NCBI RefSeq assembly: GCF_026163685.1
Contig: NZ_JAOXSR010000003.1
Coordinates: 248,001-312,000 of the forward strand
DNA from: Oerskovia flava
GTDB taxonomy: Bacteria > Actinomycetota > Actinomycetes > Actinomycetales > Cellulomonadaceae
DNA: 64,000 nt
Direction of reading: 5' to 3'
The notes under the pieces were generated by a model. The model had not been told where the DNA came from and did no database searches. It saw nothing but the letters and a program-made list of their open reading frames with translations. Position 1 is the stretch's first letter; each line of letters opens with the position of its first letter. Made by a program: the position numbers and the translations under genes. Positions 1 to 64,000 of this stretch are shown in pieces.

Positions 1-2
1 CG

Positions 3-686
3 CACCCGTTCCTCCCCGTCGCCCGCGGCAGCTCCTCCTCTACGGACACGTGGGTGCAGGCGCTCGTCGTGGCCGACGACGGTGATCACCTCGCGACCCT
101 GCGCACCGCCGCGACGGCGACCCTCGCACTGCACCTGGCGACGATCACCCACCCCGGCTGGGCGACCGACGCGCTCGACCTGTGGCTGTGCCGGGCAGGG
201 CGAGGCCACCTGGCCGCGCTGGGCGACGTCGCGACCGAGGCCTCCGTGCCGCACCGGGTCGTGACGGCCCGCCGCGCCGCCGTGCTTGCGCTGCCCCCCG
301 CGCCCGCGCAGGGCCTGCCGCCCGACATCGCGCGCCTGCTCGTCCCGGACCTCGACCTGCGGCACGGTCGCGCACTCCCCGACGGGGCGGCCGAGGACGT
401 GCGGGTCCCCGCTGCGGCCGGGGACGTGCTCCTCTGCGTCGCCGAGGACCTCACGACCGGGCGCGCGTGCGCCGCCGGGATCGGCGCGCTGCGCTCGTTG
501 GTGCGCTCGGGCGGGCTGGACGCCCGGCCGGGCACGACCGTCGCCGTCCACCTGGTCCCTCCCGCCGAGCTGCGGACGGCCGCCGGCGAACCGGGGGCGC
601 ACGTCGCGGGGACGCCGGGTACGGGCGCGGTCGCGTTCGCACCCCGGCGCGCACGGCACGCGGGCCGCGGCCCCCGGGCCCGCTGA
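3..686 (+). CDS. Peptidyl-tRNA hydrolase-like (PTH2-type) protein, 5' end outside window
   Basis: The frame is open from the first bases, so the true start lies upstream; an internal GTG at 54 is a less likely start because coding-like sequence continues before it. About 227 residues are visible. The middle part (LPPDIARLLVPDLDL) and the late part (VAEDLTTGRACAAGIGALRS) resemble the actinobacterial PTH2-like proteins, where the second segment corresponds to the TTGKAAAQ region of the hydrolase fold. If so it would recycle peptidyl-tRNA, but the similarity is remote and the key Lys of TTGK is Arg here, so activity is uncertain. The tail is rich in Arg, Ala and Gly and looks disordered. It converges with the PH-domain genes, 14 bases away. 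Confidence 0.4.
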   Translation, partial: HPFLPVARGSSSSTDTWVQALVVADDGDHLATLRTAATATLALHLATITHPGWATDALDLWLCRAGRGHLAALGDVATEASVPHRVVTARRAAVLALPPAPAQGLPPDIARLLVPDLDLRHGRALPDGAAEDVRVPAAAGDVLLCVAEDLTTGRACAAGIGALRSLVRSGGLDARPGTTVAVHLVPPAELRTAAGEPGAHVAGTPGTGAVAFAPRRARHAGRGPRAR

Positions 687-700
687 CGCGGCGCGGAAGT

Positions 701-2323
701 CTACGTGCTCGGGGCGCGCGCGCCGTCGGGCACGAGGAACGGCTCCAGGAGGCCAGGCGCCGCCGCGACGGCGAAGGCGAGCGCCTCGTCCGCCTCGATG
801 TCGGGCGCCTCGTAGGTGCCCCACCCCGCGGCGGTCATCGCCGAGACGGTCTTCAGCCCGAGCCTGCGCTGCAGGATCGACTGCCGCAGCGCGATCGTGC
901 TCACCGCGTCGCGGCGCAGCGCCGTCGTCGCCCGTGACGTGAGCCCCGACCGCACGACGAGGTGGTCACCGGAGATCGTGTGCCCGAGCGCCCGGTACGC
1001 GACCAGCGCGCCGAGCAGGGCGAGCAGCCAGAGTCCGCCGCCCCACCAGGCGGCGGAGTGCGGGGCCACACCGTTCGTCGCGCACCACCACAGCGCGGCG
1101 GTCACGGCCGCGCTCGTGGCGGTCGCCCACCAGAGCCGACGGCGGAGCGCCCCCGCCGGGTGCCGGCGCAGCGGCTCGCCGAAGGGGTCCGGGTCGGCGT
1201 CGAGCACGGCGGCCGAGACCGGCAGCGCGACGGAGCGCGGCCCCCGCGGAAGGATGGTCGTCGGCTGGGAGGCCGACCACACGGACAGCCCGGTCGTGAT
1301 GACGTTCGTGTCGGCCATCCGCATCCAGCGCCAGAGCACCGGCTCGGAGACCGTCACACCCCGCAGCCGCCGGTCGTCGCGGTTGACCTCGCGCGTCGTC
1401 AGCAGGCCCTGGCGGGTCCGCAGCTGGGTGCTCTTCTCCCCGGGGACGCGGGCGAGGACAAAGCCCCAGTGGGTCGTGAAGAAGTTGACGGCCATCCCGA
1501 CCGCTCCGAGCGCACCCGTCGCGAGCAGCGCCACGGCGATGGTCCCGGGCCAGCCGAGGGCCTCCCAGTCGAGCAGCCCTTCGATCCAGCCGGCCGGGTC
1601 GAGGCCGAACGTCGAGGTCAGCCAGAACGCGCCCCACAGCAGGCCCGCCGCCATGACGTACGCCCAGATGCTGACCATGTTGTAGACCACCCACCAGGGG
1701 CGGAACCGGGCGAAGACCTCGCCCTCCTCGTCGTCGACCGAGGCCGTCGAGATCTCGCTCCCAGTGCCAGTGCCAGTGGCGGGCTCGACCTCCTCGCCCG
1801 CGGCGACCGCTGCGGGGACCCGGTGCCCGCCGAGCAGCTCGCGCCGCAGGGCCTCGGCGTCGGCGCGGAGCACGGCGTCGAGCTCCAGGGCCGACTCGCC
1901 GGCACTGAGCTGCTGGCCCGCACCGACGAGCACGACGCGCAGCCCCGCGACCCGGTGTCGCAGCCGGGCGGTGACGTCGACGCTGCGGATCCGGTCGCGG
2001 CGTACCGAGCGGTAGCGCCGCACGAAGATGCCCGTGCGCCGCTCGACGTAGTCCGGCGTGATGCGGTAGCGCGTGAACACCCACCGGGTCGCGTTGCCGA
2101 CCGCGCCGAGCACACCGAAGCCACCGACGAGCAGCAGCGGCCACAGGGCGCTCCAGCTCGCCTCGGCCCCGAAGACCAGCACCGCGACCACGGAGGGGGC
2201 CAGGGACAGGACGGTCTGCGCGACGTCGACCCAGATCATGCGGTGGTGCAGCCGCTCCCACGGGGTGTCGTCGTGCGCCGCGGCCGGCGTCGAGTCGACC
2301 TGCACGGTCTCCGGTTCGCTCAC
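701..2323 (-). CDS. PH-domain membrane protein (YdbT-like)
   Basis: This 540-residue protein contains repeated bacterial PH-like (bPH2) segments alternating with pairs of hydrophobic helices. The first helix pair is near residues 30-80, followed by ITPDYVERRTGIFVRRYRSV, typical of the YdbT domain that recognises its own membrane context. Further helix pairs lie near residues 200-280 and 410-450, and the last PH-like repeat near 460-510. The GTG start was chosen because it overlaps the stop of the upstream PH gene by four bases (GTGA), which indicates translational coupling. In Bacillus the YdbS/YdbT pair is linked to resistance against antimicrobial peptides; that role here is inference. A short acidic linker contains Thr-Gly repeats coded by a six-base direct repeat near 1761-1779. 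Confidence 0.8.
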   Translation of the reverse strand: MSEPETVQVDSTPAAAHDDTPWERLHHRMIWVDVAQTVLSLAPSVVAVLVFGAEASWSALWPLLLVGGFGVLGAVGNATRWVFTRYRITPDYVERRTGIFVRRYRSVRRDRIRSVDVTARLRHRVAGLRVVLVGAGQQLSAGESALELDAVLRADAEALRRELLGGHRVPAAVAAGEEVEPATGTGTGSEISTASVDDEEGEVFARFRPWWVVYNMVSIWAYVMAAGLLWGAFWLTSTFGLDPAGWIEGLLDWEALGWPGTIAVALLATGALGAVGMAVNFFTTHWGFVLARVPGEKSTQLRTRQGLLTTREVNRDDRRLRGVTVSEPVLWRWMRMADTNVITTGLSVWSASQPTTILPRGPRSVALPVSAAVLDADPDPFGEPLRRHPAGALRRRLWWATATSAAVTAALWWCATNGVAPHSAAWWGGGLWLLALLGALVAYRALGHTISGDHLVVRSGLTSRATTALRRDAVSTIALRQSILQRRLGLKTVSAMTAAGWGTYEAPDIEADEALAFAVAAAPGLLEPFLVPDGARAPST

Positions 2324-2838
2324 GTCGCGTCCCCGGGAATCTTCTCGGTGATCACGGTCAGCCGCTCGGCGACCTCGGCCGCCACCTCCTTGTCGAGGCC
2401 GACGATGCTGATCGCCCCGCTCGAGGATGCCGTCGTCACCCGCAGGGTGGACAGACCGAGCAGCTGCTCGAGGGGGCCCCGCACGGCGTCGACGGTCTGC
2501 ACGCGCGACAGCGGGGCGACCCGCCACTCCTGGACGATCCACCCGGTCAGCCCGTACACCGCCTCGTCGGTCGTCTCCCACCGGTGCACCGCGAGGCGCA
2601 CCCGGGGCTCGACGACCACCTTCACCACGGTCCACAGCACCGCGAGGACCAGCGGGACGACCAGCCACGGGCGCGCCGGCACCCACAGCCAGTACCCGAC
2701 GCCGAGCACGACGGCGACCAGGCCCGTCGTGCACAGCGCCCGCAGCACCCACCAGCGCACGGCGCGCGGGTCGACGGGGTGCTCGGGTGCGCGCAGGCGC
2801 CGGGGGGTGTCGGTTCCGGTCGTCGGGCTCGTCTCCAT
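2320..2838 (-). CDS. PH-domain membrane protein (YdbS-like)
   Basis: This 172-residue protein has two adjacent hydrophobic helices (about residues 30-70) followed by a single bacterial PH-like domain. The segment TGWIVQEWRVAPLSRVQTVD and the following GLSTLRVTTASSSGAISIVG are the standard signature of YdbS-family proteins. It is the first gene of a two-gene unit with the larger YdbT-like protein, which it overlaps by four bases. The pair probably forms a membrane complex. Nothing in the sequence tells its ligand. Confidence 0.82.
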   Translation of the reverse strand: METSPTTGTDTPRRLRAPEHPVDPRAVRWWVLRALCTTGLVAVVLGVGYWLWVPARPWLVVPLVLAVLWTVVKVVVEPRVRLAVHRWETTDEAVYGLTGWIVQEWRVAPLSRVQTVDAVRGPLEQLLGLSTLRVTTASSSGAISIVGLDKEVAAEVAERLTVITEKIPGDAT

Positions 2839-2842
2839 GCCC

Positions 2843-3607
2843 CTACGCTCGCACGGAAGACCGCCCCCGGGAGGTGCCGTCCGTCATGTTCGCGTCGCCC
2901 GCGACGCCACCCACCACCCGGCGCTCGACGCCCGGCAGGTCGTCGGGCTCGAGCACGTCGGCGAGCCGCCGCCCGGCGAGCGACCGCGCCCAGGCCGGGT
3001 CCGCGCCGTCGGGCCGCGCCTCCTGCAGGACCCACCGGGTGACGCCGAGCGCCGCGAGCCGTGCGCCGAGCGCGAGGATCTCCGCCCGGGTGTGGACGGT
3101 CGGGTCCACCGTCGTGCGCACCTCGTGGTCCGTCCCCGAGCGCACGAGCACCGCGAGCGACTCGTACGCCGCCCGGCCCGACGGGCCGGCGCCCGTGACC
3201 GCCGGGTAGCGGGTCGCGAGGTGCTTGACGTCGAGACCCACCCAGTCGACGAACGGCAGCAGGCGTGCCAGGCGGGTCGGCCAGGCCCCGCCCGTGTGCA
3301 GCCCGACGCCCAGGCCCAGCGCACGCACGTCGTCCACCGCGTCCAGCAGCCCGCGGTGCAGCGTGGGCTCGCCCCCGGAGAACACCACCCCGTCGAGGAG
3401 GTGGCGCCTGCGCTCGAGGAAGGACACGACGTCGGGCCAGCGCATGCCACCCGTCGTGCCCGGCGCCGCGACGGGGACCAGGCCCGGGTTGTGGCAGTAC
3501 GTGCAGTGCCACGGGCACCCCTGCGTGAAGACGGTCGCGGCCAGCCGGCCGGGCCAGTCCACGGTCGACAACGGGGTGAGGCCGGCGACGACGAGGCTGT
3601 CAGGCAC
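2843..3607 (-). CDS. nrdG: Anaerobic ribonucleotide reductase activating protein (radical SAM)
   Basis: This 254-residue radical SAM enzyme uses a 4Fe-4S cluster and S-adenosylmethionine to place the glycyl radical on NrdD. The cluster motif is CPWHCTYC near the N-terminus (CxxxCxxC), followed by FSGGEPT, the usual SAM-binding GGE motif. I chose the GTG at 3607: it has GAGGAG seven bases upstream and overlaps the nrdD stop by eight bases; an upstream GTG at 3634 is possible but has a poorer context. It follows nrdD in the same operon. The C-terminal tail beyond about residue 240 looks unstructured. Confidence 0.9.
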   Translation of the reverse strand: MPDSLVVAGLTPLSTVDWPGRLAATVFTQGCPWHCTYCHNPGLVPVAAPGTTGGMRWPDVVSFLERRRHLLDGVVFSGGEPTLHRGLLDAVDDVRALGLGVGLHTGGAWPTRLARLLPFVDWVGLDVKHLATRYPAVTGAGPSGRAAYESLAVLVRSGTDHEVRTTVDPTVHTRAEILALGARLAALGVTRWVLQEARPDGADPAWARSLAGRRLADVLEPDDLPGVERRVVGGVAGDANMTDGTSRGRSSVRA

Positions 3608-5384
3608 GGACGAGCTCCTCGGCGAACGGGACACGCTCGGCGTGCTCGCCCCGCTTGCCGACGTTGAACGACGACACGGGCCGGAAGTACCCCATCACGC
3701 GCGTCCACACCTCGGAGTCCGCCCCGCACACCGGGCACGTCCAGTGCTCGCCCGACACGTAGCCGTGCGTGGGGCAGACCGAGAACGTCGGCGTGACCGT
3801 CAGGTACGGCAGCCGGAACGTCTCGAGCGAGCGCCGCACGATCGCCTTGCACGCCCGGGCGTCCGACACCGCCTCGCCCATGTACAGGTGCAGGACCGTC
3901 CCGCCGGTGTACCGGCGCTGCAGCTCATCCTGGCGCTCGAGCGCCTCGAACGGGTCGTCGGTGAAGCCCACCGGCAGCTGGGAGGAGTTCGTGTAGTACG
4001 GGTTGGTGTCCGTCCCGGCCTGCAGGATCGCGGGGAAGCGGGCGCGGTCCTCCTTGGCGAAGCGGTAGGTCGTGCCCTCGGCGGGCGTCGCCTCGAGGTT
4101 GTACAGGTTCCCCGTGGCCTCCTGGGCGGCCACGAGGCGCTCGCGGGCGTGGTCGAGGAGCGCGACGGCGAGCTCGTGGCCGTAGGGGGTCGTGATGTCG
4201 TCGGTGTCGTCGGTGAAGTTGCGGACCATCTCGTTGACCCCGTTGACGCCGATCGTGGAGAAGTGCGCGTCGAGGCTGCCGAGGTAGCGCTTCGTGTAGG
4301 GAAACAGGCCGTCGTCCATGAGGCGGCCCACGAACGCGCGCTTGGTCTCCAACGACTCCACGGCGAGGTCGACGAGGGCGTCGAACGCGGCCAGCAGCGC
4401 CTCCCAGTCGAAGCTCACGTACCCGAGCCGCGCCGTGTTGATGGTCACCACCCCGATCGAGCCGGTCTGCTCGCCCGAGCCGAACAGCCCGTTGCCGCGC
4501 TTGAGCAGCTCGCGCAGGTCGAGCTGCAGCCTGCAGCACATGGACCGGACGTCGCCGGGGCTCATGTCGGAGCTGACGAAGTTCTGGAAGTACGGGGTGC
4601 CGTACTTCGCGGTCATGGCGAACAGGGCGTCGGCGAGCGGGGAGTCCCAGTCGAAGTCGGGCGTGATGTTGTAGGTCGGGATCGGGAACGTGAAGACCCG
4701 GCCGGACGCGTCGCCCGCCGTCATGACGTCGATGTACGCGCGGTTCACGAGGTCCATCTCGGCGGCGAGGTCGCCGTAGGTGAAGTCCACGACGGCGTCG
4801 CCGACGACGGGCCGGGTGGCCGCCAGGTCGTCAGGGCACACGAGGTCGAACGTGAGGTTCGTGAACGGCGTCTGGGTGCCCCAGCGGGACGGCACGTTGA
4901 GGTTGTGCACCATCTCCTGGATGCCCTGGCGGACCTCGTCGTAGCCGAGCCCGTCGACGCGCACGTACGGGGCGAGGAGCGTGTCGAACGAGCTGAACGC
5001 CTGCGCGCCCGCCCACTCGTTCTGCAGGGTGCCGAGGAAGTTGACGACCTGCCCGAGCGCCGAGGAGAAGTGCCGCGGCGGGGCGGAGGCGACCGTGCCC
5101 GGCACGCCGCCGAAGCCCTCGGACAGCACGGCGCGCAGGGACCAGCCGGCGCAGTAGCCGCCGAGCACGTCCAGGTCGTGGAGGTGCAGCGCGCCGTCGC
5201 GGTGCGCGGCGCCGACCGCGGGGGAGTACACCTCGTCCAACCAGTAGTTGGCGATGACCTTGCCGGTGACGTTGAGGATGAGCCCGCCGAGCGAGTACCC
5301 CTGGTTGGCGTTGGCGTTCACCCGCCAGTCGGACCGGTCGAGGTACTCGTCCACGGTGCGTGCGACGTCGATGCTGCGGCTCAT
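3600..5384 (-). CDS. nrdD: Anaerobic ribonucleoside-triphosphate reductase (class III)
   Basis: This enzyme reduces ribonucleoside triphosphates to deoxyribonucleotides without oxygen, allowing DNA synthesis during anaerobic growth. At 594 residues it is the normal length of the shorter class III enzymes. Near the C-terminus are the metal-site residues (CPTHG and, 11 residues later, CPVCG) and the glycyl radical motif RVMGYFRP, with the radical glycine at about residue 565. Active-site cysteines are expected in the barrel; RSMCCRLQLDLREL matches that region. The ATG has a GAAGGG Shine-Dalgarno. It is followed by nrdG. A CRP/FNR-type palindrome lies 42 bases upstream of the start, suggesting oxygen- or cAMP-linked control. 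Confidence 0.94.
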   Translation of the reverse strand: MSRSIDVARTVDEYLDRSDWRVNANANQGYSLGGLILNVTGKVIANYWLDEVYSPAVGAAHRDGALHLHDLDVLGGYCAGWSLRAVLSEGFGGVPGTVASAPPRHFSSALGQVVNFLGTLQNEWAGAQAFSSFDTLLAPYVRVDGLGYDEVRQGIQEMVHNLNVPSRWGTQTPFTNLTFDLVCPDDLAATRPVVGDAVVDFTYGDLAAEMDLVNRAYIDVMTAGDASGRVFTFPIPTYNITPDFDWDSPLADALFAMTAKYGTPYFQNFVSSDMSPGDVRSMCCRLQLDLRELLKRGNGLFGSGEQTGSIGVVTINTARLGYVSFDWEALLAAFDALVDLAVESLETKRAFVGRLMDDGLFPYTKRYLGSLDAHFSTIGVNGVNEMVRNFTDDTDDITTPYGHELAVALLDHARERLVAAQEATGNLYNLEATPAEGTTYRFAKEDRARFPAILQAGTDTNPYYTNSSQLPVGFTDDPFEALERQDELQRRYTGGTVLHLYMGEAVSDARACKAIVRRSLETFRLPYLTVTPTFSVCPTHGYVSGEHWTCPVCGADSEVWTRVMGYFRPVSSFNVGKRGEHAERVPFAEELVRA

Positions 5385-5425
5385 GGCGGGGCCCTTCTCG
5401 TGCGGCTACGGACGCTCCCACCATA

Positions 5426-5443
5426 TTGTGAAAACCTTCACAA
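5426..5443. promoter_or_regulatory. CRP/FNR-type palindrome upstream of nrdD
   Basis: TTGTGAA and TTCACAA form a perfect inverted repeat around a four-base spacer; the core fits TGTGA-N6-TCACA, the consensus of the CRP/FNR superfamily (for example GlxR in corynebacteria). It lies 42 bases upstream of the nrdD start. On the minus strand it is directly followed by TATGGT, a possible -10; if that is used, the site would overlap the -35 region and suit repression. A weaker -10 (TAGCCG, 5403-5408) would put the site near -40 and suit activation. The sequence alone does not decide. Confidence 0.6.
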
Positions 5444-5488
5444 GCCGCTGTGACATCCGCCGCGCGGTCTTGTCAGAAACCCTCCGGT

Positions 5489-5548
5489 GCCGAACAGGCG
5501 GTTTCTCGGCATGATCGCGCCACCCTGCCGACGAACCGCCTGTTCGGC
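5489..5548 (-). terminator. Long hairpin after the membrane-protein gene
   Basis: A perfect 15-base inverted repeat (5489-5503 with 5534-5548) encloses a second six-base pair (5506-5511 with 5526-5531), separated from the outer stem by two bases on each side. It begins 10 bases after the stop of the minus-strand gene ending at 5558 and lies before the nrdD promoter. A short T-rich stretch follows on the minus strand. It probably terminates transcription so that it does not run into nrdD. The interrupted two-part stem is unusually elaborate for a simple terminator. Confidence 0.55.
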
Positions 5549-5557
5549 GACGGGGGG

Positions 5558-6976
5558 TCAGGGGGTTGTCGGTTCCGGGGTGGGGGGCGGGGCGGCCAGG
5601 ATCTCCACCAGGGTGAGGAGGAGGCCTGCGACGATCGCCGTGCCGACGACCAGGCCGGCCGTCGGTGTCGCCGCGAAGAGGAGCACGAGCGCCGCTCCCG
5701 CGACGACCACGACCCGCACGAACCCGCGGTGCCGGCCGAGCCACTCGCCCACGGGCCCGGCGCTCACCCCGCGGCCGGCCGCGGCCTCCCGCAGCGACCC
5801 GGCGCCCCGGGAGATGCTCGCCCGCAGGCTGCGCGCGGACGCGCTGCCCCCACCCAGGTAGGCGGCGAGGGCGACGACGAGACCGAGCACGCCGACCGTG
5901 CGCAGCGAGAGCCGCAGGAACCCGACGAGCTGGTCGAACACGACCTCCGCCGCGTCCAGCCGGAGCACCTGGGCGCTGAGCGCGTCCAGGTAGAGCCCTC
6001 GTGCGACGAAGAGCGCGACACCGAGGAGGACCATCGAGCCGGCCAGGGCCAGACCCGCGGCGACGAGCGCCCGCGGCCGGCGCACCGCGACGAGCACACC
6101 GGCGGCGAGCAGGCCCAGCGCGACCCACGGCAGCCACGTGCCGACGGTGTCGAGCAGCCCGTAGGCGTTCTGGACCTGGACGAGCTGGCTCGTCTGGACG
6201 ATCGTGAACGTCGCGTCGATCTCCGGGATCCGCGCGGCCACGCCCAGACCGCGCTCCACGAGCCGTTCCTTGAGCAGATCGATCATCCCGGAGAGCTGGA
6301 TCGTCAGCTGGCCCTGGTCCCCGATCTGGAGCATCGTGCCGTCCGACCCCTCCATCACCGCGACCATCTGCTGGTGCGCGACACGGTTGGCCTGGACCCA
6401 CGTCGTCTCGAACCCGTCGCTGCGCACGAGCCCGTCCGCCGCGCGCTGGACGAACGATCGCACCCCGTCCGTCAGCGGTCCCTCCAGAGCGGTGAGAGCC
6501 ACGGCTGCCCGGGGCGCGACGTCCTGCTCCGTGAGTGCGTCGCTCGCCTCCGCCAGGAGGGCCGGCACGTCGATCTGCTCCATCACGACCGACGTCAGCC
6601 GCCCCGCGAGCGCCGACTGCAGGACGGGGTCGCTCCCGAGCGGGCCGACGGTCTCGACGTACCGGTCGGTGTCGGTGATCGTGCGCTGCGCCCACGCCGC
6701 GACCGCGCCCGCGGGGGCGAGGAGCGCGCCGAGGGTGATGAGCAGGACCGCCATCGCGGTCCGCGCCCGGTGGCGGGGGGTGGCCGGGCCCGACGTCGGG
6801 CGGTCGCCTCCCGGGGGTCCGTCACCGGAGGCGTCGGCCCGGGCGAGGCGCGCACGGAGCTCGGCGTTCTCCCGCTCGAGCGCCGCGAGCCGGGCGGCGG
6901 TGTCGTCGGCTGGGGTGGGTGCGGTGGTGTCCACGATCGTCTCCGTCGCCCGCGGGAGCCTGCTGCCGGGCTCCAT
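5558..6976 (-). CDS. Actinobacterial integral membrane protein of unknown function
   Basis: This 472-residue protein has a short coiled-coil-like N-terminus (LAALERENAELRARLARAD, about residues 29-47), one membrane helix near residue 75, a large domain of about 170 residues expected outside the membrane, and then four to five hydrophobic helices with a second pair at the C-terminus. The layout matches a family of uncharacterised actinobacterial membrane proteins. The ATG lies in front of a short Gly-Ser-Arg leader. It stands alone between the HTH gene and the nrd operon and ends at a long hairpin. No catalytic motif is visible. Confidence 0.65.
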   Translation of the reverse strand: MEPGSRLPRATETIVDTTAPTPADDTAARLAALERENAELRARLARADASGDGPPGGDRPTSGPATPRHRARTAMAVLLITLGALLAPAGAVAAWAQRTITDTDRYVETVGPLGSDPVLQSALAGRLTSVVMEQIDVPALLAEASDALTEQDVAPRAAVALTALEGPLTDGVRSFVQRAADGLVRSDGFETTWVQANRVAHQQMVAVMEGSDGTMLQIGDQGQLTIQLSGMIDLLKERLVERGLGVAARIPEIDATFTIVQTSQLVQVQNAYGLLDTVGTWLPWVALGLLAAGVLVAVRRPRALVAAGLALAGSMVLLGVALFVARGLYLDALSAQVLRLDAAEVVFDQLVGFLRLSLRTVGVLGLVVALAAYLGGGSASARSLRASISRGAGSLREAAAGRGVSAGPVGEWLGRHRGFVRVVVVAGAALVLLFAATPTAGLVVGTAIVAGLLLTLVEILAAPPPTPEPTTP

Positions 6977-7040
6977 GCCCGCACCCTACCCGCGCGGGCC
7001 GCCGAGCGCCGGTCGTACGTGGCGTCAGGGGATCCGGGCG

Positions 7041-7370
7041 TCAGGCCGGTGCGCGCTCCAGCAGGTAGCTGTGCACCGCGTCGAGCATCCCGCGCAGCCG
7101 GGCCTGGTCGGCGCGGTAGTGCACCCGCCGCCCGACGCGCGTCGCGGGCGGGTGGTCGGCCGTGACGAGGCCCAGCCGCTCCAGCCGGCGCAGCGTGTAG
7201 AGGACGGCGTGCTGGTGCGCCCCGCACGCCTCGGCGAGCTCCCCGCTCATGAGCGGCGCGCCGGTCGCGAGCTCGCGCAGCACCGCCCGGGGCAGGGGGC
7301 GTGACATCTCGTCGAGCGTCGCCTGCAGCGCGGCGTTCTCGGGGTCGGGGTCGTACGCGTACTGGTTCAT
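7041..7370 (-). CDS. Small winged-helix transcriptional regulator (ArsR/MarR-like)
   Basis: The 109-residue protein carries one winged helix-turn-helix domain: the segment LMSGELAEACGAHQHAVLYT fits the HTH and is followed by RRLERLGLVTADH, the wing entry. The C-terminal helix (MLDAVHSYLLERAPA) may dimerise. The ATG at 7370 was preferred over upstream in-frame starts because GGAGG lies five bases before it. No metal-binding cysteine pair is present, so it is not a classical metal sensor. It follows the GH92 gene on the same strand but is separated by two hairpins, so it is probably its own unit. Confidence 0.7.
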   Translation of the reverse strand: MNQYAYDPDPENAALQATLDEMSRPLPRAVLRELATGAPLMSGELAEACGAHQHAVLYTLRRLERLGLVTADHPPATRVGRRVHYRADQARLRGMLDAVHSYLLERAPA

Positions 7371-7443
7371 CGGTCCTCCGGTCACGGGCGGGGCGGGTGC
7401 ACCCTGCATCGTCGTACGCGGCCCCGATGGCCGGGGCACGACG

Positions 7444-7504
7444 GTCGTGCGGCCGCCGGACGACGGCCGCACGACCTCGCGGTGAACTCTGCGGGCTCGC
7501 AGAG
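7444..7504 (-). terminator. Two hairpins downstream of the first GH92 gene
   Basis: Two inverted repeats lie just after the stop of the minus-strand GH92 gene: CTCTGCG/CGCAGAG (7487-7493 with 7498-7504, four-base loop) and a 12-base pair (7444-7455 with 7464-7475, eight-base loop). They sit between that stop and the HTH gene and likely act as tandem terminators. No run of T follows the second stem, as is common in GC-rich actinobacteria. Confidence 0.5.
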
Positions 7505-7529
7505 CTGCTGACGGCTCAGCCGGTGCGGG

Positions 7530-10500
7530 TCAGCAGGTGGGCGCCGGGTAGGCGACGTCCGCCGTGGTGATCCGCTCGTCGTCCTCGTCGGACGGCGTGG
7601 CCACCACGACCGCGGCACCCGCCGGGGCGTCCGTGGCCCGCACCCGGAACGACTGGTAGGCCGACGCGCCGGGCTGGACCTCCGTGACCGTGCGCGTGCC
7701 GAACGGGGTGGTGATCTCGACGTCGAGGGCGACGTCGTCGTCGTTCACGACCCGGACCGCGACGTACGGCGCTCCGCCGACGCACCGCGCCTCGGCGGTC
7801 GGGGTCACCGCGACCTCGGCCGGCTCGGTGAGGGGCGCCGTCGTGCCGATCGCGAACAGGTGCATCACGCCCCGGTCCGTGCCCTGCGGTAGGACGACCG
7901 ACTCGATCGTCCGGGTCGCGTCGACCTCGACGGGCACCGTGCCGAACACCTTCGCCTGCGTGGTGTCCTGCGTGCCGTTGGCCCGGTTGCGGCCGGTCGT
8001 GGTGACGACCGGGACGTTCCCGAACTGGTAGTTCGTGCCAGGAGTCCAGTCGGTGAGGTCGACCGGGACGTCCTGCGTCGTGCCGTCGGTGTAGACGACG
8101 GTGGCCGTGCCCCTCGCCGGGCCGTTGGTGGCGAGGCCCAGGAAGGAGATCGCCTCGACCCGGGCGTCCACCGCGACGACCTGCCCGTGCGGCACCCAGT
8201 TGTCGGGGGACCCCGGCGCGACGTCAGGCCACGTGTAGGTCACGCCCGTGCCGCCGAGCGTGAGCTCGGCTCCCGGGGCGGCGCCCGCCGCGGCGAGGCG
8301 CTCGCGCGACAGCGAGTTGTCCGACGCGTCGATCGAGCCGGTGCTCCCCTGCCCGTCGAGCGTCGTCCCGATGTTGTTGTAGACGTCCGTGCCGTCCGTG
8401 AACGACGGCGGGACGTCGCCCGCCCCCGTGCCCCAGGTGCCGGGCTCGGTCGTCAGGGCGAGGTCGAGCGACCCGCCCTGCTGCGCGAAGGACTCGGGGA
8501 GCCACGACGCCGTGGAGGGGGCGTCGTCGACCAGGAGGGTGTCGATGTAACGGGAGCCCGTCGTGGCGCCCGGTGCGTCGATCGTGATGACCCGGCCCGC
8601 GCCGTCGGACACCTCGCTCGTGATCGTCACGGCCTCGAACGCCGGGGTCGACACGAGGAGCTCGGCCCGGCCGAAGATGCCCGGGAACAGGCCGATGTTC
8701 GACCACACGTACCAGGACGAGATGCTGCCCAGGTCGTCGTTGCCCGGCAGGCCGTCCGGTGCGGTCGTGAAGAGCTCCGAGCGCGCCCGGTCGAGGACGT
8801 CGGTGGTCTTCGCGGGCTGCTGCAGCCACGCGTAGGCCCACGGCGTGCTCGTTGACGGCTGGTTGCTCATGTACGCGTACGGGGTGTTGTAGACGCCCGC
8901 GTCGAGCTGCGTGAGGTGGTGATCGAGGTCGGCCGCGACCTTCTCGACGCCGCCCCGCTTGGTGATGAGCGTGCTCATGTTGTGGGGGACCGCGTAGCCG
9001 TACTGGTACCCCGTGGCCTGGTCGAACTGGTTGCCGCGCTCACCGAGGTTGAACGACCGGTCGAAGCCGTTGCGGCCGCGCGGGCGGATCCGCTCGGTCT
9101 GAGGATCGACGAGGTTCTGCCAGTTCTGTGCCCGCTGCATGAACGTGGCGTACGCGGCCTCGTCGCCGAGCGCGTCGGCGAGCTGGGCGACCGAGAAGTC
9201 GTTCACGGCGTACTCCAGCGCGGTCGAGGTCGCGACCGACCCCTTGGCGTTCTCGATGAAGCCGAGCGCGGCCCACTGGTAGCCGTTGACGCGCTTGGTC
9301 AGCGCCGGGTCGACCGGCAGGGCGAGCGACGCCTTCATCGCTTCGAGCGCGGCCGCGCGGTCGTAGTCCGTGGCGCCGAAGCTGTCGATCGACGCGAGCA
9401 CGGTCAGCAGCGCGTCGCCGCTCATCTTCTGCTGCGGGACGCCGTTGTGCGGCCAGTTCGGCCAGTGGCCGGTCTGCGTGGCGAGGTCTGTGAGCGACTG
9501 GTTGATGTCGGACGCGACCTCGGGGAAGAGCAGCGCGACGAGCTGTGCCTGCCCGCGGTACATGTCCCAGCCGGAGTACGTGGCGTAGTGGTGCCGCCCG
9601 GGCTCGACCTCGTGGACCTCGCCGTCGTAGCCGCGGTACTCGCCGTTGACGTCGTCGTAGACGTTCGGGTGCAGCAGGGAGTGGTAGAGCGCGGTGTACA
9701 GCTTCGTGCGCTCCGCGTCGGTGCCGCCCGTGACGTCCAGGGTGCCGAGGGCCTCGCGCCACCGGTCGGCCGCCGCCTCGCGCGCCTCGTCGAACGTGAC
9801 GGGTGCGGCCTCGGTCGCCGCGTTCTCGGCGGCGTTCTCGATGCTGACGTAGGACAACCCGGCCCTGACCGTGACGTCCGCGCCGTCGGGGAAGGTCACG
9901 TAGGCACCCGCGCCGTTGCGGGTGTTCGTCTCCGCCGTGGTGCCGCCCGGCGTGACGGTGCCCCCGCTCCACGTCCCCGAGGCGACGATCGGCTGGTCGA
10001 ACGTCGCCGAGTAGTAGGCCTTGTAGCGCCCGCCCTCGTCGCAGACGGCGGCCGTCTCGATCCAGCCCGTGACGGTGCTGGTCTCCTCGTCGATCCAGAC
10101 GTCGGCGTCGAAGACCCGGTTGTTCGAGCCGGTCGTGTTGAAGAGCAGCGTCGACGACGCGCCCTCCACGGGGAAGTCGAACGTGCTGATCGCGGTGCGG
10201 GTCGTGGCCGTGAGCTCGGCGCGCACGCCGTCCTTGAGGTGCACGGCGTAGTAGCCGGGCTCGGCGGTCTCGTCCTGGTGGTCGAACGGCAGGTAGTACT
10301 CGCGGACGTCGGACCCGGGGGAGGTCGGGAGCGCGCCGTCGCCGGTCAGCGGGCCGGAGTAGGGCAGCACCGGGAAGTCGAACGCGCCGTTGCGGTTGAC
10401 GCAGCCCGTGCCCGACAGCCGGTTCATGCCGAAGCCGCGCAGCTCGTCGGCGGAGTACTCGTACCCGCCCCGCGCGTCGCCGTCCGAGGTGCGGTACGTC

Positions 10501-10805
10501 GTCGGGCTGGACTGGACCATGCCGAACGGCAGGGCCGCACCCGGCCAGGTGTTGCCGTACGCCGCGTTGCCCTTGTTCTGCGAGAAGTCCTCGGCGGTGC
10601 CGATCCAGGGGTCGACGGCGTCGAAGGGGTCGAGGTCGGAGCCGGTGGCGCTCGCCGCGCTCGTCGGTGCGACGAGGGCGAGGCCGGCGACGAGCGCCGC
10701 GGTGGCGGCCCGTGCGGCCGCGCGGGCCGCCGGCCGGGCGCGTGCCGCCCGGGTGGGCCGGGTCGTGCCGGGTGTGGCGGGCGGAGGTGCTGCGTGAGAT
10801 CTCAC
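7530..10805 (-). CDS. Secreted GH92 alpha-mannosidase
   Basis: This 1091-residue exo-alpha-mannosidase should release mannose from mannan or N-glycan branches outside the cell. It opens with a long Arg/Ala-rich signal peptide ending near SAASA. The GH92 domain starts at DPFDAVDPWIGT and carries family signatures: GNTWPGAALPFGM, LEYAVNDFSVAQ (with the expected catalytic Glu) and GLPGNDDLGSISSWYVWSN (with the calcium/base aspartates). After about residue 815 comes a beta-sandwich module shared with the other GH92 protein (about 24.2-29.7 kb), then the 95-residue two-cysteine C-terminal module. The start is GTG with GAGGAA seven bases upstream. A LacI-type operator lies 70 bases upstream. Family assignment is firm; linkage preference is not visible. 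Confidence 0.92.
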   Translation of the reverse strand: MRSHAAPPPATPGTTRPTRAARARPAARAAARAATAALVAGLALVAPTSAASATGSDLDPFDAVDPWIGTAEDFSQNKGNAAYGNTWPGAALPFGMVQSSPTTYRTSDGDARGGYEYSADELRGFGMNRLSGTGCVNRNGAFDFPVLPYSGPLTGDGALPTSPGSDVREYYLPFDHQDETAEPGYYAVHLKDGVRAELTATTRTAISTFDFPVEGASSTLLFNTTGSNNRVFDADVWIDEETSTVTGWIETAAVCDEGGRYKAYYSATFDQPIVASGTWSGGTVTPGGTTAETNTRNGAGAYVTFPDGADVTVRAGLSYVSIENAAENAATEAAPVTFDEAREAAADRWREALGTLDVTGGTDAERTKLYTALYHSLLHPNVYDDVNGEYRGYDGEVHEVEPGRHHYATYSGWDMYRGQAQLVALLFPEVASDINQSLTDLATQTGHWPNWPHNGVPQQKMSGDALLTVLASIDSFGATDYDRAAALEAMKASLALPVDPALTKRVNGYQWAALGFIENAKGSVATSTALEYAVNDFSVAQLADALGDEAAYATFMQRAQNWQNLVDPQTERIRPRGRNGFDRSFNLGERGNQFDQATGYQYGYAVPHNMSTLITKRGGVEKVAADLDHHLTQLDAGVYNTPYAYMSNQPSTSTPWAYAWLQQPAKTTDVLDRARSELFTTAPDGLPGNDDLGSISSWYVWSNIGLFPGIFGRAELLVSTPAFEAVTITSEVSDGAGRVITIDAPGATTGSRYIDTLLVDDAPSTASWLPESFAQQGGSLDLALTTEPGTWGTGAGDVPPSFTDGTDVYNNIGTTLDGQGSTGSIDASDNSLSRERLAAAGAAPGAELTLGGTGVTYTWPDVAPGSPDNWVPHGQVVAVDARVEAISFLGLATNGPARGTATVVYTDGTTQDVPVDLTDWTPGTNYQFGNVPVVTTTGRNRANGTQDTTQAKVFGTVPVEVDATRTIESVVLPQGTDRGVMHLFAIGTTAPLTEPAEVAVTPTAEARCVGGAPYVAVRVVNDDDVALDVEITTPFGTRTVTEVQPGASAYQSFRVRATDAPAGAAVVVATPSDEDDERITTADVAYPAPTC

Positions 10806-10874
10806 GTGGTCGTTCCTCTCGGGTTCCCGTGCGTCGGTGCACGGCGTTCGGCATCGGATTCGGTGTCGAACGAA

Positions 10875-10888
10875 TGACAGCGCTGTCG
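10875..10888. promoter_or_regulatory. LacI-type operator, copy 1 (before GH92)
   Basis: TGACAGCGCTGTCG differs by one base from the perfect palindrome TGACAGCGCTGTCA found before the second GH92 gene. The CG-centred form is typical of LacI-family operators. It lies 70 bases upstream of the GH92 start and probably binds the LacI regulator encoded at 23053-24135. Confidence 0.7.
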
Positions 10889-10961
10889 AGTGAAGCCTCC
10901 GTCTCGCCGCGATGACGGCGAGACGGCAGTCCGATGAACGTCGAGGGAGAACCCCTGTGCG

Positions 10962-11022
10962 CGAGGTAGAACGCCCGTCACGGACGGGCGTTCTACCTCG
11001 GCTACTGGGGTTCTATCTCGGC
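10962..11022. repeat. GAGGTAGAAC palindromic element, copy 1
   Basis: An 18-base perfect inverted repeat (10962-10979 with 10983-11000, three-base loop) begins with CGAGGTAGAACGCC. It is followed by a further inverted unit whose complement reads GAGATAGAACCCCAG (11003-11019). The element starts 14 bases after the permease stop on the minus strand and lies upstream of the GH92 gene, so it can act as a terminator for the importer operon. The same unit recurs at 31008-31108. Confidence 0.75.
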
Positions 11023-11035
11023 ACGAGCGGGTGGG

Positions 11036-11938
11036 TCAGCCCTTGACCGAGCCGGACATCAGTCCGCCGATGAAGTACTTGCCGAGGATGATGTAGACCA
11101 GCAGGGTCGGCAGCGAGGCGAAGAGCGCCCCGGCCATCGAGACCCCGTAGTTCTGCAGCAGGGCGCCGTTGGCGAGGTTGTTCAGCGCGAGCGTGACCGG
11201 CCCGTTCTGGCTGGAGGAGAAGAACACCGCGAAGAGGAAGTCGTTCCACGCCGAGGTGAACTGCCAGATGAGCACGACCACGAAGCTCGGGACCGAGATC
11301 GGCAGGATCACCGACCAGTAGGTCCGCAGCAGGCCCGCGCCGTCGACGCGTGCGGCCTCGACGAGCTCGTGCGGGATGGTCTGGTAGTAGTTGCGGAAGA
11401 TCAGCGTCGTGATCGGGATGCCGTAGACCACGTGCAGCAGGATCAGCGTCGGGATGCCGCTGGGGATGCCGGCGTCCAGCACGAGCTGGTTCAGCGGGAT
11501 GATCACGGCCTGGTAGGGGATGAACATCCCGAACAGGATGAGCGTGAACACGACGTTGGCGCCGCGGAACGACCAGCGGGAGAGCACGAACCCGTTGAGC
11601 GAGCCGAGGAACGCCGCGATGATCGCGGACGGCACGACCATCTGCAGGGTGCGCCAGATCGCGGGGGCGAGCGCGTCCCACGCGGCCCGCCAGTTGTCGA
11701 GCGTCCAGGTCGTGGGGAGGTTCCAGGCGCGGGCCGGCGAGGCGTCGCCCGTGCCCTTGAAGCTCGTGACGAACAGGACGTAGACCGGGACGAGGACGAC
11801 GAGCAGGAAGAACAGGAGTGCGGCGTAGCGCAGGGTGCGGGCGAGGGTGAAGCCGCCCTTGGGCTTGTCGCGGAGCGTCTGGACGGGGGTTCCCGTGACG
11901 TCGGCCGGTGGCACCGCCTGGGTGCTGAGCGTGGTCAT
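11036..11938 (-). CDS. Sugar ABC transporter permease (MalG-type)
   Basis: This 300-residue inner-membrane permease has six predicted helices and the binding-protein-dependent loop EAARVDGAG, which docks the ATPase. Its N-terminal cytoplasmic tail precedes a first helix with LLFFLLVVLVPVYVLFV, typical of the MalG/LacG group. It is the third gene of the binding protein-permease-permease unit and overlaps the preceding permease by one base (TGATG), so the two are translated together. No ATPase gene is in the cluster; a shared MsiK-like ATPase elsewhere is expected. The substrate is probably mannose or a manno-oligosaccharide, judged from the neighbours. Confidence 0.88.
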   Translation of the reverse strand: MTTLSTQAVPPADVTGTPVQTLRDKPKGGFTLARTLRYAALLFFLLVVLVPVYVLFVTSFKGTGDASPARAWNLPTTWTLDNWRAAWDALAPAIWRTLQMVVPSAIIAAFLGSLNGFVLSRWSFRGANVVFTLILFGMFIPYQAVIIPLNQLVLDAGIPSGIPTLILLHVVYGIPITTLIFRNYYQTIPHELVEAARVDGAGLLRTYWSVILPISVPSFVVVLIWQFTSAWNDFLFAVFFSSSQNGPVTLALNNLANGALLQNYGVSMAGALFASLPTLLVYIILGKYFIGGLMSGSVKG

Positions 11939-12837
11939 CAGTGCTCCTTGCGGTTCGTGCGGATCAGGTACGGCACGATGACGAGTGCGACGATGACCAG
12001 CAGGATCGAGCCCACGGCGGCCGCGTTCGCGTACTCGAAGCTCGACTTGAACACGTACATGTCCACGGCCGGGACCTTCGTCTGGTAGTTCGCGGGCTTC
12101 GAGATCGACATGATGAGGTCGAACGCCTTGAGCGACATGTGGCCGATGATGATGAGCGCGGACAGCGCGATCGGCGAGAGCTGCGGGAACAGCACGTAGC
12201 GGTACAGCTTCCACTCGGTGGCACCGTCCATGCGAGCGGCCTCGCGCAGCTCGTCGGGTATCCCGCGGAAGCCCGCGAGGAACAGGGCCATGACGTACCC
12301 GGAGAGCTGCCAGATCGCGGGGACGGCGATGGCGACGATGCCGACGCTGACGTTGTTCCACCAGTTGTTCTGGAGGAAGTCGAGCCCCATCATCTGGAAC
12401 AGCCGGTTGAGGCCGCTCGCGCTCTCGCCCTGGTTCGAGTTGAGGAGCCAGCGCCACACGACACCCGAGGCGACGAACGACACGGCCATGGGGAACAGGT
12501 ACACGGAGCGGAAGATGCCCTCGCCCCTGATGGGCTTGTCGAGCATCCAGGCCCACAGGAAGCCCATGATCATGGTGCCCGCGAGGAAGACCGCGGTGTA
12601 GAGGAAGAGGTTCTTCAGCGAGTGCTGGAACGCCTCGCTGCCGAGCAGGGTGAAGTAGTTCTCGAACCAGACGGTGGCCGAGGGCTGCTGACCGGTGGCC
12701 TGCGCCGCGGTGTTGCCGTCGGTCAGTGACGTCCGGAAGTTGGCGCCGATCAGGCCGTAGACGAACACGCCGATCAGCAGGATCGACGGCGCGAGCAGCA
12801 GCAGGGGTGGTCCGGCCCGCTTGATGGTCTTGTTCAT
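11938..12837 (-). CDS. Sugar ABC transporter permease (MalF-type)
   Basis: This 299-residue permease pairs with the next gene to form the import channel. Six helices are visible, with the ATPase-docking loop EAARMDGATEW near residue 205. The ATG at 12837 has AGGAG seven bases upstream; an upstream GTG would add a poorly conserved Arg/Pro-rich stretch and was rejected. It lies 124 bases after the binding-protein gene, with a strong hairpin between them that probably lowers permease expression relative to the binding protein. Confidence 0.88.
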   Translation of the reverse strand: MNKTIKRAGPPLLLLAPSILLIGVFVYGLIGANFRTSLTDGNTAAQATGQQPSATVWFENYFTLLGSEAFQHSLKNLFLYTAVFLAGTMIMGFLWAWMLDKPIRGEGIFRSVYLFPMAVSFVASGVVWRWLLNSNQGESASGLNRLFQMMGLDFLQNNWWNNVSVGIVAIAVPAIWQLSGYVMALFLAGFRGIPDELREAARMDGATEWKLYRYVLFPQLSPIALSALIIIGHMSLKAFDLIMSISKPANYQTKVPAVDMYVFKSSFEYANAAAVGSILLVIVALVIVPYLIRTNRKEH

Positions 12838-12905
12838 GGAGGTCTCCTGGGTGCGAGCTGTCCGCGACGGCGCAGGTGCCCGACGGCGTGTGGCCGCCCG
12901 GGCGG

Positions 12906-12943
12906 GACCCGGTCCCGGTGGCGGGGGCCACCGGGACCGGGTC
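12906..12943 (-). other. Hairpin between binding protein and permease genes
   Basis: A perfect 17-base inverted repeat (12906-12922 with 12927-12943) encloses GGGG. It starts 18 bases after the binding-protein stop and lies upstream of the permease ribosome site. Such stems in sugar importer operons stabilise the upstream mRNA or partly terminate it, giving more binding protein than permease; that role is inferred here. Confidence 0.6.
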
Positions 12944-12961
12944 ACCTGCGGTGAGCGGGTG

Positions 12962-14254
12962 TCAGCCGGCGTTCGCCGCGGCGAGCTCGGACTGGAACGT
13001 CGCCACGTCGGACGCGCCGGTCGTGAACTTGCTGGTCGCGTCGGAGACCGCGTTGAGGGTCGCGACCGGGGTCGCGGCGCCGTGGGCCAGGGACGAGACG
13101 ATGGTGTCCTGGCCGAACGACTCGATGGCGGTCTGCTGGTACTCGGAGAAGTCCGCCGGGTTGGCGTCGGTGCGGGCCGGGATGGAGCCCTTCGCCTGGT
13201 TGAACGCCGTCTGGCCCTCGAGGGAGCCGACCGTCTGGAGCCAGGCCTTGGCGCCGTCGGGGTGCGGTGCGCCCACGGGGAGGGTGAAGGAGTCGGCGAG
13301 GAAGTCGAAGACGCCGTCGGTGCCGGGCACCGGGAACGCCACGAAGTCGGTGCCGAGGACCTTGTCCTGCTCCTCGAACGCCGCCACGGCCCAGTCGCCC
13401 ATGACGTTGTAGCCGGCCTGCCCGTCGATGACGAGCTGGGTGGCCTCGGGCCAGTCGAGCCCGTCGCGGTCGGTGTTGGTGTAGCTCATGAGCTGCTCGA
13501 AGTCCTCGAGCGCTGCGGTGACCTCGGCGCCCTCCCAGTCGGTGGACCCGTCCCAGAGGCCGTTGTAGGCGTCCGCGCCGAGCGAGGCGAGGAGCGTCGT
13601 CTCGAGGAGGTGGACCTGGGTCCAGGTGGTGGCGACGGAGAGCGGCGTCACACCGGCGTCCTGCAGCGTGTCGAGGTCGGTGAACCACTCGTCGAGGGAG
13701 GTGTACTCCTTCGCCGGGTCGATGCCGTTGTCCTCGAGCACCGTGGGGTTGGCCCACACGACGTTGGCGCGGTGGATGTTGGACGGGATCGAGTAGATCG
13801 CGCCGTCCTGCGTGATGCGGTCGATGAGGTCGGCCGGGAACGCCTCGCGCAGGTCGAACTCGTCGTAGAGGTCGCTGACGTCCTCGATCTGCGCGGCGTT
13901 GATGTAGTCCTGCAGCTCGAGGCCGGCGTGCGCCTGGAAGGTGTCCGGCGGGTCGTTGGCCTGCAGCCGGGACTGGAGGAGGTCCTTCGCGGCGGAGCCG
14001 GCGCCACCGGCGACGGCGCCGTTGATGAACTCGATGTCGGGGTGCTGGGCGTTGAACTCGCCGACCAGGGCGTCGAGCCCGGCCTTCTCGGAGCCCGCTG
14101 CCCACCAGGTGAAGACCTCGACCTCGGAGGCCGAGTCGCCGCCGGCCTCGGGGCTGTCGCCGCCCTCGTTGCCGGAGTCGCCGCACGCGGCGAGCGTGAG
14201 TCCGAGGATGGCGACGCCTGCCACCATCGCGCTGGTTCTGCGGTTGACACGCAT
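12962..14254 (-). CDS. Sugar ABC transporter substrate-binding lipoprotein
   Basis: This 430-residue solute-binding protein captures a sugar outside the cell and delivers it to the two permeases. The signal peptide ends in a lipobox (LTLAACGD), so it is lipid-anchored. The mature part begins EVEVFTWWAAGSEKAGLDAL, which resembles the glucose/mannose-binding proteins of the GtsA group more than the maltose group. That, with a GH92 mannosidase next door, suggests mannose, glucose or a short mannoside as substrate, but specificity cannot be read directly. It heads the operon and has a good promoter (see 14356-14384). Confidence 0.87.
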   Translation of the reverse strand: MRVNRRTSAMVAGVAILGLTLAACGDSGNEGGDSPEAGGDSASEVEVFTWWAAGSEKAGLDALVGEFNAQHPDIEFINGAVAGGAGSAAKDLLQSRLQANDPPDTFQAHAGLELQDYINAAQIEDVSDLYDEFDLREAFPADLIDRITQDGAIYSIPSNIHRANVVWANPTVLEDNGIDPAKEYTSLDEWFTDLDTLQDAGVTPLSVATTWTQVHLLETTLLASLGADAYNGLWDGSTDWEGAEVTAALEDFEQLMSYTNTDRDGLDWPEATQLVIDGQAGYNVMGDWAVAAFEEQDKVLGTDFVAFPVPGTDGVFDFLADSFTLPVGAPHPDGAKAWLQTVGSLEGQTAFNQAKGSIPARTDANPADFSEYQQTAIESFGQDTIVSSLAHGAATPVATLNAVSDATSKFTTGASDVATFQSELAAANAG

Positions 14255-14355
14255 GTCTGTTCCCTACGCCTTCGTTGCCGTCGTGGGTGATCGGGGCGCT
14301 GGGGGAGGTGCGCTGCCGACCGGGCGCCTCTGTGCGCCCCGTTGTCCCGATGCCT

Positions 14356-14384
14356 ATCCAACGACCCGGCGATCTTGATGTCAA
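14356..14384 (-). promoter_or_regulatory. Promoter of the sugar importer operon with overlapping palindrome
   Basis: On the minus strand TTGACA (14379-14384) is followed after 17 bases by TTGGAT (14356-14361), a good sigma-70-type pair. The -35 overlaps the inverted repeat CTTGATGTCAAG (14374-14385), which could be an operator. The divergent ROK regulator starts 138 bases away and is the natural candidate to bind it. Transcription would begin about 95 bases before the binding-protein start. Confidence 0.5.
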
Positions 14385-14509
14385 GAAGTGAACGCAAGAG
14401 TGGTCGAATCGTGACCTTCACGTCGAGACCTGTACGCAAACGGGCCCTGACGGGGCATTCGGGAGGGTTGCGCCGCGCGCGAACCCGGTCCTGAGAGCGT
14501 TCTGGGCGG

Positions 14510-14523
14510 TATCCTGACCGCTG
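14510..14523 (+). promoter_or_regulatory. Leaderless-type -10 element of the ROK gene
   Basis: TATCCT (14510-14515) lies seven bases before the GTG start codon, so transcription would begin at or next to the start codon. No Shine-Dalgarno is visible. No clear -35 is seen. This arrangement fits leaderless mRNA, which is common in actinobacteria. Confidence 0.45.
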
Positions 14524-15707
14524 TGCGCGCTGACCGGGTAACCCCGGGATCTCAGACTTCACTCCGTGAGGCCAACAGAGCCCGGATCGTGAGCGCCGTC
14601 CAGCAGCGTGGCTCCCTCACGCAGATCGAGCTGGCCGGCGTCACAGGGCTGTCCCCGGCCACCGTCTCCAACATCGTCAAGGAGCTGACGAGCGCGGGCG
14701 TGCTGCACACCTCGCCGTCCACGCGCAGCGGACGTCGCGCCCTGCAGGTCACGCTCGCGCGCAACCTCGGCCTCGTCGCCGGGGTGCACTTCGGCACCCG
14801 GTCGCTGCGGGTCGCGCTCGCCGACGCCTCCATGCAGGTCCTGGCGGACCAGCGCATGCCCCTGGCGCCGGACCACCGCGCCGACACCGGGCTGCGCCGG
14901 GCCGCGCTGCTCGTCGCGGAGATGGTCGAGTCCCTCGACGCGCGACCCGAAGAGCTGCTCGCGGTCGGCGTCGGGGTACCAGCCCCGGTGGACGTGCGGT
15001 CGGGGCGCATCGCGACGGTCGGAATGCTCCGCGGCTGGGACGGCGTCGCAGTGACCGACGTCCTCGCCGAGGAGCTCGGGACGCCCGTGACCGTCGACAA
15101 CGACGCCAACCTCGGTGCGCTGGCCGAGACCCGCTTCGGTGCCGCCGCGGGGCACGACGCCGTGGCGTACCTGCGCGTCTCCCACGGCGTGGGTGGTGGC
15201 CTGGTCCTCGGCGGCAGGCTCGTCCACGGGCGCGCGGGCGTGGCCGGCGAGATCGGCCACGTGACGATCGACGAGAACGGCCCCATCTGCCGCTGCGGCA
15301 ACCGGGGCTGCCTCGAGACGTTCGTCGGGGCGCCCGTCCTGCTCGGCATGCTCGCCTCGAGCCACGGTCACCTGACGCTGCGAGACGTGATCGCCCGCGC
15401 GCAGGAGGGGGACGCGGGGTGCCGCCGTGTCCTGTTCGACGCCGGTCAGCACCTGGGCGTCGCGGCCGCCAACCTGTGCAACCTCGTCGACCCGGAGATC
15501 GTCGTCGTCGGCGGTCAGCTCGCCGAGGCCGGCGAGATCCTGCTGGGACCGATGCGCACCGTCGTCGAGCAGCGCACCGTCCCGAGCACGGCGGGGCCGG
15601 TCGAGGTCGTGGCCTCCCGGCTCGGGGCCGCCGCGGAGGTGCGTGGTGCGCTCGCCGTGGCGCTCGACACGGCGGGCGTGAGCGGTTCCCTGGGGGTGAC
15701 GGTATGA
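14523..15707 (+). CDS. ROK-family transcriptional regulator
   Basis: This 394-residue protein combines an N-terminal winged HTH (QIELAGVTGLSPATVSNIVK, about residues 38-57) with a ROK sugar-kinase-like domain. The ROK zinc motif is intact: GHVTIDENGPICRCGNRGC, with CxCGxxGCxE. Such proteins act as sugar-responsive repressors (NagC, XylR type). It is the first gene of a four-gene operon with XylF-, XylG- and XylH-like genes, overlapping the next by four bases, so it probably controls that operon and possibly the divergent importer. Xylose or glucose is a plausible inducer; this is inference from the neighbours. Confidence 0.9.
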   Translation: MRADRVTPGSQTSLREANRARIVSAVQQRGSLTQIELAGVTGLSPATVSNIVKELTSAGVLHTSPSTRSGRRALQVTLARNLGLVAGVHFGTRSLRVALADASMQVLADQRMPLAPDHRADTGLRRAALLVAEMVESLDARPEELLAVGVGVPAPVDVRSGRIATVGMLRGWDGVAVTDVLAEELGTPVTVDNDANLGALAETRFGAAAGHDAVAYLRVSHGVGGGLVLGGRLVHGRAGVAGEIGHVTIDENGPICRCGNRGCLETFVGAPVLLGMLASSHGHLTLRDVIARAQEGDAGCRRVLFDAGQHLGVAAANLCNLVDPEIVVVGGQLAEAGEILLGPMRTVVEQRTVPSTAGPVEVVASRLGAAAEVRGALAVALDTAGVSGSLGVTV

Positions 15708-16798
15708 GGCGGCGCCGGTTCCTGCGCGGGCTGACGGCGGTGGGCGTGGCGGTGTGCGCCGTCGTGGCCACGGCCTGCGCCCCGGCCGCGACCACGGGTG
15801 CCGGTGACTCCGAGGGGACCGTCGCCCTGCTGCTGCCCGAGGTGAAGACGGCGCGCTACGAGACCACCGACCGGCCGGCGTTCGTCGGGGTCGTCGAGCG
15901 GCGTTGCCCGACGTGCGAGATCCTCTACGCGAACGCCGACCAGGACGCCGCGACCCAGCAGGAGCAGGCCGAGTCGATGCTCGCACGCGGGGCCGACGTG
16001 CTCGTCATCGACGCGGTCGACGCGGTCGCGGCGATCAGCATCGTCCAGGAGGCGAACCGCTACGGTGTGCCCGTCATCGCGTACGACCGCTTCATCGCCG
16101 ACGCCGACGTCGACTACTACGTCTCGTTCGACAGCGAGCTCATCGGCTACCTGCAGGGCCGGGCGCTCGTGGACGCGCTCGCCGCGGAACCCCTGCCGGA
16201 CGGGCGCCGGCCCGGCATCCTGCTCGTGCACGGGTCCCCGACCGACCCGAACTCCGCGGAGCTCGCCGCCGGGGTCTACCGTGCGCTCGACGGAGAGGAC
16301 ATCGAGGTGCTCGCCGAGTACGACACCCCCGACTGGAGCCCCGACAAGGCGACCGACTGGGTCGAGGGACAGCTCACGCAGTTCGCCGGCCGCGTCGACG
16401 GGGTCTACGCCGCGAACGACGGGATCGCCGGGGGAGCGATCGCGGCCATGAAGGCCGCCGGGTTCGACCCCGTGCCGCCCGTCACCGGCCAGGACGGGGA
16501 GCTCGCCGCCGTCCAGCGCATCGTCGCGGGGGACCAGTACATGACCGTCTACAAGGCGACCACGGAGCAGGCCCGCACCGCGGCGGAGCTGGCCGTGCGC
16601 CTCCTGCGGGGCGAGGACCCGCGCACGACCGCCGTCATCGACGGTGTGCCGAGCCTCCTGCTCGCCCCCCGCGCCGTCGGCATCGACGACGTCGAGCGCG
16701 TCCTCGTCGCCGGCGGGGTGCATTCCGTGGACGAGATCTGCACCCGCTACTACGTGCGGGCCTGCGGCGACGCAGGCCTCGTCGAGGAGGCACCGTGA
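15704..16798 (+). CDS. Sugar-binding lipoprotein (XylF/RbsB-like, periplasmic-binding type 1)
   Basis: This 364-residue substrate-binding protein has a twin-arginine-like N-terminus (MRRRRFLRGL) and a lipobox (VVATAC), so it is anchored outside the membrane. The fold is the LacI/ribose-binding type: VALLLPEVKTARYETTDRP, DVLVIDAVDAVAAI and VYAANDGIAGGAIAAM are the usual conserved segments of XylF-like proteins. The start overlaps the ROK stop by four bases. With the single-domain ATPase and XylH-like permease that follow, it should import xylose or a related monosaccharide. Confidence 0.87.
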   Translation: MRRRRFLRGLTAVGVAVCAVVATACAPAATTGAGDSEGTVALLLPEVKTARYETTDRPAFVGVVERRCPTCEILYANADQDAATQQEQAESMLARGADVLVIDAVDAVAAISIVQEANRYGVPVIAYDRFIADADVDYYVSFDSELIGYLQGRALVDALAAEPLPDGRRPGILLVHGSPTDPNSAELAAGVYRALDGEDIEVLAEYDTPDWSPDKATDWVEGQLTQFAGRVDGVYAANDGIAGGAIAAMKAAGFDPVPPVTGQDGELAAVQRIVAGDQYMTVYKATTEQARTAAELAVRLLRGEDPRTTAVIDGVPSLLLAPRAVGIDDVERVLVAGGVHSVDEICTRYYVRACGDAGLVEEAP

Positions 16799-17589
16799 CC
16801 GGCGCACCACCCGAGGACCCGCCCGGCCCCGTGCCGGCCGCGGCCGTGCACGCCCTGCGGGGCGTCTCCAAGAACTTCGGGGGAGTGCGGGCGCTCGTGG
16901 ACGTCGACCTCGACGTCCACGACCACGAGGTGCTCGCCGTCGTGGGCGACAACGGCGCGGGGAAGTCGACCCTCGCCGGGGTGATCGCCGGTGCGTACCG
17001 GCCCGACGCCGGCCGGCTCCTCCTCGACGGGGCGCCGGTCGTCCTCGGGTCACCCGGGGAGGCCCGTACCCGCGGGATCGCGGCGGTCTTCCAGGACCTC
17101 GCCCTGTGCGACAACCTCGACGTCGTCGAGAACCTCTTCCTCGGCCACGAGTCCACCCGGGGCGCGCTGCTCGACGAGGTCACCATGGAGCGGCAGGCGT
17201 GGGAGCTCCTGGGCCAGCTCGGCGCGACCGTCCCGTCGGTCCGCCAGCCCGTGCGCACCCTGTCCGGCGGGCAGCGCCAGGTCGTCGCCGTCGCCCGCGC
17301 GCTCCTCGGCTCGCCGCGCGTCGTCGTCTTCGACGAGCCGACGGCGTCCCTCGGGATCCGCCAGACCGCGGAGGTCCTCAACCTCGTCGAACGGCTCCGC
17401 GAGCGCGGGCACGCGGTCGTCCTCATCAGTCACCAGGCCACCGACCTGCAGGCGGTCGCCGACAGGTTCGTCGTCCTGCGCCTCGGCCGGGTGGGTGGGG
17501 AGTTCGACGCCCGCGCCGTCGGCTACGAGGACCTGCTCGCCGCGATGACCGGGGCAGCGCTGCCCACCGACAGGAAGAGCTCCCGATGA
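16795..17589 (+). CDS. Sugar ABC transporter ATP-binding protein (single domain)
   Basis: This 264-residue ATPase powers the sugar importer. It shows Walker A (GDNGAGKST), Q-loop, the signature LSGGQRQ and Walker B (VVVFDEPTA). XylG and RbsA normally have two fused ATPase domains of about 500 residues; this has one, as in the FrcA subgroup, and would function as a homodimer. GTG start overlaps the preceding stop by four bases, and its own stop overlaps the permease start by four. Confidence 0.9.
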   Translation: MTGAPPEDPPGPVPAAAVHALRGVSKNFGGVRALVDVDLDVHDHEVLAVVGDNGAGKSTLAGVIAGAYRPDAGRLLLDGAPVVLGSPGEARTRGIAAVFQDLALCDNLDVVENLFLGHESTRGALLDEVTMERQAWELLGQLGATVPSVRQPVRTLSGGQRQVVAVARALLGSPRVVVFDEPTASLGIRQTAEVLNLVERLRERGHAVVLISHQATDLQAVADRFVVLRLGRVGGEFDARAVGYEDLLAAMTGAALPTDRKSSR

Positions 17590-18806
17590 CCTCGCCGACC
17601 GCACCCGCACCCCTGCGCGCCCACCTCGCCGCGCTCGAGAGCGAGTCGCCGTGGGAGCGGCTCGTGCGCCGGCTGCGCGACGGCGAGCTCGGCATGCTGC
17701 CCATCGTCGCCGCGCTCGTCCTCATCTGGGTCGTCCTCGGGGTGATCAACCCGGCGTTCCTCTCGGCCGAGAACCTCGTCAACCTCACCCTGCAGAGCGC
17801 CCCCACCGGGGTGATCGCCCTCGGCGTCGTGCTCGTGCTGCTCGTCGGGCAGATCGACCTGTCGGTCGGCTCCGTCAGCGGGCTGGCCGCGGCCGTCGTC
17901 GCGGTCACGACGGTCCTGCTCGACTGGCCCGTCGCCGTCGGGATCCTCGCGGCGCTCGCGGTGGGCGTCGTCGTCGGCCTCGGGTACGGCGTGCTCGCCA
18001 CCCGGCTCGGCCTGCCGAGCTTTGTGCTCACGCTCGCCGGCCTCCTCGTGCTGGCCGGCGTCCAGCTCCGGGTGCTCGGCCCGCGCGGCTCCATCAACCT
18101 GCCCTTCGAGTCGTGGTTCGTGCAGGTCGTGCAGCAGGGCTTCCTCTCGCAGACCCTCGCCTGGGTGGTCGTCGTGGGCGTGGTCGTCGTCGTCACGGTG
18201 CTCCAGCTCGTCGAGCGCGGGCGCCGCGTCCGGGCCGACCTGCCACGGGTGAGCGTCACCCGCCTCGTCCTGCGCACGACGGCGCTCGCGGCCGTGCTCT
18301 CCGTGACCGTCGCCTACCTCGGCACGGCCCGGGGCGTCGGGTACACCGTGGTCCTCTTCGTCGCCCTGGTGGTCGTGGTCGACGTGCTGCTGCGCCGGAC
18401 CCGGTGGGGGCGGTCGGTCCGGGCGGTCGGCGGGGACCGGCGCTCGGCGCTGCTCGCGGGCGTCGCGGTCCGGCGCACGATGGTCTCGTGCTTCGTGGCC
18501 TGCTCGACGTTCGCGGCGCTCGGCGGGGTGCTCGCTGCGGGCCGGCTCGCGGCCGCGAACCAGGGCACCGGGGGCGCCGAGACCTACCTGACCGCGATCG
18601 CCGCGGCGGTGATCGGCGGGACCAGCCTCTTCGGTGGGCGGGGCAGCGCGTGGTCGGCGCTCGTCGGTGTGCTCGTCATCACGTCGATCGCCAACGGGCT
18701 GACGCTCCTCAACCTCGACACGGCCGTGCGATACGTCGTCACGGGCGTCGTGCTCGCCCTGGCCATCACGGTCGACACGCTCGTGCGGGGGCGCCGGGAG
18801 ATCTGA
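17586..18806 (+). CDS. Sugar ABC transporter permease (XylH-like)
   Basis: This 406-residue permease has about ten hydrophobic helices. The motif VLLVGQIDLSVGSVSGL and the later GGTSLFGGRGS are the conserved loops of the RbsC/XylH family, the second of which contacts the ATPase. It closes the four-gene ROK operon and is followed by a strong hairpin shared with the convergent gene. Its length matches XylH rather than the shorter ribose permeases. Confidence 0.9.
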   Translation: MTSPTAPAPLRAHLAALESESPWERLVRRLRDGELGMLPIVAALVLIWVVLGVINPAFLSAENLVNLTLQSAPTGVIALGVVLVLLVGQIDLSVGSVSGLAAAVVAVTTVLLDWPVAVGILAALAVGVVVGLGYGVLATRLGLPSFVLTLAGLLVLAGVQLRVLGPRGSINLPFESWFVQVVQQGFLSQTLAWVVVVGVVVVVTVLQLVERGRRVRADLPRVSVTRLVLRTTALAAVLSVTVAYLGTARGVGYTVVLFVALVVVVDVLLRRTRWGRSVRAVGGDRRSALLAGVAVRRTMVSCFVACSTFAALGGVLAAGRLAAANQGTGGAETYLTAIAAAVIGGTSLFGGRGSAWSALVGVLVITSIANGLTLLNLDTAVRYVVTGVVLALAITVDTLVRGRREI

Positions 18807-18812
18807 ACCGGC

Positions 18813-18858
18813 CCGCCGTCGCCTCCCGGTCCGCGGTGGAACCGGGAGGCGACGGCGG
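18813..18858. terminator. Bidirectional terminator hairpin
   Basis: A perfect 18-base inverted repeat (18813-18830 with 18841-18858) with a ten-base loop lies between two convergent genes, seven bases after the permease stop and ten before the stop of the minus-strand gene. It can terminate transcription from both sides. Confidence 0.75.
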
Positions 18859-18867
18859 CTGTGGGGC

Positions 18868-21800
18868 TCAGCCGCAGGTCGGCGTCGCGTACGGCACCGT
18901 CGCGACGGTCTCACGCCCGTCGGCAGGGTCGCTCGGCCGTGCCGTCACCGTGGCGCCCCCGGCGGGGGCGTCGGCCGTGCGGACCACGAACGACTGGTAC
19001 GCCGACCGTCCCGGCGCGACGGCGGCGAACGCCCTCGTCCCGAACGGCGTGACGACCTCGAGGTCGAGGGTGACCTCGTCGTCGTTCACGACGCGCACCG
19101 CGACCTGGGGCCTGCCCGCGAGGCAGCGCACCTCGGCGGTGGCCGTCACCGCGACGTCGGCCGGGGCGTCGGGGTCGGTCGCGCCCGGAGCGAGCGCGCG
19201 CAGCGTCACCAGGCCGGGGTCGCCGGCCGTCCACGCCGTGCTGAGCGCGACGTACCGGGCCGTGCGGGCGACGTCGAGCTCGCCGCGCACCGCGCCGCCT
19301 TCGATCGTCCCGACGTCGGTGAACGTCAGGCCGTCGTCGCTCACCGAGACCACGGCCTCGGGTGCGGCGTCGCCGTCCCACACCGTGACCACGGACCCGA
19401 CCTCGCGGGCGGTGCCGAGGTCCGTGACCATGCGCCCACCCTCCCCGGGCACCCACGCCGTGGTCGGGTCGCCGTCCACGGCCAGCGCCGGCGACGTCAT
19501 CCCCGCGGGCAGGACGGACGCCGGGAACGTGAGCGTGCTCAGCGCGTGGTCGGCGACCGGGAACGGCGTCGCGCCGTCGAAGCGCACCGTCGTGCCCGAC
19601 CCGTCGCCCGACGCCGTGACCTGCGCCGTGCGGGACTTGCCCGTCTCGGCGTTGCGCACCTCGAGCGACGCGGAGCCCTCGTCGACGGCGAGGCGCACCG
19701 TCCGTGCGTCGGGCACGGCCGCGGTCACGCCGGTGTGCGTGCCCTCCTGCGCCCGGAGCGTGGCCCGGGGCGCCAGCACGACGGCCGAGCCCGCCGGGGC
19801 GGTGAGCGTCAGTGCCGAGGACTCGGCGCCGACGACCTGCGTCCCGGCGTAGAGGGGCACCTCGTCGCCCCTGTGCGGTACCGAGACGGTCGTCGTCACG
19901 TCGTCGCCCGTGAGGTTGAAGGCCGTGAGGTAGCCGTCGAGCGTGCTCACGAGCACGCCGTCCGCATCGGCGCTGGCCTGCGGGCCTGCCGCCACCGCGG
20001 CCGTCGCCCCGGCGTCGCCGGGCAGCATCTCGACGAGACGAGCACCCGTCGCGCCGTCCGCGAGGCGGACGACGTGCCGTGCCTCGCTCGCCCGGGAGAC
20101 GGTGATCGGCGCGTCGGACTCCCGCACGACGAAGCCCGCCGTGCCCTCGACGTTCAACCACGACCCGGCGCTCTCGAGCACCTGGTCGCCGGTGTACCGG
20201 AAGCTCGCGGCGTCGTGCCACGTGGTGCCGTCCAGCGACGTCTGCACCCGGTACTCCTGGCCGGCCGCGGACTCCCACCCCAGCTGGACCTGGGCTACGT
20301 CGACGGGTTCGCCGAGGTCGACCTGGACCCACGAGTCGGGACGTGTGCGGTCGCCGCGCGACACGGCCCACCGGGTCGTCGCGCTGCCGTCGGTGACGGC
20401 GCTCGCGCCCATGCTGCCGTCGGCGCTCGACGCGCTCGCGGGCCGGCCCGCCGCGACGTCGGTGCCGGCGGGCGAGAACGCGCGCAGGTGGTAGAGCGAG
20501 TAGCCGTACTCGGGGTTGCCCCGCACACCCTGCATCCGCACGTAGCGCGCGGTGACCGGCGCCGGCTCCGTCGCGCCCTGCGGTACGAGGTCGACCGTGT
20601 CGAGCCGCGCGACGTTCACGTCGGCGGGGGCCTTGCCGTACGCCGTCGCGGTCGTCCACGTCTCGCCGTCCGTCGACGTCTGGACGAGGTAGCGGGCGCC
20701 CGCGCTCGCCTCCCACGCGAGGCGCACGGCGCCCACCGTGGTCTCCTCGCCGAGGTCGACCTGGATCCACGAGTCCGTTCGGCTGCGCTCCGCGACCGCG
20801 ACGGCCCACCGGGTGGCCGGGTTGCCGTCGGTCACCCGAGCCGCGGTGCGGCCGTTCGCGGTGTCCTGGCTGGAGGCGGTCGCCGGTCGTCCGGCGGCGA
20901 GGTCCACCGGGGAGGTGTCGTCGGCGCCGTAGGCGTGGAACGCATGCATCGAGTAGCCGTACTGCGGGTGCCCCTGCTGCCCGAGCATCCGCACGTACCG
21001 TGCGGTGACCGGGGAGAACGCGAGGTCGTCGACGCGCGCCGCGTTCGCGTCCGCCGGGTCGGCGGGGCGGGTCACGGGCAACGACGCGGTGGTCGAGCCC
21101 TCCGCGGTCGTGTAGGTGCGCGAGCCGTCGAGGCCCGAGTACCCGTTCATGTCGAGGTTGCGCACCGACAGGCTCGCGTCCTCGGACCCCGCCCCGGTCG
21201 AGGCGTACACCGCCGATCCGGTCGGGAGGGTGACCTGGCCGGTGTAGCCGTCGCCGATGCGGAACACCGACGACGTGCCCTCGAAGCCGTCGCGCGGCTC
21301 GGTGTAGGTCGTGACCGTGCGGTCGTCGACCGTCGCACCCGGGGTCGGGTAGAGGAACGGGGTCGAGCCGGACACGTGGAAGAGCCACGAGTCGTGCCCC
21401 GGCACCCACGGGAACTTGACGAAGCCCCTGCGGCTCCCGGCCGCGGCCCACGCGGCGCTTGTCTGCTGGACCGTGAGACCCGGACCCGCGCCGAAGTCGC
21501 GGACGCCCGCGAGACGGTCGAAGAGCTCGTCGGCCGGGGTGGGGACCACCGGGCCGTCCTCGTGCTCCGCGGCCTCGACGTGCAGGAGGTAGGAGATCGC
21601 GATCTCGGCACGTGCCTCGGGCTCGTACTTGGGCTCGCCGGAGAACTTCGTCAGGCGGTACTCAGGTGCGTAGCCCTGGTAGTCCTCGAGCGCCGCGGCG
21701 AGACCTGCCTCCGCGGCTGCGGCGTCGGGGTCGCGCAGGACCTGGCCGAGGAACGCCATGGGCAGCACGTCGCGTCCGTAGAGGAACTCGCGGTCGTTGA

Positions 21801-22824
21801 CCATCGGCATGAACGGTTCGCCCTGCTCCGACATGACGAGCTTGATCGACTCCCAGAGCTCGGCCGAGTTCGGCTGGCGCGTGAGGATCTCGGGCAGCGG
21901 CTCGTCGTGCAGGAGGAAGTGGATCGCGTTGCGGGCGCCCGACCGCCAGATGTCCGACTGGTAGTGCGGCCCGAACGAGCCGTGGTTCTCGACGAGGTAC
22001 GTGTCGTAGATCGTCTGCATCGTGTTGGTCGAGACCTGCTTGCCGGCCACGACCGCCGGGTTGTTGCGGTCCGCCGTCGGCTGGCCGGCCGCGTTGCGCC
22101 CCCAGTCGCCGAGCTGGTCGGCCCAGCGGTCCGCGTCGGGGTCGTCGGGAGCCCACGCCAGGCCGGGGGCGAGCGCCTGCGTGTACACACCGACCTCCTC
22201 CTGCGCGGTGTCGCCGACGTGCTTGCCGGTCGGCCAGTCCGCGGTCCAGCCCCCGGAGAGCGGGTCGCGCCCGAAGTCGAGGTCCGCCGTGTAGCGGGAC
22301 TGCTCGACCGCGATGGTCGTGAGGTTGTCCCGGGTCGCGGCGTCGAGCTCGTCCCACATCAGCCGGCCGGCGTCGAGGAAGTACGACTGGAACGTGGAGT
22401 CCCAGAACAGCCGCTTGCCCCACGTCCCGGCGGGGTCGACGAAGCGGTTCGTCGCGGCGTAGTGCTCGATCGTCGCGAGCGTCTGCGCACGCAGCTCCTC
22501 CTCGGAGATCCCCGCGATCTCCTCGTCGTACTCCCCGTGCGTGAGGAGCACGGCGTTCCCGAGGACGACCGCGAAGTTCATGTCCCTCGACTGGTAGACC
22601 CCCGCGCTGTCGTCCCACACGGTCTCCACCCACCGGGTGTGCCGCAGCAGCGCCTCGTAGTAGTCGGCGGCGATCGCGTCCGGTGCGCCGTGCTCGACCT
22701 GGGGGGCGTCGGGCGGGTCGGCGTGGGCGATGGTCGCGGGGGTCAGCAGGGTTCCTGCCAGGACGGTCGCGAGCAGCGCGCCCGTCCGTCGTGCGCGGCG
22801 TGCGCGCCTGGTCGGTGTCGTCAT
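18868..22824 (-). CDS. Large secreted protein: helical toroid-like domain plus discoidin domains
   Basis: This secreted protein has 1318 residues. A signal peptide ends near TIAHADPP. Residues about 40-430 form a helix-rich region (HTRWVETVWDDSAGVYQSRD, DSTFQSYFLDAGRLMWDELD) suggestive of an alpha/alpha-toroid glycosidase or lyase, but I do not recognise the family. Two discoidin (F5/8 type C) domains follow, seen at TDSWIQVDLGEETTVGAVRL and PDSWVQVDLGEPVDVAQVQL, then beta-rich modules, a third discoidin-like part and the 96-residue two-cysteine C-terminal module. The second of two close ATGs is preferred for its spacing to AGGAG. A LacI operator lies between this gene and the divergent regulator, so it is likely part of the mannoside regulon. 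Confidence 0.72.
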   Translation of the reverse strand: MTTPTRRARRARRTGALLATVLAGTLLTPATIAHADPPDAPQVEHGAPDAIAADYYEALLRHTRWVETVWDDSAGVYQSRDMNFAVVLGNAVLLTHGEYDEEIAGISEEELRAQTLATIEHYAATNRFVDPAGTWGKRLFWDSTFQSYFLDAGRLMWDELDAATRDNLTTIAVEQSRYTADLDFGRDPLSGGWTADWPTGKHVGDTAQEEVGVYTQALAPGLAWAPDDPDADRWADQLGDWGRNAAGQPTADRNNPAVVAGKQVSTNTMQTIYDTYLVENHGSFGPHYQSDIWRSGARNAIHFLLHDEPLPEILTRQPNSAELWESIKLVMSEQGEPFMPMVNDREFLYGRDVLPMAFLGQVLRDPDAAAAEAGLAAALEDYQGYAPEYRLTKFSGEPKYEPEARAEIAISYLLHVEAAEHEDGPVVPTPADELFDRLAGVRDFGAGPGLTVQQTSAAWAAAGSRRGFVKFPWVPGHDSWLFHVSGSTPFLYPTPGATVDDRTVTTYTEPRDGFEGTSSVFRIGDGYTGQVTLPTGSAVYASTGAGSEDASLSVRNLDMNGYSGLDGSRTYTTAEGSTTASLPVTRPADPADANAARVDDLAFSPVTARYVRMLGQQGHPQYGYSMHAFHAYGADDTSPVDLAAGRPATASSQDTANGRTAARVTDGNPATRWAVAVAERSRTDSWIQVDLGEETTVGAVRLAWEASAGARYLVQTSTDGETWTTATAYGKAPADVNVARLDTVDLVPQGATEPAPVTARYVRMQGVRGNPEYGYSLYHLRAFSPAGTDVAAGRPASASSADGSMGASAVTDGSATTRWAVSRGDRTRPDSWVQVDLGEPVDVAQVQLGWESAAGQEYRVQTSLDGTTWHDAASFRYTGDQVLESAGSWLNVEGTAGFVVRESDAPITVSRASEARHVVRLADGATGARLVEMLPGDAGATAAVAAGPQASADADGVLVSTLDGYLTAFNLTGDDVTTTVSVPHRGDEVPLYAGTQVVGAESSALTLTAPAGSAVVLAPRATLRAQEGTHTGVTAAVPDARTVRLAVDEGSASLEVRNAETGKSRTAQVTASGDGSGTTVRFDGATPFPVADHALSTLTFPASVLPAGMTSPALAVDGDPTTAWVPGEGGRMVTDLGTAREVGSVVTVWDGDAAPEAVVSVSDDGLTFTDVGTIEGGAVRGELDVARTARYVALSTAWTAGDPGLVTLRALAPGATDPDAPADVAVTATAEVRCLAGRPQVAVRVVNDDEVTLDLEVVTPFGTRAFAAVAPGRSAYQSFVVRTADAPAGGATVTARPSDPADGRETVATVPYATPTCG

Positions 22825-22910
22825 CGACATCTCTCCTCGTAGCCGTCGTCGTCGACGGAGGTGGTGCTCGCGGAGGGCCAACTCGTCTCGGCGGCGTCCT
22901 CGAGCAGGAA

Positions 22911-22924
22911 TGACAGCGCTATCA
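22911..22924. promoter_or_regulatory. LacI-type operator, copy 2
   Basis: TGACAGCGCTATCA matches the palindrome TGACAGCGCTGTCA in 13 of 14 positions. It lies between the divergent discoidin-protein and LacI genes, 87 bases from one start and 129 from the other, so it may control both and give autoregulation. Confidence 0.7.
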
Positions 22925-23052
22925 ACGTACAGGAGCCTCCGGGGACGCGGAAGTCCCGGCGGGCGTCGTGCGCGTCGTGGGCCGCCGGTGTCGATACGCT
23001 CGGGCGTGGGCGTCGGGAGGTCTGCACCGGCCCCGGACCAGGGGAGGACCGG

Positions 23053-24135
23053 GTGAACAGCACGATCGAGGACGGGTCGGTGACCGCAGGGACGGCCGGC
23101 GGACCGGCGCGCCGCGGCCGCCGGCCCACGCTGGCCGCCGTAGCCGAGCGCGCGGGGGTCAGCCTCAAGACGGCGTCGCGGGTGCTCAACGACGAGCCCA
23201 ACGTCGCGCCGCAGACCCGTGACAAGGTGCAGGCCGCCGCCGACGCGCTGGGCTTCCGCCGCAACGCGGTGGCGGCCGACCTCGCCCGCGGCGGGGTGTC
23301 TCGGCTCGTCGGCTTCGTCACCGGTGATCTCGCGAACCCGTTCTACTCGGCACTGGCGAGCGGGATCGAGCGCGTCCTGCGCTCGCGTGGCCTGCAGCTC
23401 ATCACGACGAGCTCGGACGAGGACCCCGAGCAGGAGCGTTCCCTGACGTCCGCGCTGCTCGAGCGGAGGGTCGGCTCGCTCATCGTCACGCCGACCGCGA
23501 CCGACCACGCGGACCTCGCGGCCGAGATCGCCGACGGGCTGCCGATCGTCTTCATCGATCGTCCGGCGGAGGGCGTCGACGCGGACACGGTCGTCATCGA
23601 CAACCGCGGAGGTGTCCGGCAGGCGGTGCAGCACCTGCTCGCCCAGGGGCACCGGCGCATCGGCCTCGTCGGTGACGTGTCGCGCCTGTGGACGTTCCGG
23701 GAGCGGCGGGACGAGTTCCTCGCCACGATGCGCGGGGCAGGGGTGGCGAGTGCCGAGCGCTACGTGCGCGACGGCGCCCACGACGCCGCGTCCGCGCAGG
23801 TGCTCGTCACCGAGCTGCTCGCGCTGCCCGAGCCGCCGACGGCGCTGCTCGCGGCGAACAACAAGATCACGGTCGGCGCGCTGCACGTGCTGCGGGGGAC
23901 GCCCGGCCGTGGGGTCGCGCCGGGCGCGCCGCAGGTCGCCCTCGTCGGGTTCGACGACTTCGAGCTGGCGGACCTGCTGGGCGTCACCGTGGTGGGCTAC
24001 GACGTCGTCGAGATGGGTCGGCAGGCGGCGCTCCTCGCGGTCTCGCGCGCCGCGGAGCCGGATCTCGCGCCCAGGCTCGTGGTGGTCCCGACGCGCCTCG
24101 TCGCCCGCGGCTCGGGCGAGCTGCCCCCGTCCTGA
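23053..24135 (+). CDS. LacI-family transcriptional regulator of the mannoside island
   Basis: This 360-residue regulator has the LacI HTH at residues about 27-46 (TLAAVAERAGVSLKTASRVL) and a periplasmic-binding-type sugar domain. The hinge helix lies after GFRRNAVAADLARG, followed by LVGFVTGDLANPFYSALASG, a standard LacI start. GTG start at 23053 with GGGGAGG five bases upstream. It sits between two target genes, and three near-identical palindromes in front of the secreted enzymes are its probable operators. The inducer would be a mannoside or another released sugar; this is inferred. Confidence 0.92.
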   Translation: MNSTIEDGSVTAGTAGGPARRGRRPTLAAVAERAGVSLKTASRVLNDEPNVAPQTRDKVQAAADALGFRRNAVAADLARGGVSRLVGFVTGDLANPFYSALASGIERVLRSRGLQLITTSSDEDPEQERSLTSALLERRVGSLIVTPTATDHADLAAEIADGLPIVFIDRPAEGVDADTVVIDNRGGVRQAVQHLLAQGHRRIGLVGDVSRLWTFRERRDEFLATMRGAGVASAERYVRDGAHDAASAQVLVTELLALPEPPTALLAANNKITVGALHVLRGTPGRGVAPGAPQVALVGFDDFELADLLGVTVVGYDVVEMGRQAALLAVSRAAEPDLAPRLVVVPTRLVARGSGELPPS

Positions 24136-24206
24136 CGGTCGGGCGAGCGCCGGGCCGCCGGTCACGTTGACACGTGCGCGCGGGTGGCATACGTTCGACG
24201 GGACCC

Positions 24207-24220
24207 TGACAGCGCTGTCA
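24207..24220. promoter_or_regulatory. LacI-type operator, copy 3 (before the large GH92)
   Basis: The perfect palindrome TGACAGCGCTGTCA lies 18 bases before the ATG of the large GH92 gene, directly before its Shine-Dalgarno. Binding here would block transcription start or early elongation. Confidence 0.75.
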
Positions 24221-24237
24221 AAGGAGAAGTCCTCGCC

Positions 24238-27200
24238 ATGAGCCCGGAACGCTTCCCCCGCGGGCCCGCCCGCACCCGCTCGCACCCTCGACGTCTGACC
24301 AGAACTCCGCTGGCCCTCGCTCTCGCCACCGCCCTCGTCACCCCGCTCGCCCTCACCGCGACCGCAGGGCCGGCGTCCGCGGCACCCGGGGACCTCGCGA
24401 CCGGTTTCGAGCAGGGTGACCTCGCCCCGCTCGGGTCGACCGTCGCCGAGCGGCCCGCCGGCACACCGTGGCAGGAGAACGTCACCGGTGACGCGAGCCT
24501 GCTGCCCGGCAGCGTACTCGGGAGCCTCGAGGCCGTCACGGCCTCCGCGCAGAACCTGCCGAACGAGGGCGCCGCCAACCTCGCCGACGGCAACCCGGGC
24601 ACGAAGTGGCTCGCGTTCGCCGCCACCGGCTGGGTCGCCTACGAGTTCAGCGAGCCGGTCACGGTCTCGGCGTACTCGCTGTCGTCCGCGAACGACGCCG
24701 CCCCGCGCGACCCCGCAGCCTGGCAGCTCCAGGGTTCCGTGGACGGATCCACGTGGACCACGGTCGACGAGCGCTCGGGCGAGGCCTTCGAGGGCCGCCT
24801 GCAGACCCGCGTCTTCGAGCTCGACGAGCCCGTCGAGACCGCCTACACGCACTACCGCCTCACCATCACCGCGAACGTCTCCGGCTCGATCCTCCAGCTC
24901 GGCGACTGGGACCTGTCGGCAGACCTCGACGCCGAGCCGGTCGCCTCGCCGATGGTCACGACCGTCGGCTCCGGGCCGGCGAGCGTGAGCTGGACCAACA
25001 AGACGAACGTCGGGCTGACCGGCGTCCGCTCGCTGCGCTACGCCGGGTCGCACCTCGACGACGGCGCGGCGCACGCGACGAACGTGCTCCTGGACGACGT
25101 CGAGGTCCAGGTGGGTCCCGAGACGCGCCTGTCCTACGGGATCTTCCCCGAGTTCCTCGACGACCTGCAGTACCCCTCGACGCACACCGCGGTGGACCTG
25201 CGTTTCACCGACGGCACGTACCTGTCCGACCTCGGCGCCCGTGACGTCTACGGCACCGACGCGTCGCCGCGCGGCCAGGGTGAGGGCAAGATCCTCTACG
25301 CCGACCAGTGGAACTCGGTCCGGGTCGACGTGGGGGCGGTGGCCGAGGGGAAGACCGTCGACCAGGTCCTGCTCGGGTACGACAACCCGGGTGGCGACGC
25401 GAGCACCCGGTTCGCCGGCTGGCTCGACGACGTCGCGCTGACCGCCGAGCCGGAGACGATCGACGACTCCAGCCGCACCCACTTCGTCGACACCCGCCGG
25501 GGGACGTTCTCCTCGGGCAGCTTCTCGCGCGGCAACAACATCCCCGCGACCGCGGTGCCGAACGGGTTCAACTTCTGGGTGCCGATGACCAACGCGTCGT
25601 CGCAGAGCTGGCTGTACGAGTACCAGAAGGGCAACGACGCCCAGAACCGGCCCGTCCTGCAGGGGCTCGGGATCTCGCACGAGCCGAGCCCGTGGATGGG
25701 CGACCGCAACCAGCTGGCGTTCCTGCCGGCGGACGGCGCGTCGGCCACGCCGAGCGCGACGCTGTCCGCGCGTGGGCTGTCGTTCGACCACGCCGACGAG
25801 ACCGCTCAGCCGGACTACTACGGCGTGACGTTCACGAACGGCATCGAGCTCGAGGTGGCACCCTCGGACCACGGTGCGGTGCTGCGCTTCACGTACGAGA
25901 CCGACGCCGGGCAGGTGCTCGTCGACCGGGTCGCCGGTGACGCGAACGTCACCCTCGACCCCGAGACCGGGGAGCTGACCGGCTGGGTCGACAACGGCAG
26001 CGGGCTCTCCGCGGGCCGCAGCCGCATGTTCGTCGCGGGCACGTTCGACCGGAGCCCGACGGCGACCGGGGACGCGGCCGGCAACCGGACCGGGGCGCGG
26101 TACGCCACCTTCGACACGAGCAGCGAGCGCTCCGTGGAGCTGCGGGTCGCGACGTCGTTCATCAGCCTGGAGCAGGCGCGGGCGAACCGTGACCTCGAGG
26201 TCACCGGTCGGAGCTTCGACGACGTCCGCGCCGACGCGCAGGCGGCATGGAACGACCGTCTCGCCGTCATCGACGTCGAGGGCGCGAGCGAGGACCAGCT
26301 CGTCACCCTCTACTCCAACCTCTACCGGCTGAACCTGTACCCGAACTCGCAGTTCGAGAACGTCGGCACGGCCGATGCCCCCGAGTACGCCTACGCGAGC
26401 CCTGTCGCCCCGAGGTCGGGCTCCGCGACCGCCACCGAGACGAACGCCGAGATCGTCGAGGGCAAGATCTACGTCAACAACGGGTTCTGGGACACCTACC
26501 GGACCGCGTGGCCCGCTTACTCCCTGCTCTACCCCGAGCTCGCGAGCGAGCTCGTCGACGGGTTCGTGCAGCACTACCGCGACGGCGGCTGGATCGCCCG
26601 ATGGTCGTCGCCCGGCTACGCGGACCTCATGACGGGCACCAGCTCGGACGTGTCGTTCGCCGACGCCTACGTCAAGGGTTCCCTGCCGACGGACGTCGCG
26701 CTCGAGGCCTACGATGCCGCGCTGAAGAACGCCACGGTCCTGCCGCCCAACAACGCGGTGGGGCGCAAGGGGCTCGACCGGTCGATCTTCCTCGGCTTCA
26801 CGGAGTCCGGCACCCACGAGTCCCCGTCGTGGGGCCTCGAGGGCTTCATCAACGACTTCGGGATCGGCAACATGGCTGCGGCGCTCGCCGAGGATCCCGA
26901 GACGCCGGCGGACCGCCGTGCGCAGCTCGCCGAGGAGGCGCAGTACTTCCTCGAGCGGGCGACGCACTTCACCGAGCTCTTCGACCCGGAGGTGGACTTC
27001 TTCCAGCAGCGCCGGGCGGACGGCTCCTTCGTCCTCTCGCCGGAGCAGTACGACCCCGAGGACTGGGGCAACGGGTACACCGAGACGAACGGTTGGAACT
27101 TCGCGTTCCACGCCCCGCAGGACGGTCAGGGCCTCGCCAACCTCTACGGTGGCAAGGCGGGCCTGGAGGAGAAGCTCGACGAGTTCTTCTCGACGCCGGA

Positions 27201-29670
27201 GCAGGGTGCTGGCAGCGGCGGCATCCACGAGCAGCGAGAGGCTCGTGACGTGCGCATGGGTCAGTGGGGCATGAGCAACCAGGTGTCCCACCACATCCCG
27301 TTCCTGTACGCGGCCGCGGGTGCGCCCGCCAAGATGCAGGAGAAGACCCGCGAGGTCCAGCGCCGCCTGTTCACGGGCAACGACCTCGGCCAGGGGTACC
27401 CGGGCGACGAGGACAACGGGGAGATGTCGGCGTGGTGGCTGTTCACCTCGCTCGGCCTCTACCCGGCGCAGGTCGGCTCCGACCAGTACGTCCTCACGTC
27501 GCCGCTGTTCGACAAGGCGACCGTCAAGCTCCCGGACGGCGACCTGGTCGTCAACGCGGCGGGCAACTCCCAGGAGAACGTCTACGTGCAGTCGCTCGAG
27601 GTGGACGGTGTGCCGCACACCTCGACGTCGATCAGCCAGGAGGCGCTCACGGGCGGGACGACGCTCGACTTCGTCATGGGCGCCGAGCCGTCCGCGTGGG
27701 GCACCGGCGAGGGTGACGCGCCGCCGTCCCTCACGGAGGGCGACGAGCCGCCGCACCCGGTGAGCGACGTCACGACGCCGGGACTCGGGACCCTGGCGAG
27801 CTCGGACGGCGCGGACGTCCGCGCGCTCGTGGACAACACGTCCCGCAGCGAGGCGGAGCTGGCCTCCGACGCGGTCCTCACCTGGACCGCCGCCGGCCTG
27901 CGACCCACCGTCACGAGCTACACGCTGACGTCGGGAGCGGACGGCGCGACGCCGTCGGCGTGGACCCTCGAGGGGTCGGTCGACGGTGAGTCCTGGACGA
28001 CGCTCGACGAGAGGTCCGACGAGGAGTTCCGCTGGGGCACGCAGACCCGGCCGTTCCTCCTCGCGGACCCGGGCGCCTACACCCGGTACCGCCTCGCGGT
28101 GACCGAGACGGCGGGCGAGGGCGCGCTGACGCTCGCCGAGGTCGAGCTGCTCGCCGACCCGACGGCGTCCGGCGCCACCGAGCTCACGCTCACCGCGGCG
28201 TCGGACCTCACGGCACGGACGGGAGCCGAGGTCGACGCGCGGTTCGCGACCCTGTCGGGGTCGGACGGCGACGTGGCCGACCTGGACGTGCAGGTCACGT
28301 TCGGTGACGGCAGCGACGCGGTCGCGGGCGAGCTCACCCCCGTACAGTTCGGCGGGTACGCGATCTCGGCACCGCACACGTGGACCGCACCCGGGGTCTA
28401 CCCGGTGACGGTCACCGTCACGGAGCCCGGTGACGACGGCGGCTCGGTCTCGGCCACGCTGCTCGTCGACGTCGAGCTCCTGCGCGCCGGCTCCCTCGAG
28501 GCGGCGTTCGACAGCCGGTGCATCGGCGAGGTCGGTGCCGGTGCGAGCTGCGACGGTGCGGGCGTGGCCTTCGACCGGGAACAGCTCGCGGAGGCCGGGT
28601 TCGTGCAGGGTGAGCGTGGCACGGTGCCGGGCACCGAGCTGCAGTTCGACGTGCCGGCCGTCGCGCCCGGTCAGCCGGACAACGCGCTCGGCGAGGGGCA
28701 GACCATCGACCTCGACGTGCCCGACGACGCCACGCAGCTGTCGGTGATCGGTACCGGCACGGAGAAGAACCAGGTCGCCGAGGGCCTGCTCACGTTCGAC
28801 GACGGCTCGACCGCGCCGATCGATCTGAGCTTCGGCGACTGGACGGGCGCGGCGAACGCCCCGCAGTTCGGGAACGTCCGGGTCGCGCTGACGGCCAACC
28901 GTCTCGCGGGCGGCAACCCGACGAGCCTGCCGGCCGCGATCTTCGCGACCGCACCGCTCGAGCTGCCCGAGGGCAAGCAGTTGGTCAGCCTGACCCTGCC
29001 CGAGCAGCCCGGGACGCTGGCCCAGGACGGTCGCATCCACGTGTTCGCGATCGCGCACGACGGCGCGCACACCGATCACGAGGCCCTCGCCGTCGAGGCG
29101 GCCGAGGCGCTCGAGGTCGAGGTCGGCGCGAGGATGGACGACGTGCTCGCGACCGTCACCGGTGGTCGCGCCGACGGGTACCGGGCCGCGATCACCTGGG
29201 GCGACGGGTCAGACGTCGTGCCCGGGACGGTGGGGGCCGCGGACGGCGAGGGCGCCGGGCAGGTGACCGGGGACCACGTCTACGACGCCCCTGGCGCCTA
29301 CACGGTGCACGTCGTCGTGGACGACGGGTGGACGAGCAGCGCGGTCTCGCTCCCGGTCACGGTGACCGAGGCGGAGCCGGCGCTCGCCGTCGAGGTCACG
29401 GCGCGCGCCCAGTGCCTGGGGTCGAAGGTCCACCTCGGGGTCCGGGCGCAGAACCTGGACGACGTGCCGCTGCGGATCGAGATCGTGACACCGTACGGTC
29501 AGAAGATCTATGCGGACGTCGCTCCGGGCAAGAACGGGTACCAGGCCTTCAACACCCGGGCGGCGTCGATCGAGGCCGGGACGGCGACGGTCGTCGCGAC
29601 GGCGACGGTCGACGGGGAAGAGATCACCCGGGAGATCGAGGTCGCCTACGAGGCCGTGAGCTGCGGGTAG
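24238..29670 (+). CDS. Secreted multidomain GH92 alpha-mannosidase
   Basis: This is the largest secreted enzyme here, 1810 residues. A signal peptide ends near ASAAPGD. An F5/8-type-C-like domain (about residues 90-225) precedes a jelly-roll part. The GH92 domain follows, recognised by NIPATAVPNGFNFW, SPWMGDRNQLAFLPADG and GDEDNGEMSAWWLFTSLGL, the last matching the catalytic aspartate signature. Then come another discoidin-like domain, a PKD-like domain (VTFGDGSDAVAGELTPVQFG), the module shared with the first GH92, a second PKD-like domain and the two-cysteine C-terminal module. ATG at 24238 is preceded by GGAG at 11 bases. The gene is followed by a 32-base palindromic terminator. Confidence 0.9.
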   Translation: MSPERFPRGPARTRSHPRRLTRTPLALALATALVTPLALTATAGPASAAPGDLATGFEQGDLAPLGSTVAERPAGTPWQENVTGDASLLPGSVLGSLEAVTASAQNLPNEGAANLADGNPGTKWLAFAATGWVAYEFSEPVTVSAYSLSSANDAAPRDPAAWQLQGSVDGSTWTTVDERSGEAFEGRLQTRVFELDEPVETAYTHYRLTITANVSGSILQLGDWDLSADLDAEPVASPMVTTVGSGPASVSWTNKTNVGLTGVRSLRYAGSHLDDGAAHATNVLLDDVEVQVGPETRLSYGIFPEFLDDLQYPSTHTAVDLRFTDGTYLSDLGARDVYGTDASPRGQGEGKILYADQWNSVRVDVGAVAEGKTVDQVLLGYDNPGGDASTRFAGWLDDVALTAEPETIDDSSRTHFVDTRRGTFSSGSFSRGNNIPATAVPNGFNFWVPMTNASSQSWLYEYQKGNDAQNRPVLQGLGISHEPSPWMGDRNQLAFLPADGASATPSATLSARGLSFDHADETAQPDYYGVTFTNGIELEVAPSDHGAVLRFTYETDAGQVLVDRVAGDANVTLDPETGELTGWVDNGSGLSAGRSRMFVAGTFDRSPTATGDAAGNRTGARYATFDTSSERSVELRVATSFISLEQARANRDLEVTGRSFDDVRADAQAAWNDRLAVIDVEGASEDQLVTLYSNLYRLNLYPNSQFENVGTADAPEYAYASPVAPRSGSATATETNAEIVEGKIYVNNGFWDTYRTAWPAYSLLYPELASELVDGFVQHYRDGGWIARWSSPGYADLMTGTSSDVSFADAYVKGSLPTDVALEAYDAALKNATVLPPNNAVGRKGLDRSIFLGFTESGTHESPSWGLEGFINDFGIGNMAAALAEDPETPADRRAQLAEEAQYFLERATHFTELFDPEVDFFQQRRADGSFVLSPEQYDPEDWGNGYTETNGWNFAFHAPQDGQGLANLYGGKAGLEEKLDEFFSTPEQGAGSGGIHEQREARDVRMGQWGMSNQVSHHIPFLYAAAGAPAKMQEKTREVQRRLFTGNDLGQGYPGDEDNGEMSAWWLFTSLGLYPAQVGSDQYVLTSPLFDKATVKLPDGDLVVNAAGNSQENVYVQSLEVDGVPHTSTSISQEALTGGTTLDFVMGAEPSAWGTGEGDAPPSLTEGDEPPHPVSDVTTPGLGTLASSDGADVRALVDNTSRSEAELASDAVLTWTAAGLRPTVTSYTLTSGADGATPSAWTLEGSVDGESWTTLDERSDEEFRWGTQTRPFLLADPGAYTRYRLAVTETAGEGALTLAEVELLADPTASGATELTLTAASDLTARTGAEVDARFATLSGSDGDVADLDVQVTFGDGSDAVAGELTPVQFGGYAISAPHTWTAPGVYPVTVTVTEPGDDGGSVSATLLVDVELLRAGSLEAAFDSRCIGEVGAGASCDGAGVAFDREQLAEAGFVQGERGTVPGTELQFDVPAVAPGQPDNALGEGQTIDLDVPDDATQLSVIGTGTEKNQVAEGLLTFDDGSTAPIDLSFGDWTGAANAPQFGNVRVALTANRLAGGNPTSLPAAIFATAPLELPEGKQLVSLTLPEQPGTLAQDGRIHVFAIAHDGAHTDHEALAVEAAEALEVEVGARMDDVLATVTGGRADGYRAAITWGDGSDVVPGTVGAADGEGAGQVTGDHVYDAPGAYTVHVVVDDGWTSSAVSLPVTVTEAEPALAVEVTARAQCLGSKVHLGVRAQNLDDVPLRIEIVTPYGQKIYADVAPGKNGYQAFNTRAASIEAGTATVVATATVDGEEITREIEVAYEAVSCG

Positions 29671-29678
29671 CAGGATCC

Positions 29679-29710
29679 CGCCCCCGGGGGCCGTACGGCC
29701 CCCGGGGGCG
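29679..29710. terminator. 32-base perfect palindrome after the large GH92
   Basis: A perfect palindrome of 32 bases made almost entirely of G and C (left half CGCCCCCGGGGGCCGT) starts eight bases after the GH92 stop. It should form a very stable hairpin and act as terminator before the AGE-family gene, although no T run follows. Confidence 0.75.
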
Positions 29711-29779
29711 CACCCCGGCAGGATGACGAACAGCACGATCAGCAGGAACATGGAGAGCACGAGTGAAGGACGAGGCACG

Positions 29780-31000
29780 ATGACGGTCAGCGACGCACGC
29801 TCCCCCCTGGCGCGGTGGCGCCGGGAACAGCTCCGGTCCCTCCTCGAGTTCGGGGCCGCGTCGCTCCGGCCCGACGGCGCCGCGCAGTGGCTCGACGACG
29901 ACGGCGCCCCGGACACCACCCGGCCCGTGTCCACCTGGATCACCGCGCGCATGGCGCACATGTACGCCGTCGGCGACCTGCTCGGCGTCCCCGGCGCGGG
30001 GGCGCGTGCCGACCTTGCGCTGCGCGGGCTGCGTGTGGCGCTGGCCGACCACGACGCGGGGGGCTGGCTCTCCGCGGTGGGACCGGGCGAGGACGTCGAC
30101 GGGACCAAGAGCGCCTACGCGCACGCGTTCGTGGTGCTCGCCGCGGCGTCGGGCACGATCGCCGGCCGGCCGGGTGCGGTCGAGCTGCTCGACGAGGCGC
30201 TGCGGACGCTCGACGAGCGCTTCTGGGAGGCCGGGCCGCGGCTGCACGCCGACGAGTGGGACCGGGCGTGGACCCATCTCGACGACTACCGCGGGGTGAA
30301 CGCCAACATGCACTCGGTCGAGGCGCTGCTCGCGGCGCACGACGCGACCGGGTCGACGGTGTGGCTCGAGCGTGCCGCGTCCGTCAGCGACCGGGTGATC
30401 GCCTGGGCCGAGAGCAACGACTGGCGGATCCCGGAGCACTTCGACGCCGACTGGCAGCCCTTGCCCGAGTTCAACGCCGACCGGCCCCGCGACCAGTTCA
30501 AGCCGTACGGCTCGACCCCCGGGCACGGTCTGGAGTGGGCTCGCCTGATCCTCCAGGTGGACGTCGCGGGCGGGACGCCCGGTCTCCGGACCGCCGCGGC
30601 GGTCGCGCTCTTCGACCGCGCGGTCGCGGACGGCTGGGACACCGACGGCGGTGGGTTCGTCTACACGGTCGACTGGTCGGGCACGCCGGTGGAGCCGCGC
30701 AGGTTCCACTGGGTCGCGGCCGAGGCCGTGGCGACGGCGGACGTGCTCGGTCGTGTCACGGGGGACGCCCGGTACGCCGAGCTCGCGGACGGCTGGTGGA
30801 CCTGGATCCGGGAGAACCTCGACGACCCCGAGCGGGGTTCGTGGCACCACGAGCTGGACGTCGACAACCAGCCGTCCGGACTGACGTGGGTGGGCAAGCC
30901 GGACATCTACCATGCGGCCCAGGCCGTCCTCCTGCCGGACCTCCCGCTCGCCGGGTCGTTCGCGGGCGCGGCCCGCACGGTCGGCCCGCTCTTCGCCTGA
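29780..31000 (+). CDS. AGE-family sugar isomerase/epimerase, probable D-mannose isomerase
   Basis: This 406-residue alpha/alpha-barrel enzyme belongs to the N-acylglucosamine 2-epimerase superfamily. VSTWITARMAHMYAVGDLLG, KSAYAHAFVVLAAASG and RGVNANMHSVEALLAAHD are the conserved helices of the YihS/mannose isomerase branch, including the His residues of the active site. The length suits that branch. It would turn mannose into fructose inside the cell, a natural step after the mannosidases upstream. ATG at 29780 has GAGG four bases before; an upstream ATG at 29723 adds 19 non-conserved residues. A different aldose substrate cannot be ruled out. Confidence 0.8.
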   Translation: MTVSDARSPLARWRREQLRSLLEFGAASLRPDGAAQWLDDDGAPDTTRPVSTWITARMAHMYAVGDLLGVPGAGARADLALRGLRVALADHDAGGWLSAVGPGEDVDGTKSAYAHAFVVLAAASGTIAGRPGAVELLDEALRTLDERFWEAGPRLHADEWDRAWTHLDDYRGVNANMHSVEALLAAHDATGSTVWLERAASVSDRVIAWAESNDWRIPEHFDADWQPLPEFNADRPRDQFKPYGSTPGHGLEWARLILQVDVAGGTPGLRTAAAVALFDRAVADGWDTDGGGFVYTVDWSGTPVEPRRFHWVAAEAVATADVLGRVTGDARYAELADGWWTWIRENLDDPERGSWHHELDVDNQPSGLTWVGKPDIYHAAQAVLLPDLPLAGSFAGAARTVGPLFA

Positions 31001-31007
31001 CCCGCTC

Positions 31008-31108
31008 GAGGTAGAACCCCAGCCCGCGAGATAGAACCACCGTCCGCGAGGTAGAACGCCAGTGCCGTGCGAAGGATCCTTCGCACGGCACTGGCGTTCT
31101 ACCTCGCG
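31008..31108. repeat. GAGGTAGAAC palindromic element, copy 2
   Basis: Three related units follow one another: GAGGTAGAACCCCAG (31008-31022), GAGATAGAACCACCG (31028-31042) and a perfect 64-base palindrome (31045-31108, centre GGATCC) whose arms begin CGCGAGGTAGAACGCC. The element lies between two convergent genes and its right arm includes the stop codon of the modBC-like gene. A bidirectional terminator function is likely. The same unit occurs at 10962-11022. Confidence 0.8.
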
Positions 31109-33168
31109 TGCAGGCGCACCTCGGCGGCCTTGACGACGAACCACGTGCGCTCGCCCGGCACGAGCCGGAGCTCGGCGGCGGCGCGCGGGGTGAGGTCGGC
31201 GGCGAGGTGCGGGGAGCGCTCGCCCGCACCCTCGACCCTGCCCCACACGCGCAGCAGCGGTCCGTGCGGCTCGATGCTCGTCACGACGACGGGGTAGGCG
31301 TTGCGCGGGCTGCCCTCCGGCGTCGCGCGGTGCACTCCGACCGCCCGCGGCTCGAACACGGCCACGGCCCGGGTGCCCGGGTGCACCTGCTCGTCCGTGG
31401 TGCCCACGACCCCGATGCCCGTCCCGTCGACCGTGAGCGACACCTCGTGCCCGACGGCGCCCCCGTCAGCAGGTCCGTCAGACCCGGCCGGGCCAACCGG
31501 CGCCGTCACCCGCTCCACAGCCCCGGCCAGCAGGTTCACCCCGGCGAGGCGCGCCGCGAACCGAGACCGCGGGCGCGTCACGACCTCGGTGGCGGGGCCG
31601 TCCTCGACGACCTTCCCGTGCTCCAGCACGACGGCGCGGTCCGCCAGGACGAGCACGTCCAGGAGGTCGTGGGTCACGAGCAGCGTCGTGCGTGGTCGTG
31701 CGCGCTGCGCGTCGTGCAGGACGGCGCGCACGTGCTGGGCGACGCCGACGTCGAGCGAGGCGAGGGGTTCGTCGAGCAGGAGGACGCGCGGGTCGGTCGC
31801 GAGGGCGCGGGCGATCGACACACGTTGTGCCTGCCCGCCGGACAGCGCCCGCACCGAGCGGTCGGCCAGGGCGCTCGCCCCGACCCGGGCGAGAGACGCG
31901 AGGGCGGTGACCTGCGCCTCGCCGCGTGTCCCTCCGTGCGCCCGTGGCCCGAAGCCGACGTTGGCGGCGACCGACAGATGCTCGAACAGCAGCGGTCGCT
32001 GGCTGAGCCAGGCCGTCCGGCGGCGGCGCGGCGGCTCGTGCGTGAGATCGCCACCGTCCACGGTGACGTGCACGTCCCGGCTGCTGCCCGGCGTGACGAG
32101 ACCGGCGACGACCTCGAGCAGGGTCGACTTGCCGGCGCCGTTCTCCCCGAGGATCGCGACGACCTCTCCCGGCGCGAACGTGACGTCGACGTCGAGCCCG
32201 CGCTCCGGGACGGACGCCCGCACCCGGAGGGCGGCCGGCGGGACCGGCACCGACGCGGGGCCGCCGGTTGGGGACGGGGCGTCGTGAGGTGCGCCGGGCG
32301 GCGAGGCGCCGTCGTCGAGCCCGAGGTCCGGAGTCCCTGGGCGCTGCGAGGCCGGGCCTCTCGGTGCCGTCGGGCTCCCGTGGACGCGCGGCCCGTGCAC
32401 GGCCGCGGTGATGACGACGGCCACGACCACCAGCACGAACGACAGCGCGACGGCGGCGTCGGGGTCGGCGCTGCGCTGGAGGTAGATCTCGAGCGGCAGG
32501 GTCTGCGTCACGCCCTGCAGGGCGCCGGCGAAGGTGATCGTCGCGCCGAACTCGCCGAGCGCGCGGGCGAACGCGAGGACCGCGCCGGCCAGCAGCGCGG
32601 GGAGCACCCGGGGGAGCGTGACGCGACGCAGCACGGTCGTCGGGCTCGCCCCGAGCGTGGCGGCGACGTCCTCGAACCGGGTGTCCTGCGTGCGCAGCGC
32701 GCCCTCGACGCTCAGCACGAGGAACGGCAGCGCGACGAAGGTCTGGGCCATGACGACGGCGGTCGTGGTGAACGCGATCTCGATCCCGAGGACCTCGAGG
32801 TGCTGGCCGATGAGCCCGCGGCGTCCGAACGTGTAGAGCAGCGCGATGCCGCCGACCACGGGCGGCAGCACCAGCGGCAGCAGCACGAGGGCGCGCGCGA
32901 CCCGCTGCCCGGGGAAGGTGGTGCGCGCGAGGACGAGCGCCATGGGGGTGCCGAGGAGCACGCAGCACACGGTGGCGGCGAGGGACGTCCGCAGGGACAG
33001 CCCGAGGGCGTCGACGGCGGTCGGCGAGGTGACGAGGGCCCAGAGCCCGCCCTGGCCGTCCGGTCCCGGCGTGAGCTCGGTGCGGGCGACCATCGCGACG
33101 AGCGGGACGACGACGAACAGCGCCCCCATCACTGCCGGGACGAGGAGCCAGCGGGGGAGCGAGCGCAT
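31099..33168 (-). CDS. modBC: Fused molybdate ABC transporter permease-ATPase (ModB-ModC)
   Basis: A single 689-residue chain contains the molybdate permease (residues about 1-250, five to six helices, docking loop [20 protein letters not shown]) and, after a 60-residue Pro/Gly-rich linker, the ATPase. ATPase motifs are GENGAGKST (Walker A), [10 protein letters not shown] (signature) and [12 protein letters not shown] (Walker B). The last part has TOBE-like molybdate-binding sequence ([20 protein letters not shown]). The ATG at 33168 has GGAGGGG seven bases upstream. It follows modA. The last codons lie inside a long palindrome. Confidence 0.9.
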
Positions 33169-33193
33169 CAGGGCGCCCCTCCGCGCGACGGCG

Positions 33194-34012
33194 TCACGGG
33201 ACACCGAACCCGGCATCGGTCAGCGCCGCACGGCCCGCTGCGCCGGTCACGTGGTCGATCCACGCCTCGGCGAGGGCGGACTGCTCCGGCCCCGCCGTCG
33301 TCGCCGACGCGACGACGGCGATCGGGTAGGTGTTGACCGTCGCGCCGGTCTCGGGTAGGTCGACGACCTGGACGTCGTCCCCGGCGAGCGCCGCGTCCGT
33401 GACGTAGACGAGCCCGGCGTCGGCCTCGCCCAGCGTGACCTTCCCGAGCACGTCGGTGACGCTCGCTTCCTCGCTCACCCGGTGGATCGTCACCCCGGCG
33501 GCGTCGGCGACCTGGTCGGCCGCCGCTCCGCACGGGACCACGGGGGCGCAGACGACGACCTGCACGTCGGGGCGTGCGAGGTCCGCGAAGGTCTCGACAC
33601 CGGCGGGGTTGCCGGGCGGCGTGACGATCGTCAGCGTGTTCGTCGCGAAGGCGACCGGGTCGCTCGCGTCGCCGGCCTCGACGACGCGCTCCATGGTCCG
33701 CTCGTCGGCGGACGCGAAGACGTCCGCGGGCGCGCCGGCGAGGATCTGGTCGCCGAGGTCGGCCGAGCCGGCGAACGACAGCGCCACGGCGGCGTCGGGG
33801 TGGTCGGCCTCGAAGCTCTCCGCGAGGTCGGTGAACACCGTTCGCAGCGACGCGGCGGCGAGCACGGTGAGGGTGCGCTCGGCGGCAGGTGGTGGGTCCT
33901 CGACCCGGGTGCTCGACGACGTCCCGCACGCGGCGAGCGCTGCACCGAGGGCGACGGCGAGGGCCGCCCGACCGGCGGTGGTGGCGCGCGGGGGCGTCGC
34001 GCGGCAGGTCAT
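33194..34012 (-). CDS. modA: Molybdate-binding lipoprotein
   Basis: This 272-residue binding protein captures molybdate or tungstate outside the cell. A lipobox (ALAACGTS) follows the signal peptide. [20 protein letters not shown] is the conserved ModA opening with the Ser ligands, and [25 protein letters not shown] holds the second oxyanion-binding part. The ATG overlaps the stop of the TOBE regulator by four bases, and modBC begins 25 bases after its stop, so all three form one operon. Confidence 0.92.
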
Positions 34013-34413
34013 GCGGCGCCGCCAGGGGTCTCGACGATGACCGTCGTGGACTTCACGACGGCGACGGCCAGGCTGCCGGGTTCGAGCCGCAGCTCGTGCA
34101 CGGCCTCGGTGCTCATGAGGGACACGACCCGCTGGCCGCCGCACAGCATCTCGACCTGCGACATCACCTGGTCGCTCACGACGTGGGTGACGATCCCGAC
34201 GAACCGGTTGCGGGCCGACCGCGCGACGTCCGACGGGTCGGGTACCGGGTTCGCCTGCGCGACGGCGAACGCGGCGAGCCGGGCGCCGTCGACGACCTGA
34301 CGTCCGGCGTCGTCCTTCTCGGCGTCGAGCTCACCGGCGTCGACCCAGCGGCGGACGGTGTCGTCGCTCACGCCGAGCAGCGAAGCGGCGTCGCGGATCC
34401 GATAGTGCGGCAT
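34009..34413 (-). CDS. HTH-TOBE molybdate-responsive regulator
   Basis: This 134-residue protein joins a MerR/excisionase-type HTH (MPHYRIRDAASLLGVSDDTV, then RRWVDAGEL) with one TOBE molybdate-binding domain (RNRFVGIVTHVVSDQVMSQVEM). It is an actinobacterial alternative to ModE and heads the modA-modBC operon, probably repressing it when molybdate is plentiful. The ATG at 34413 follows a good -10 at leaderless distance. Confidence 0.85.
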   Translation of the reverse strand: MPHYRIRDAASLLGVSDDTVRRWVDAGELDAEKDDAGRQVVDGARLAAFAVAQANPVPDPSDVARSARNRFVGIVTHVVSDQVMSQVEMLCGGQRVVSLMSTEAVHELRLEPGSLAVAVVKSTTVIVETPGGAA

Positions 34414-34420
34414 GATCGGA

Positions 34421-34471
34421 ACGCTAGACCCGCAGATGCGGAGCAGCAAGGCGGGAGAGGGCAAATCTGCG
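34421..34471 (-). promoter_or_regulatory. Leaderless promoter and inverted repeat of the molybdate operon
   Basis: On the minus strand TTGCTG (34444-34449) and TAGCGT (34421-34426) are 17 bases apart, and the -10 ends seven bases before the ATG, so the transcript should start at the start codon. CGCAGAT (34431-34437) and ATCTGCG (34465-34471) form an inverted repeat around the -35 region, a candidate operator for the encoded regulator. Confidence 0.5.
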
Positions 34472-34530
34472 GAGCGCCGAGATGGCTCCGGCGGACGGGT
34501 GGTGGGGTCGCGGCGCGCGCCGCCCGTGGC

Positions 34531-35364
34531 TCAGGCCAGCTGCGGCAGGAGGTGCGCGAGGAGCTGGGCGGGGGCGTCGAGCGGGCTGAGGTGCCCGGCG
34601 TCCTCGAGCCACGTGAGCGTGGCATGCGGGATGCGCGACTGCAGGAGCTCGGCCAGGTGCGGCGGCAGCCAGGTGTCCTCGCGGCCCCACAGGATCGTCA
34701 CGGGCACGGTGAGGTCGGCCAGGAGGTCCTGGATCTCGTCGGTCGAGGACTGGAGCGCCTGGGCGTACTGCCGGTAGTAGGCCGCCTGGCCCTGCGGTCC
34801 GCGCCAGGGTGCGAGCAGCGCGTCGAGCGTGGCCTCGCTGAGCCCGCGGTGGCTCGCGCTGCGGGTGTGGCTGGCGACGAGCGCCTCGTGCGCCGAGGCG
34901 GGCAGACGGCCGAACGTCTCGGGTGCGTCGCGCAGGACGGTGAAGAAGCCGGTACCCCAGTCGCCGACGCTCACCGCGTCGACGAGGGCCAGGTGCCGGT
35001 ACGTCGCGCCGTGCAGGAGCGTGGCCCGGAGCGCGACGGTCCCGCCGACGTCGTGCGCGACGACGTCGGGCGCCGCCAGCCCCCAGTGCTCCAGCAGACC
35101 CGCGAAGATGCCGGCCTGCGTGGCGAGGCTGACGTCCTGGCCCGCGCGCTGCTCGGAGCGCCCGAACCCGGGCATGTCCCACACGTAGACCCGGTGCGTG
35201 CGCGCGAGGGCACGGCCGACGTCGGACCAGATGAGGGACGAGAACGGGGTGCCGTGCAGGAGGACGACGGGCGGACCGTCGCCGAACGCCGCCCACCGGA
35301 CGTCGCCCTGCGGCGTGCGGTGGGTGTGGGGGAGGTCCCAGGTAGGGGTCATGGTGCTCGTCAT
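34531..35364 (-). CDS. Alpha/beta hydrolase (epoxide hydrolase/dehalogenase-like)
   Basis: This 277-residue alpha/beta hydrolase has the oxyanion motif LLHGTP near residue 35 and the nucleophile elbow VVAHDVGGTVAL, in which the nucleophile is Asp instead of Ser. Asp at this place is typical of epoxide hydrolases and haloalkane or haloacetate dehalogenases. The acid is likely in TILWGREDTWLPP and the base His in EDAGHLSPL. The substrate is unknown. It diverges from the CGNR regulator across an inverted repeat, which suggests control by it. Two nearby ATGs exist; the outer one is used. Confidence 0.82.
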   Translation of the reverse strand: MTSTMTPTWDLPHTHRTPQGDVRWAAFGDGPPVVLLHGTPFSSLIWSDVGRALARTHRVYVWDMPGFGRSEQRAGQDVSLATQAGIFAGLLEHWGLAAPDVVAHDVGGTVALRATLLHGATYRHLALVDAVSVGDWGTGFFTVLRDAPETFGRLPASAHEALVASHTRSASHRGLSEATLDALLAPWRGPQGQAAYYRQYAQALQSSTDEIQDLLADLTVPVTILWGREDTWLPPHLAELLQSRIPHATLTWLEDAGHLSPLDAPAQLLAHLLPQLA

Positions 35365-35400
35365 GGTGCTCGGCTCTCGTCGTGGTGCCGCGTGAACGCG

Positions 35401-35440
35401 GTTACCGGCTTACGGCTCATGTCGGTAACGACGGTAGCAT
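35401..35440. promoter_or_regulatory. Inverted repeat and -10 between hydrolase and CGNR genes
   Basis: GTTACCG (35401-35407) and CGGTAAC (35423-35429) form an inverted repeat in the 82-base divergent region. TAGCAT (35435-35440) lies six bases before the CGNR ATG, fitting a leaderless promoter. The repeat may be the operator of the CGNR protein. Confidence 0.45.
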
Positions 35441-35446
35441 GGGGTC

Positions 35447-36013
35447 ATGGCACGACCTCCTGCTCCCGACGGGCTCGCCCGCGTCGAGGCGTTCTGCAAC
35501 ACCGCCGTGCTGCTGCACGCCACGGACGAGCTCGCGACCGTCGCCGGCGCGCGCGCCTGGGCGAGCAGGGACGCGGGGCGCGGTGCGGCGCCCCGGCTCG
35601 ACGAGCCGGTCCGCGCGGCGCTTGTCGAGGTCCGCGAGGCCGTCCGGGGCTTCCTCGCCGACCGCACGGACCCCGCGGTCCGCGCGGCGCTCAACGGGCA
35701 CGTGGCCGCGCTGCTCGGTCCGCCGCAGGTCGGAGGCGACGGTCGGCTCGCTCTCGCACCACCGGGATCGCTCCGGGGCACGACGGCGGACGTGGTGGCC
35801 GCGCTCGTCGGACCGGCGCTCGCCGAGCTGCTGCGCGACGGGCTGGACGGTCGCGGCGCGCGGCTCAAGGTCTGCGCGAACCCGGGGTGCCGGTGGGTCT
35901 TCTACGACCGGGCGCCGGCCGCGAACGGCGTCTGGTGCGACATGAACGTCTGCGGCGCCCGGCACAAGATGCGGACCTATCGCAGCGCGGCCGCGGCGGG
36001 CGTGGCCTCGTGA
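35447..36013 (+). CDS. CGNR zinc-finger transcriptional regulator
   Basis: This 188-residue protein has an N-terminal ABATE/RsbR-like helical domain and a C-terminal CGNR zinc finger. The four zinc cysteines are seen in VCANPGCRW and WCDMNVCGARHKMRTYR. The signature CGNR reads CGAR here, a common variant. Such proteins are stress- or substrate-responsive repressors. It probably controls the divergent hydrolase and overlaps moaB by four bases downstream. Confidence 0.85.
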   Translation: MARPPAPDGLARVEAFCNTAVLLHATDELATVAGARAWASRDAGRGAAPRLDEPVRAALVEVREAVRGFLADRTDPAVRAALNGHVAALLGPPQVGGDGRLALAPPGSLRGTTADVVAALVGPALAELLRDGLDGRGARLKVCANPGCRWVFYDRAPAANGVWCDMNVCGARHKMRTYRSAAAAGVAS

Positions 36014-36561
36014 CCGCCCCCGGGTCCGGTGCCTCCGCAGCCGACGCGGCCGTGGGCCGGGCCGAGATGCACGTGGCCGTCGTCACCGTCTCGGACCGCT
36101 GCTCGCGCGGCGAGTCCGTCGACCGGTCCGGTCCGCTCCTCGTCGGGCTCCTCACCGCCGCGGGGTACGCGCACGTCACGACGCGGATCGTGCCCGACGG
36201 CGTGGAGTCGGTCCGCGACGTCCTCACCGCGGTCCTCGCGGACGGGGCGAGGCTCGTGCTCACGACGGGAGGGACCGGTGTCGGGCCGCGTGACCTCACG
36301 CCCGAGGGGACGGCCACCGTCGTCGAGCAGGAGGTCCCGGGCATCCCGGAGGCGATCCGCCGCTACGGGGCGTCGTCGGTGCCCGCGGCCGTGCTGTCGC
36401 GTGGCATCGCGGGGATCGTCCGCGAGGCCGCCGGCAGCGCCGGAGAGCGCGCGCTCGTGGTGAACCTGCCCGGGTCGACCGGCGGCGTCCGCGACGGCTG
36501 GGCCGTGCTGGAACCCCTGCTGGGGCACGTGTTCTCCCAGCTCGACGGCGGGGACCACTGA
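36010..36561 (+). CDS. moaB: Molybdopterin biosynthesis protein MoaB/Mog
   Basis: This 183-residue protein adenylylates molybdopterin so that MoeA can insert molybdenum. Family motifs are VVTVSDRCSRGESVDRSGP, LTTGGTGVGPRDLTPE (the nucleotide-binding loop) and VVNLPGSTGGVRDG. The GTG start overlaps the CGNR stop by four bases; a later ATG at 36067 would remove a non-conserved Ala/Gly-rich leader and is also possible. It is apart from the main cofactor operon at 50.8-53.8 kb but near the molybdate importer. Confidence 0.9.
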   Translation: MTAPGSGASAADAAVGRAEMHVAVVTVSDRCSRGESVDRSGPLLVGLLTAAGYAHVTTRIVPDGVESVRDVLTAVLADGARLVLTTGGTGVGPRDLTPEGTATVVEQEVPGIPEAIRRYGASSVPAAVLSRGIAGIVREAAGSAGERALVVNLPGSTGGVRDGWAVLEPLLGHVFSQLDGGDH

Positions 36562-36587
36562 CCGCACCCGTCGGGCGCCCGCCGTCC

Positions 36588-37637
36588 TCAGGGGTGCAGG
36601 ACGATCTTCCCCACGTGCCGTCGGTGAGCGAGCTCCTCCTGCGCGCGGGCGGCCTGGTCCAGGGGGAACGTCGCCGAGATGACGGGCTGGATCGCGCCGT
36701 CGCGCGCCATCTCCATGAGCAGGTCGAAGTGCGCGGGCGTGTGCATCGAGGAGCCGATCAGCAGCGCGTTGTGCAGGTAGAGGCGGCGCACGTCGAACGC
36801 CACGTCGTACCCGCCGAGCGCACCGGCGACCACCCACCGGCCACCCTCCCGCAGCAGCGGCAGGCCCTCGCCCACCAGGTCCCCGGCCACCACGTCGAGG
36901 GCGACGTCGATGCCCTCCGGGGCGGCCGCACGGACCTGCTCGACGACGTCCTGCGCGCGGTCGACGACCGTGTGCGCGCCCGCCTCGCGGACCGCGGCGA
37001 TCTTCGAGCCGCTGCTCACGGCGACCACGCGCGCGCCCCGCGCGCGGGCGATCTGCACCGCGGCCAGGCCGACTCCGCCGGAGGCTCCCGAGACGAGCAC
37101 CGACTCACCCGCCTGCAGCCTCGCCCGCTCGACCATGCCCAGCGCGGTGCCGTACGCCGTCGGCAGCGCCGCGAGCTGGTCGTCCGTGAGCGGGGAGCGC
37201 GTCACGTCGTGCACACGGTCGGCGGGCGCGGTCACGTACTCGCCGTACCCGCCGTCGCGCTCGCTCCCCAGGAGGCCGACCGGGTGCGCGTGGGGGCCGT
37301 CGGTGTCGTAGATCGCGGGATCGACCACGACCCGACGCCCGATCAGGCCGTCGTCCACACCGTCGCCGACCGCGGCGACCTGCCCGGCCACGTCGGCGCC
37401 CTGGATGCGGGGGAAGTCGATCGGGCCGCGCCAGCCCGAGAGCGCCTCCGGTGACCCCGGGCGCCCGTAGGTGCCCTCGCGGGTCCACAGGTCGGTGTTG
37501 TTCAGCGCGACCGCGCGGACGCGCACGAGCACCTCGCCCGCGCCGAGCGTCGGGACGGGTACGTCCGCCTGCTCCAGGACGTCCGGTCCTCCGTGCTCGA
37601 CGATCCGCACGGCTCGCATGGTGGTCGGCACAGTCAT
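36588..37637 (-). CDS. NADPH:quinone oxidoreductase-like MDR protein
   Basis: This 349-residue protein of the medium-chain dehydrogenase/reductase superfamily has the N-terminal motif ALNNTDLWTREGTYG, the NADPH-binding VSGASGGVGLAAVQIARARG and no structural-zinc cysteines, so it belongs to the quinone-oxidoreductase group. The ATG has an optimal AGGAGG. It is divergent from a TetR regulator, with two palindromic sites between, so induction by an electrophile or quinone is plausible. The actual substrate is unknown. Confidence 0.85.
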   Translation of the reverse strand: MTVPTTMRAVRIVEHGGPDVLEQADVPVPTLGAGEVLVRVRAVALNNTDLWTREGTYGRPGSPEALSGWRGPIDFPRIQGADVAGQVAAVGDGVDDGLIGRRVVVDPAIYDTDGPHAHPVGLLGSERDGGYGEYVTAPADRVHDVTRSPLTDDQLAALPTAYGTALGMVERARLQAGESVLVSGASGGVGLAAVQIARARGARVVAVSSGSKIAAVREAGAHTVVDRAQDVVEQVRAAAPEGIDVALDVVAGDLVGEGLPLLREGGRWVVAGALGGYDVAFDVRRLYLHNALLIGSSMHTPAHFDLLMEMARDGAIQPVISATFPLDQAARAQEELAHRRHVGKIVLHP

Positions 37638-37653
37638 CGTCTCCTCCTGAGTA

Positions 37654-37689
37654 TACTGATCTGTAAATGCCACCGTACACCGATCGGTA
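37654..37689. promoter_or_regulatory. Paired TetR-type operators
   Basis: TACTGATCTGTA (37654-37665) and CACCGATCGGTA (37678-37689) share the palindromic pattern YACYGATCKGTA; the second contains the perfect ACCGATCGGT. They lie 24 bases centre to centre in the 65-base gap between the oxidoreductase and TetR genes and likely bind that TetR protein, controlling both genes. Confidence 0.6.
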
Positions 37690-37702
37690 AAGGAGCGCAG
37701 CG

Positions 37703-38278
37703 GTGCAGGAAGCGCAGACGATGTCACCCGCCGGCCGCCGGATCCTCGAGACCGCCGAGGACCTCTTCTACGAGCGCGGGATCACGGCGGTCGGCGTGGA
37801 CCTCATCGCGGAACGCTCGGGCGTGACCAAGCGGACGCTGTACAACCAGTTCGGCTCCAAGGACCGGCTCGTCGCGACGTACCTCGCGGAACGCGACCAG
37901 CGGTGGCGGGCGCACGTCCGCTCGGCCGTCGAGAGCTGCGACGACCCCGTCGAGGCGGTGACCGCCCCCTTTGTCGCGCTCCACACCTGGAACGAGGGAA
38001 GCGCCCGAGGCTGCGCCTTCATCAACGCCCTCGCCGAGCTGCCCGACGCCGAGCATCCCGCCCATCGCATCGCCGCGCACCAGAAGCTCTGGTTGTTGAA
38101 CCTCTTCGCGGAGCTCGCCACCGCCGCAGGCTGCCCCGACCCCGACACGCTCGCCACGCGGCTCCTCGTCCTGCACGAGGGCGCGCTCGCCCTGCAACCG
38201 CTCCCCGTCGACGCCCTGCCGGAGTGCACGAGGCTGGCCCACGAGCTCGTCCGTGCCGGCGTCGAGGCCGTCGAGTAG
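37703..38278 (+). CDS. TetR-family regulator
   Basis: This 191-residue repressor has the TetR HTH near residues 30-50 (GVDLIAERSGVTKRTLYNQF) and a helical ligand domain. GTG start with AGGAG seven bases upstream. It diverges from the quinone oxidoreductase and probably regulates it through the two palindromes between them. The sequence CAFINALAELPD is typical of the YxaF/LmrA-like group. Ends at a strong hairpin. Confidence 0.88.
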   Translation: MQEAQTMSPAGRRILETAEDLFYERGITAVGVDLIAERSGVTKRTLYNQFGSKDRLVATYLAERDQRWRAHVRSAVESCDDPVEAVTAPFVALHTWNEGSARGCAFINALAELPDAEHPAHRIAAHQKLWLLNLFAELATAAGCPDPDTLATRLLVLHEGALALQPLPVDALPECTRLAHELVRAGVEAVE

Positions 38279-38287
38279 CCGGAGCAG

Positions 38288-38324
38288 ACGTGGCCGGGTC
38301 CCGGTGGTCGGGACCCGGCCACGT
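38288..38324. terminator. Bidirectional terminator hairpin
   Basis: A perfect 15-base inverted repeat (38288-38302 with 38310-38324, seven-base loop) lies ten bases after the TetR stop and before the convergent glycosidase stop. It can end transcripts from both sides. Confidence 0.75.
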
Positions 38325-38383
38325 GCCGAGCGGTCAGGGCCGGTCGTGCCGGACCTCTCGTGACGGTCAGGATCGTCGGGCCC

Positions 38384-41300
38384 TCAGCACTCGTGCCCGT
38401 CGTAGCCGGCGGTGAGGGTCGCCGACTCGTCCCCGTGGGTGACGTCCCAGGTCGCGGTGCCGGGCTCCAGCGCCGTGGCCCGGGAGTTGAACGTCTGGAA
38501 CGCTGACTTCCCGGGACCGACGTCGGCGAACGACTTCTTGCCGAACGGGGTCGTGACGGTGAGGTCGACGGGGTCGTCCTCGTCGTTGGTCGCCCGGACC
38601 GTGAGGAAGGCCCTGCCCCCGAGGCAGCGGGCAGCCGCCTCGATCGTGACGTCCAGCTCGTCCGCCGCGACCGCGGACGTCGGGGTGATCGTGATCTTGT
38701 CGAGGTGGGGTGCGTACTGCGAGCGTAGGAGCACACCCGGCCAGACGTCGGAGGCGTAGGTCACCCCGTCGTAGTTGGGCTTCTCCTCGGACGAGAACCG
38801 GATGGAGTTGGTGCCCTCGTCCAGCTCGACGAACACGGTGAGGTCCCAGAAGTTGTTCTGGTGGAACGAGTGCGGGAACGGCACCTTCTGGACCTCGCCG
38901 CCGTTCACCGAGATGTGGGCGTAGCGGGCGAGGGGGTCGGGGTTGTAGTGCGTGGCCGGCGACTGCTCCTGGTTGGAGTAGCGCACGGTCATCGCGTACG
39001 TGCCCGCGGCGGGCGCCTCGACGTCGGTGAACGTCAGCGTGCTGGCGTTCCCCGGTTCGCCGCCGACGTTCGTGACGGCCTGACCACCGCTGGCCAGCGT
39101 CAGGGTCGACACCTCGGCCGTGCCGGCGAGCTCGCCGTCCTCGGCCTCGTAGTCGGTCCCCGTCAGGGCGTCCGCGTCGAAGCTCACGCGCAGCCGGTCG
39201 ACGAGCGTCGTGCCGGAGCTGCCCTGGACCGTGACCTTGTTGATGCCACCGACCAGGAACGTCGTCACCTCGTCCGCGGTGGTGATCTCCCGGTCGTTGA
39301 CGACCAGGGTGCGCCCGCCGTCACCGGAGGCGTCCACCGAGAGGTGAGCACCGGCGTCGGTGGGGGAGTAGACCCAGAACGTCACCGACTGGTCCGCGCC
39401 GACCCGTGCGACACCGGACCCGGACACGCCGTCGACGCCGTAGTCGAGGACCGCGCCGTCGAGAGAGGCGTACTCGGCCTCGTAGCTCTCCTCGGTGTGC
39501 TCGGCGTTCGGCAGGGACAGGTCGATCTTGTCGACGATCGCGTCGCCCACGGTCGCCCCCGTGCCGTCGAGGCTCCGTGCGGCGAGGGTGATGACGTGCT
39601 CACCGGCGGTCAGGTCGACGGTGGTGTCGGCGTGGTCCCACACCACCCACTTGTACCCGAGGGGGAGGTGGATCTCCTGCTCGGTGGCGGGGTCGTCGTC
39701 GACGCGCAGGAACACGTTGGTCGGGCCCTGGTCCTGGACGGCCGCGTAGGTGTTGAGCGAGTTCGCGAAGACGCTCAGGTCGTAGGTGCCGTCCTGGGGG
39801 ACGTCGACGGTGAAGTCGAGCGTGACGTCCGACCCGGTGCGCAGACCGCCGACGTTGTACTCGCCGGACGTGTAGAAGCTGCCCTGGCGGGTGGGGCCAC
39901 CCTCGGGACCGTTGCGGGACCAGCCGGTCCCGGTGTGCGCGGCGTCCTCGGCCTCGTACGTCGCCTCCCAGACGGTCGGGCTGGTCGAGCTCGCGGACGC
40001 GTTCGACCCGGGGGTGAGGACGACCTGGTAGGCCGACTCGGCGTCCAGCGCCGGGGCGTCGTCGCCGCCGAAGTGGACGAGGAGGCCGCCGTTGGTGACC
40101 TGGGCGTCGTACTCGGCGACGGTGGGCGGGTTCGCGGAGTCGCCGATCTGACCCGTCCAGCCGATCTCCTTGATCTGCACGTGGACCGTGTCACCGAGCA
40201 GGTCGGTGGGCACGTTCTCGTAGGCGACGAAGGTCTCGCCGCCGGCGCCGCCGAGGATGGTGCGAACCTGCGCCTTCTCCTCGTCGAGGGTGGCCACGCC
40301 CTGCAGGGTGTAGCTGACGTTCGGGCGCGGCGGGGTGACCTTGACGGTGTTGCCGCTCATCTGCGCGTAGGCGTTGAGCAGCCACCACTGGCCGTTGGCG
40401 CGGTTGGCCTGCACGGCGGAGTCGGACAGGTTGCCGTCGATGTTCCAGTAGGCGATGTCGCCGAACACCTTCTTGTCCTCCAGCGCGGAGACCCACTGGA
40501 TCATCTGGCCCGGCACGGAGGTGTGGTAGTTGAACGCGTACTCGGTGATGTTGATCGGCAGCTCGACGCCCTCGTGCTCGGTGCCGGCGAAGATGTCGCG
40601 CTCCCAGCCGCGGTATCGGTCGACCGAGCTGCGGATGGTCGCCGGGTTGGACAGCTCGTGCCAGGCGACGATCTCGGGCACGGTGCCGGCCTCGACGGTG
40701 TGGGCCATGAAGCCACGGACCTGGTGGTAGAGGATCGACGTGTTCGGTCCGCTGATGCGGGCCTCGGGCCACTTGTCCTTGATGAGGTGGTAGGCGCGGT
40801 CCCAGGCGGCGAAGAAGTCGGTCGGGTCGTCGAGCCAGCTGACGCGGTTGTAGCTCCACTCCCCGGTGCCGAACATGTTGCCCTCGGGCTCGTTGTACGG
40901 CATGAGGACGATGTTGTCCTGGTACTCCTCGGGCAGCTCGAGGATCTGGTCGACCTGCAGCTCGAGCTTCTCCATGTACAGGTCGAGCTTCTCCTCGGGC
41001 GTGTCCCCGGGCCACTGGTACGGGAAGCCGCGGTGGACGTCGGTCATGTAGATGTACACGTCGCCGTCGGAGGAGTCGGCGATGGGCTTGACGACCTCGA
41101 GGGCGTCGGCGCCCGGGTGCTGCGGCCCGTCCTGGGCCTTGGTGGCCACGGTGCGCAGGTTGATGGCGTCCAGCAGGTTGTTCGAGGGGAGCCCCTGGTC
41201 GTACAGGCCGTACAACGTGCCCGAGGCCCCGCCGTGGAACGCGCCGGTGTCGTCCGCGAGGTCGACGGTCATCTGGCCGGGAAGCGTCACCCGGACGGTG

Positions 41301-42385
41301 GCCGTCACGGTCGTGCCGGTACCCACCACGACGCCGTCGACGGTGAACTGCCCGGTCTGGGCGTACGCGCTCGGGTCGATCTCGTCCCACTCGACGTCGA
41401 CCGCGCGCGCGATCCCGTCGCTGAAGGTGGCGTTCGCCGTCACGGGCAGCGTGGGAGCCGTGCCGCGCGTCGTCTCCACGGAGAAGCTGGTCGGGGAGAC
41501 GGACTCCAGCGTCGGGAGGTCCTGCCCGTACAGCTCGGCCACGCCGTCCGCCCCCAGGGCTGCGCCGTAGACGCGGAAGTCGTCGAGGGCACCGTCGAAG
41601 AAGGGATGGCCGGACCAGAAGGGCTTGCCGAGGAATCCGGAGGTGGTGTTCGTCGGCGAGTGCATGACGGCGTCGAGGTCGAGGGCGGCGTGGGTGCTGC
41701 CGATCTTCCGGCCGTTGAGGTAGTAGGTGATCGTGGACTGGTCGATCACGGTGACCGCGTTGACCCAGCTGCCCACCGGGAGCTTGCCGACGCTGGAGAC
41801 GCCGACCTCGGCGCCGTTGTTGACCGGCTTGATGGACGAGCGCGAGCGTGGGTCGCCGCCGAAGGAGGGGGTCAGGAACGTCGCGCGGGTGTTGTCGCGG
41901 CCGAGGTTGTAGACCCACTGGAAGTCAGGTCCGCCGTCCCACCTGACCCAGGTGGAGATCGTGGCGGCCTCGAGCCCGTCGAACACGCCGTTCGGGATCT
42001 CGACGTAGGGCGCGGAGGTCGATCCGGAGGCGCCGCCGGGCAGCGCGAGCGCGGCGCTCCCCGTCCTGGCCCCTTCGGGGAAGGTTGCGTTCGCCGCGTT
42101 GACGAGCGTCCCGTCCAGCCCGGAGGGGGACAGGTCCTCGATCACGCCGTCGCCGACCTGGGCGGGTTCGAAGTCGTAGTGCAGGACGAGCGCGTCGTCC
42201 GGCACGTCAGCGCTGGCGGCCGGTGCGAGCACCACGGCGGAGCCGAGGGTCGCCACGGTCAGGGTGGCGGCGAGCCCGCCGCTGATCGTCCTGAAGAGCG
42301 GAGTCGCGTGCTGGCGCGAACGCGCCTGTGTACGTCGTCGTACCACTGGATCCAACTTTCTCGTGTGACTGGACAGCCGGCGCAC
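38384..42385 (-). CDS. Secreted multidomain glycosidase (LamG, Ig-like, GH-A-like, CBM6/35-like)
   Basis: This 1333-residue exported protein has a long signal peptide ending near PAASADV, a LamG/concanavalin-like domain (about residues 65-275), a Big_4-type Ig-like part (DVEWDEIDPSAYAQTGQFTV) and a TIM-barrel-like catalytic region. MPYNEPEGNMFG resembles the clan GH-A acid/base motif (NEP) and NITEYAFNYH the nucleophile strand, closest in look to GH39-type enzymes, but I cannot fix the family. Three CBM6/35-like domains follow, starting YEAEDAAHTG, YEAEYASLDG and YEAEDGELAG, then the two-cysteine C-terminal module. The GTG start is uncertain; no ideal Shine-Dalgarno is near. A GAACCGGTTC operator lies 48 bases upstream. 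Confidence 0.75.
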   Translation of the reverse strand: MRRLSSHTRKLDPVVRRRTQARSRQHATPLFRTISGGLAATLTVATLGSAVVLAPAASADVPDDALVLHYDFEPAQVGDGVIEDLSPSGLDGTLVNAANATFPEGARTGSAALALPGGASGSTSAPYVEIPNGVFDGLEAATISTWVRWDGGPDFQWVYNLGRDNTRATFLTPSFGGDPRSRSSIKPVNNGAEVGVSSVGKLPVGSWVNAVTVIDQSTITYYLNGRKIGSTHAALDLDAVMHSPTNTTSGFLGKPFWSGHPFFDGALDDFRVYGAALGADGVAELYGQDLPTLESVSPTSFSVETTRGTAPTLPVTANATFSDGIARAVDVEWDEIDPSAYAQTGQFTVDGVVVGTGTTVTATVRVTLPGQMTVDLADDTGAFHGGASGTLYGLYDQGLPSNNLLDAINLRTVATKAQDGPQHPGADALEVVKPIADSSDGDVYIYMTDVHRGFPYQWPGDTPEEKLDLYMEKLELQVDQILELPEEYQDNIVLMPYNEPEGNMFGTGEWSYNRVSWLDDPTDFFAAWDRAYHLIKDKWPEARISGPNTSILYHQVRGFMAHTVEAGTVPEIVAWHELSNPATIRSSVDRYRGWERDIFAGTEHEGVELPINITEYAFNYHTSVPGQMIQWVSALEDKKVFGDIAYWNIDGNLSDSAVQANRANGQWWLLNAYAQMSGNTVKVTPPRPNVSYTLQGVATLDEEKAQVRTILGGAGGETFVAYENVPTDLLGDTVHVQIKEIGWTGQIGDSANPPTVAEYDAQVTNGGLLVHFGGDDAPALDAESAYQVVLTPGSNASASSTSPTVWEATYEAEDAAHTGTGWSRNGPEGGPTRQGSFYTSGEYNVGGLRTGSDVTLDFTVDVPQDGTYDLSVFANSLNTYAAVQDQGPTNVFLRVDDDPATEQEIHLPLGYKWVVWDHADTTVDLTAGEHVITLAARSLDGTGATVGDAIVDKIDLSLPNAEHTEESYEAEYASLDGAVLDYGVDGVSGSGVARVGADQSVTFWVYSPTDAGAHLSVDASGDGGRTLVVNDREITTADEVTTFLVGGINKVTVQGSSGTTLVDRLRVSFDADALTGTDYEAEDGELAGTAEVSTLTLASGGQAVTNVGGEPGNASTLTFTDVEAPAAGTYAMTVRYSNQEQSPATHYNPDPLARYAHISVNGGEVQKVPFPHSFHQNNFWDLTVFVELDEGTNSIRFSSEEKPNYDGVTYASDVWPGVLLRSQYAPHLDKITITPTSAVAADELDVTIEAAARCLGGRAFLTVRATNDEDDPVDLTVTTPFGKKSFADVGPGKSAFQTFNSRATALEPGTATWDVTHGDESATLTAGYDGHEC

Positions 42386-42432
42386 TCGCCCCCGGGTCGT
42401 CTCCTCCGTGCGAGCGCCCGACGCTGGGCGTG

Positions 42433-42446
42433 GTGAACCGGTTCGA
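42433..42446. promoter_or_regulatory. Second LacI operator type, copy 1
   Basis: GAACCGGTTC (42435-42444) is a perfect ten-base palindrome inside GTGAACCGGTTCGA. It lies between the divergent glycosidase and LacI genes and matches 12 of 14 positions of the site before the binding-protein gene at 43670. Confidence 0.68.
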
Positions 42447-42575
42447 TTACGCTAGCCTGACCTGTGAGGGTGGTCAAGGGTGCGTTCACGACAACAGCTC
42501 GCCTTGTTCGACGGCGCGAGGTGGCCTCCATCAACCCCGCGGCGCGCGGGATCCACGGGCTGAAGGAGAGGGCAC

Positions 42576-43583
42576 ATGGCGAACATCGGAGACGTCGCAC
42601 GGGAGGCGGGGGTCTCGCGCAGCACGGTGTCGTACGTGCTGTCGGGCAAGCGCACGATCTCGCAGGAGACCAAGGACCGTGTGTACGCGGCGATCCAGCG
42701 GCTGGACTTCTCGGTCCGCTCCAGCGCCCGAGCCCTCGCCACGGCCCGCACCATGAACATCGGCGTGGTCGTCCAGTTCCACCACGCCGAGTTCCAGCCG
42801 GCGCTCGCCGCCTACCTCGTGGCGTTGTCCGACGCCGCCCGGGAGTCCGGCTACGGCCTGCAGCTCATCACGGACGGCGACGGCGTGCGTGCCGTGAGCG
42901 ACGCCATCGCCGGGCGGCAGGTCGACGGCCTCGTCCTGCTGAACGTCGTCTCCGACGACCCGCGCCTCGATCCCATCGAGAACGCCGGGTTCCCGGCGGT
43001 CCTGGTCGGCATGGCCGACGGCTCCAGCGTGGACGCGGTCGACCTGGACTTCGCCAGCGGCGCGCAGACCTTGGTCAACCATCTCCACGCCAGGGGCCAC
43101 CGGGAGGTGACCTTCGTGCGCTGGCCGCAGGAGATCTACGAGGCCGGCCACACCTTCGCCACGAGGTTCGAGCGTGCCGCGCGCGCCAGGGCGCGGCGCC
43201 TGGGGATCAGGCTCGTCGACCACTACTGCCGTCCCGAGCCGGCCGAGATCCGCCAGGACCTGCGTGACCTGCTGCACCGCCGTGACGCATCCACCGCGTT
43301 GCTCGTCCACAACGACGGCGCCGTCGCGATGTTGCCGACCGTGCTGCACGACGCGCACCTCGAAGTCCCCCAGGACCTGTCGGTGGTCAGCCTGCACTCC
43401 TCCGAGCTGGCCGACTTCTTCGCGCTGCCCTACACCTCGGTCGAGTCCCAGCCCGAGCTGGTGGCGCAGTCCGCCGTGCGGCTGCTCACCCAGCGCATGA
43501 CGGGCGCCGCCGAGACGACCACCTCGCACATGCTCGTGCCCCCGACGCTGGCCGATCGCGGCAGCGTGCGCGACCTGAGCTGA
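42576..43583 (+). CDS. LacI-family regulator of the second sugar island
   Basis: This 335-residue regulator begins directly with the LacI HTH (IGDVAREAGVSRSTVSYVLS) and the hinge (SSARALATARTMNIGVVVQF). The sugar-binding domain follows with QVDGLVLLNV and GHREVTFVRW. It is divergent from the multidomain glycosidase and upstream of the binding protein, two permeases and GH31, with matching palindromes before both transcription units. It should repress the island until its sugar is present; the sugar is unknown. Confidence 0.92.
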   Translation: MANIGDVAREAGVSRSTVSYVLSGKRTISQETKDRVYAAIQRLDFSVRSSARALATARTMNIGVVVQFHHAEFQPALAAYLVALSDAARESGYGLQLITDGDGVRAVSDAIAGRQVDGLVLLNVVSDDPRLDPIENAGFPAVLVGMADGSSVDAVDLDFASGAQTLVNHLHARGHREVTFVRWPQEIYEAGHTFATRFERAARARARRLGIRLVDHYCRPEPAEIRQDLRDLLHRRDASTALLVHNDGAVAMLPTVLHDAHLEVPQDLSVVSLHSSELADFFALPYTSVESQPELVAQSAVRLLTQRMTGAAETTTSHMLVPPTLADRGSVRDLS

Positions 43584-43612
43584 CCCGGCACCGCGCGGAG
43601 AGCGCGCCAATC

Positions 43613-43649
43613 ATCGAACCGTCGACTCCATCGGGGTTGACGGTTCGAT
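43613..43649. terminator. Inverted repeat after the LacI gene
   Basis: ATCGAACCGTC (43613-43623) pairs perfectly with GACGGTTCGAT (43639-43649) around a 15-base loop, followed by TCTTTG. It lies 29 bases after the LacI stop and suits a terminator. Its arms contain GAACCG, half of the nearby operator, so it might also be a weak LacI site. Confidence 0.5.
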
Positions 43650-43669
43650 TCTTTGTCAGTACTTTCAAC

Positions 43670-43683
43670 TCGAACCGGTTCGA
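43670..43683. promoter_or_regulatory. Second LacI operator type, copy 2
   Basis: TCGAACCGGTTCGA is a perfect 14-base palindrome, 72 bases before the binding-protein start. It is the best match in the window to the operator type of the adjacent LacI regulator and probably controls the transport and GH31 operon. Confidence 0.72.
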
Positions 43684-43755
43684 CAAGCCGGAGGCTGTGA
43701 CATCTCCGGAACGGACCGGGACGCAGCAACAGCCCTCGATGTGGAGGAAAGTGCG

Positions 43756-45018
43756 ATGGCAACGAAGCGCAGGCGGAACCTCGCCGCACTGGGCACCGTG
43801 ACGCTCGTGGGCCTGGCGCTCAGCGCGTGCGGTGCAGGCGGCGGAGCAGTGCCCGAGGCGACCGGCGACGCGAGCGAAGGCACCACGACCGACGAGATCA
43901 CGTTCTGGGACCCCTACCCCCAGCACACCGGCGGCACGCCGTGGGACGACCTCGTCACGAGCTGTGCGCCGGAAGGGTCGACGATCACGCGGACGGCGGC
44001 CCCGACGGCGGACCTGATGAACCAGCTCACGACGGCGGTCCGCGAGGGCAACGCGCCCGACGTGATCCTGCTGGACAACCCGGCCGTGCCGGAGGCGGTC
44101 TCCGCGGGTCTGGTCGCGGCCGCCGACCAGGTCGGCATCGACGCGGCCGGGATCGACGAGAACCTGCTCGGCCCGGGGGTGATCGACGGGGAGGTCTACG
44201 GCATCCCGTTCGGCTCGAACGCCCTCGGTCTGTACTACAACGCGGACATCCTCGACGCGGCCGGCATCGACCCCGCGTCGATCACGGACTGGGCGGCGCT
44301 GGAGGATGCGCTCGCGGCGGTCACCGAGGCCGGCAGCGAGGGCATCACGTTCTCCGGCATCGCCGGCGAGGAGGGTGTCTTCCAGGCCCTGCCGTGGTTC
44401 TGGGGCTCGGGTGCGGACCTGTCTGACCTGGGGTCGGCCGACGCGGTCAGCACCGGCCAGGTCATGTCGGACTGGATCGGCGACGGGTACGCGCCGAGGT
44501 CCGCGGCGACGGACAACCAGTCGGCCTCCTGGGACCTGTTCCTCACCGGGGAGTACGCGTTCGGCGAGAACGGGTCGTGGTTCGCGGCCGCGGCCGCCGA
44601 CTCGGGCTTCGAGGTCGGGGTGATCCCGATCCCGGCCAAGGACGGAGGAGTGGCGCCGGTCCCGACGGGTGGAGAGTTCCTCATGGCTCCGGTGCAGTCG
44701 GAGAACGCGTCCGACCACTTCGCCAACGCCGCCGCGGTCATCTCCTGCCTGACCGAGGGCGACAAGCTCCTGGAGACGAACGAGACGCTCGGGTACCTCG
44801 CGGCCAAGCCCGACGTGCGGGCCGAGCAGGTGGCGGCCAACCCGCTGTGGGAGCCGTGGGCACCCATCGTGGAGGGCGCCGAGGGTCGCACCACCGAGCT
44901 GGGCGCCGAGTACGTCGACGTCTCGGCACGTCTGAGCGAAGCCCTGCAGGTCTCGCTCAACGCCGCCGGTGACACGGCCCAGGTCGAGACCGCGTTCCAG
45001 GACGCCGGCGAGGGCTGA
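43756..45018 (+). CDS. Sugar ABC transporter substrate-binding lipoprotein
   Basis: This 420-residue binding protein carries a signal peptide with lipobox (GLALSACGAG). EITFWDPYPQHTGGTPWDDLV and PDVILLDNPAVPEAVSAGLV are typical of cluster-D oligosaccharide-binding proteins (MalE/UgpB type). GGAGG precedes the ATG. It starts the operon under the GAACCGGTTC site and is followed by two permeases. The substrate probably derives from the action of the neighbouring glycosidases, but its identity is not visible. Confidence 0.88.
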   Translation: MATKRRRNLAALGTVTLVGLALSACGAGGGAVPEATGDASEGTTTDEITFWDPYPQHTGGTPWDDLVTSCAPEGSTITRTAAPTADLMNQLTTAVREGNAPDVILLDNPAVPEAVSAGLVAAADQVGIDAAGIDENLLGPGVIDGEVYGIPFGSNALGLYYNADILDAAGIDPASITDWAALEDALAAVTEAGSEGITFSGIAGEEGVFQALPWFWGSGADLSDLGSADAVSTGQVMSDWIGDGYAPRSAATDNQSASWDLFLTGEYAFGENGSWFAAAAADSGFEVGVIPIPAKDGGVAPVPTGGEFLMAPVQSENASDHFANAAAVISCLTEGDKLLETNETLGYLAAKPDVRAEQVAANPLWEPWAPIVEGAEGRTTELGAEYVDVSARLSEALQVSLNAAGDTAQVETAFQDAGEG

Positions 45019-45026
45019 TCCGCCGT

Positions 45027-45098
45027 CCCTGGCGGCGACGCCCGATGCCCTGGGTCTGCGAGCCCGTGAGCACCGAGCGCCGAGCGCCGCCGCCAGGG
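45027..45098 (+). other. Stem between binding protein and permease genes
   Basis: CCCTGGCGGCG (45027-45037) pairs perfectly with CGCCGCCAGGG (45088-45098), enclosing about 50 bases. It occupies most of the 127-base gap, as the hairpin at 12906-12943 does in the other importer operon, and may likewise set unequal expression. Confidence 0.4.
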
Positions 45099-45145
45099 TG
45101 GACGCCTCGTGCACCAGCCACCGTCCCGTCAGTCAGGTGAACCCC

Positions 45146-46120
45146 ATGTCGTCCTCAACGTTGCCGGCCCGAGCGCCGGCCGGTCCGCGACACCCCGACC
45201 CGGCCGTGTCGCCGTCCGACCATCCCCGCCGGCGTCGGCCGAGCCTCTCGCCCCGATGGGCGGCGGCGGCGTTCGCGGCGCCCCTGGTCCTCTACCTCCT
45301 GCTGTTCTACGTGTACCCGCTCGTGCAGAACTTCTCGATGAGCTTGCACGAGTACGACCGCGCCACCTTCGTCTACGGCGGAGCGCCGTTCGTCGGCTTC
45401 GACATCTATGCCGACATCCTCGGCCAGGACCGGTTCCGGCGGATCGCGGTGCAGACCGCGGTCTTCACGGTCGTCTCCCTGGTCGTGCAGTACGTCGCGG
45501 GCCTGGGGCTCGCGGTGTTCTTCCGCCGCAGCTTCCCCCTGTCGAGCGTGCTGCGGGCGATGTTCCTCGTGCCGTGGCTGCTGCCGGTGATCGTCTCCGG
45601 GACGACCTGGCAGTGGATGATGAACGCCGACAACGGTGTCCTCAACCGGTTCCTCGGCGTCTTCGGGGCGGACCCGGTCTGGTGGTTGAACGCCGAGAAC
45701 GCGTTGATGGCGGTCATCATCGCCAACATCTGGCTCGGCATCCCGTTCAACCTCGTCATCCTGTACTCGGGCCTGCAGAACATCCCGGGCGAGCTGTACG
45801 AGGCCTCGGCGCTGGACGGCGCCAGCACCCGGCAGCAGTTCTGGCGGATCACGCTGCCGCTGCTGCGCCCGGTCTCGATGATCACTCTGCTGCTCGGGCT
45901 GGTCTACACGCTCAAGGTCGTGGACATCATCTGGATCATGACCATGGGCACCGGCACGTCCCAGACCCTGGCCACCTGGTCCTACTCGATGGCGTTCGGC
46001 AAGGGCACCTCGGCCTCGATCCAGTACTCGGAGGCATCGGCCGTCGGCAGCGTCCTGCTCGTCGTCGCGCTCGCCTTCGGCCTGCTGTACCTCGCACTGC
46101 AACGCAAGCAGGAGGACTGA
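45146..46120 (+). CDS. Sugar ABC transporter permease (MalF-type)
   Basis: This 324-residue permease has a Pro/Arg-rich cytoplasmic start and six helices, with the docking loop EASALDGASTRQQFW near residue 225. The ATG at 45146 has AGGTGA five bases before. It overlaps the next permease by one base (TGATG). No ATPase is encoded in the operon. Confidence 0.9.
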   Translation: MSSSTLPARAPAGPRHPDPAVSPSDHPRRRRPSLSPRWAAAAFAAPLVLYLLLFYVYPLVQNFSMSLHEYDRATFVYGGAPFVGFDIYADILGQDRFRRIAVQTAVFTVVSLVVQYVAGLGLAVFFRRSFPLSSVLRAMFLVPWLLPVIVSGTTWQWMMNADNGVLNRFLGVFGADPVWWLNAENALMAVIIANIWLGIPFNLVILYSGLQNIPGELYEASALDGASTRQQFWRITLPLLRPVSMITLLLGLVYTLKVVDIIWIMTMGTGTSQTLATWSYSMAFGKGTSASIQYSEASAVGSVLLVVALAFGLLYLALQRKQED

Positions 46121-46941
46121 TGCTGCACACCACGCATCGCACCTGGTGGAAGACGGCGATCGCCATGGTCCTGACCGCGGTCATGCTCTTCCCGGTCTAC
46201 TGGATGGTCAACGTCTCGCTCACGCGCCGCGAGTCCATCCGCCGCGGCGACCTGCTGCCGTTCGACCTCACGTTCGGGCACTACGCCACGGTGCTCTCCG
46301 AGCAGCTGCCCTATCTGGCGACCAGCCTCGTCGTCGGTCTCGGCACGGTCGTGCTGACGCTGGCCATCTCGATGCCCGCCGCCTACGCGATCGCCAAGCT
46401 CGCGCTGCCCGGCGGGCAGGGCCTGAGCTTCGTGCTGATCGTCGCCCAGATGGTCCCGGCGGTCGTCATGTCCCTCGGCTTCTACTCGATCTACTCGAGC
46501 CTGGGCGTGCTCAACACGATCCCGGGACTGATCGTCGCAGACTCCACCATCGCGGTCCCCTTCGCCGTCATGCTGTTCACGGCGTTCATGCGCGGCATCC
46601 CGCGCGAGCTCGTCCAGGCGGCCCAGCTCGACGGCGCGTCGCCCTGGCGCACCTTCCGCTCCGTCGTCGTGCCGATCTCCCGCAACTCGGTGGTGACCGC
46701 GTCCCTGTTCGCGTTCCTGTGGTCCTGGTCGGACTTCATCTTCGCGTCGACGCTCAACCGCGAGGGCGGAGACCTGCGCCCGATCACGATGGGCATCTAC
46801 AACTACATCGGCGCGCAGAACCAGGAGTGGGGGCCGATGATGGCCACGGCGGTGGTCGCCTCCGTCCCGACGGCGCTGCTCCTCATCGCCGCGCAGCGCT
46901 ACGTCGCCGCCGGCGTGACCGCCGGCGCGGTGAAGGACTAG
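46120..46941 (+). CDS. Sugar ABC transporter permease (MalG-type)
   Basis: This 273-residue permease is the partner of the preceding one. Its docking loop is QAAQLDGASPWRTF, where the canonical EAA starts with Gln. Six helices are visible, beginning MVLTAVMLFPVYWMVNVSLT. It ends 115 bases before the GH31 gene, and the two are probably cotranscribed. Confidence 0.9.
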   Translation: MLHTTHRTWWKTAIAMVLTAVMLFPVYWMVNVSLTRRESIRRGDLLPFDLTFGHYATVLSEQLPYLATSLVVGLGTVVLTLAISMPAAYAIAKLALPGGQGLSFVLIVAQMVPAVVMSLGFYSIYSSLGVLNTIPGLIVADSTIAVPFAVMLFTAFMRGIPRELVQAAQLDGASPWRTFRSVVVPISRNSVVTASLFAFLWSWSDFIFASTLNREGGDLRPITMGIYNYIGAQNQEWGPMMATAVVASVPTALLLIAAQRYVAAGVTAGAVKD

Positions 46942-47056
46942 GGCACCGGTGCTCGACGGCACCAGCGGCACCGAAAGCACTTGCAGCACGGACAGCACGG
47001 CATCACGCCGCCACGACCCTGCGGGTCGCGCGGCACCACGGGAGAGGAAGCGCACG

Positions 47057-49084
47057 ATGAGGACCTTCGACGTCGAGGGGCACCGCCTGGTCTGGCAGGG
47101 GGACGGGGAGACGCTCGTCGTCGAGCCGTGGGGGGCGGACAGCCTGCGGGTGCGGGCGACGATGAGGGGGGAGGTCCTGGACACCGACTGGGCACTTCTC
47201 GAGCCTGCCGACCGGGACGCCCGGATCACCGTCGACGGCGACCGGGCCGTGCTGGTCAACGGCCGGATCAGCGCCCGCCTGCACGCGACGGGCGGGTACG
47301 ACGAGCAGGTCGGCTACGAGACGACGTCGTGCACGATCGAGTTCGTCGACCAGCACGGCAGGACGCTGCTGCGCGAGCTCGACGCCGGCGGGTCCCTCAA
47401 GCTGCGGTCCCGCGCGTTCGCGCCGCTGCTCGGTGGTGACCACAAGCTCTCGGCGAGCTTCGAGCCCAACCCGGGCGAGAAGCTCTTCGGGATGGGCCAG
47501 TACCAGCAGCACATCCTCGACATCAAGGGCAGCACGTTCGAGCTCGCCCACCGCAACTCCCAGGCCAGCGTCCCCTTCGTCCTGTCCAGCGCCGGCTACG
47601 GATTCCTGTGGCACAACCCGGCGATCGGTCAGGCGACGTTCGCCACCAACCGCACCTCGTGGACCGCGGACTCCACCCAGCAGCTCGACTACTGGATCAC
47701 CGCCGGGGACACCCCGGCGCAGATCACCAGCGCGTACGCCGACGCCACCGGGCACGTGCCGATGATGCCCGAGTACGGACTGGGCTACTGGCAGTGCAAG
47801 CTGCGGTACTGGAACCAGGAGCAGCTGCTCGGCGTCGCCCGGGAGCACAAGCGCCGCGGGCTTCCCCTGGACGTCATCGTCGCCGACTTCTTCCACTGGC
47901 CGCAGATGGGCGACTTCCGGTTCGACGAGGAGTTCTGGCCCGACCCCCGGGCCATGGTCGCCGAGCTCAACGACCTCGGCGTCGAGCTCATGGTCTCGAT
48001 CTGGCCCCAGGTGTCGACCTCGTCGGAGAACTTCGCGGAGTTTCGCCGGCGCAACTTCCTCGTCAAGGCCGAGCGCGGTCCGGACGTGCAGATGGGGTTC
48101 CAGGGACCGTCGATGTTCTACGACGTCACCAACCCCGCGGCCCGCGAACGCCTCTGGGAGATCGTCACCGCGAACTACTACGACCACGGGATCCGGTCGT
48201 TCTGGCTCGACGAGGCCGAGCCCGAGTACGGCGTCTACGACTTCGACAACTACCGCTACCACGCCGGGACGAACGCGCAGGTCGGCAACATCTACCCCCA
48301 GCTCTACGCGCGCGCGTTCTACGACGGTCAGGTCGAGGCGGGGCAGAGCGACGTCGTCAACCTGGTGCGGTGCGCCTGGGCCGGGAGCCAGCGCTACGGC
48401 GTGCTCGTGTGGTCCGGCGACATCCACTCGACCTTCGAGGACCTGCGCCGCCAGATCACGGCGGGCATCCACATGGGCGTCGCGGGCATCCCCTGGTTCA
48501 CCACCGACATCGGCGGGTTCCACCACGGCGACTCCACCGACCCGGCCTTCCACGAGCTGCTGATCCGTTGGACGCAGTTCGGCACGTTCTGCCCGGTCAT
48601 GCGGATGCACGGCGACCGCCTGCCGTACGAGGACGTGACCGCCGGCGACGGCACGCCCCGGCTGCGCTCGGGCGGGCCGAACGAGCTGTGGAGCTTCGGC
48701 GACGACGTCTACGACGTGCTCACCCGCTTCCTCGAGCTGCGGGAGACCCTCCGCCCCTACACCCGTCACCTCATGGCCGAGGCCCACCACCACGGTCAGC
48801 CGGTCCTGCGGGGCCTGTTCCACGAGTTCCCCGACGACGAGCGCGCGTGGGGCGTCGACGACCAGTACCTGTACGGTCCCGACCTCCTCGTGGCGCCCGT
48901 CACGACGGCCGGTGCGCGCGAGCGCACCGTCTACCTGCCCGCCGGGGCGCGGTGGGTCGAGCACGCCACCGGTCGGGTGCATGACGGCGGCCAGGAGCTC
49001 GTCGTCGACGCGCCGCTCGACGTCGTGCCGGTCTTCGTGCGCGACCGGACGCTCGACGAGCTCCTGGAGCGGCTCGACACCTGA
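47057..49084 (+). CDS. GH31 family glycosidase (alpha-glucosidase/alpha-xylosidase-like)
   Basis: This 675-residue enzyme has no signal peptide and should act inside the cell on the imported oligosaccharide. The GH31 nucleophile region is FWLDEAEPEYG and the acid/base region VWSGDIHSTFEDL; GIPWFTTDIGGF is a third family motif. The nucleophile motif is not the WxDMNE of classical alpha-glucosidases, so alpha-xylosidase, alpha-galactosidase or another specificity is possible. ATG at 47057 with GAGAGGAA upstream. Last gene of the island; its stop is ten bases from the stop of the convergent MFS gene. Confidence 0.88.
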   Translation: MRTFDVEGHRLVWQGDGETLVVEPWGADSLRVRATMRGEVLDTDWALLEPADRDARITVDGDRAVLVNGRISARLHATGGYDEQVGYETTSCTIEFVDQHGRTLLRELDAGGSLKLRSRAFAPLLGGDHKLSASFEPNPGEKLFGMGQYQQHILDIKGSTFELAHRNSQASVPFVLSSAGYGFLWHNPAIGQATFATNRTSWTADSTQQLDYWITAGDTPAQITSAYADATGHVPMMPEYGLGYWQCKLRYWNQEQLLGVAREHKRRGLPLDVIVADFFHWPQMGDFRFDEEFWPDPRAMVAELNDLGVELMVSIWPQVSTSSENFAEFRRRNFLVKAERGPDVQMGFQGPSMFYDVTNPAARERLWEIVTANYYDHGIRSFWLDEAEPEYGVYDFDNYRYHAGTNAQVGNIYPQLYARAFYDGQVEAGQSDVVNLVRCAWAGSQRYGVLVWSGDIHSTFEDLRRQITAGIHMGVAGIPWFTTDIGGFHHGDSTDPAFHELLIRWTQFGTFCPVMRMHGDRLPYEDVTAGDGTPRLRSGGPNELWSFGDDVYDVLTRFLELRETLRPYTRHLMAEAHHHGQPVLRGLFHEFPDDERAWGVDDQYLYGPDLLVAPVTTAGARERTVYLPAGARWVEHATGRVHDGGQELVVDAPLDVVPVFVRDRTLDELLERLDT

Positions 49085-49094
49085 TCCCCGGGGC

Positions 49095-50684
49095 TCAGTG
49101 CTCTCCGGCGCCGCCACCGGCGGGGACGGCGCGGAGCGTCACCAGCGCGACCACGGCGAGCACGACGACGAGGACCGCGCACGTGGCCGCCGCAACGTGC
49201 AGGCCCGTGGTGAACGCCTCGCGGGCGGTGTCGAGCAGGAGCGCGCCCTGCTCCCCGCCGAGGTCGGCCGCGACCGCTCCGGCGGCGCCGAGGGTCTCCG
49301 ACGCGGCGGGGGGCACGTCGCCGAGCGCGGGTGCGGCGTCGGTCATCCGGTCGCGGTAGACGGCGCTGCCGATGCTCCCGAGCACCGCGAGGCCGAGGGC
49401 GCCGCCGAGCTCGTTGCCGGTCTCGGAGATCGCGGACGCGGCGCCCGCGCGCTCGGGCGGAGCCGTGCTGAGCACGAGGTCGGTGCCGAGCACCCCGACC
49501 GGGGACAGGCCGACGAACGCGACGACAGAGCCGGCGACGACGAGCGGCAGCCCGGCCGCGGCGTCGGCCAGGAGGAACAGCCCGAACCCCCCCGTGCTGA
49601 CCGCCAGGCCCGTCGCCATCACGAACGCGGGTCGGATTCGCCGCACGGCCGCCGCGGCGCTCAGGGCGCCGACGATGCCGGCGACCGTGCCCGGCAGCGT
49701 CCACAGGCCGGCGGTGAGCGGGCTGAGGCCGGCGACGAGCTGCAGGTACTGCGCGATGAAGAGGTTGAAGCCCATCATCGCGAAGGTGCTGAACGCGACG
49801 AGGCCCAGGGACGCGCTGAAGCTCGCGCGGGAGAACAGCGTGAGGTCGAGCATGGGCGTGCTGCTGCGCCGCTGACGGCGCACGAACCCGGCGACGAGAC
49901 CGGCGCCGACGAGCGTCGCGACGACCGCGCCCGTGCTCGCACCGTGGAACGCGAGCTCCTTGACGCCGTACACCGTCACGAGGATCGCGACGACGAGCAG
50001 CGCCGCGCTCGCGAGGTCGACGCGTCCGGGTGCGGGGTCCTTGTACTCGGGCAGCAGACGCGGACCGGCAGCGAGGAGCAGAAGCATGACGGGGACGCCC
50101 ACGAGGAAGACCGAGCCCCACCAGAAGTGCTCGAGCAGCGCACCCCCGACGAGCGGGCCGATGGCCCCGCCGACCATAAAGCTCATCATCCACAGCGAGA
50201 TCGCGAGGGTGCGCTGCGCCCGGTCGTGGAACATGTTGCGGATCAGCGCGAGCGTCGAGGGCATGAGGGTGGCACCCGCGACGCCGAGGAGCGCCCGGCT
50301 CGCGACGAGGAGCTCGGCGGTCGGTGAGTAGGCGGCGAGGAGCGAGGCCACGAGGAACGCGGCGGCGCCGATGAGCAGCAGGCGGCGGCGCCCGATCCGG
50401 TCGCCGAGGACACCCATGGGGACGAGGAAGCCGGCGATGAGGAAGCCGTAGATGTCGGTGATCCACAGCAGCTGCGTCGCACTGGGGGCGAGGTCCGCGG
50501 TGAGCTGGGGGACCGCGAGGTGCAGCACGGTCATGTCCATCGTCAGGAGCATCGCCGGCAGCGCGAGGACGGCGAGGCCGATCCACTCGGTGCGGCCCGC
50601 GCGGGGCGGGGCGGCAGTCGGGTCGTGGCCGGAAGCGGTCTGCGGCGTGGCGCTCGTCGTGCGCGCCCCGGTGTCGTCGGTCAT
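49095..50684 (-). CDS. MFS multidrug exporter (DHA2 family, 14 helices)
   Basis: This 529-residue protein is a drug:proton antiporter of the QacA/SmvA type. Motifs are LDMTVLHLAVP-like MDMTVLHLAVPQL in helix 1, GVLGDRIGRRRLLL (motif A) and GGAIGPLVGGAL (motif C of exporters). Fourteen helices are expected from its length, with a longer loop near residues 450-490. Its promoter contains a near-perfect AACAATTGTT palindrome between -35 and -10, so a MarR- or TetR-type repressor probably controls it, but none is adjacent. Confidence 0.88.
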   Translation of the reverse strand: MTDDTGARTTSATPQTASGHDPTAAPPRAGRTEWIGLAVLALPAMLLTMDMTVLHLAVPQLTADLAPSATQLLWITDIYGFLIAGFLVPMGVLGDRIGRRRLLLIGAAAFLVASLLAAYSPTAELLVASRALLGVAGATLMPSTLALIRNMFHDRAQRTLAISLWMMSFMVGGAIGPLVGGALLEHFWWGSVFLVGVPVMLLLLAAGPRLLPEYKDPAPGRVDLASAALLVVAILVTVYGVKELAFHGASTGAVVATLVGAGLVAGFVRRQRRSSTPMLDLTLFSRASFSASLGLVAFSTFAMMGFNLFIAQYLQLVAGLSPLTAGLWTLPGTVAGIVGALSAAAAVRRIRPAFVMATGLAVSTGGFGLFLLADAAAGLPLVVAGSVVAFVGLSPVGVLGTDLVLSTAPPERAGAASAISETGNELGGALGLAVLGSIGSAVYRDRMTDAAPALGDVPPAASETLGAAGAVAADLGGEQGALLLDTAREAFTTGLHVAAATCAVLVVVLAVVALVTLRAVPAGGGAGEH

Positions 50685-50737
50685 GCGTCTCCCCGTTCGT
50701 CGGTCGGTCCGCGAGTGCGGTCGTGACGAACGTAGAA

Positions 50738-50755
50738 CCTCAACAATTGTTCAGG
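50738..50755. promoter_or_regulatory. Operator-like palindrome in the MFS promoter
   Basis: CCTCAACAATTGTTCAGG is palindromic apart from one mismatched pair. On the minus strand it is preceded by TTGACC and followed by TCTACG with 17 bases between, so it sits exactly between a possible -35 and -10, as expected for a repressor site. Confidence 0.55.
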
Positions 50756-50795
50756 TCAAGAGCTGTGTGGGTGCTCCCGACGGCGACCGAGCCGG

Positions 50796-51032
50796 CTACC
50801 CGCCGGAGAACGGCGGCAGGACGTCGACCGTCTGGTCGTCGTCCAGCGTGACGTCCGGGTCCGCGGTGCGGACGCCCTCGACGAGGACCGAGCAGCGCGG
50901 CAGCACGTCGGTGAGCGCGGGATGACGCGACGTCATCGCGGTGAACAGCTCCCCGACCGTCGCGCCCGGCACGGTCTCGGACGGCATCCCGGCGGCCTCG
51001 GCTGCCCCGGCGAAGTAGCGGACCTGCGGCAC
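50796..51032 (-). CDS. moaD: Molybdopterin synthase sulfur carrier subunit
   Basis: This 78-residue ubiquitin-like protein ends in PPFSGG, the Gly-Gly tail that is thiocarboxylated to supply sulfur for molybdopterin. It begins VRYFAGAAEAAG, typical of MoaD. GTG start one base after the preceding stop. It is the last gene of the cofactor operon; the partner MoaE is not in the window. Confidence 0.9.
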   Translation of the reverse strand: MPQVRYFAGAAEAAGMPSETVPGATVGELFTAMTSRHPALTDVLPRCSVLVEGVRTADPDVTLDDDQTVDVLPPFSGG

Positions 51033-51033
51033 G

Positions 51034-51351
51034 TCAGAGGACCTCGGGGCCGTGGTCGAGCGGGCCCGTCCCCGAGGAGCCCTGCTGCTCCGACTGCCCT
51101 GGCTGCGCCGGCCAGGCGAGCGCGAGCTCGGTGGCGCGGTCCATGACGTCCTCGACCGGATGGTCCGCGCCCTCCCCGGCGGCCATCCCGGCGACGTACC
51201 CGGCGATGAACGTCGTCAGGGGGGCGGCGGGCCGCTCGATCGCGTGCGCGGCGTCCCGCGCGAGATCGAGGATCGCGGCCATGTCGACGACGCCCCGGTC
51301 GAGGCCGAACTCCTCGACCAGCGCGTCCACCCAGCGTTCGAGGTTGCTCAT
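51034..51351 (-). CDS. DUF6457 domain protein of the molybdenum-cofactor operon
   Basis: This 105-residue helical protein begins MSNLERWVDALVEEFGLD and contains DLARDAAHAIERPAAPLTTF, as in the DUF6457 family usually found beside mobA in actinobacteria. Function unknown; an accessory role in guanylation or delivery of the cofactor is inferred from the constant neighbourhood. It overlaps mobA by four bases and precedes moaD by one. The C-terminal 25 residues are polar and probably disordered. Confidence 0.8.
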   Translation of the reverse strand: MSNLERWVDALVEEFGLDRGVVDMAAILDLARDAAHAIERPAAPLTTFIAGYVAGMAAGEGADHPVEDVMDRATELALAWPAQPGQSEQQGSSGTGPLDHGPEVL

Positions 51352-52007
51352 GCGGTGCCTCCCGACTCCCTGTGCGTGGGTCGTTCGTACGTGTGGGCAT
51401 CCTCCCACGTGTCGATGTCGGTGCTCAGCCCTGCGGCGTCCTCGACCTCCCGCAGGTCGAGCCCGGCGACGAGCCGCCGGACCGGTGCGCCGTGCACCGA
51501 GCCCTGCGCCGACAGCTCCTGCACACGCCGTTCGAGGGAGGTGCGCCGGTAGAGGCCGACGAGCCACTGCGCCCGACCCGCGTGGACCAGGTGCACCCCG
51601 TCGCACGGGGAGTCAGCAGCGGGGCCGGTCGAGAGGTCGGTGGAGACGGCCGCCAGCAGCAGCGGGACACCCTCCGCGGCCCGGGGCACGTCGCAGGCGA
51701 GAAGCAGGACCCAGCCGGGCGCGTCGTCGGGCAGGGGAGGGGTCCGCAGGGCGGCCAGGCCCGCGGCGGTGCCGGCGACCGGCCCGCCGAACGGCGGGTC
51801 CTCGCGGGTGAGCCGGTACGCGTCGGAGGCGAGCTCCGGCGGCCCGACGACGGCCGTCACCCGCGCCTCGTCGGTCGCGGTCAGCACGTGGTCGAGCAGG
51901 CGGGCACCTGCCACGACGAGCTGCGGCTTGGACGTGCCGAGCCGTGCGGCACGACCCCCGGCGAGCACGACGGCATCGAAGGTCGGTCCCGACGCCCGGT
52001 TCTTCAT
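51348..52007 (-). CDS. mobA: Molybdenum cofactor guanylyltransferase-like protein
   Basis: This 219-residue nucleotidyltransferase shows the N-terminal loop VVLAGGRAARLGTSKPQL, PPFGGPVAGTAAGLAAL and LLLACDVPRAAEGV, the MobA signatures for GTP and metal binding. It would attach GMP to the molybdenum cofactor. It overlaps moaC and the DUF6457 gene by four bases on each side, in a tightly coupled operon. Confidence 0.88.
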   Translation of the reverse strand: MKNRASGPTFDAVVLAGGRAARLGTSKPQLVVAGARLLDHVLTATDEARVTAVVGPPELASDAYRLTREDPPFGGPVAGTAAGLAALRTPPLPDDAPGWVLLLACDVPRAAEGVPLLLAAVSTDLSTGPAADSPCDGVHLVHAGRAQWLVGLYRRTSLERRVQELSAQGSVHGAPVRRLVAGLDLREVEDAAGLSTDIDTWEDAHTYERPTHRESGGTA

Positions 52008-52486
52008 CCCTGTCGGGTCCAGTCGCCGGACTTGCCGCCCGTCTTCGCCTGGAGCCGGACGTCCGTCAGCTCGACCGACTTGTCGAGGCCCTTGACCATG
52101 TCGACGACCGCGAGTCCCGCGACCGCGACCGCGGTGAGGGCCTCCATCTCGACGCCCGTGCGGTCCGCGGTGCGGACGGTCGCGGTGACGTCCACGCCGT
52201 GGTCGGTGATCTCGAGGTCGACGACCGCGCCGTGCACCCCGATGACATGGGCGAGCGGCAGGAGCTCCGCCGTCCGCTTGGCGCCCGCGATACCGGCGAT
52301 CCGCGCCACGGCGAGCACGTCGCCCTTCGGCACGTCGCCCGAGCGCAGCGCCGCCACGACGTCCGGGCCACAGCGGACCGTGCCGGTCGCGGTCGCGGAC
52401 CGGACCGTGGGTTGCTTCGTGGTGACGTCGACCATGCGGGCGTGCCCGCGCTCGTCGAGGTGGGTGAACCGTCCGCTCTCGCTCAT
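52004..52486 (-). CDS. moaC: Cyclic pyranopterin monophosphate synthase
   Basis: This 160-residue enzyme carries out the second half of precursor Z formation after MoaA. Conserved segments are KGDVLAVARIAGIAGAKRT, LLPLAHVIGV (His of the active site) and GVEMEALTAVAVAGLAVVDM ending in the catalytic Lys-x-x-Asp-Lys region. The usual LCHP motif reads LAHV; the His is kept and the Cys is replaced. Its start region is duplicated in a 26-base tandem repeat shared with the moeA end. Confidence 0.9.
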   Translation of the reverse strand: MSESGRFTHLDERGHARMVDVTTKQPTVRSATATGTVRCGPDVVAALRSGDVPKGDVLAVARIAGIAGAKRTAELLPLAHVIGVHGAVVDLEITDHGVDVTATVRTADRTGVEMEALTAVAVAGLAVVDMVKGLDKSVELTDVRLQAKTGGKSGDWTRQG

Positions 52487-52532
52487 ACGATCACCATGAC
52501 ACGGGCGCTCATGCGATCACCATGACACGGAC
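52481..52532. repeat. 26-base tandem duplication at the moeA/moaC junction
   Basis: Two adjacent 26-base units (52481-52506 and 52507-52532) are identical in 24 positions and each begins GCTCAT. They contain the end of moeA and the beginning of moaC. One unit would restore the ATGA overlap used at other junctions of this operon, so a recent duplication seems to have separated the two genes. Confidence 0.8.
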
Positions 52533-53828
52533 GGTGTCACCGGGACGGACCTCGTCCACGTCGGCCCCCACGACGGCGACCGCGTCCGCGCGCGCGAGCG
52601 ACGAGACCAGGTGCGAGCCCGAGCCGCCACCCGGCTTGCGGACGGCGGCGGGCACGACCTGCCCCTGCGGCGTGTGCACGACCGGCACGAACTGCTCGCG
52701 GCCCGGCGGCGACCGCCAGCCCTCCGCGGCCACGCGCTCGACGAGCGGTCGGGCAGGGTCCGCCAGTCCGCGCAGCCGACCGATCGCGGGCCGGACGAAC
52801 GCCTCGAAGGACACGAACGCGGCGACCGGGTTGCCGGGCACCGCGATCCACGGCACCCCGCGCCAGCGGGCGAGGGCCTGCGGCTTGCCGGGCTGCATGC
52901 CGACGGCGACGAGCTGCACGTCGCTCACCGCGTCGTCGCCGCCGAGGAGGACCTCCTTGACGACGTCGAACGCCCCGGCGCTCACCCCGCCGGAAGTGAC
53001 GAGGAGATCGGCGTCGCGGGCCGCGGCCTCCAGCGCGGCGTACAGCGCGTCCGGGGTGTCGGGCACCGCGCCGACCCGGTCGACGACCGCGCCCGCGTCC
53101 CGGGCGCACGCCGCCAGGAGGAACGAGTTGGAGTCGGGGATCTGGCCGGGCCCTGGATCGTCGGGCCGCGTCCCGTCGCCCGTGCCCGCTGTTCGGGCCG
53201 GTACGAGCTCGCTGCCGGTGGACAGGACGACGACGCGCGGTGCGCGGTGCACCGGCAGGTCGCCGTGGCCGATCGACGCCGCGGCGGACACGAGCCGCGG
53301 GGTGAGCACGGCGCCCGCGCGAGCGATGAGGTCTCCGGGCTCGACGTCCTCGCCGCGCCGGCGGATGTGCGTGCGGCCGAGGGCGTGGACCGCGACGGTG
53401 CGCTCGCGGGTGGTGGCGCCCGCGACGAACCGTCGGGTCGACGTCCGCTCCACGGGCACGACGGCGTCGCACCCGTCGGGCACCGGCGCGCCCGTCATGA
53501 TGCGCGCGGCCTGGCCGGGACCGAGGCGGAACACCCCGGCGGGCGCGGGCGACTCCGGCGCCGCGGCGAGGTCGGCGACCACGTCGAGCCTGACGGGGCG
53601 CTCGGGCGTGGCGTGCGCGACGTCGTCGGCCCGCACCGCGTACCCGTCCATCGCGGACGCGTCGAACGGCGGGACCGCGAGGCGGGCGTGCAGGTCCTCC
53701 GCCAGGACCGCGCCGAGCGCGTCGTCGAGCGGCACCCGCACACCGGGCAGCGGCTCGACGAGCCCGAGCGTCCGCTCGAGGTGCGCGGCGACGCTGAGCG
53801 GCTCGGGCAACGACTCGGCTCCGGACAT
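52509..53828 (-). CDS. moeA: Molybdopterin molybdenumtransferase
   Basis: This 439-residue enzyme inserts molybdate into adenylylated molybdopterin. It begins with the family part PPFDASAMDGYAVRADDV and contains TGAPVPDGCDAVVPVE, SGGVSAGAFDVVKEVL and VPGNPVAAFVSFEAFVRP, all standard MoeA motifs. Length is normal. It heads the moeA-moaC-mobA-DUF6457-moaD operon; moaA and moaE are missing from the window, and moaB lies at 36 kb. Confidence 0.93.
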   Translation of the reverse strand: MSGAESLPEPLSVAAHLERTLGLVEPLPGVRVPLDDALGAVLAEDLHARLAVPPFDASAMDGYAVRADDVAHATPERPVRLDVVADLAAAPESPAPAGVFRLGPGQAARIMTGAPVPDGCDAVVPVERTSTRRFVAGATTRERTVAVHALGRTHIRRRGEDVEPGDLIARAGAVLTPRLVSAAASIGHGDLPVHRAPRVVVLSTGSELVPARTAGTGDGTRPDDPGPGQIPDSNSFLLAACARDAGAVVDRVGAVPDTPDALYAALEAAARDADLLVTSGGVSAGAFDVVKEVLLGGDDAVSDVQLVAVGMQPGKPQALARWRGVPWIAVPGNPVAAFVSFEAFVRPAIGRLRGLADPARPLVERVAAEGWRSPPGREQFVPVVHTPQGQVVPAAVRKPGGGSGSHLVSSLARADAVAVVGADVDEVRPGDTVRVMVIA

Positions 53829-53956
53829 GGCACGACGGTAGCGAAGGGGCGGGCGCGGGAGGTGCGGCGTCCCGGAGCGTGACCGGTGCAGGCGGGCTCC
53901 CGCTGCCCGGAGCGGAACCGCTCGCCTCGCGTGCGCTCCTCTGCCACGGTGGGGGG

Positions 53957-54715
53957 ATGGCGCAGGTCGGTACGGTCGCGGTGCTCTCGGACGTGCACGG
54001 GGTGCTGCCCGTCCTCGACGCGGTGCTGGCGACCACGGAGGTGCGAGCCGCCGAGTTCGTCGTCGTCACCGGCGACCACTGCTCCGGACCGCAGCCGCGC
54101 GAGGTCCTCGACCGGCTGCGCAACCTGGGGGACCGCGTCGTGCTGGTCAGGGGGAACGCCGACCGCGAGCTGGTCGCCGTCGCGCGCGGGGCCGAGATCG
54201 ACGTCCCCGACCCGATCGTGCCGTGGGCCGCGTCGCAGCTGCGACCCGTGGACGTCGAGGTCCTCGATGCGCTGCCGCACCCGGTGGAGCTCTCGGTGCG
54301 AGGGTTCGGTCCCGTGGTGTTCTGCCACGGCACCCCGCGCGACGACGAGGAGGTCGTCCTCGTCGACACCCGGATCGACCGGTGGGTCGAAGCGTTCGCG
54401 GGTCTGCGTGACGAGGTCCGGACCGTCGTCTGCGGGCACACGCACATGCCGTTCGTGCGGCTCGTCGACCGGCGGCTCGTCGTCAACCCCGGCAGCATCG
54501 GCATGCCGTACGGGCGACCCGGCGGGTCGTTCGCGATCCTGCGCGACGGGGCCGTGGGGTTGCACCACGTGGACGTCGACGTCGCCGCGGTGAGTCGTGA
54601 GATCGTCGAGGCCTGCGACTACCCGGACGTCCAGGAGTGGGTCGAGCAGTTCGTGGCGTCCCGTGCGAGCGACGCCGAGGCGCTGCACGTCTTCGGTCCG
54701 CGCGACGGGCGCTGA
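53957..54715 (+). CDS. Metallophosphoesterase
   Basis: This 252-residue phosphoesterase has all metal-binding motifs: LSDVHG, TGDHCSGP, RGNADREL, CHGTP and CGHTHMPF. It resembles YfcE/YmdB-type bacterial phosphodiesterases. The ATG at 53957 was chosen because GGTGGGGGG precedes it and the DVHG motif follows in the usual distance; an upstream GTG at 53879 is possible. Substrate unknown. Confidence 0.87.
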   Translation: MAQVGTVAVLSDVHGVLPVLDAVLATTEVRAAEFVVVTGDHCSGPQPREVLDRLRNLGDRVVLVRGNADRELVAVARGAEIDVPDPIVPWAASQLRPVDVEVLDALPHPVELSVRGFGPVVFCHGTPRDDEEVVLVDTRIDRWVEAFAGLRDEVRTVVCGHTHMPFVRLVDRRLVVNPGSIGMPYGRPGGSFAILRDGAVGLHHVDVDVAAVSREIVEACDYPDVQEWVEQFVASRASDAEALHVFGPRDGR

Positions 54716-54779
54716 CGGGCGGTAGTCTCGCCTCACCTGGCGTCCCACGGCCCCGACGTCCGCGCCCTCCGGAGGCCTC

Positions 54780-55487
54780 GTGCTCGATCTGCTCGTCCTC
54801 GGTGTCCTCGGGATGAATCTCTACGCGCTGTTGCTCGTGGTGCTGCGCGCCCCGCTGTACGGCACGGTCGTCTACCGGCCCATGCTGCTCAACATCGGGC
54901 TGTCGATCGCGCCCGTCCTCGTCCTCGGTGTGTTCGTCGTCGCCGACCTCGCGCTCGTCGCGGGCGGTGCGCCCCCGTGGATCACGGTGACGGTCGCCGT
55001 CGTCGGGGCCCTCGTGTGGCTGCTCCTCCTGCCCAACGCGGGATACCTCGTCACCGAGCTCAACCTCAGCCACCGCAAGGACGGGGAACGGGTCCCGCTC
55101 TGGTACGACATCGTGCTCGTGCTCACCCTCGCGATGTCGGGTGTGCTCAACACCGTCGTCAACGTCCTGCTCGTGCAGGTCCTGTACGCGGTGGTGCGCT
55201 TCCCCGACGACACGGACCCCTTCGCCCGGCCCGCGTCCTGGCTCGTCGCGTTCGCGATCCTGCTGCTCGTGACCGCCGGGATCTACCTCGGGCGGTACGT
55301 GCGCTTCAACAGCTGGGACCTGCTGCACCCGCTGCAGTTCGTACGCAAGCTCGTCCGTCACCTTCGCGAGCGGGGTGCGGTCGTGGACGCCCTGCTCTTC
55401 TGCCTGCTGCACACCGTGTTCCTCACGCTCATGTACGTCGTGGTCATCGGTACGGTGGTGCGCGCGATCATGGTCGCCGCCTCGTAG
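54780..55487 (+). CDS. DUF1361 integral membrane protein
   Basis: This 235-residue membrane protein has seven predicted helices. LLLPNAGYLVTELNLSHR and YLGRYVRFNSWDLL are the two conserved motifs of DUF1361, a family without known function. GTG start with GGAGG four bases upstream. It follows the phosphoesterase by 64 bases. Confidence 0.88.
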   Translation: MLDLLVLGVLGMNLYALLLVVLRAPLYGTVVYRPMLLNIGLSIAPVLVLGVFVVADLALVAGGAPPWITVTVAVVGALVWLLLLPNAGYLVTELNLSHRKDGERVPLWYDIVLVLTLAMSGVLNTVVNVLLVQVLYAVVRFPDDTDPFARPASWLVAFAILLLVTAGIYLGRYVRFNSWDLLHPLQFVRKLVRHLRERGAVVDALLFCLLHTVFLTLMYVVVIGTVVRAIMVAAS

Positions 55488-55612
55488 CAGGCGCCGGGAC
55501 CAGGGCCGGCACCCGGGGGCTCGCCCCGCCCGCGTGCGAGCGGCCGCCGGCGGAGAGACGCTGCAGGGGACGGACGACGAGCCGTCGTCGAATCGCCGAC
55601 CGAAGGACACCA

Positions 55613-57400
55613 GTGGCCCAGCCCGACACCGGCGGGACCGTCCGCCGCACGCGGCCGATCGTCTCGCTGGTCATCCCCACCCATGACGACGACGTCGCGC
55701 TGCGACGATGCCTGACGTCCGTGGCGGCGCAGGACCGGCCCCCGGACGAGGTCCTCGTCGTCGACCACGCCTCGCACGACGGCACGAACGCCGTCGCGCG
55801 GGCCTTCGGCGCGCGGGTTGTCCACGAACCGCGCGAAGGGACGTGGCCCGCCGCCGCGACGGGCTACGACTGCTCGACGGGCGACATCATCACCCGGTGC
55901 GATGCCGACGCGGTGCTCCCCGGCGGCTGGGTCCGTCGTGTCCTGGACGCCTTCGAGACCGAGCCCCGCACGACGGCGGTCACCGGACCGGGCCGCGGCG
56001 GTGTCGACCTCTTCGGGTTCGCCGTCGCCATGCGACGGTCCGCGTGGCTCGAGGTCCGCGGCGGCTCCGACGCGCAGGCAGAGCTGTACGACGACGACGA
56101 CCTCAGCTTCCGGCTCGGCGTCGCCGGCCGGATCAGTCATGACGCCGGCCTGCAGGCCGGCCCCGCGGTCGGTGCGCTCCGTTCGCGAGCGCACGGCACC
56201 ACCACCACGATGGGACGGCGTCCAGCAGCGGCGCACAGCACGCCGGCCCCACAGCCGGCAGCGAACGGATCTCGAGCGAGACCAGGCAGGCGCGACATGA
56301 CGGTGAACGACACGACGACCGGCGACACGGCGACCGACGACCCGACGAGCGGCACGCGGGGGGTGCACCTGCCCGTGCCGCGGGCACGGGGGCCGGTGAG
56401 CACGACGCTGCTCCAGGTCCTGGCGGGTCCGGCGGACTCGACGTCCGTCTCGCCCCTGCGCGACGCGGTCGAGCAGGCGCTCGGCGCCGACCCCACGGCG
56501 TCGCTGTGCCGCGACGAGGACCTCCAGCTCACCCTGACGTGCCTCTACGAGCTGCACTACCGGGGAGTGGAGGGGGCCGACGAGCGGTGGGAGTGGTCCC
56601 CGGAGCTCCTGGGCGTGCGAGCGTCGATCGAGGTGGCGTTCGAGGCGGCGCTGCGCCGGGAGGTCGAGGTCTCGGTGCCCGACACCTCCGACGCCGAAGG
56701 CATGGCGCGGCACCTGTTCGCGCTCGCGGCGGCCGACGACGGCCCCAGCCTCGCCAAGCACGTGGCCCGCCGGGCCGACGACGACCAGCTGCGGGAGGTG
56801 CTCGCGCTCAAGTCCGTGTACCAGCTCAAGGAGGCGGACCCGCACTCGTGGGCGATCCCACGGCTGGCCGGCGCGCCGAAGGCCGCGCTCGTGGAGATCC
56901 AGACCGACGAGTACGGCGGCGGCCGTGCGGGCCGGATGCACGCCGAGCTGTTCGCGGGGAGCATGCGAGGCATGGGCCTGGACGACTCCTACGGCGCGTA
57001 CCTCGACCTGGTGCCGGTGGAGGTGCTCACCGCGGTCAACGCGATGTCGATGTTCGGGCTGCACCGCCGGCTCCGGGGCGCGATCGTCGGGCACCTCGCG
57101 GCCTTCGAGATGACGTCGTCCCTGCCGAGCAGGCTCTACGGGAACGGGTTCCGGCGGCTCGGGCACGACGAGGACACGACCCGGTACTTCGACGAGCACG
57201 TCGAGGCGGACGCGGTGCACGAGCAGATCGCCGGCCGCGACCTCGCGGGCCGTCTCGCCGAGACCGAGCCGGGCCTGGTGGACGACATCGTCTTCGGCGC
57301 CGCCGCGTGCCTGCTGCTCGAGGGACGGGTCGCCGGGCAGGCACTCGAGAGCTGGGGCCGCGGCGAGAGCGCCCTGCGCGCGCCGCTGGCGGCCGCATGA
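55613..57400 (+). CDS. GT2 glycosyltransferase fused in frame to haem-oxygenase-like (iron redox) protein
   Basis: One open frame of 595 residues. Residues 1 to about 190 form a family 2 glycosyltransferase: SLVIPTHDDDVALRRCLTSV, VVDHASHDGTN and TRCDADAVLPGGW (the DxD motif). The domain is shorter than usual and continues into a low-complexity stretch of about 40 residues. From Met 229 on, the sequence is a haem-oxygenase-like, iron-containing redox enzyme (see separate entry). No stop lies between the two parts. Either this is a true fusion of two commonly neighbouring genes, or the second part is also made from its own start. GTG start with GAAGGA upstream. Confidence 0.6.
   Translation: MAQPDTGGTVRRTRPIVSLVIPTHDDDVALRRCLTSVAAQDRPPDEVLVVDHASHDGTNAVARAFGARVVHEPREGTWPAAATGYDCSTGDIITRCDADAVLPGGWVRRVLDAFETEPRTTAVTGPGRGGVDLFGFAVAMRRSAWLEVRGGSDAQAELYDDDDLSFRLGVAGRISHDAGLQAGPAVGALRSRAHGTTTTMGRRPAAAHSTPAPQPAANGSRARPGRRDMTVNDTTTGDTATDDPTSGTRGVHLPVPRARGPVSTTLLQVLAGPADSTSVSPLRDAVEQALGADPTASLCRDEDLQLTLTCLYELHYRGVEGADERWEWSPELLGVRASIEVAFEAALRREVEVSVPDTSDAEGMARHLFALAAADDGPSLAKHVARRADDDQLREVLALKSVYQLKEADPHSWAIPRLAGAPKAALVEIQTDEYGGGRAGRMHAELFAGSMRGMGLDDSYGAYLDLVPVEVLTAVNAMSMFGLHRRLRGAIVGHLAAFEMTSSLPSRLYGNGFRRLGHDEDTTRYFDEHVEADAVHEQIAGRDLAGRLAETEPGLVDDIVFGAAACLLLEGRVAGQALESWGRGESALRAPLAAA
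56297..57400 (+). CDS. Iron-containing redox enzyme (haem-oxygenase-like fold), possible internal start
   Basis: From the ATG at 56297 the frame codes a 367-residue protein, which is the normal length of this actinobacterial family. ELHYRGVEGADERWEWSPEL, VEIQTDEYGGGRAGRMHAEL and YFDEHVEADAVHEQIAGRDL supply Glu, His and Asp typical of the di-iron or haem-oxygenase-like site. It overlaps the CDGSH gene by four bases. Only a weak AGGCAGG precedes this start, so it may instead be translated as the C-terminal part of the fused protein. Confidence 0.65.
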   Translation: MTVNDTTTGDTATDDPTSGTRGVHLPVPRARGPVSTTLLQVLAGPADSTSVSPLRDAVEQALGADPTASLCRDEDLQLTLTCLYELHYRGVEGADERWEWSPELLGVRASIEVAFEAALRREVEVSVPDTSDAEGMARHLFALAAADDGPSLAKHVARRADDDQLREVLALKSVYQLKEADPHSWAIPRLAGAPKAALVEIQTDEYGGGRAGRMHAELFAGSMRGMGLDDSYGAYLDLVPVEVLTAVNAMSMFGLHRRLRGAIVGHLAAFEMTSSLPSRLYGNGFRRLGHDEDTTRYFDEHVEADAVHEQIAGRDLAGRLAETEPGLVDDIVFGAAACLLLEGRVAGQALESWGRGESALRAPLAAA

Positions 57401-57606
57401 GCACCGGGGCGGAGCCGGACGTCGTCATCACGGCGTGCCCGGACGGTCCGCTCCTCGTCCGGGGTGACGTCGAGATCCGCGACGCCGAGGGCGTCCCGGT
57501 GCCGCGGCGTCGGGCGACCGTGGCGCTGTGCCGCTGCGGCGGCACCGCGATCCCGCCGTGGTGCGACGGCACGCACAAGGTGAACGGCTACACCTCGGGC
57601 ACCTGA
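57397..57606 (+). CDS. CDGSH iron-sulfur domain protein
   Basis: This 69-residue protein has the mitoNEET-type 2Fe-2S motif CRCGGTAIPPWCDGTH, giving three Cys and one His ligand. Its ATG overlaps the stop of the redox enzyme by four bases, so the two are made together and probably work as electron carrier and oxidase; this is inference from coupling. Confidence 0.9.
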   Translation: MSTGAEPDVVITACPDGPLLVRGDVEIRDAEGVPVPRRRATVALCRCGGTAIPPWCDGTHKVNGYTSGT

Positions 57607-57617
57607 GCGTCTCGCCG

Positions 57618-59066
57618 TCAGCCGTCGTCGCCCTCCGCGGCGAGGGCGAACGCGCTCTGCCCGAGCGAGACCAGCTCGGCGGGGTTGGCGAGCGCGGCCA
57701 CGTCGTCGGACGCGAGCTGGACGACCACGACGGTGCGGGCGCCGTCGGCGTCCTCACCGAGCCACGACCCGGTCAGGACGCCGGGCGAGCTGCCGCCCTT
57801 GAAGGCGAGGTAGGGCCAGTCCTCCTGGTCGACCTCGATGCCGGGGTTCTCGGAGAGCACCGCCCGCAGCGGTGCGCCGTGGGCGGTCTCGGCCGTCTCC
57901 TGCAGCCAGACGTGCGCGGCGCACACGTCGGCCGGGGTCGCGAACCAGTCGACGCCGTCCTGCCAGACCGGCTGCGTGATCGCGGCGACGTCGACGTCGA
58001 GCTCGCCGTCCGGCAGCGCGGCCAGGAGGTCGCGGCGCTCGTCCGTGCCCGCTGCCGCCCACCGCTCCCGGGCGTCGGCGTCGCCCCAGCCGAGGCGGAA
58101 GAGGTCGCGGGTCGTGGGGAAAGGGGTGTTGCGGTCCGGGTCGGACGCGCCCATCTCGACCTGCGCCGCCTCGACGGCCTCGCGTCCGACGGTCTGCACG
58201 AGCAGGTCCGTCGCGGTGTTGTCGCTGATCGAGATCATCAGGGTCGCGGCCTCCTCGACGGTGACCGTCGTGCCGGACGGCTCGTCCTGGAGGGTGCCGG
58301 ACGGCAGCGAGCGCACGTCGTCGGTGAGCTCGAGCTCGTCGTCCCAGGCCAGGCCGCCGGCCTCGACGGCGAGCGCGACCGCGCCCAGGACGTAGAGCTT
58401 CGCGACCGAGGCGAGCGGGAGGGCCTCGTCGGCACCCTCCGACCCGCCGGGCGCACCCTCGACGGGCACGCACTCCCCGTCGTCGACCCGCGCCACGAGC
58501 ACGGCGCTCGTCGCGCCGAGCCCGTCGACCCGTTCGCCGAGCTCGTCCCACGTCGAGGCGGCGGGCCGGTCGGGGTCGACGCCGGGGCCGAAGAACAGGG
58601 TCTCGACGAGCCCGTCGGCGTCGAGCCCGACCTGCATCGCCATGAACTGCCCGCTGGTACCGACGAGTGTCACCTCGGCGGCGTCGGTCGCGTCGGCGGG
58701 GGTCACGGCGACCACGGTCCACGGCCGGTCGCCCTGGAGCTGCGTGAAGATCGGGGTGAGCTGCTCGGCCGGGACCTGCGCGAGGAACGACCCCGCGAAG
58801 CGCTCGGTGATCTCGTCCGTCGTGGGCGGGTCCTCACCGTCGAGGACGTCGACGACCCACCCGGCGGCCTCCCCGACGGGCGAGTCGGGAAGGCCGACCG
58901 CCTCGGGGGCCGCGCTCGCCGACGTCGTCGGCGCGGGGGAGGGCTCCGGCGCCTCCTCACCGCCCGAGCACCCGGCGACCACGAGCGCCGCGGTCGCGGC
59001 GACGGCCGTGGCGTGGAGCGCGGCGCGAGAGGGACGGGTACCTGAACGGGGGCCGGGTCGGGTCAC
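57618..59066 (-). CDS. Serine-hydrolase lipoprotein (class A beta-lactamase fold, LpqF-like)
   Basis: This 482-residue lipoprotein has a lipobox (ALVVAGCSGG), an Ala/Pro/Ser-rich linker, an NTF2/cystatin-like part (about residues 60-170) and a beta-lactamase-fold domain. Catalytic motifs are ASVAKLY (SxxK), ISDNTA (SDN) and FKGGSSPG (KxG). The two-domain form matches mycobacterial LpqF rather than a resistance enzyme. Role probably in cell-wall metabolism. GTG start, and the stop lies 12 bases from the convergent CDGSH stop. Confidence 0.85.
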   Translation of the reverse strand: MTRPGPRSGTRPSRAALHATAVAATAALVVAGCSGGEEAPEPSPAPTTSASAAPEAVGLPDSPVGEAAGWVVDVLDGEDPPTTDEITERFAGSFLAQVPAEQLTPIFTQLQGDRPWTVVAVTPADATDAAEVTLVGTSGQFMAMQVGLDADGLVETLFFGPGVDPDRPAASTWDELGERVDGLGATSAVLVARVDDGECVPVEGAPGGSEGADEALPLASVAKLYVLGAVALAVEAGGLAWDDELELTDDVRSLPSGTLQDEPSGTTVTVEEAATLMISISDNTATDLLVQTVGREAVEAAQVEMGASDPDRNTPFPTTRDLFRLGWGDADARERWAAAGTDERRDLLAALPDGELDVDVAAITQPVWQDGVDWFATPADVCAAHVWLQETAETAHGAPLRAVLSENPGIEVDQEDWPYLAFKGGSSPGVLTGSWLGEDADGARTVVVVQLASDDVAALANPAELVSLGQSAFALAAEGDDG

Positions 59067-59091
59067 CCGACCACCCTAGGCGCGTGCGCTC

Positions 59092-59361
59092 TCAGACCGC
59101 CCGGGAGGCGAAGCGCGTGACGGCGCGCTGGGCGCCGCGGCTCGCGAACCGGCGGGCGACGACCGCCGCGGCGGCGGTGACGGCGGCGAACGTCACCGCG
59201 GCGGCGATCCCCACCTCCGGGTCGTCCAGGTCCTTCGGGGCGTCGTGTCCGCTCGCGCGCCGCCACACCTCGGTGACGATCTTCTGCGCCACCCACCCGG
59301 CCGCGAACGTCAGCGCGACGGTGCCGACCTTGACGGCGAGGGACTGGTCGTTGTCTTCCAC
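59092..59361 (-). CDS. DUF4235 small membrane protein
   Basis: This 89-residue protein has two hydrophobic helices (VALTFAAGWVAQKIVTEVW and AAAVTFAAVTAAAAVVARRF) joined by a short polar link with DAPKDLDDPEV, the DUF4235 pattern. GTG start with GGAGG eight bases upstream. A second member of the family is at 63624-63926. Function unknown. Confidence 0.8.
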   Translation of the reverse strand: MEDNDQSLAVKVGTVALTFAAGWVAQKIVTEVWRRASGHDAPKDLDDPEVGIAAAVTFAAVTAAAAVVARRFASRGAQRAVTRFASRAV

Positions 59362-59489
59362 GAAATGATCCTCCAGCGGGTGTCTCGTGCACGTGGCGAG
59401 CGACGTCGGTCGTGCCCGACGTCGCACCTCACACCGTAGTCCGCGACGGCCCCACGGTGCGCGTCACGCGTCGGTGTAGGCTCGGGGTG

Positions 59490-59612
59490 AACGACAGGGG
59501 AGCTCCGATCCGCCCGCGCACGACGTGCGGTCGAACGGGAGCTGAGAGTGCGGACCACCGCAGACCCTCGAACCTGATCCGGTTAGCACCGGTGGAGGAA
59601 GTCGGGAATCTC
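59490..59612 (+). ncRNA. TPP riboswitch (THI element)
   Basis: The RNA begins near ACAGGGGAGC, includes the invariant CTGAGAG (59542-59548), and continues with ACCCTCGAACCTGATCCGG and GTTAGCACCGGTGGAGGAAG, all features of the thiamine-pyrophosphate aptamer. It lies upstream of the thiBPQ operon and should switch it off when TPP is abundant. A possible -10, TAGGCT, is at 59476-59481. Confidence 0.92.
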
Positions 59613-59650
59613 TATCCTCGCCCGCGGTGCACCGTCCGCGTGCGCGGACC

Positions 59651-59671
59651 CCTCCTGAACGTCCTGGGAGG
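59651..59671 (+). promoter_or_regulatory. Possible Shine-Dalgarno sequestering stem after the TPP riboswitch
   Basis: CCTCC (59651-59655) can pair with GGAGG (59667-59671), the ribosome site of thiB, across an 11-base loop. This offers a translational off switch controlled by the TPP element; only a five-base stem is visible. Confidence 0.4.
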
Positions 59672-59675
59672 ACAC

Positions 59676-60767
59676 ATGCACACGGCTCGTCGCCGCACCG
59701 TCACCACGCGCGTGACCGCGCTCACCGGGGTCCTCGGGCTCCTCACCCTCACCGCCTGCTCGGGCGGGTCCGAGGCTGGGGGCGACCCGACGCCGTCGGG
59801 CACCGGAGCAGAGGCCGGGGGCACGGTCACCCTCGTCACGCACGACTCGTTCGCCGTGAGCGACGAGGTCCTGGCCGCGTTCGAGGCCGAGAGCGGGCTC
59901 ACCGTCGAGCAGATCGCCCCCGGCGACGGCGGCGCGCTCGTCAACCAGCTCGTCCTCACCAAGGACTCCCCGCTCGGCGACCTCGTCTTCGGGATCGACA
60001 ACACGTTCGCGACGCGCGCGATCGACGAGGGTGTGCTCGCGCCCGCCTCCCCGGAGGGGGTGTCCGCCTCGGCCGCGCAGTACGGCGTCGGCGACGGTGA
60101 GCTCACCGCGATCGACCTGGGCGACGTGTGCATCAACGTCGACCACACGTGGTTCGCCGCCGAGGGCATCGAGGAGCCGGTGACGCTCGAGGACCTCACG
60201 AAGCCCGAGTACGAGGACCTGCTCGTCGTGACCAACCCTGCGACGTCGTCGCCGGGCCTCGCGTTCCTCCTCGCGACCGTGGGGGCGTTCGGCGAGGACG
60301 GCTGGGAGGAATACTGGGCGCAGCTCGTCGACAACGGCGTGAAGGTCGCCGACGGGTGGTCGGACGCCTACTACGTCGACTTCTCCGGTGTCGAGGGTGG
60401 GCCTCGCCCGCTCGTGCTGTCGTACTCGACGTCACCGGCCTTCACCGTCACCGAGGACGGCAACGAGTCCACGACCGGCGCGCTGCTGGACACCTGCTTC
60501 CGCCAGGTGGAGTACGCGGGCGTCCTCGCCGGCGCCAAGAACCCCGAGGGCGCGCAGCAGCTGCTCGACTTCCTCCTCACCGAGGAGTTCCAGGCCGACA
60601 TCCCGGGCAGCATGTACATGTACCCGGCGGACGCCGACGTGGCGCTCCCCGAGGGCTGGGCCGAGTTCGCGCCGCTCGCCGACGAGCCGATCGACGTCGC
60701 ACCCGACGACATCACGGCCCACCGTGACGAGTGGATCACCGCGTGGACGGCCACGGTCATCGGTTGA
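59676..60767 (+). CDS. thiB: Thiamine ABC transporter substrate-binding lipoprotein
   Basis: This 363-residue protein binds thiamine or its phosphates outside the cell. Lipobox LLTLTACSGG follows the signal peptide. VTLVTHDSFAVSDEVLAAFE and VLTKDSPLGDLVFGIDNTF are characteristic of ThiB. ATG at 59676 with GGGAGG upstream. First gene of the operon under the TPP riboswitch. Confidence 0.94.
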   Translation: MHTARRRTVTTRVTALTGVLGLLTLTACSGGSEAGGDPTPSGTGAEAGGTVTLVTHDSFAVSDEVLAAFEAESGLTVEQIAPGDGGALVNQLVLTKDSPLGDLVFGIDNTFATRAIDEGVLAPASPEGVSASAAQYGVGDGELTAIDLGDVCINVDHTWFAAEGIEEPVTLEDLTKPEYEDLLVVTNPATSSPGLAFLLATVGAFGEDGWEEYWAQLVDNGVKVADGWSDAYYVDFSGVEGGPRPLVLSYSTSPAFTVTEDGNESTTGALLDTCFRQVEYAGVLAGAKNPEGAQQLLDFLLTEEFQADIPGSMYMYPADADVALPEGWAEFAPLADEPIDVAPDDITAHRDEWITAWTATVIG

Positions 60768-62464
60768 GCCCCACCGCGCCCCGCCGGAGGCGCGTCCCGG
60801 TCCGCGCGCTGGCGTGGGCCGGGGCCGTCGCGGTACCCCTGGCGTTCCTCGGGCTGTTCTTCGCCTGGCCCGTCGCGACGCTCGTGGCCCGCGGGTTCGT
60901 CGCGGACGGGGCGCTCGACCTGTCGGGCTTCGCGGAGGTCTTCAGCACACCCCGCACGTGGCGGATCATCGGCCTGACGCTGTGGCAGGCGACCCTCGGC
61001 ACCGCGCTGTCCGTGCTGCTCGGCATCCCCGGGGCGTACGTGCTGTACCGGTGCCGGTTCCCCGGGCAGCGGTTCTGGCGGGCGTTCGTCACGGTGCCGT
61101 TCGTGCTGCCGACCGTCGTGGTCGGGGTCGCGTTCCGGTCGCTGCTCGTCGAGGGCGGTCCGCTCGGCTTCCTCGGGCTCGACGAGTCGTTCGCCGCGAT
61201 CGTCCTCGCGCTCGTGTTCTTCAACTACTCGGTCGTGGTGCGCACGGTCGGCGGGCTGTGGGAACGTCTCGACCCGCGCGCCGAGGAGGCCGCACGCGCC
61301 CTCGGCGCGACGCCGTGGCGCGCGTTCCGGACCGTCACGCTGCCCGCGCTCGGGCCGGCCGTGGCGTCCGCGGCGTCGCTCGTGTTCCTCTTCTGCGCGA
61401 CGGCGTTCGGCGTGGTCCTCGTCCTCGGCGGCATCCGCTACGGCACCATCGAGACCGAGATCTGGATCCAGACCACCCAGTTCCTCGACCTGCGGACCGC
61501 GGCCGTGCTGTCCGTCGTCCAGCTCGTCGTGGTCGCCGGTGCGCTCACCGTCGCCAACCGGGCCCGTACCCGGCGCGAGCGGGCGCTCAACCTGTCGTCG
61601 GCCGAGCGCTCGGCACGCCCCCTGCGGCCGTTCGGTGCGGACGCGCTCCCGCTCGCCGTCACCGTCGTCGTGGTCGGCGGGCTCATCGCCCTGCCGATCG
61701 GCAACCTGCTCGTGCGGTCCCTGCGCACGCCCGCGGGGTGGAGCCTCGACAACTACCGCAACCTCGGGACCACCGGCGGACGCAACGCGCTGTCCGTGAC
61801 GGTGTGGGAGGCCGCCGGGAACTCGCTGCGGACCGCAGCCGTCGCGACGGTCCTCGCGATCGTCGTCGGCGGCCTCGTCGCGCTGGTCGTCTCGCGACGG
61901 CCGCGGGCTCGGGCCGGGCGGCGGGCCATCACGCTCCTCGACTCGGTCTTTATGCTGCCGCTCGGTGTGTCCGCCGTGACCGTCGGCTTCGGGTTCCTCA
62001 TCACGCTCGACCGGCCGCTCGGGATCGACTGGGACCTGCGCACCTCCGGCCTCCTCGTCCCGATCGCGCAGGCCGTCGTCGCGGTCCCGCTCGTCGTGCG
62101 CACCGTGCTGCCCGTGCTGCGGGCGATCGACCCGCGCCTGCGCGAGGCCGCCGCGACGCTCGGCGCCTCGCCGGGGCGTGTCCTCGCGACGGTCGACGGC
62201 CCGCTCGCCGTGCGGTCCCTCGGTCTGGCGGTCGGCTTCGCGTTCGCCGTGTCCCTGGGGGAGTTCGGGGCGACGTCGTTCCTCGCTCGCCCCGACACCG
62301 CGACCCTGCCGGTCGTCATCTTCCGGCTCATCGGCCGCCCGGGCGTCGAGAACTACGGCATGGCACTGGCGGCGAGCGTGGTGCTCGCCGCCCTCACCGC
62401 AACCGTCATGCTGCTCGCCGAGCGGCTGCGCGGCGACCGCCCCGGCGGGGCAGGAGAGTTCTGA
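60764..62464 (+). CDS. thiP: Thiamine ABC transporter permease
   Basis: This 566-residue permease consists of two fused permease halves, each with a docking loop (EAARALGATPWRAFRTVTLP and [19 protein letters not shown]), as in ThiP. TTG start overlapping the thiB stop (TTGA) is favoured; a GTG at 60731 is an alternative. It overlaps thiQ by one base. Confidence 0.92.
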   Translation: MSPTAPRRRRVPVRALAWAGAVAVPLAFLGLFFAWPVATLVARGFVADGALDLSGFAEVFSTPRTWRIIGLTLWQATLGTALSVLLGIPGAYVLYRCRFPGQRFWRAFVTVPFVLPTVVVGVAFRSLLVEGGPLGFLGLDESFAAIVLALVFFNYSVVVRTVGGLWERLDPRAEEAARALGATPWRAFRTVTLPALGPAVASAASLVFLFCATAFGVVLVLGGIRYGTIETEIWIQTTQFLDLRTAAVLSVVQLVVVAGALTVANRARTRRERALNLSSAERSARPLRPFGADALPLAVTVVVVGGLIALPIGNLLVRSLRTPAGWSLDNYRNLGTTGGRNALSVTVWEAAGNSLRTAAVATVLAIVVGGLVALVVSRRPRARAGRRAITLLDSVFMLPLGVSAVTVGFGFLITLDRPLGIDWDLRTSGLLVPIAQAVVAVPLVVRTVLPVLRAIDPRLREAAATLGASPGRVLATVDGPLAVRSLGLAVGFAFAVSLGEFGATSFLARPDTATLPVVIFRLIGRPGVENYGMALAASVVLAALTATVMLLAERLRGDRPGGAGEF

Positions 62465-63561
62465 TGGCAGAGCGGGAAGCGACCCGAGGGCTGGCGGTGC
62501 GCGACGTCGTCGTGCGCTACGGCGGGACCGGTCGGCGGGGGCGGAACACCGGGACCACGGCCGTGGACGGCGTGAGCCTCGAGGTCGCGGCCGGCGAGGT
62601 GCTCGCACTGCTCGGACCGAGCGGCTGCGGCAAGTCCAGCCTGCTGCGCGCCGTCGCCGGGCTCGAGCCGCTCGCGGCCGGCAGCATCACGTTCGCCGGT
62701 CGTGACCTCGCGGGTGTGCCCGTGCACCGGCGAGGCTTCGGTCTGATGTTCCAGGAGGGCCAGCTCTTCCCGCACCGGGACGTCGCGGGCAACGTCGCCT
62801 ACGGCCTGCAGACGGCGGGTGCCCCGCGCGCGCAGCAGGCGAGCCGGGTGCAGGAGCTGCTGGACGTCGTCGGCCTCGCGGGGTACGGGTCGCGTGCCAT
62901 CGCGACGTTGTCCGGCGGGGAGCGCCAGCGCGTCGCCCTGGCCCGGTCGTTGGCGCCGCACCCGCGGCTGCTCCTGCTCGACGAGCCGCTGTCCGCGCTC
63001 GACCGCGGCCTGCGCGAGCGGCTGGCGACCGACGTGCGCGCGGCGCTCACCGCGACCGGCACGACCGCCCTGTTCGTCACGCACGACCACGACGAGGCGT
63101 TCACCGTCGCGGACCGGGTCGCCGTCATGGATGCCGGGCGGCTGCTGCAGGTCGCGGCGCCCGAGGACCTGTGGCGTGCACCGGCGTCGCGCAGGGTCGC
63201 CGAGTTCCTCGGCTACCAGGCGTTCGTCCCGTCCGGGGTGGCAGGGACGCCGGTGGCGCCGGAGAGCGACGGCGACGTGCTCGCGATCGGGCCGCAGGGC
63301 CTGCGCGTGCAGGACCGCGCCGAGGACCGGTCGGAGGGCCGCGCCGAGACGGGTGGGCCGTCGCCCTGGGCGCGCGGCGTCGTCGTCAGCAGCGTCTTCC
63401 GCCGGGGCGCGACCGAGGTCACCGTGGACACCGATCTCCCCGGCGCGGGGGAGCGACGGGTGGTCGCGCTCGCCACCACGCTGCCCGACGGCGGCTGGCA
63501 GCCGGGCGCGCACGTCGCGCTCGCGCTCGACCCGGCAGGGTGCACCCGCGTGCCGTCGTGA
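62464..63561 (+). CDS. thiQ: Thiamine ABC transporter ATP-binding protein
   Basis: This 365-residue ATPase has GPSGCGKSS (Walker A), LSGGERQRVALARSL (signature) and LLLLDEPLSALD (Walker B). It is longer than E. coli ThiQ because of a C-terminal extension of about 120 residues with TOBE-like segments, probably a regulatory domain. Start overlaps the thiP stop (TGATG). Confidence 0.92.
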   Translation: MAEREATRGLAVRDVVVRYGGTGRRGRNTGTTAVDGVSLEVAAGEVLALLGPSGCGKSSLLRAVAGLEPLAAGSITFAGRDLAGVPVHRRGFGLMFQEGQLFPHRDVAGNVAYGLQTAGAPRAQQASRVQELLDVVGLAGYGSRAIATLSGGERQRVALARSLAPHPRLLLLDEPLSALDRGLRERLATDVRAALTATGTTALFVTHDHDEAFTVADRVAVMDAGRLLQVAAPEDLWRAPASRRVAEFLGYQAFVPSGVAGTPVAPESDGDVLAIGPQGLRVQDRAEDRSEGRAETGGPSPWARGVVVSSVFRRGATEVTVDTDLPGAGERRVVALATTLPDGGWQPGAHVALALDPAGCTRVPS

Positions 63562-63623
63562 GCGGCACCGGGCCGCTGGAGCCTCGGACGGCGAGCGGCG
63601 TGCGACCGGGCTAGCGTCGAAGG

Positions 63624-63926
63624 ATGAGCCAACAGACCGAGGCACACGACAACAAGGCCGCCAAGATCCTGTACCGGCCCTTCGGGCTCGCGAGCTCGAT
63701 CGTCGGCGGGCTCGTCGCGGGCGCCGTCTTCAAGCAGGTGTACAAGAAGGTCAGCCCCACGGAGCACGACAAGGCCCCTGGCCCCCTCGCCTCCGAGTAC
63801 GGCGTGCGCGAGCTCCTCGTCGCCTCCCTCGTCCAGGGCGCGATCTACGCCGCCGTCAAGGCCCTCATCGACCGCGGCGGTGCACGTGCGTTCCAGAAGT
63901 GGACCGGGGAGTGGCCGGGCGACTGA
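63624..63926 (+). CDS. DUF4235 small membrane protein
   Basis: This 100-residue protein starts with a polar tail and YRPFGLASSIVGGLVAGAVF, the DUF4235 signature, followed by KQVYKKVSPTEHDKAPGPLA and a second helix. The ATG has GAAGG close by. It is a second family member besides that at 59092-59361. Function unknown. Confidence 0.85.
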   Translation: MSQQTEAHDNKAAKILYRPFGLASSIVGGLVAGAVFKQVYKKVSPTEHDKAPGPLASEYGVRELLVASLVQGAIYAAVKALIDRGGARAFQKWTGEWPGD

Positions 63927-64000
63927 CGTCGCTGCGCGACCCACCCCTCGCCCCACCGTCCCACCCAACCCGGCGCCGAACACGAGGTTGGTGTCGCTTT

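Follow-up and report, generated by a model that had tools for sequence, protein, structure and literature searches.

The six genes at positions 38384-49084 of the window, by which the whole 64,000-nucleotide stretch is meant, form a sugar island that, on a narrow balance of probability, we read as a LacI-controlled module for the catabolism of a disaccharide that caps side chains of plant polysaccharides. Pfam matches and reading of the open reading frames confirmed the island, and the predicted secreted glycosidase, LacI, binding protein, two permeases and GH31 were all found as the earlier note had listed them (Table 1). Gene order, protein families, operator conservation, recurrent linkage and the residue signature of one clade were established by computation, and from them we infer how the module may work. 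The GH39 enzyme, held on its substrate by the CBM6/35-like domains, would act as a disaccharide-releasing alpha-L-arabinofuranosidase that cuts behind an L-arabinofuranose bearing one more sugar. The ABC importer would bring the disaccharide into the cell, where the cytosolic GH31 would take off the terminal alpha-D-xylose; the disaccharide would therefore most likely be alpha-D-xylopyranosyl-L-arabinose. Its source may be a side chain like the alpha-D-Xylp-(1,3)-alpha-L-Araf of corn-fibre glucuronoarabinoxylan. The freed L-arabinose would enter the araBAD pathway. When the sugar is absent, LacI would sit on GAACCGGTTC in the GH39/lacI region and ahead of the operon that encodes the transporter and GH31.

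Table 1. Genes, protein domains and DNA sites of the island, with positions in the window.
Feature	Position	Strand	Basis or remark
Predicted secreted multidomain GH39-type glycoside hydrolase, 1333 aa	38384..42385	-	Signal region, LamG, Big_4, GH39, three CBM6/35-like domains, C-terminal beta domain
LamG / Laminin_G_3, residues 124-282	41540..42016	-	Pfam PF13385 E 4e-17
Big_4 Ig-like domain, residues 301-355	41321..41485	-	Pfam PF07532 E 1e-10
GH39 catalytic module, modelled residues 360-800	39986..41308	-	phmmer, AlphaFold2 + Foldseek
CBM6-like beta-sandwich, ~residues 801-960	39506..39985	-	Pfam CBM_6 E 5e-5 (below gathering score); model m153d6217a483
Second CBM-like beta-sandwich, ~residues 965-1070	39176..39493	-	Model strand pattern only
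CBM35-like domain, ~residues 1077-1237	38675..39157	-	phmmer 2wz8 E 3e-12; Pfam CBM_35 1e-4 (below gathering score)
Operator 1, GAACCGGTTC	42435..42444		Divergent GH39/lacI region, 50 bp upstream of listed GH39 start
LacI-family regulator	42576..43583	+	Pfam PF00356, PF13377
Terminator-like end of lacI	43613..43649		Read from letters: perfect 11-bp inverted repeat ATCGAACCGTC / GACGGTTCGAT, then TCTTT
Operator 2, GAACCGGTTC	43672..43681		Centre of 14-mer TCGAACCGGTTCGA (at 43670), upstream of binding-protein operon
ABC-importer sugar-binding protein	43741..45018	+	Pfam SBP_bac_8 E 3e-38; ATG at 43756
Permease A, MalF type	about 45146..46120	+	Pfam PF00528; best NCBIfam MalF, below cut-off
Permease B, MalG type	46117..46941	+	Pfam PF00528; best NCBIfam MalG, below cut-off
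GH31, MeXyl31-like putative alpha-xylosidase	47057..49084	+	Pfam PF01055 E 2e-80; longer ORF 46949-49084

For the GH31 gene, comparison with Cellulosimicrobium cellulans (locus L104) makes the ATG at 47057 the likelier start, over that of the open reading frame at 46949. No NCBIfam name scored above its cut-off on the island proteins, and PDB searches with LacI and the binding protein returned general family matches only.

The 1333-residue enzyme is probably secreted, as judged from its N-terminus. Its catalytic region, which the earlier note had described as GH-A-like and left without a family, was assigned to GH39. The Pfam scan of the protein gave no GH39 match; the nearest solved structure is that of the rumen-fungal GH39 NF2152 (N2152, PDB 5u22), which has the same catalytic fold and is the best match in both sequence (phmmer E 2e-35) and fold (Foldseek E 9e-37, AlphaFold2 model with pLDDT 85), while 8uwt was matched at 3e-19 and 2e-34, respectively. 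Of the LamG and three CBM6/35-like domains listed in the earlier note, LamG is clear in Pfam, both Pfam CBM matches lie below the gathering score, one of them being backed by 2wz8 (Foldseek TM over target 0.85), and the middle domain is a putative one, read from the strand pattern of the model. The acid/base Glu499 (in NEPEG) and the nucleophile Glu615 (in ITEY) are invariant in 20 aligned sequences. The nucleophile is directly preceded by Thr614, in contrast to NF2152, which has Asn there (INEY).

The intracellular GH31, judging by its residues, is an ordinary MeXyl31-like alpha-xylosidase. It was aligned to MeXyl31 (PDB 5zn6) with 824 bits and 56.3% identity over 647 columns, and 86 of 104 positions are identical in seven conserved stretches, chosen by the analyst, which we take to line the active site. 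Pfam also places PF21365 (8e-26) beside the tabulated domain, and the catalytic residues are Asp421 as nucleophile and Asp491 as acid/base, in the numbering of the longer open reading frame. The nucleophile motif had been called atypical (WLDEAEPE); this description was not borne out, since MeXyl31, a soil-metagenome alpha-xylosidase (PMC7527525), carries WLDEAEPEY too, and the two enzymes further share RCAWAGSQRYG, WSGDI and TTDIGGF. The proposed difference is the sugar behind the xylose, which for the window GH31 would be arabinose. Sections of two papers describe comparable GH31 activities: BACOVA_03422 and alpha-Xylp_1211 remove alpha-D-xylose from corn glucuronoarabinoxylan, acting on polymer or oligosaccharide, and are likened to the window enzyme by description (PMC4491172, PMC7176698). 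Corn-fibre xylan contains the unit alpha-D-Xylp-(1,3)-alpha-L-Araf, and there are GH31 enzymes that act on this unit or on corn xylan (PMC7176698, PMC4491172); alpha-Xylp_1211 cleaves alpha-D-xylose from such side chains (PMC7176698, same sections). The Pfam search of the genome found no GH10 or GH11, which counts against the preferred reading.

An alpha-xylosidase of this kind could also serve xyloglucan, with the importer and GH31 handling isoprimeverose and GH39 trimming arabinosylated xyloglucan. Most described alpha-xylosidases have xyloglucan oligosaccharides or pNP-xyloside as their substrates (PMC7176698), tomato arabinoxyloglucan is reported to carry Araf-beta1,3-Araf tips (PMC10850190), and GH31 relatives are also found in importer operons without GH39 (L089, L092, L103). 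However, Pfam detected no endo-xyloglucanase among the six island genes, and a genome search that covered GH12, but not GH74, GH5, GH16 or GH3, gave no match. The earlier note had held that assignment of both enzymes to a well-known pathway such as xyloglucan use would speak against its idea of an uncommon glycan; no such assignment has emerged so far, and no xyloglucanase was seen beside 22 GH31 relatives, most of whose neighbours were named by eye or tblastn and some by Pfam. In this survey, from which four GH31 matches below 50% identity were left out, the neighbours recognised were GH127 in 10 loci, a close GH39 in 6, and an arabinofuranosidase pair, GH2, and GH43 with Melibiase_2 in one each. 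Xyloglucan use is considered improbable.

The comparison of homologous loci showed that the intracellular enzyme differs among them, being GH31, GH127, MGH1-like or GH36. The window GH39 belongs to a clade of 11 members with Thr or Ser before the nucleophile (SH-aLRT 89 in a quick tree), in which GH31 lies within 10 kb in 7, no GH31 was found within that distance in 3, and the contig ends in 1. All 86 close relatives outside the clade have Asn or Asp at this position. These forms go with GH127 or an MGH1-like enzyme; GH31 was the sole partner in none of the 86 and occurred together with GH127 in 14. The Asn-type, GAfase-like GH39s L051/L052 have a complete GH36 alongside. The tree was built from 97 close rows, which include at least one identical pair (L038, L126), after the distant second GH39 copies L046 and L047 had been dropped. 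Partner labels for L104-L183 denote a tblastn match in the locus (~10 kb each side; above 300 bits for GH31 or GH127, above 150 for MGH1-like) and are not proof of one operon, whereas those of L035-L054 and L093 were assigned by hand; genes in the homologous loci were called with a simple codon-usage script, and visual inspection supplied the names of many neighbours. The link between the Thr/Ser clade and GH31 is one evolutionary event and not a significant correlation. The 'GH31 only' label required 6 changes on the tree, and 500 of 500 shuffles were as low, so that it is no more clustered than shuffled labels; 2 changes sufficed once rows without a found partner were dropped. Only 3 independent pairs bear on signature versus GH31; 1 of them differs in the expected direction, and the other 2 show no difference.

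These loci also bear on two readings in which the released sugar carries no xylose. According to the first, an NF2152-like GH39 frees beta-L-Araf-L-Ara, which the GH127 of a sister island on contig 22 splits, and GH31 acts on a different oligosaccharide but answers to the same regulator. That sister island, with GH39 and GH127, does bear the same operator, and GH127 follows GH31 in C. cellulans L104. However, the window GH39 is without the Asn/Asp of the 86 relatives, and in Glycomyces (L144, L154) GH39-LacI-SBP-PermA-PermB-GH31 stand in a single row, with no GH127 in loci of 19.6 and 21.3 kb, which makes this reading unlikely. According to the second, the sugar that an AAfase-like GH39 frees from arabinogalactan is beta-L-Arap-(1,3)-L-Ara, and GH31 is a beta-L-arabinopyranosidase replacing GH36. 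Both tip sugars are pentopyranoses, the AAfase-like, presumably bifidobacterial L195/L197 share the Thr before the nucleophile, and Tyr446 of the window enzyme aligns with Tyr116 of AAfase, Asn119 of GAfase and Glu110 of NF2152, although the alignment leaves 53 residues to the acid/base versus 74 in AAfase. Tyr446 was nevertheless set aside as a discriminating mark, because tyrosine is also usual there in the Asn/Asp forms, including most GH127- and MGH1-linked branches; moreover, GH31 is close to MeXyl31 throughout the conserved stretches. We give this variant a low probability. Against the preferred xylosyl-arabinose reading also count the GH31 relatives without GH39, the GH127 after GH31 in L104, the 14 Asn/Asp forms with both GH31 and GH127, and L036, where GH39 (77%) and GH31 are present but a related importer and an exact copy of the operator are both missing.

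The two matching palindromes reported earlier at 42433 and 43670 are real, the first being imperfect at its left flank. The core GAACCGGTTC occurs twice in the window against 0.04 expected by chance, and none of 100 shuffles had two. The proposed LacI-type operator linking the island proved to be conserved: the core was present in 59 of 64 homologous loci (16 of 80 named loci, each below 19 kb, being left out), against a median of 0 loci for 319 other palindromes matched in G+C, and 135 of 146 sites lie no more than 300 bp ahead of a called start. The LacI-type helix-turn-helix, in which VSRSTVS is presumably the recognition helix, and a conserved palindrome in front of the target genes are both present; binding of LacI is predicted. 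The whole genome has 7 sites, one of which precedes araB-araD-araA. Two sites were set aside as probable chance: C1:856587 (L056), which falls within a called gene, and C19:239340 (L057), intergenic and 77 bp before a called gene read by eye as housekeeping. A looser search with two mismatches was not used (180 sites versus 50 in the reversed control); it did reveal one further near-match, TCGAACCGATTCGA, which lies 75 bp away from the second of the contig-22 sites.

The arrangement resembles known systems. In the parts of PMC10688797 drawn on here, the bifidobacterial GAfase (B. longum JCM7052) and AAfase (B. pseudocatenulatum MCC10289) clusters likewise combine an extracellular GH39 with galactose-binding-like domains, LacI, a binding protein, two permeases and one intracellular tip-sugar glycosidase; the partner there is GH36, in contrast to GH31 in the window, and NF2152 is called an alpha-L-(beta-1,2)-arabinofuranobiosidase. 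The window GH39 differs in having LamG and Big_4 domains, and its identity to the GAfase-like L052 is ~40%, the bifidobacterial sequences themselves lying outside this comparison. The bifidobacterial BauR1 regulon (GH121, GH127, ABC importer, LacI) also places the release of an arabinose disaccharide, its import and its cleavage inside the cell under LacI control, with GH121 where the window has GH39 (PMC5928203); a word search of the main text of that paper, whose motif logos are in figures, found no GH39, GH31 or GAACC. By analogy, the place of the GH39 in the NF2152 branch, the GAfase/AAfase-like gene module and a partner that tracks the GH39 branch argue for disaccharide harvesting.

An uncommon target glycan, as first suggested, is supported as probable. 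The component parts are of known kinds, but for the xylose-on-arabinose tip to which the island seems suited no described clipping enzyme was found in open-access PMC; within that literature, which excludes subscription papers, no description of a GH39 releasing alpha-xylosyl-arabinose was found. Tentatively, and with less than even confidence, we propose that the Thr/Ser clade represents a new specificity, a 3-O-alpha-D-xylosyl-alpha-L-arabinofuranosidase excising entire alpha-D-Xylp-(1,3)-L-Ara side chains, which stand in the way of ordinary arabinofuranosidases, with GH31 splitting the disaccharide inside the cell, and that across actinobacteria the partner (GH31, GH127, MGH1-like, GH36) reads out the disaccharide of each GH39 branch under one conserved operator. 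Arabinofuranosidases alone have a negligible effect on capped side chains in corn fibre, as stated in sections of PMC7176698. If the proposal is true, a single enzyme would clear the capped grass-xylan side chain that resists them, and the partner-swap pattern would be a guide to what the many uncharacterised GH39 enzymes of actinobacteria release. The MGH1-like family, for which we know of no activity, would then become a candidate arabinoside hydrolase.

The catalytic region of the secreted enzyme, a GH-A-like stretch (residues 360-700) which the earlier note had left without a family, can be assigned to GH39. The Pfam scan returned LamG and Big_4, weak matches to CBM6 and CBM35, and no catalytic family. 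A phmmer search of the catalytic region against PDB sequences matched 5u22 (N2152 from Neocallimastix, 2e-35) and 8uwt (3e-19), the title of which names a GH39-like enzyme. The AlphaFold2 model of residues 360-800 (pLDDT 85) retrieved the same two structures (E values of 9e-37 and 2e-34, respectively), with a wide gap to the third match, another GH39 (6e-19), and it is the matches by both sequence and model that lead to this assignment. The C-terminal model (pLDDT 80.7, pTM 0.62) comprises three beta-sandwiches and a final beta domain, its best single-domain match being CBM35 2wz8.

The anatomy of the island and its operator (Table) are well supported. The palindrome GAACCGGTTC, a putative LacI operator, occurs once in each of the intergenic regions placed to control the secreted enzyme and the transporter operon, and these two copies compare with 0.04 expected per window from shuffles. 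The half-site letters in the hairpin behind lacI may reflect chance or an extra regulator contact. GH39 relatives (E 1e-10) were found in 20 of the 99 genomes searched, including Oerskovia flava. Fourteen of the 17 closest loci, the window among them, contain GAACCGGTTC; the exceptions are L036, L039 and L042, the last two lying near contig ends, and none was found in four distant loci (L051-L054). A scan of named genomes yielded at least 80 GH39 loci, the nearest among the matches listed being from Cellulosimicrobium cellulans MP1 (88%). Sixty-four loci exceeded 19 kb, and 59 of them contained the operator; these loci share descent and are not to be counted as independent events. Most of the 146 operator sites lie outside called genes (141) and precede a called start by 300 bp or less (135). 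For 319 other palindromes of equal G+C, used as a control in the same loci, the median number of loci hit was 0, with a 95th percentile of 8 and a maximum of 32. A permease-A relative above 200 bits accompanies 53 of these 64 loci. The LacI proteins of related loci are divergent (about 32% identity in Streptomyces), and the motif VSRST[VA]S is kept in the three compared with that of the window (contig 22, L106 and a Streptomyces).

Table. Features of the sugar island, its regulon and a partner enzyme (G000, Oerskovia flava genome; L numbers, fetched loci)
Feature	Location	Description
Sugar island	38384-49084	Secreted enzyme (-), divergent from lacI; 3' of lacI, in order: sugar-binding protein, two permeases, GH31
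Terminator-like hairpin 3' of lacI	window 43613-43649	Both arms hold the operator half-site letters CGAACCG
Sister island (L035)	contig 22, about 136000-146800	Two operator sites; own GH39 (61%), LacI, importer, GH127
Operator site	L055:9730 = G000 C1:492729	Between a lacI and ribulokinase-like, Aldolase_II and L-arabinose isomerase genes (araB-araD-araA)
Surroundings of arabinose operon	G000 C1:466000-521900 (L055, L214, L215)	GH43, arabinofuranosidase-type and GH127-type genes
MGH1-like (PF22422) enzyme	L043:12955-14667; many Streptomyces loci among L112-L181	Replaces GH127 or GH31

The nearest solved relative of the window GH31 is MeXyl31 (824 bits), a soil-metagenome enzyme reported to be an alpha-xylosidase (PMC7527525). 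The two are identical at 364 of 647 aligned positions (56.3%); over seven conserved stretches, of which WLDEAEPEY is one, they agree at 86 of 104. Because of this closeness, alpha-D-xylose is most likely the sugar removed; the GH31 sequence does not reveal which sugar stands behind it. Relatives of this enzyme gave 26 matches in 23 of the 99 genomes, Oerskovia flava included. Among the 22 neighbourhoods inspected, a close GH39 occurred in six and GH127 in ten, four of which belong to the same six (three at 38-39% identity). Elsewhere the GH31 relative is accompanied by two arabinofuranosidase-type genes (L100), GH2 (L101), or GH43 and Melibiase_2 (L095). L089, L092 and L103 carry operons of binding protein, permeases and GH31 of the same kind as in the window, without GH39; LacI and the operator were both seen in L089 and L092. 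Strains of this sort may feed on disaccharide that others release. Two Glycomyces loci (L144 and L154) hold the unbroken row of GH39, LacI, binding protein, both permeases and GH31. In the GH31 phylogeny, the window enzyme groups with C. cellulans (support 100), separately from the Glycomyces clade, and therefore GH39 and GH31 may have come together on more than one occasion.

The slot between the permeases and GH39 is occupied by differing intracellular enzymes from locus to locus. Pfam identified GH127 in nine of ten gap genes and an MGH1-like domain in the tenth, and tblastn added GH127 in L037, L039, L040 and L044. In the 64 long named loci the commonest partner label is MGH1-like (35, one also with GH127; mostly Streptomyces). 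These enzymes, which match PDB sequences weakly, are a candidate family of arabinoside hydrolases. The distant L051 and L052 hold a complete GH36, L053 and L054 a weaker Melibiase match, with GH127 additionally in L053.

The partner was compared with the residue preceding the GH39 nucleophile, which in 97 sequences (identity at least 55%) is Thr/Ser in 11 and Asn/Asp in 86. GH31 lies within 10 kb of seven Thr/Ser forms (in L104 together with GH127); three had no partner found and one lies at a contig end. The Asn/Asp forms never have GH31 alone, their partners being GH31 with GH127 (14), GH127 (16), MGH1-like (39), GH127 with MGH1-like (1), none (5) or unknown (11). The 11 Thr/Ser forms make up one clade (SH-aLRT 89, quick tree), so their GH31 association counts as a single event. 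Taken together, the partner labels required 35 changes on the tree, compared with 63.1 on average after shuffling (none of 200 shuffles was as low). The 'GH31 only' label alone was no better than shuffled (6 changes for 6 rows) because partner-less rows stand in between, and took 2 changes once these were omitted. Thr/Ser arises by three changes, in the window clade, in the GH36-linked L051, L052 and L054, and in the distant L093 (GH31 with GH127); with only three independent pairs, significance is beyond the reach of any test. NF2152 has Asn at this position (INEY), and the AAfase-like L195 and L197 have Thr, the tyrosine-to-acid/base spacing of L195 being 74 as in AAfase. An association of Thr/Ser with pyranosyl and of Asn/Asp with furanosyl tips fits this pattern, with few characterised enzymes behind it; L053, an Asp form with divergent Melibiase and GH127, agrees less clearly. 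The AAfase-type Tyr446 is common outside the window clade and thus not specific to it.

The Oerskovia flava genome contains seven exact GAACCGGTTC sites, two in the window island, two in the sister island, one at the arabinose operon and two that look like chance. The sister GH39 has Arg, not Tyr, at the aligned -2 position. The site at araB-araD-araA makes arabinose probably part of the harvest of the regulon. The LacI beside araB has a different recognition helix (VSHQTVS), so the island and arabinose catabolism may be connected through a second repressor or through cross-regulation.

In the most economical account, GH39 would release alpha-xylosyl-arabinose, the importer would take it up and GH31 would cleave it. 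Corn-fibre xylan is described as bearing alpha-D-Xylp-(1,3)-alpha-L-Araf-(1,2)- side chains, the xylose of which is removed by a GH31 (PMC7176698), and another GH31 is reported whose specificity is for corn xylan rather than for a xyloglucan oligosaccharide (PMC4491172). A plain xylan degrader is counted against, since the genome gave no match to GH10, GH11 or GH12, which the same searches found in 4, 1 and 2 of 14 control genomes, respectively. The genome has 12 GH43 matches (10 above cut-off), some near the arabinose operon alongside an arabinofuranosidase, so arabinan or arabinogalactan could be the source polymer, or the island may strip tips only. The bifidobacterial GAfase and AAfase clusters share the layout of these GH39 loci, and in them GH36 is proposed or reported to cut the tip sugar from the imported disaccharide (PMC10688797). 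Release of a disaccharide, its import and its splitting inside the cell is the likely logic of the island, with alpha-xylosyl-arabinose as a testable prediction, and the island represents a variant of GAfase/AAfase-type modules.
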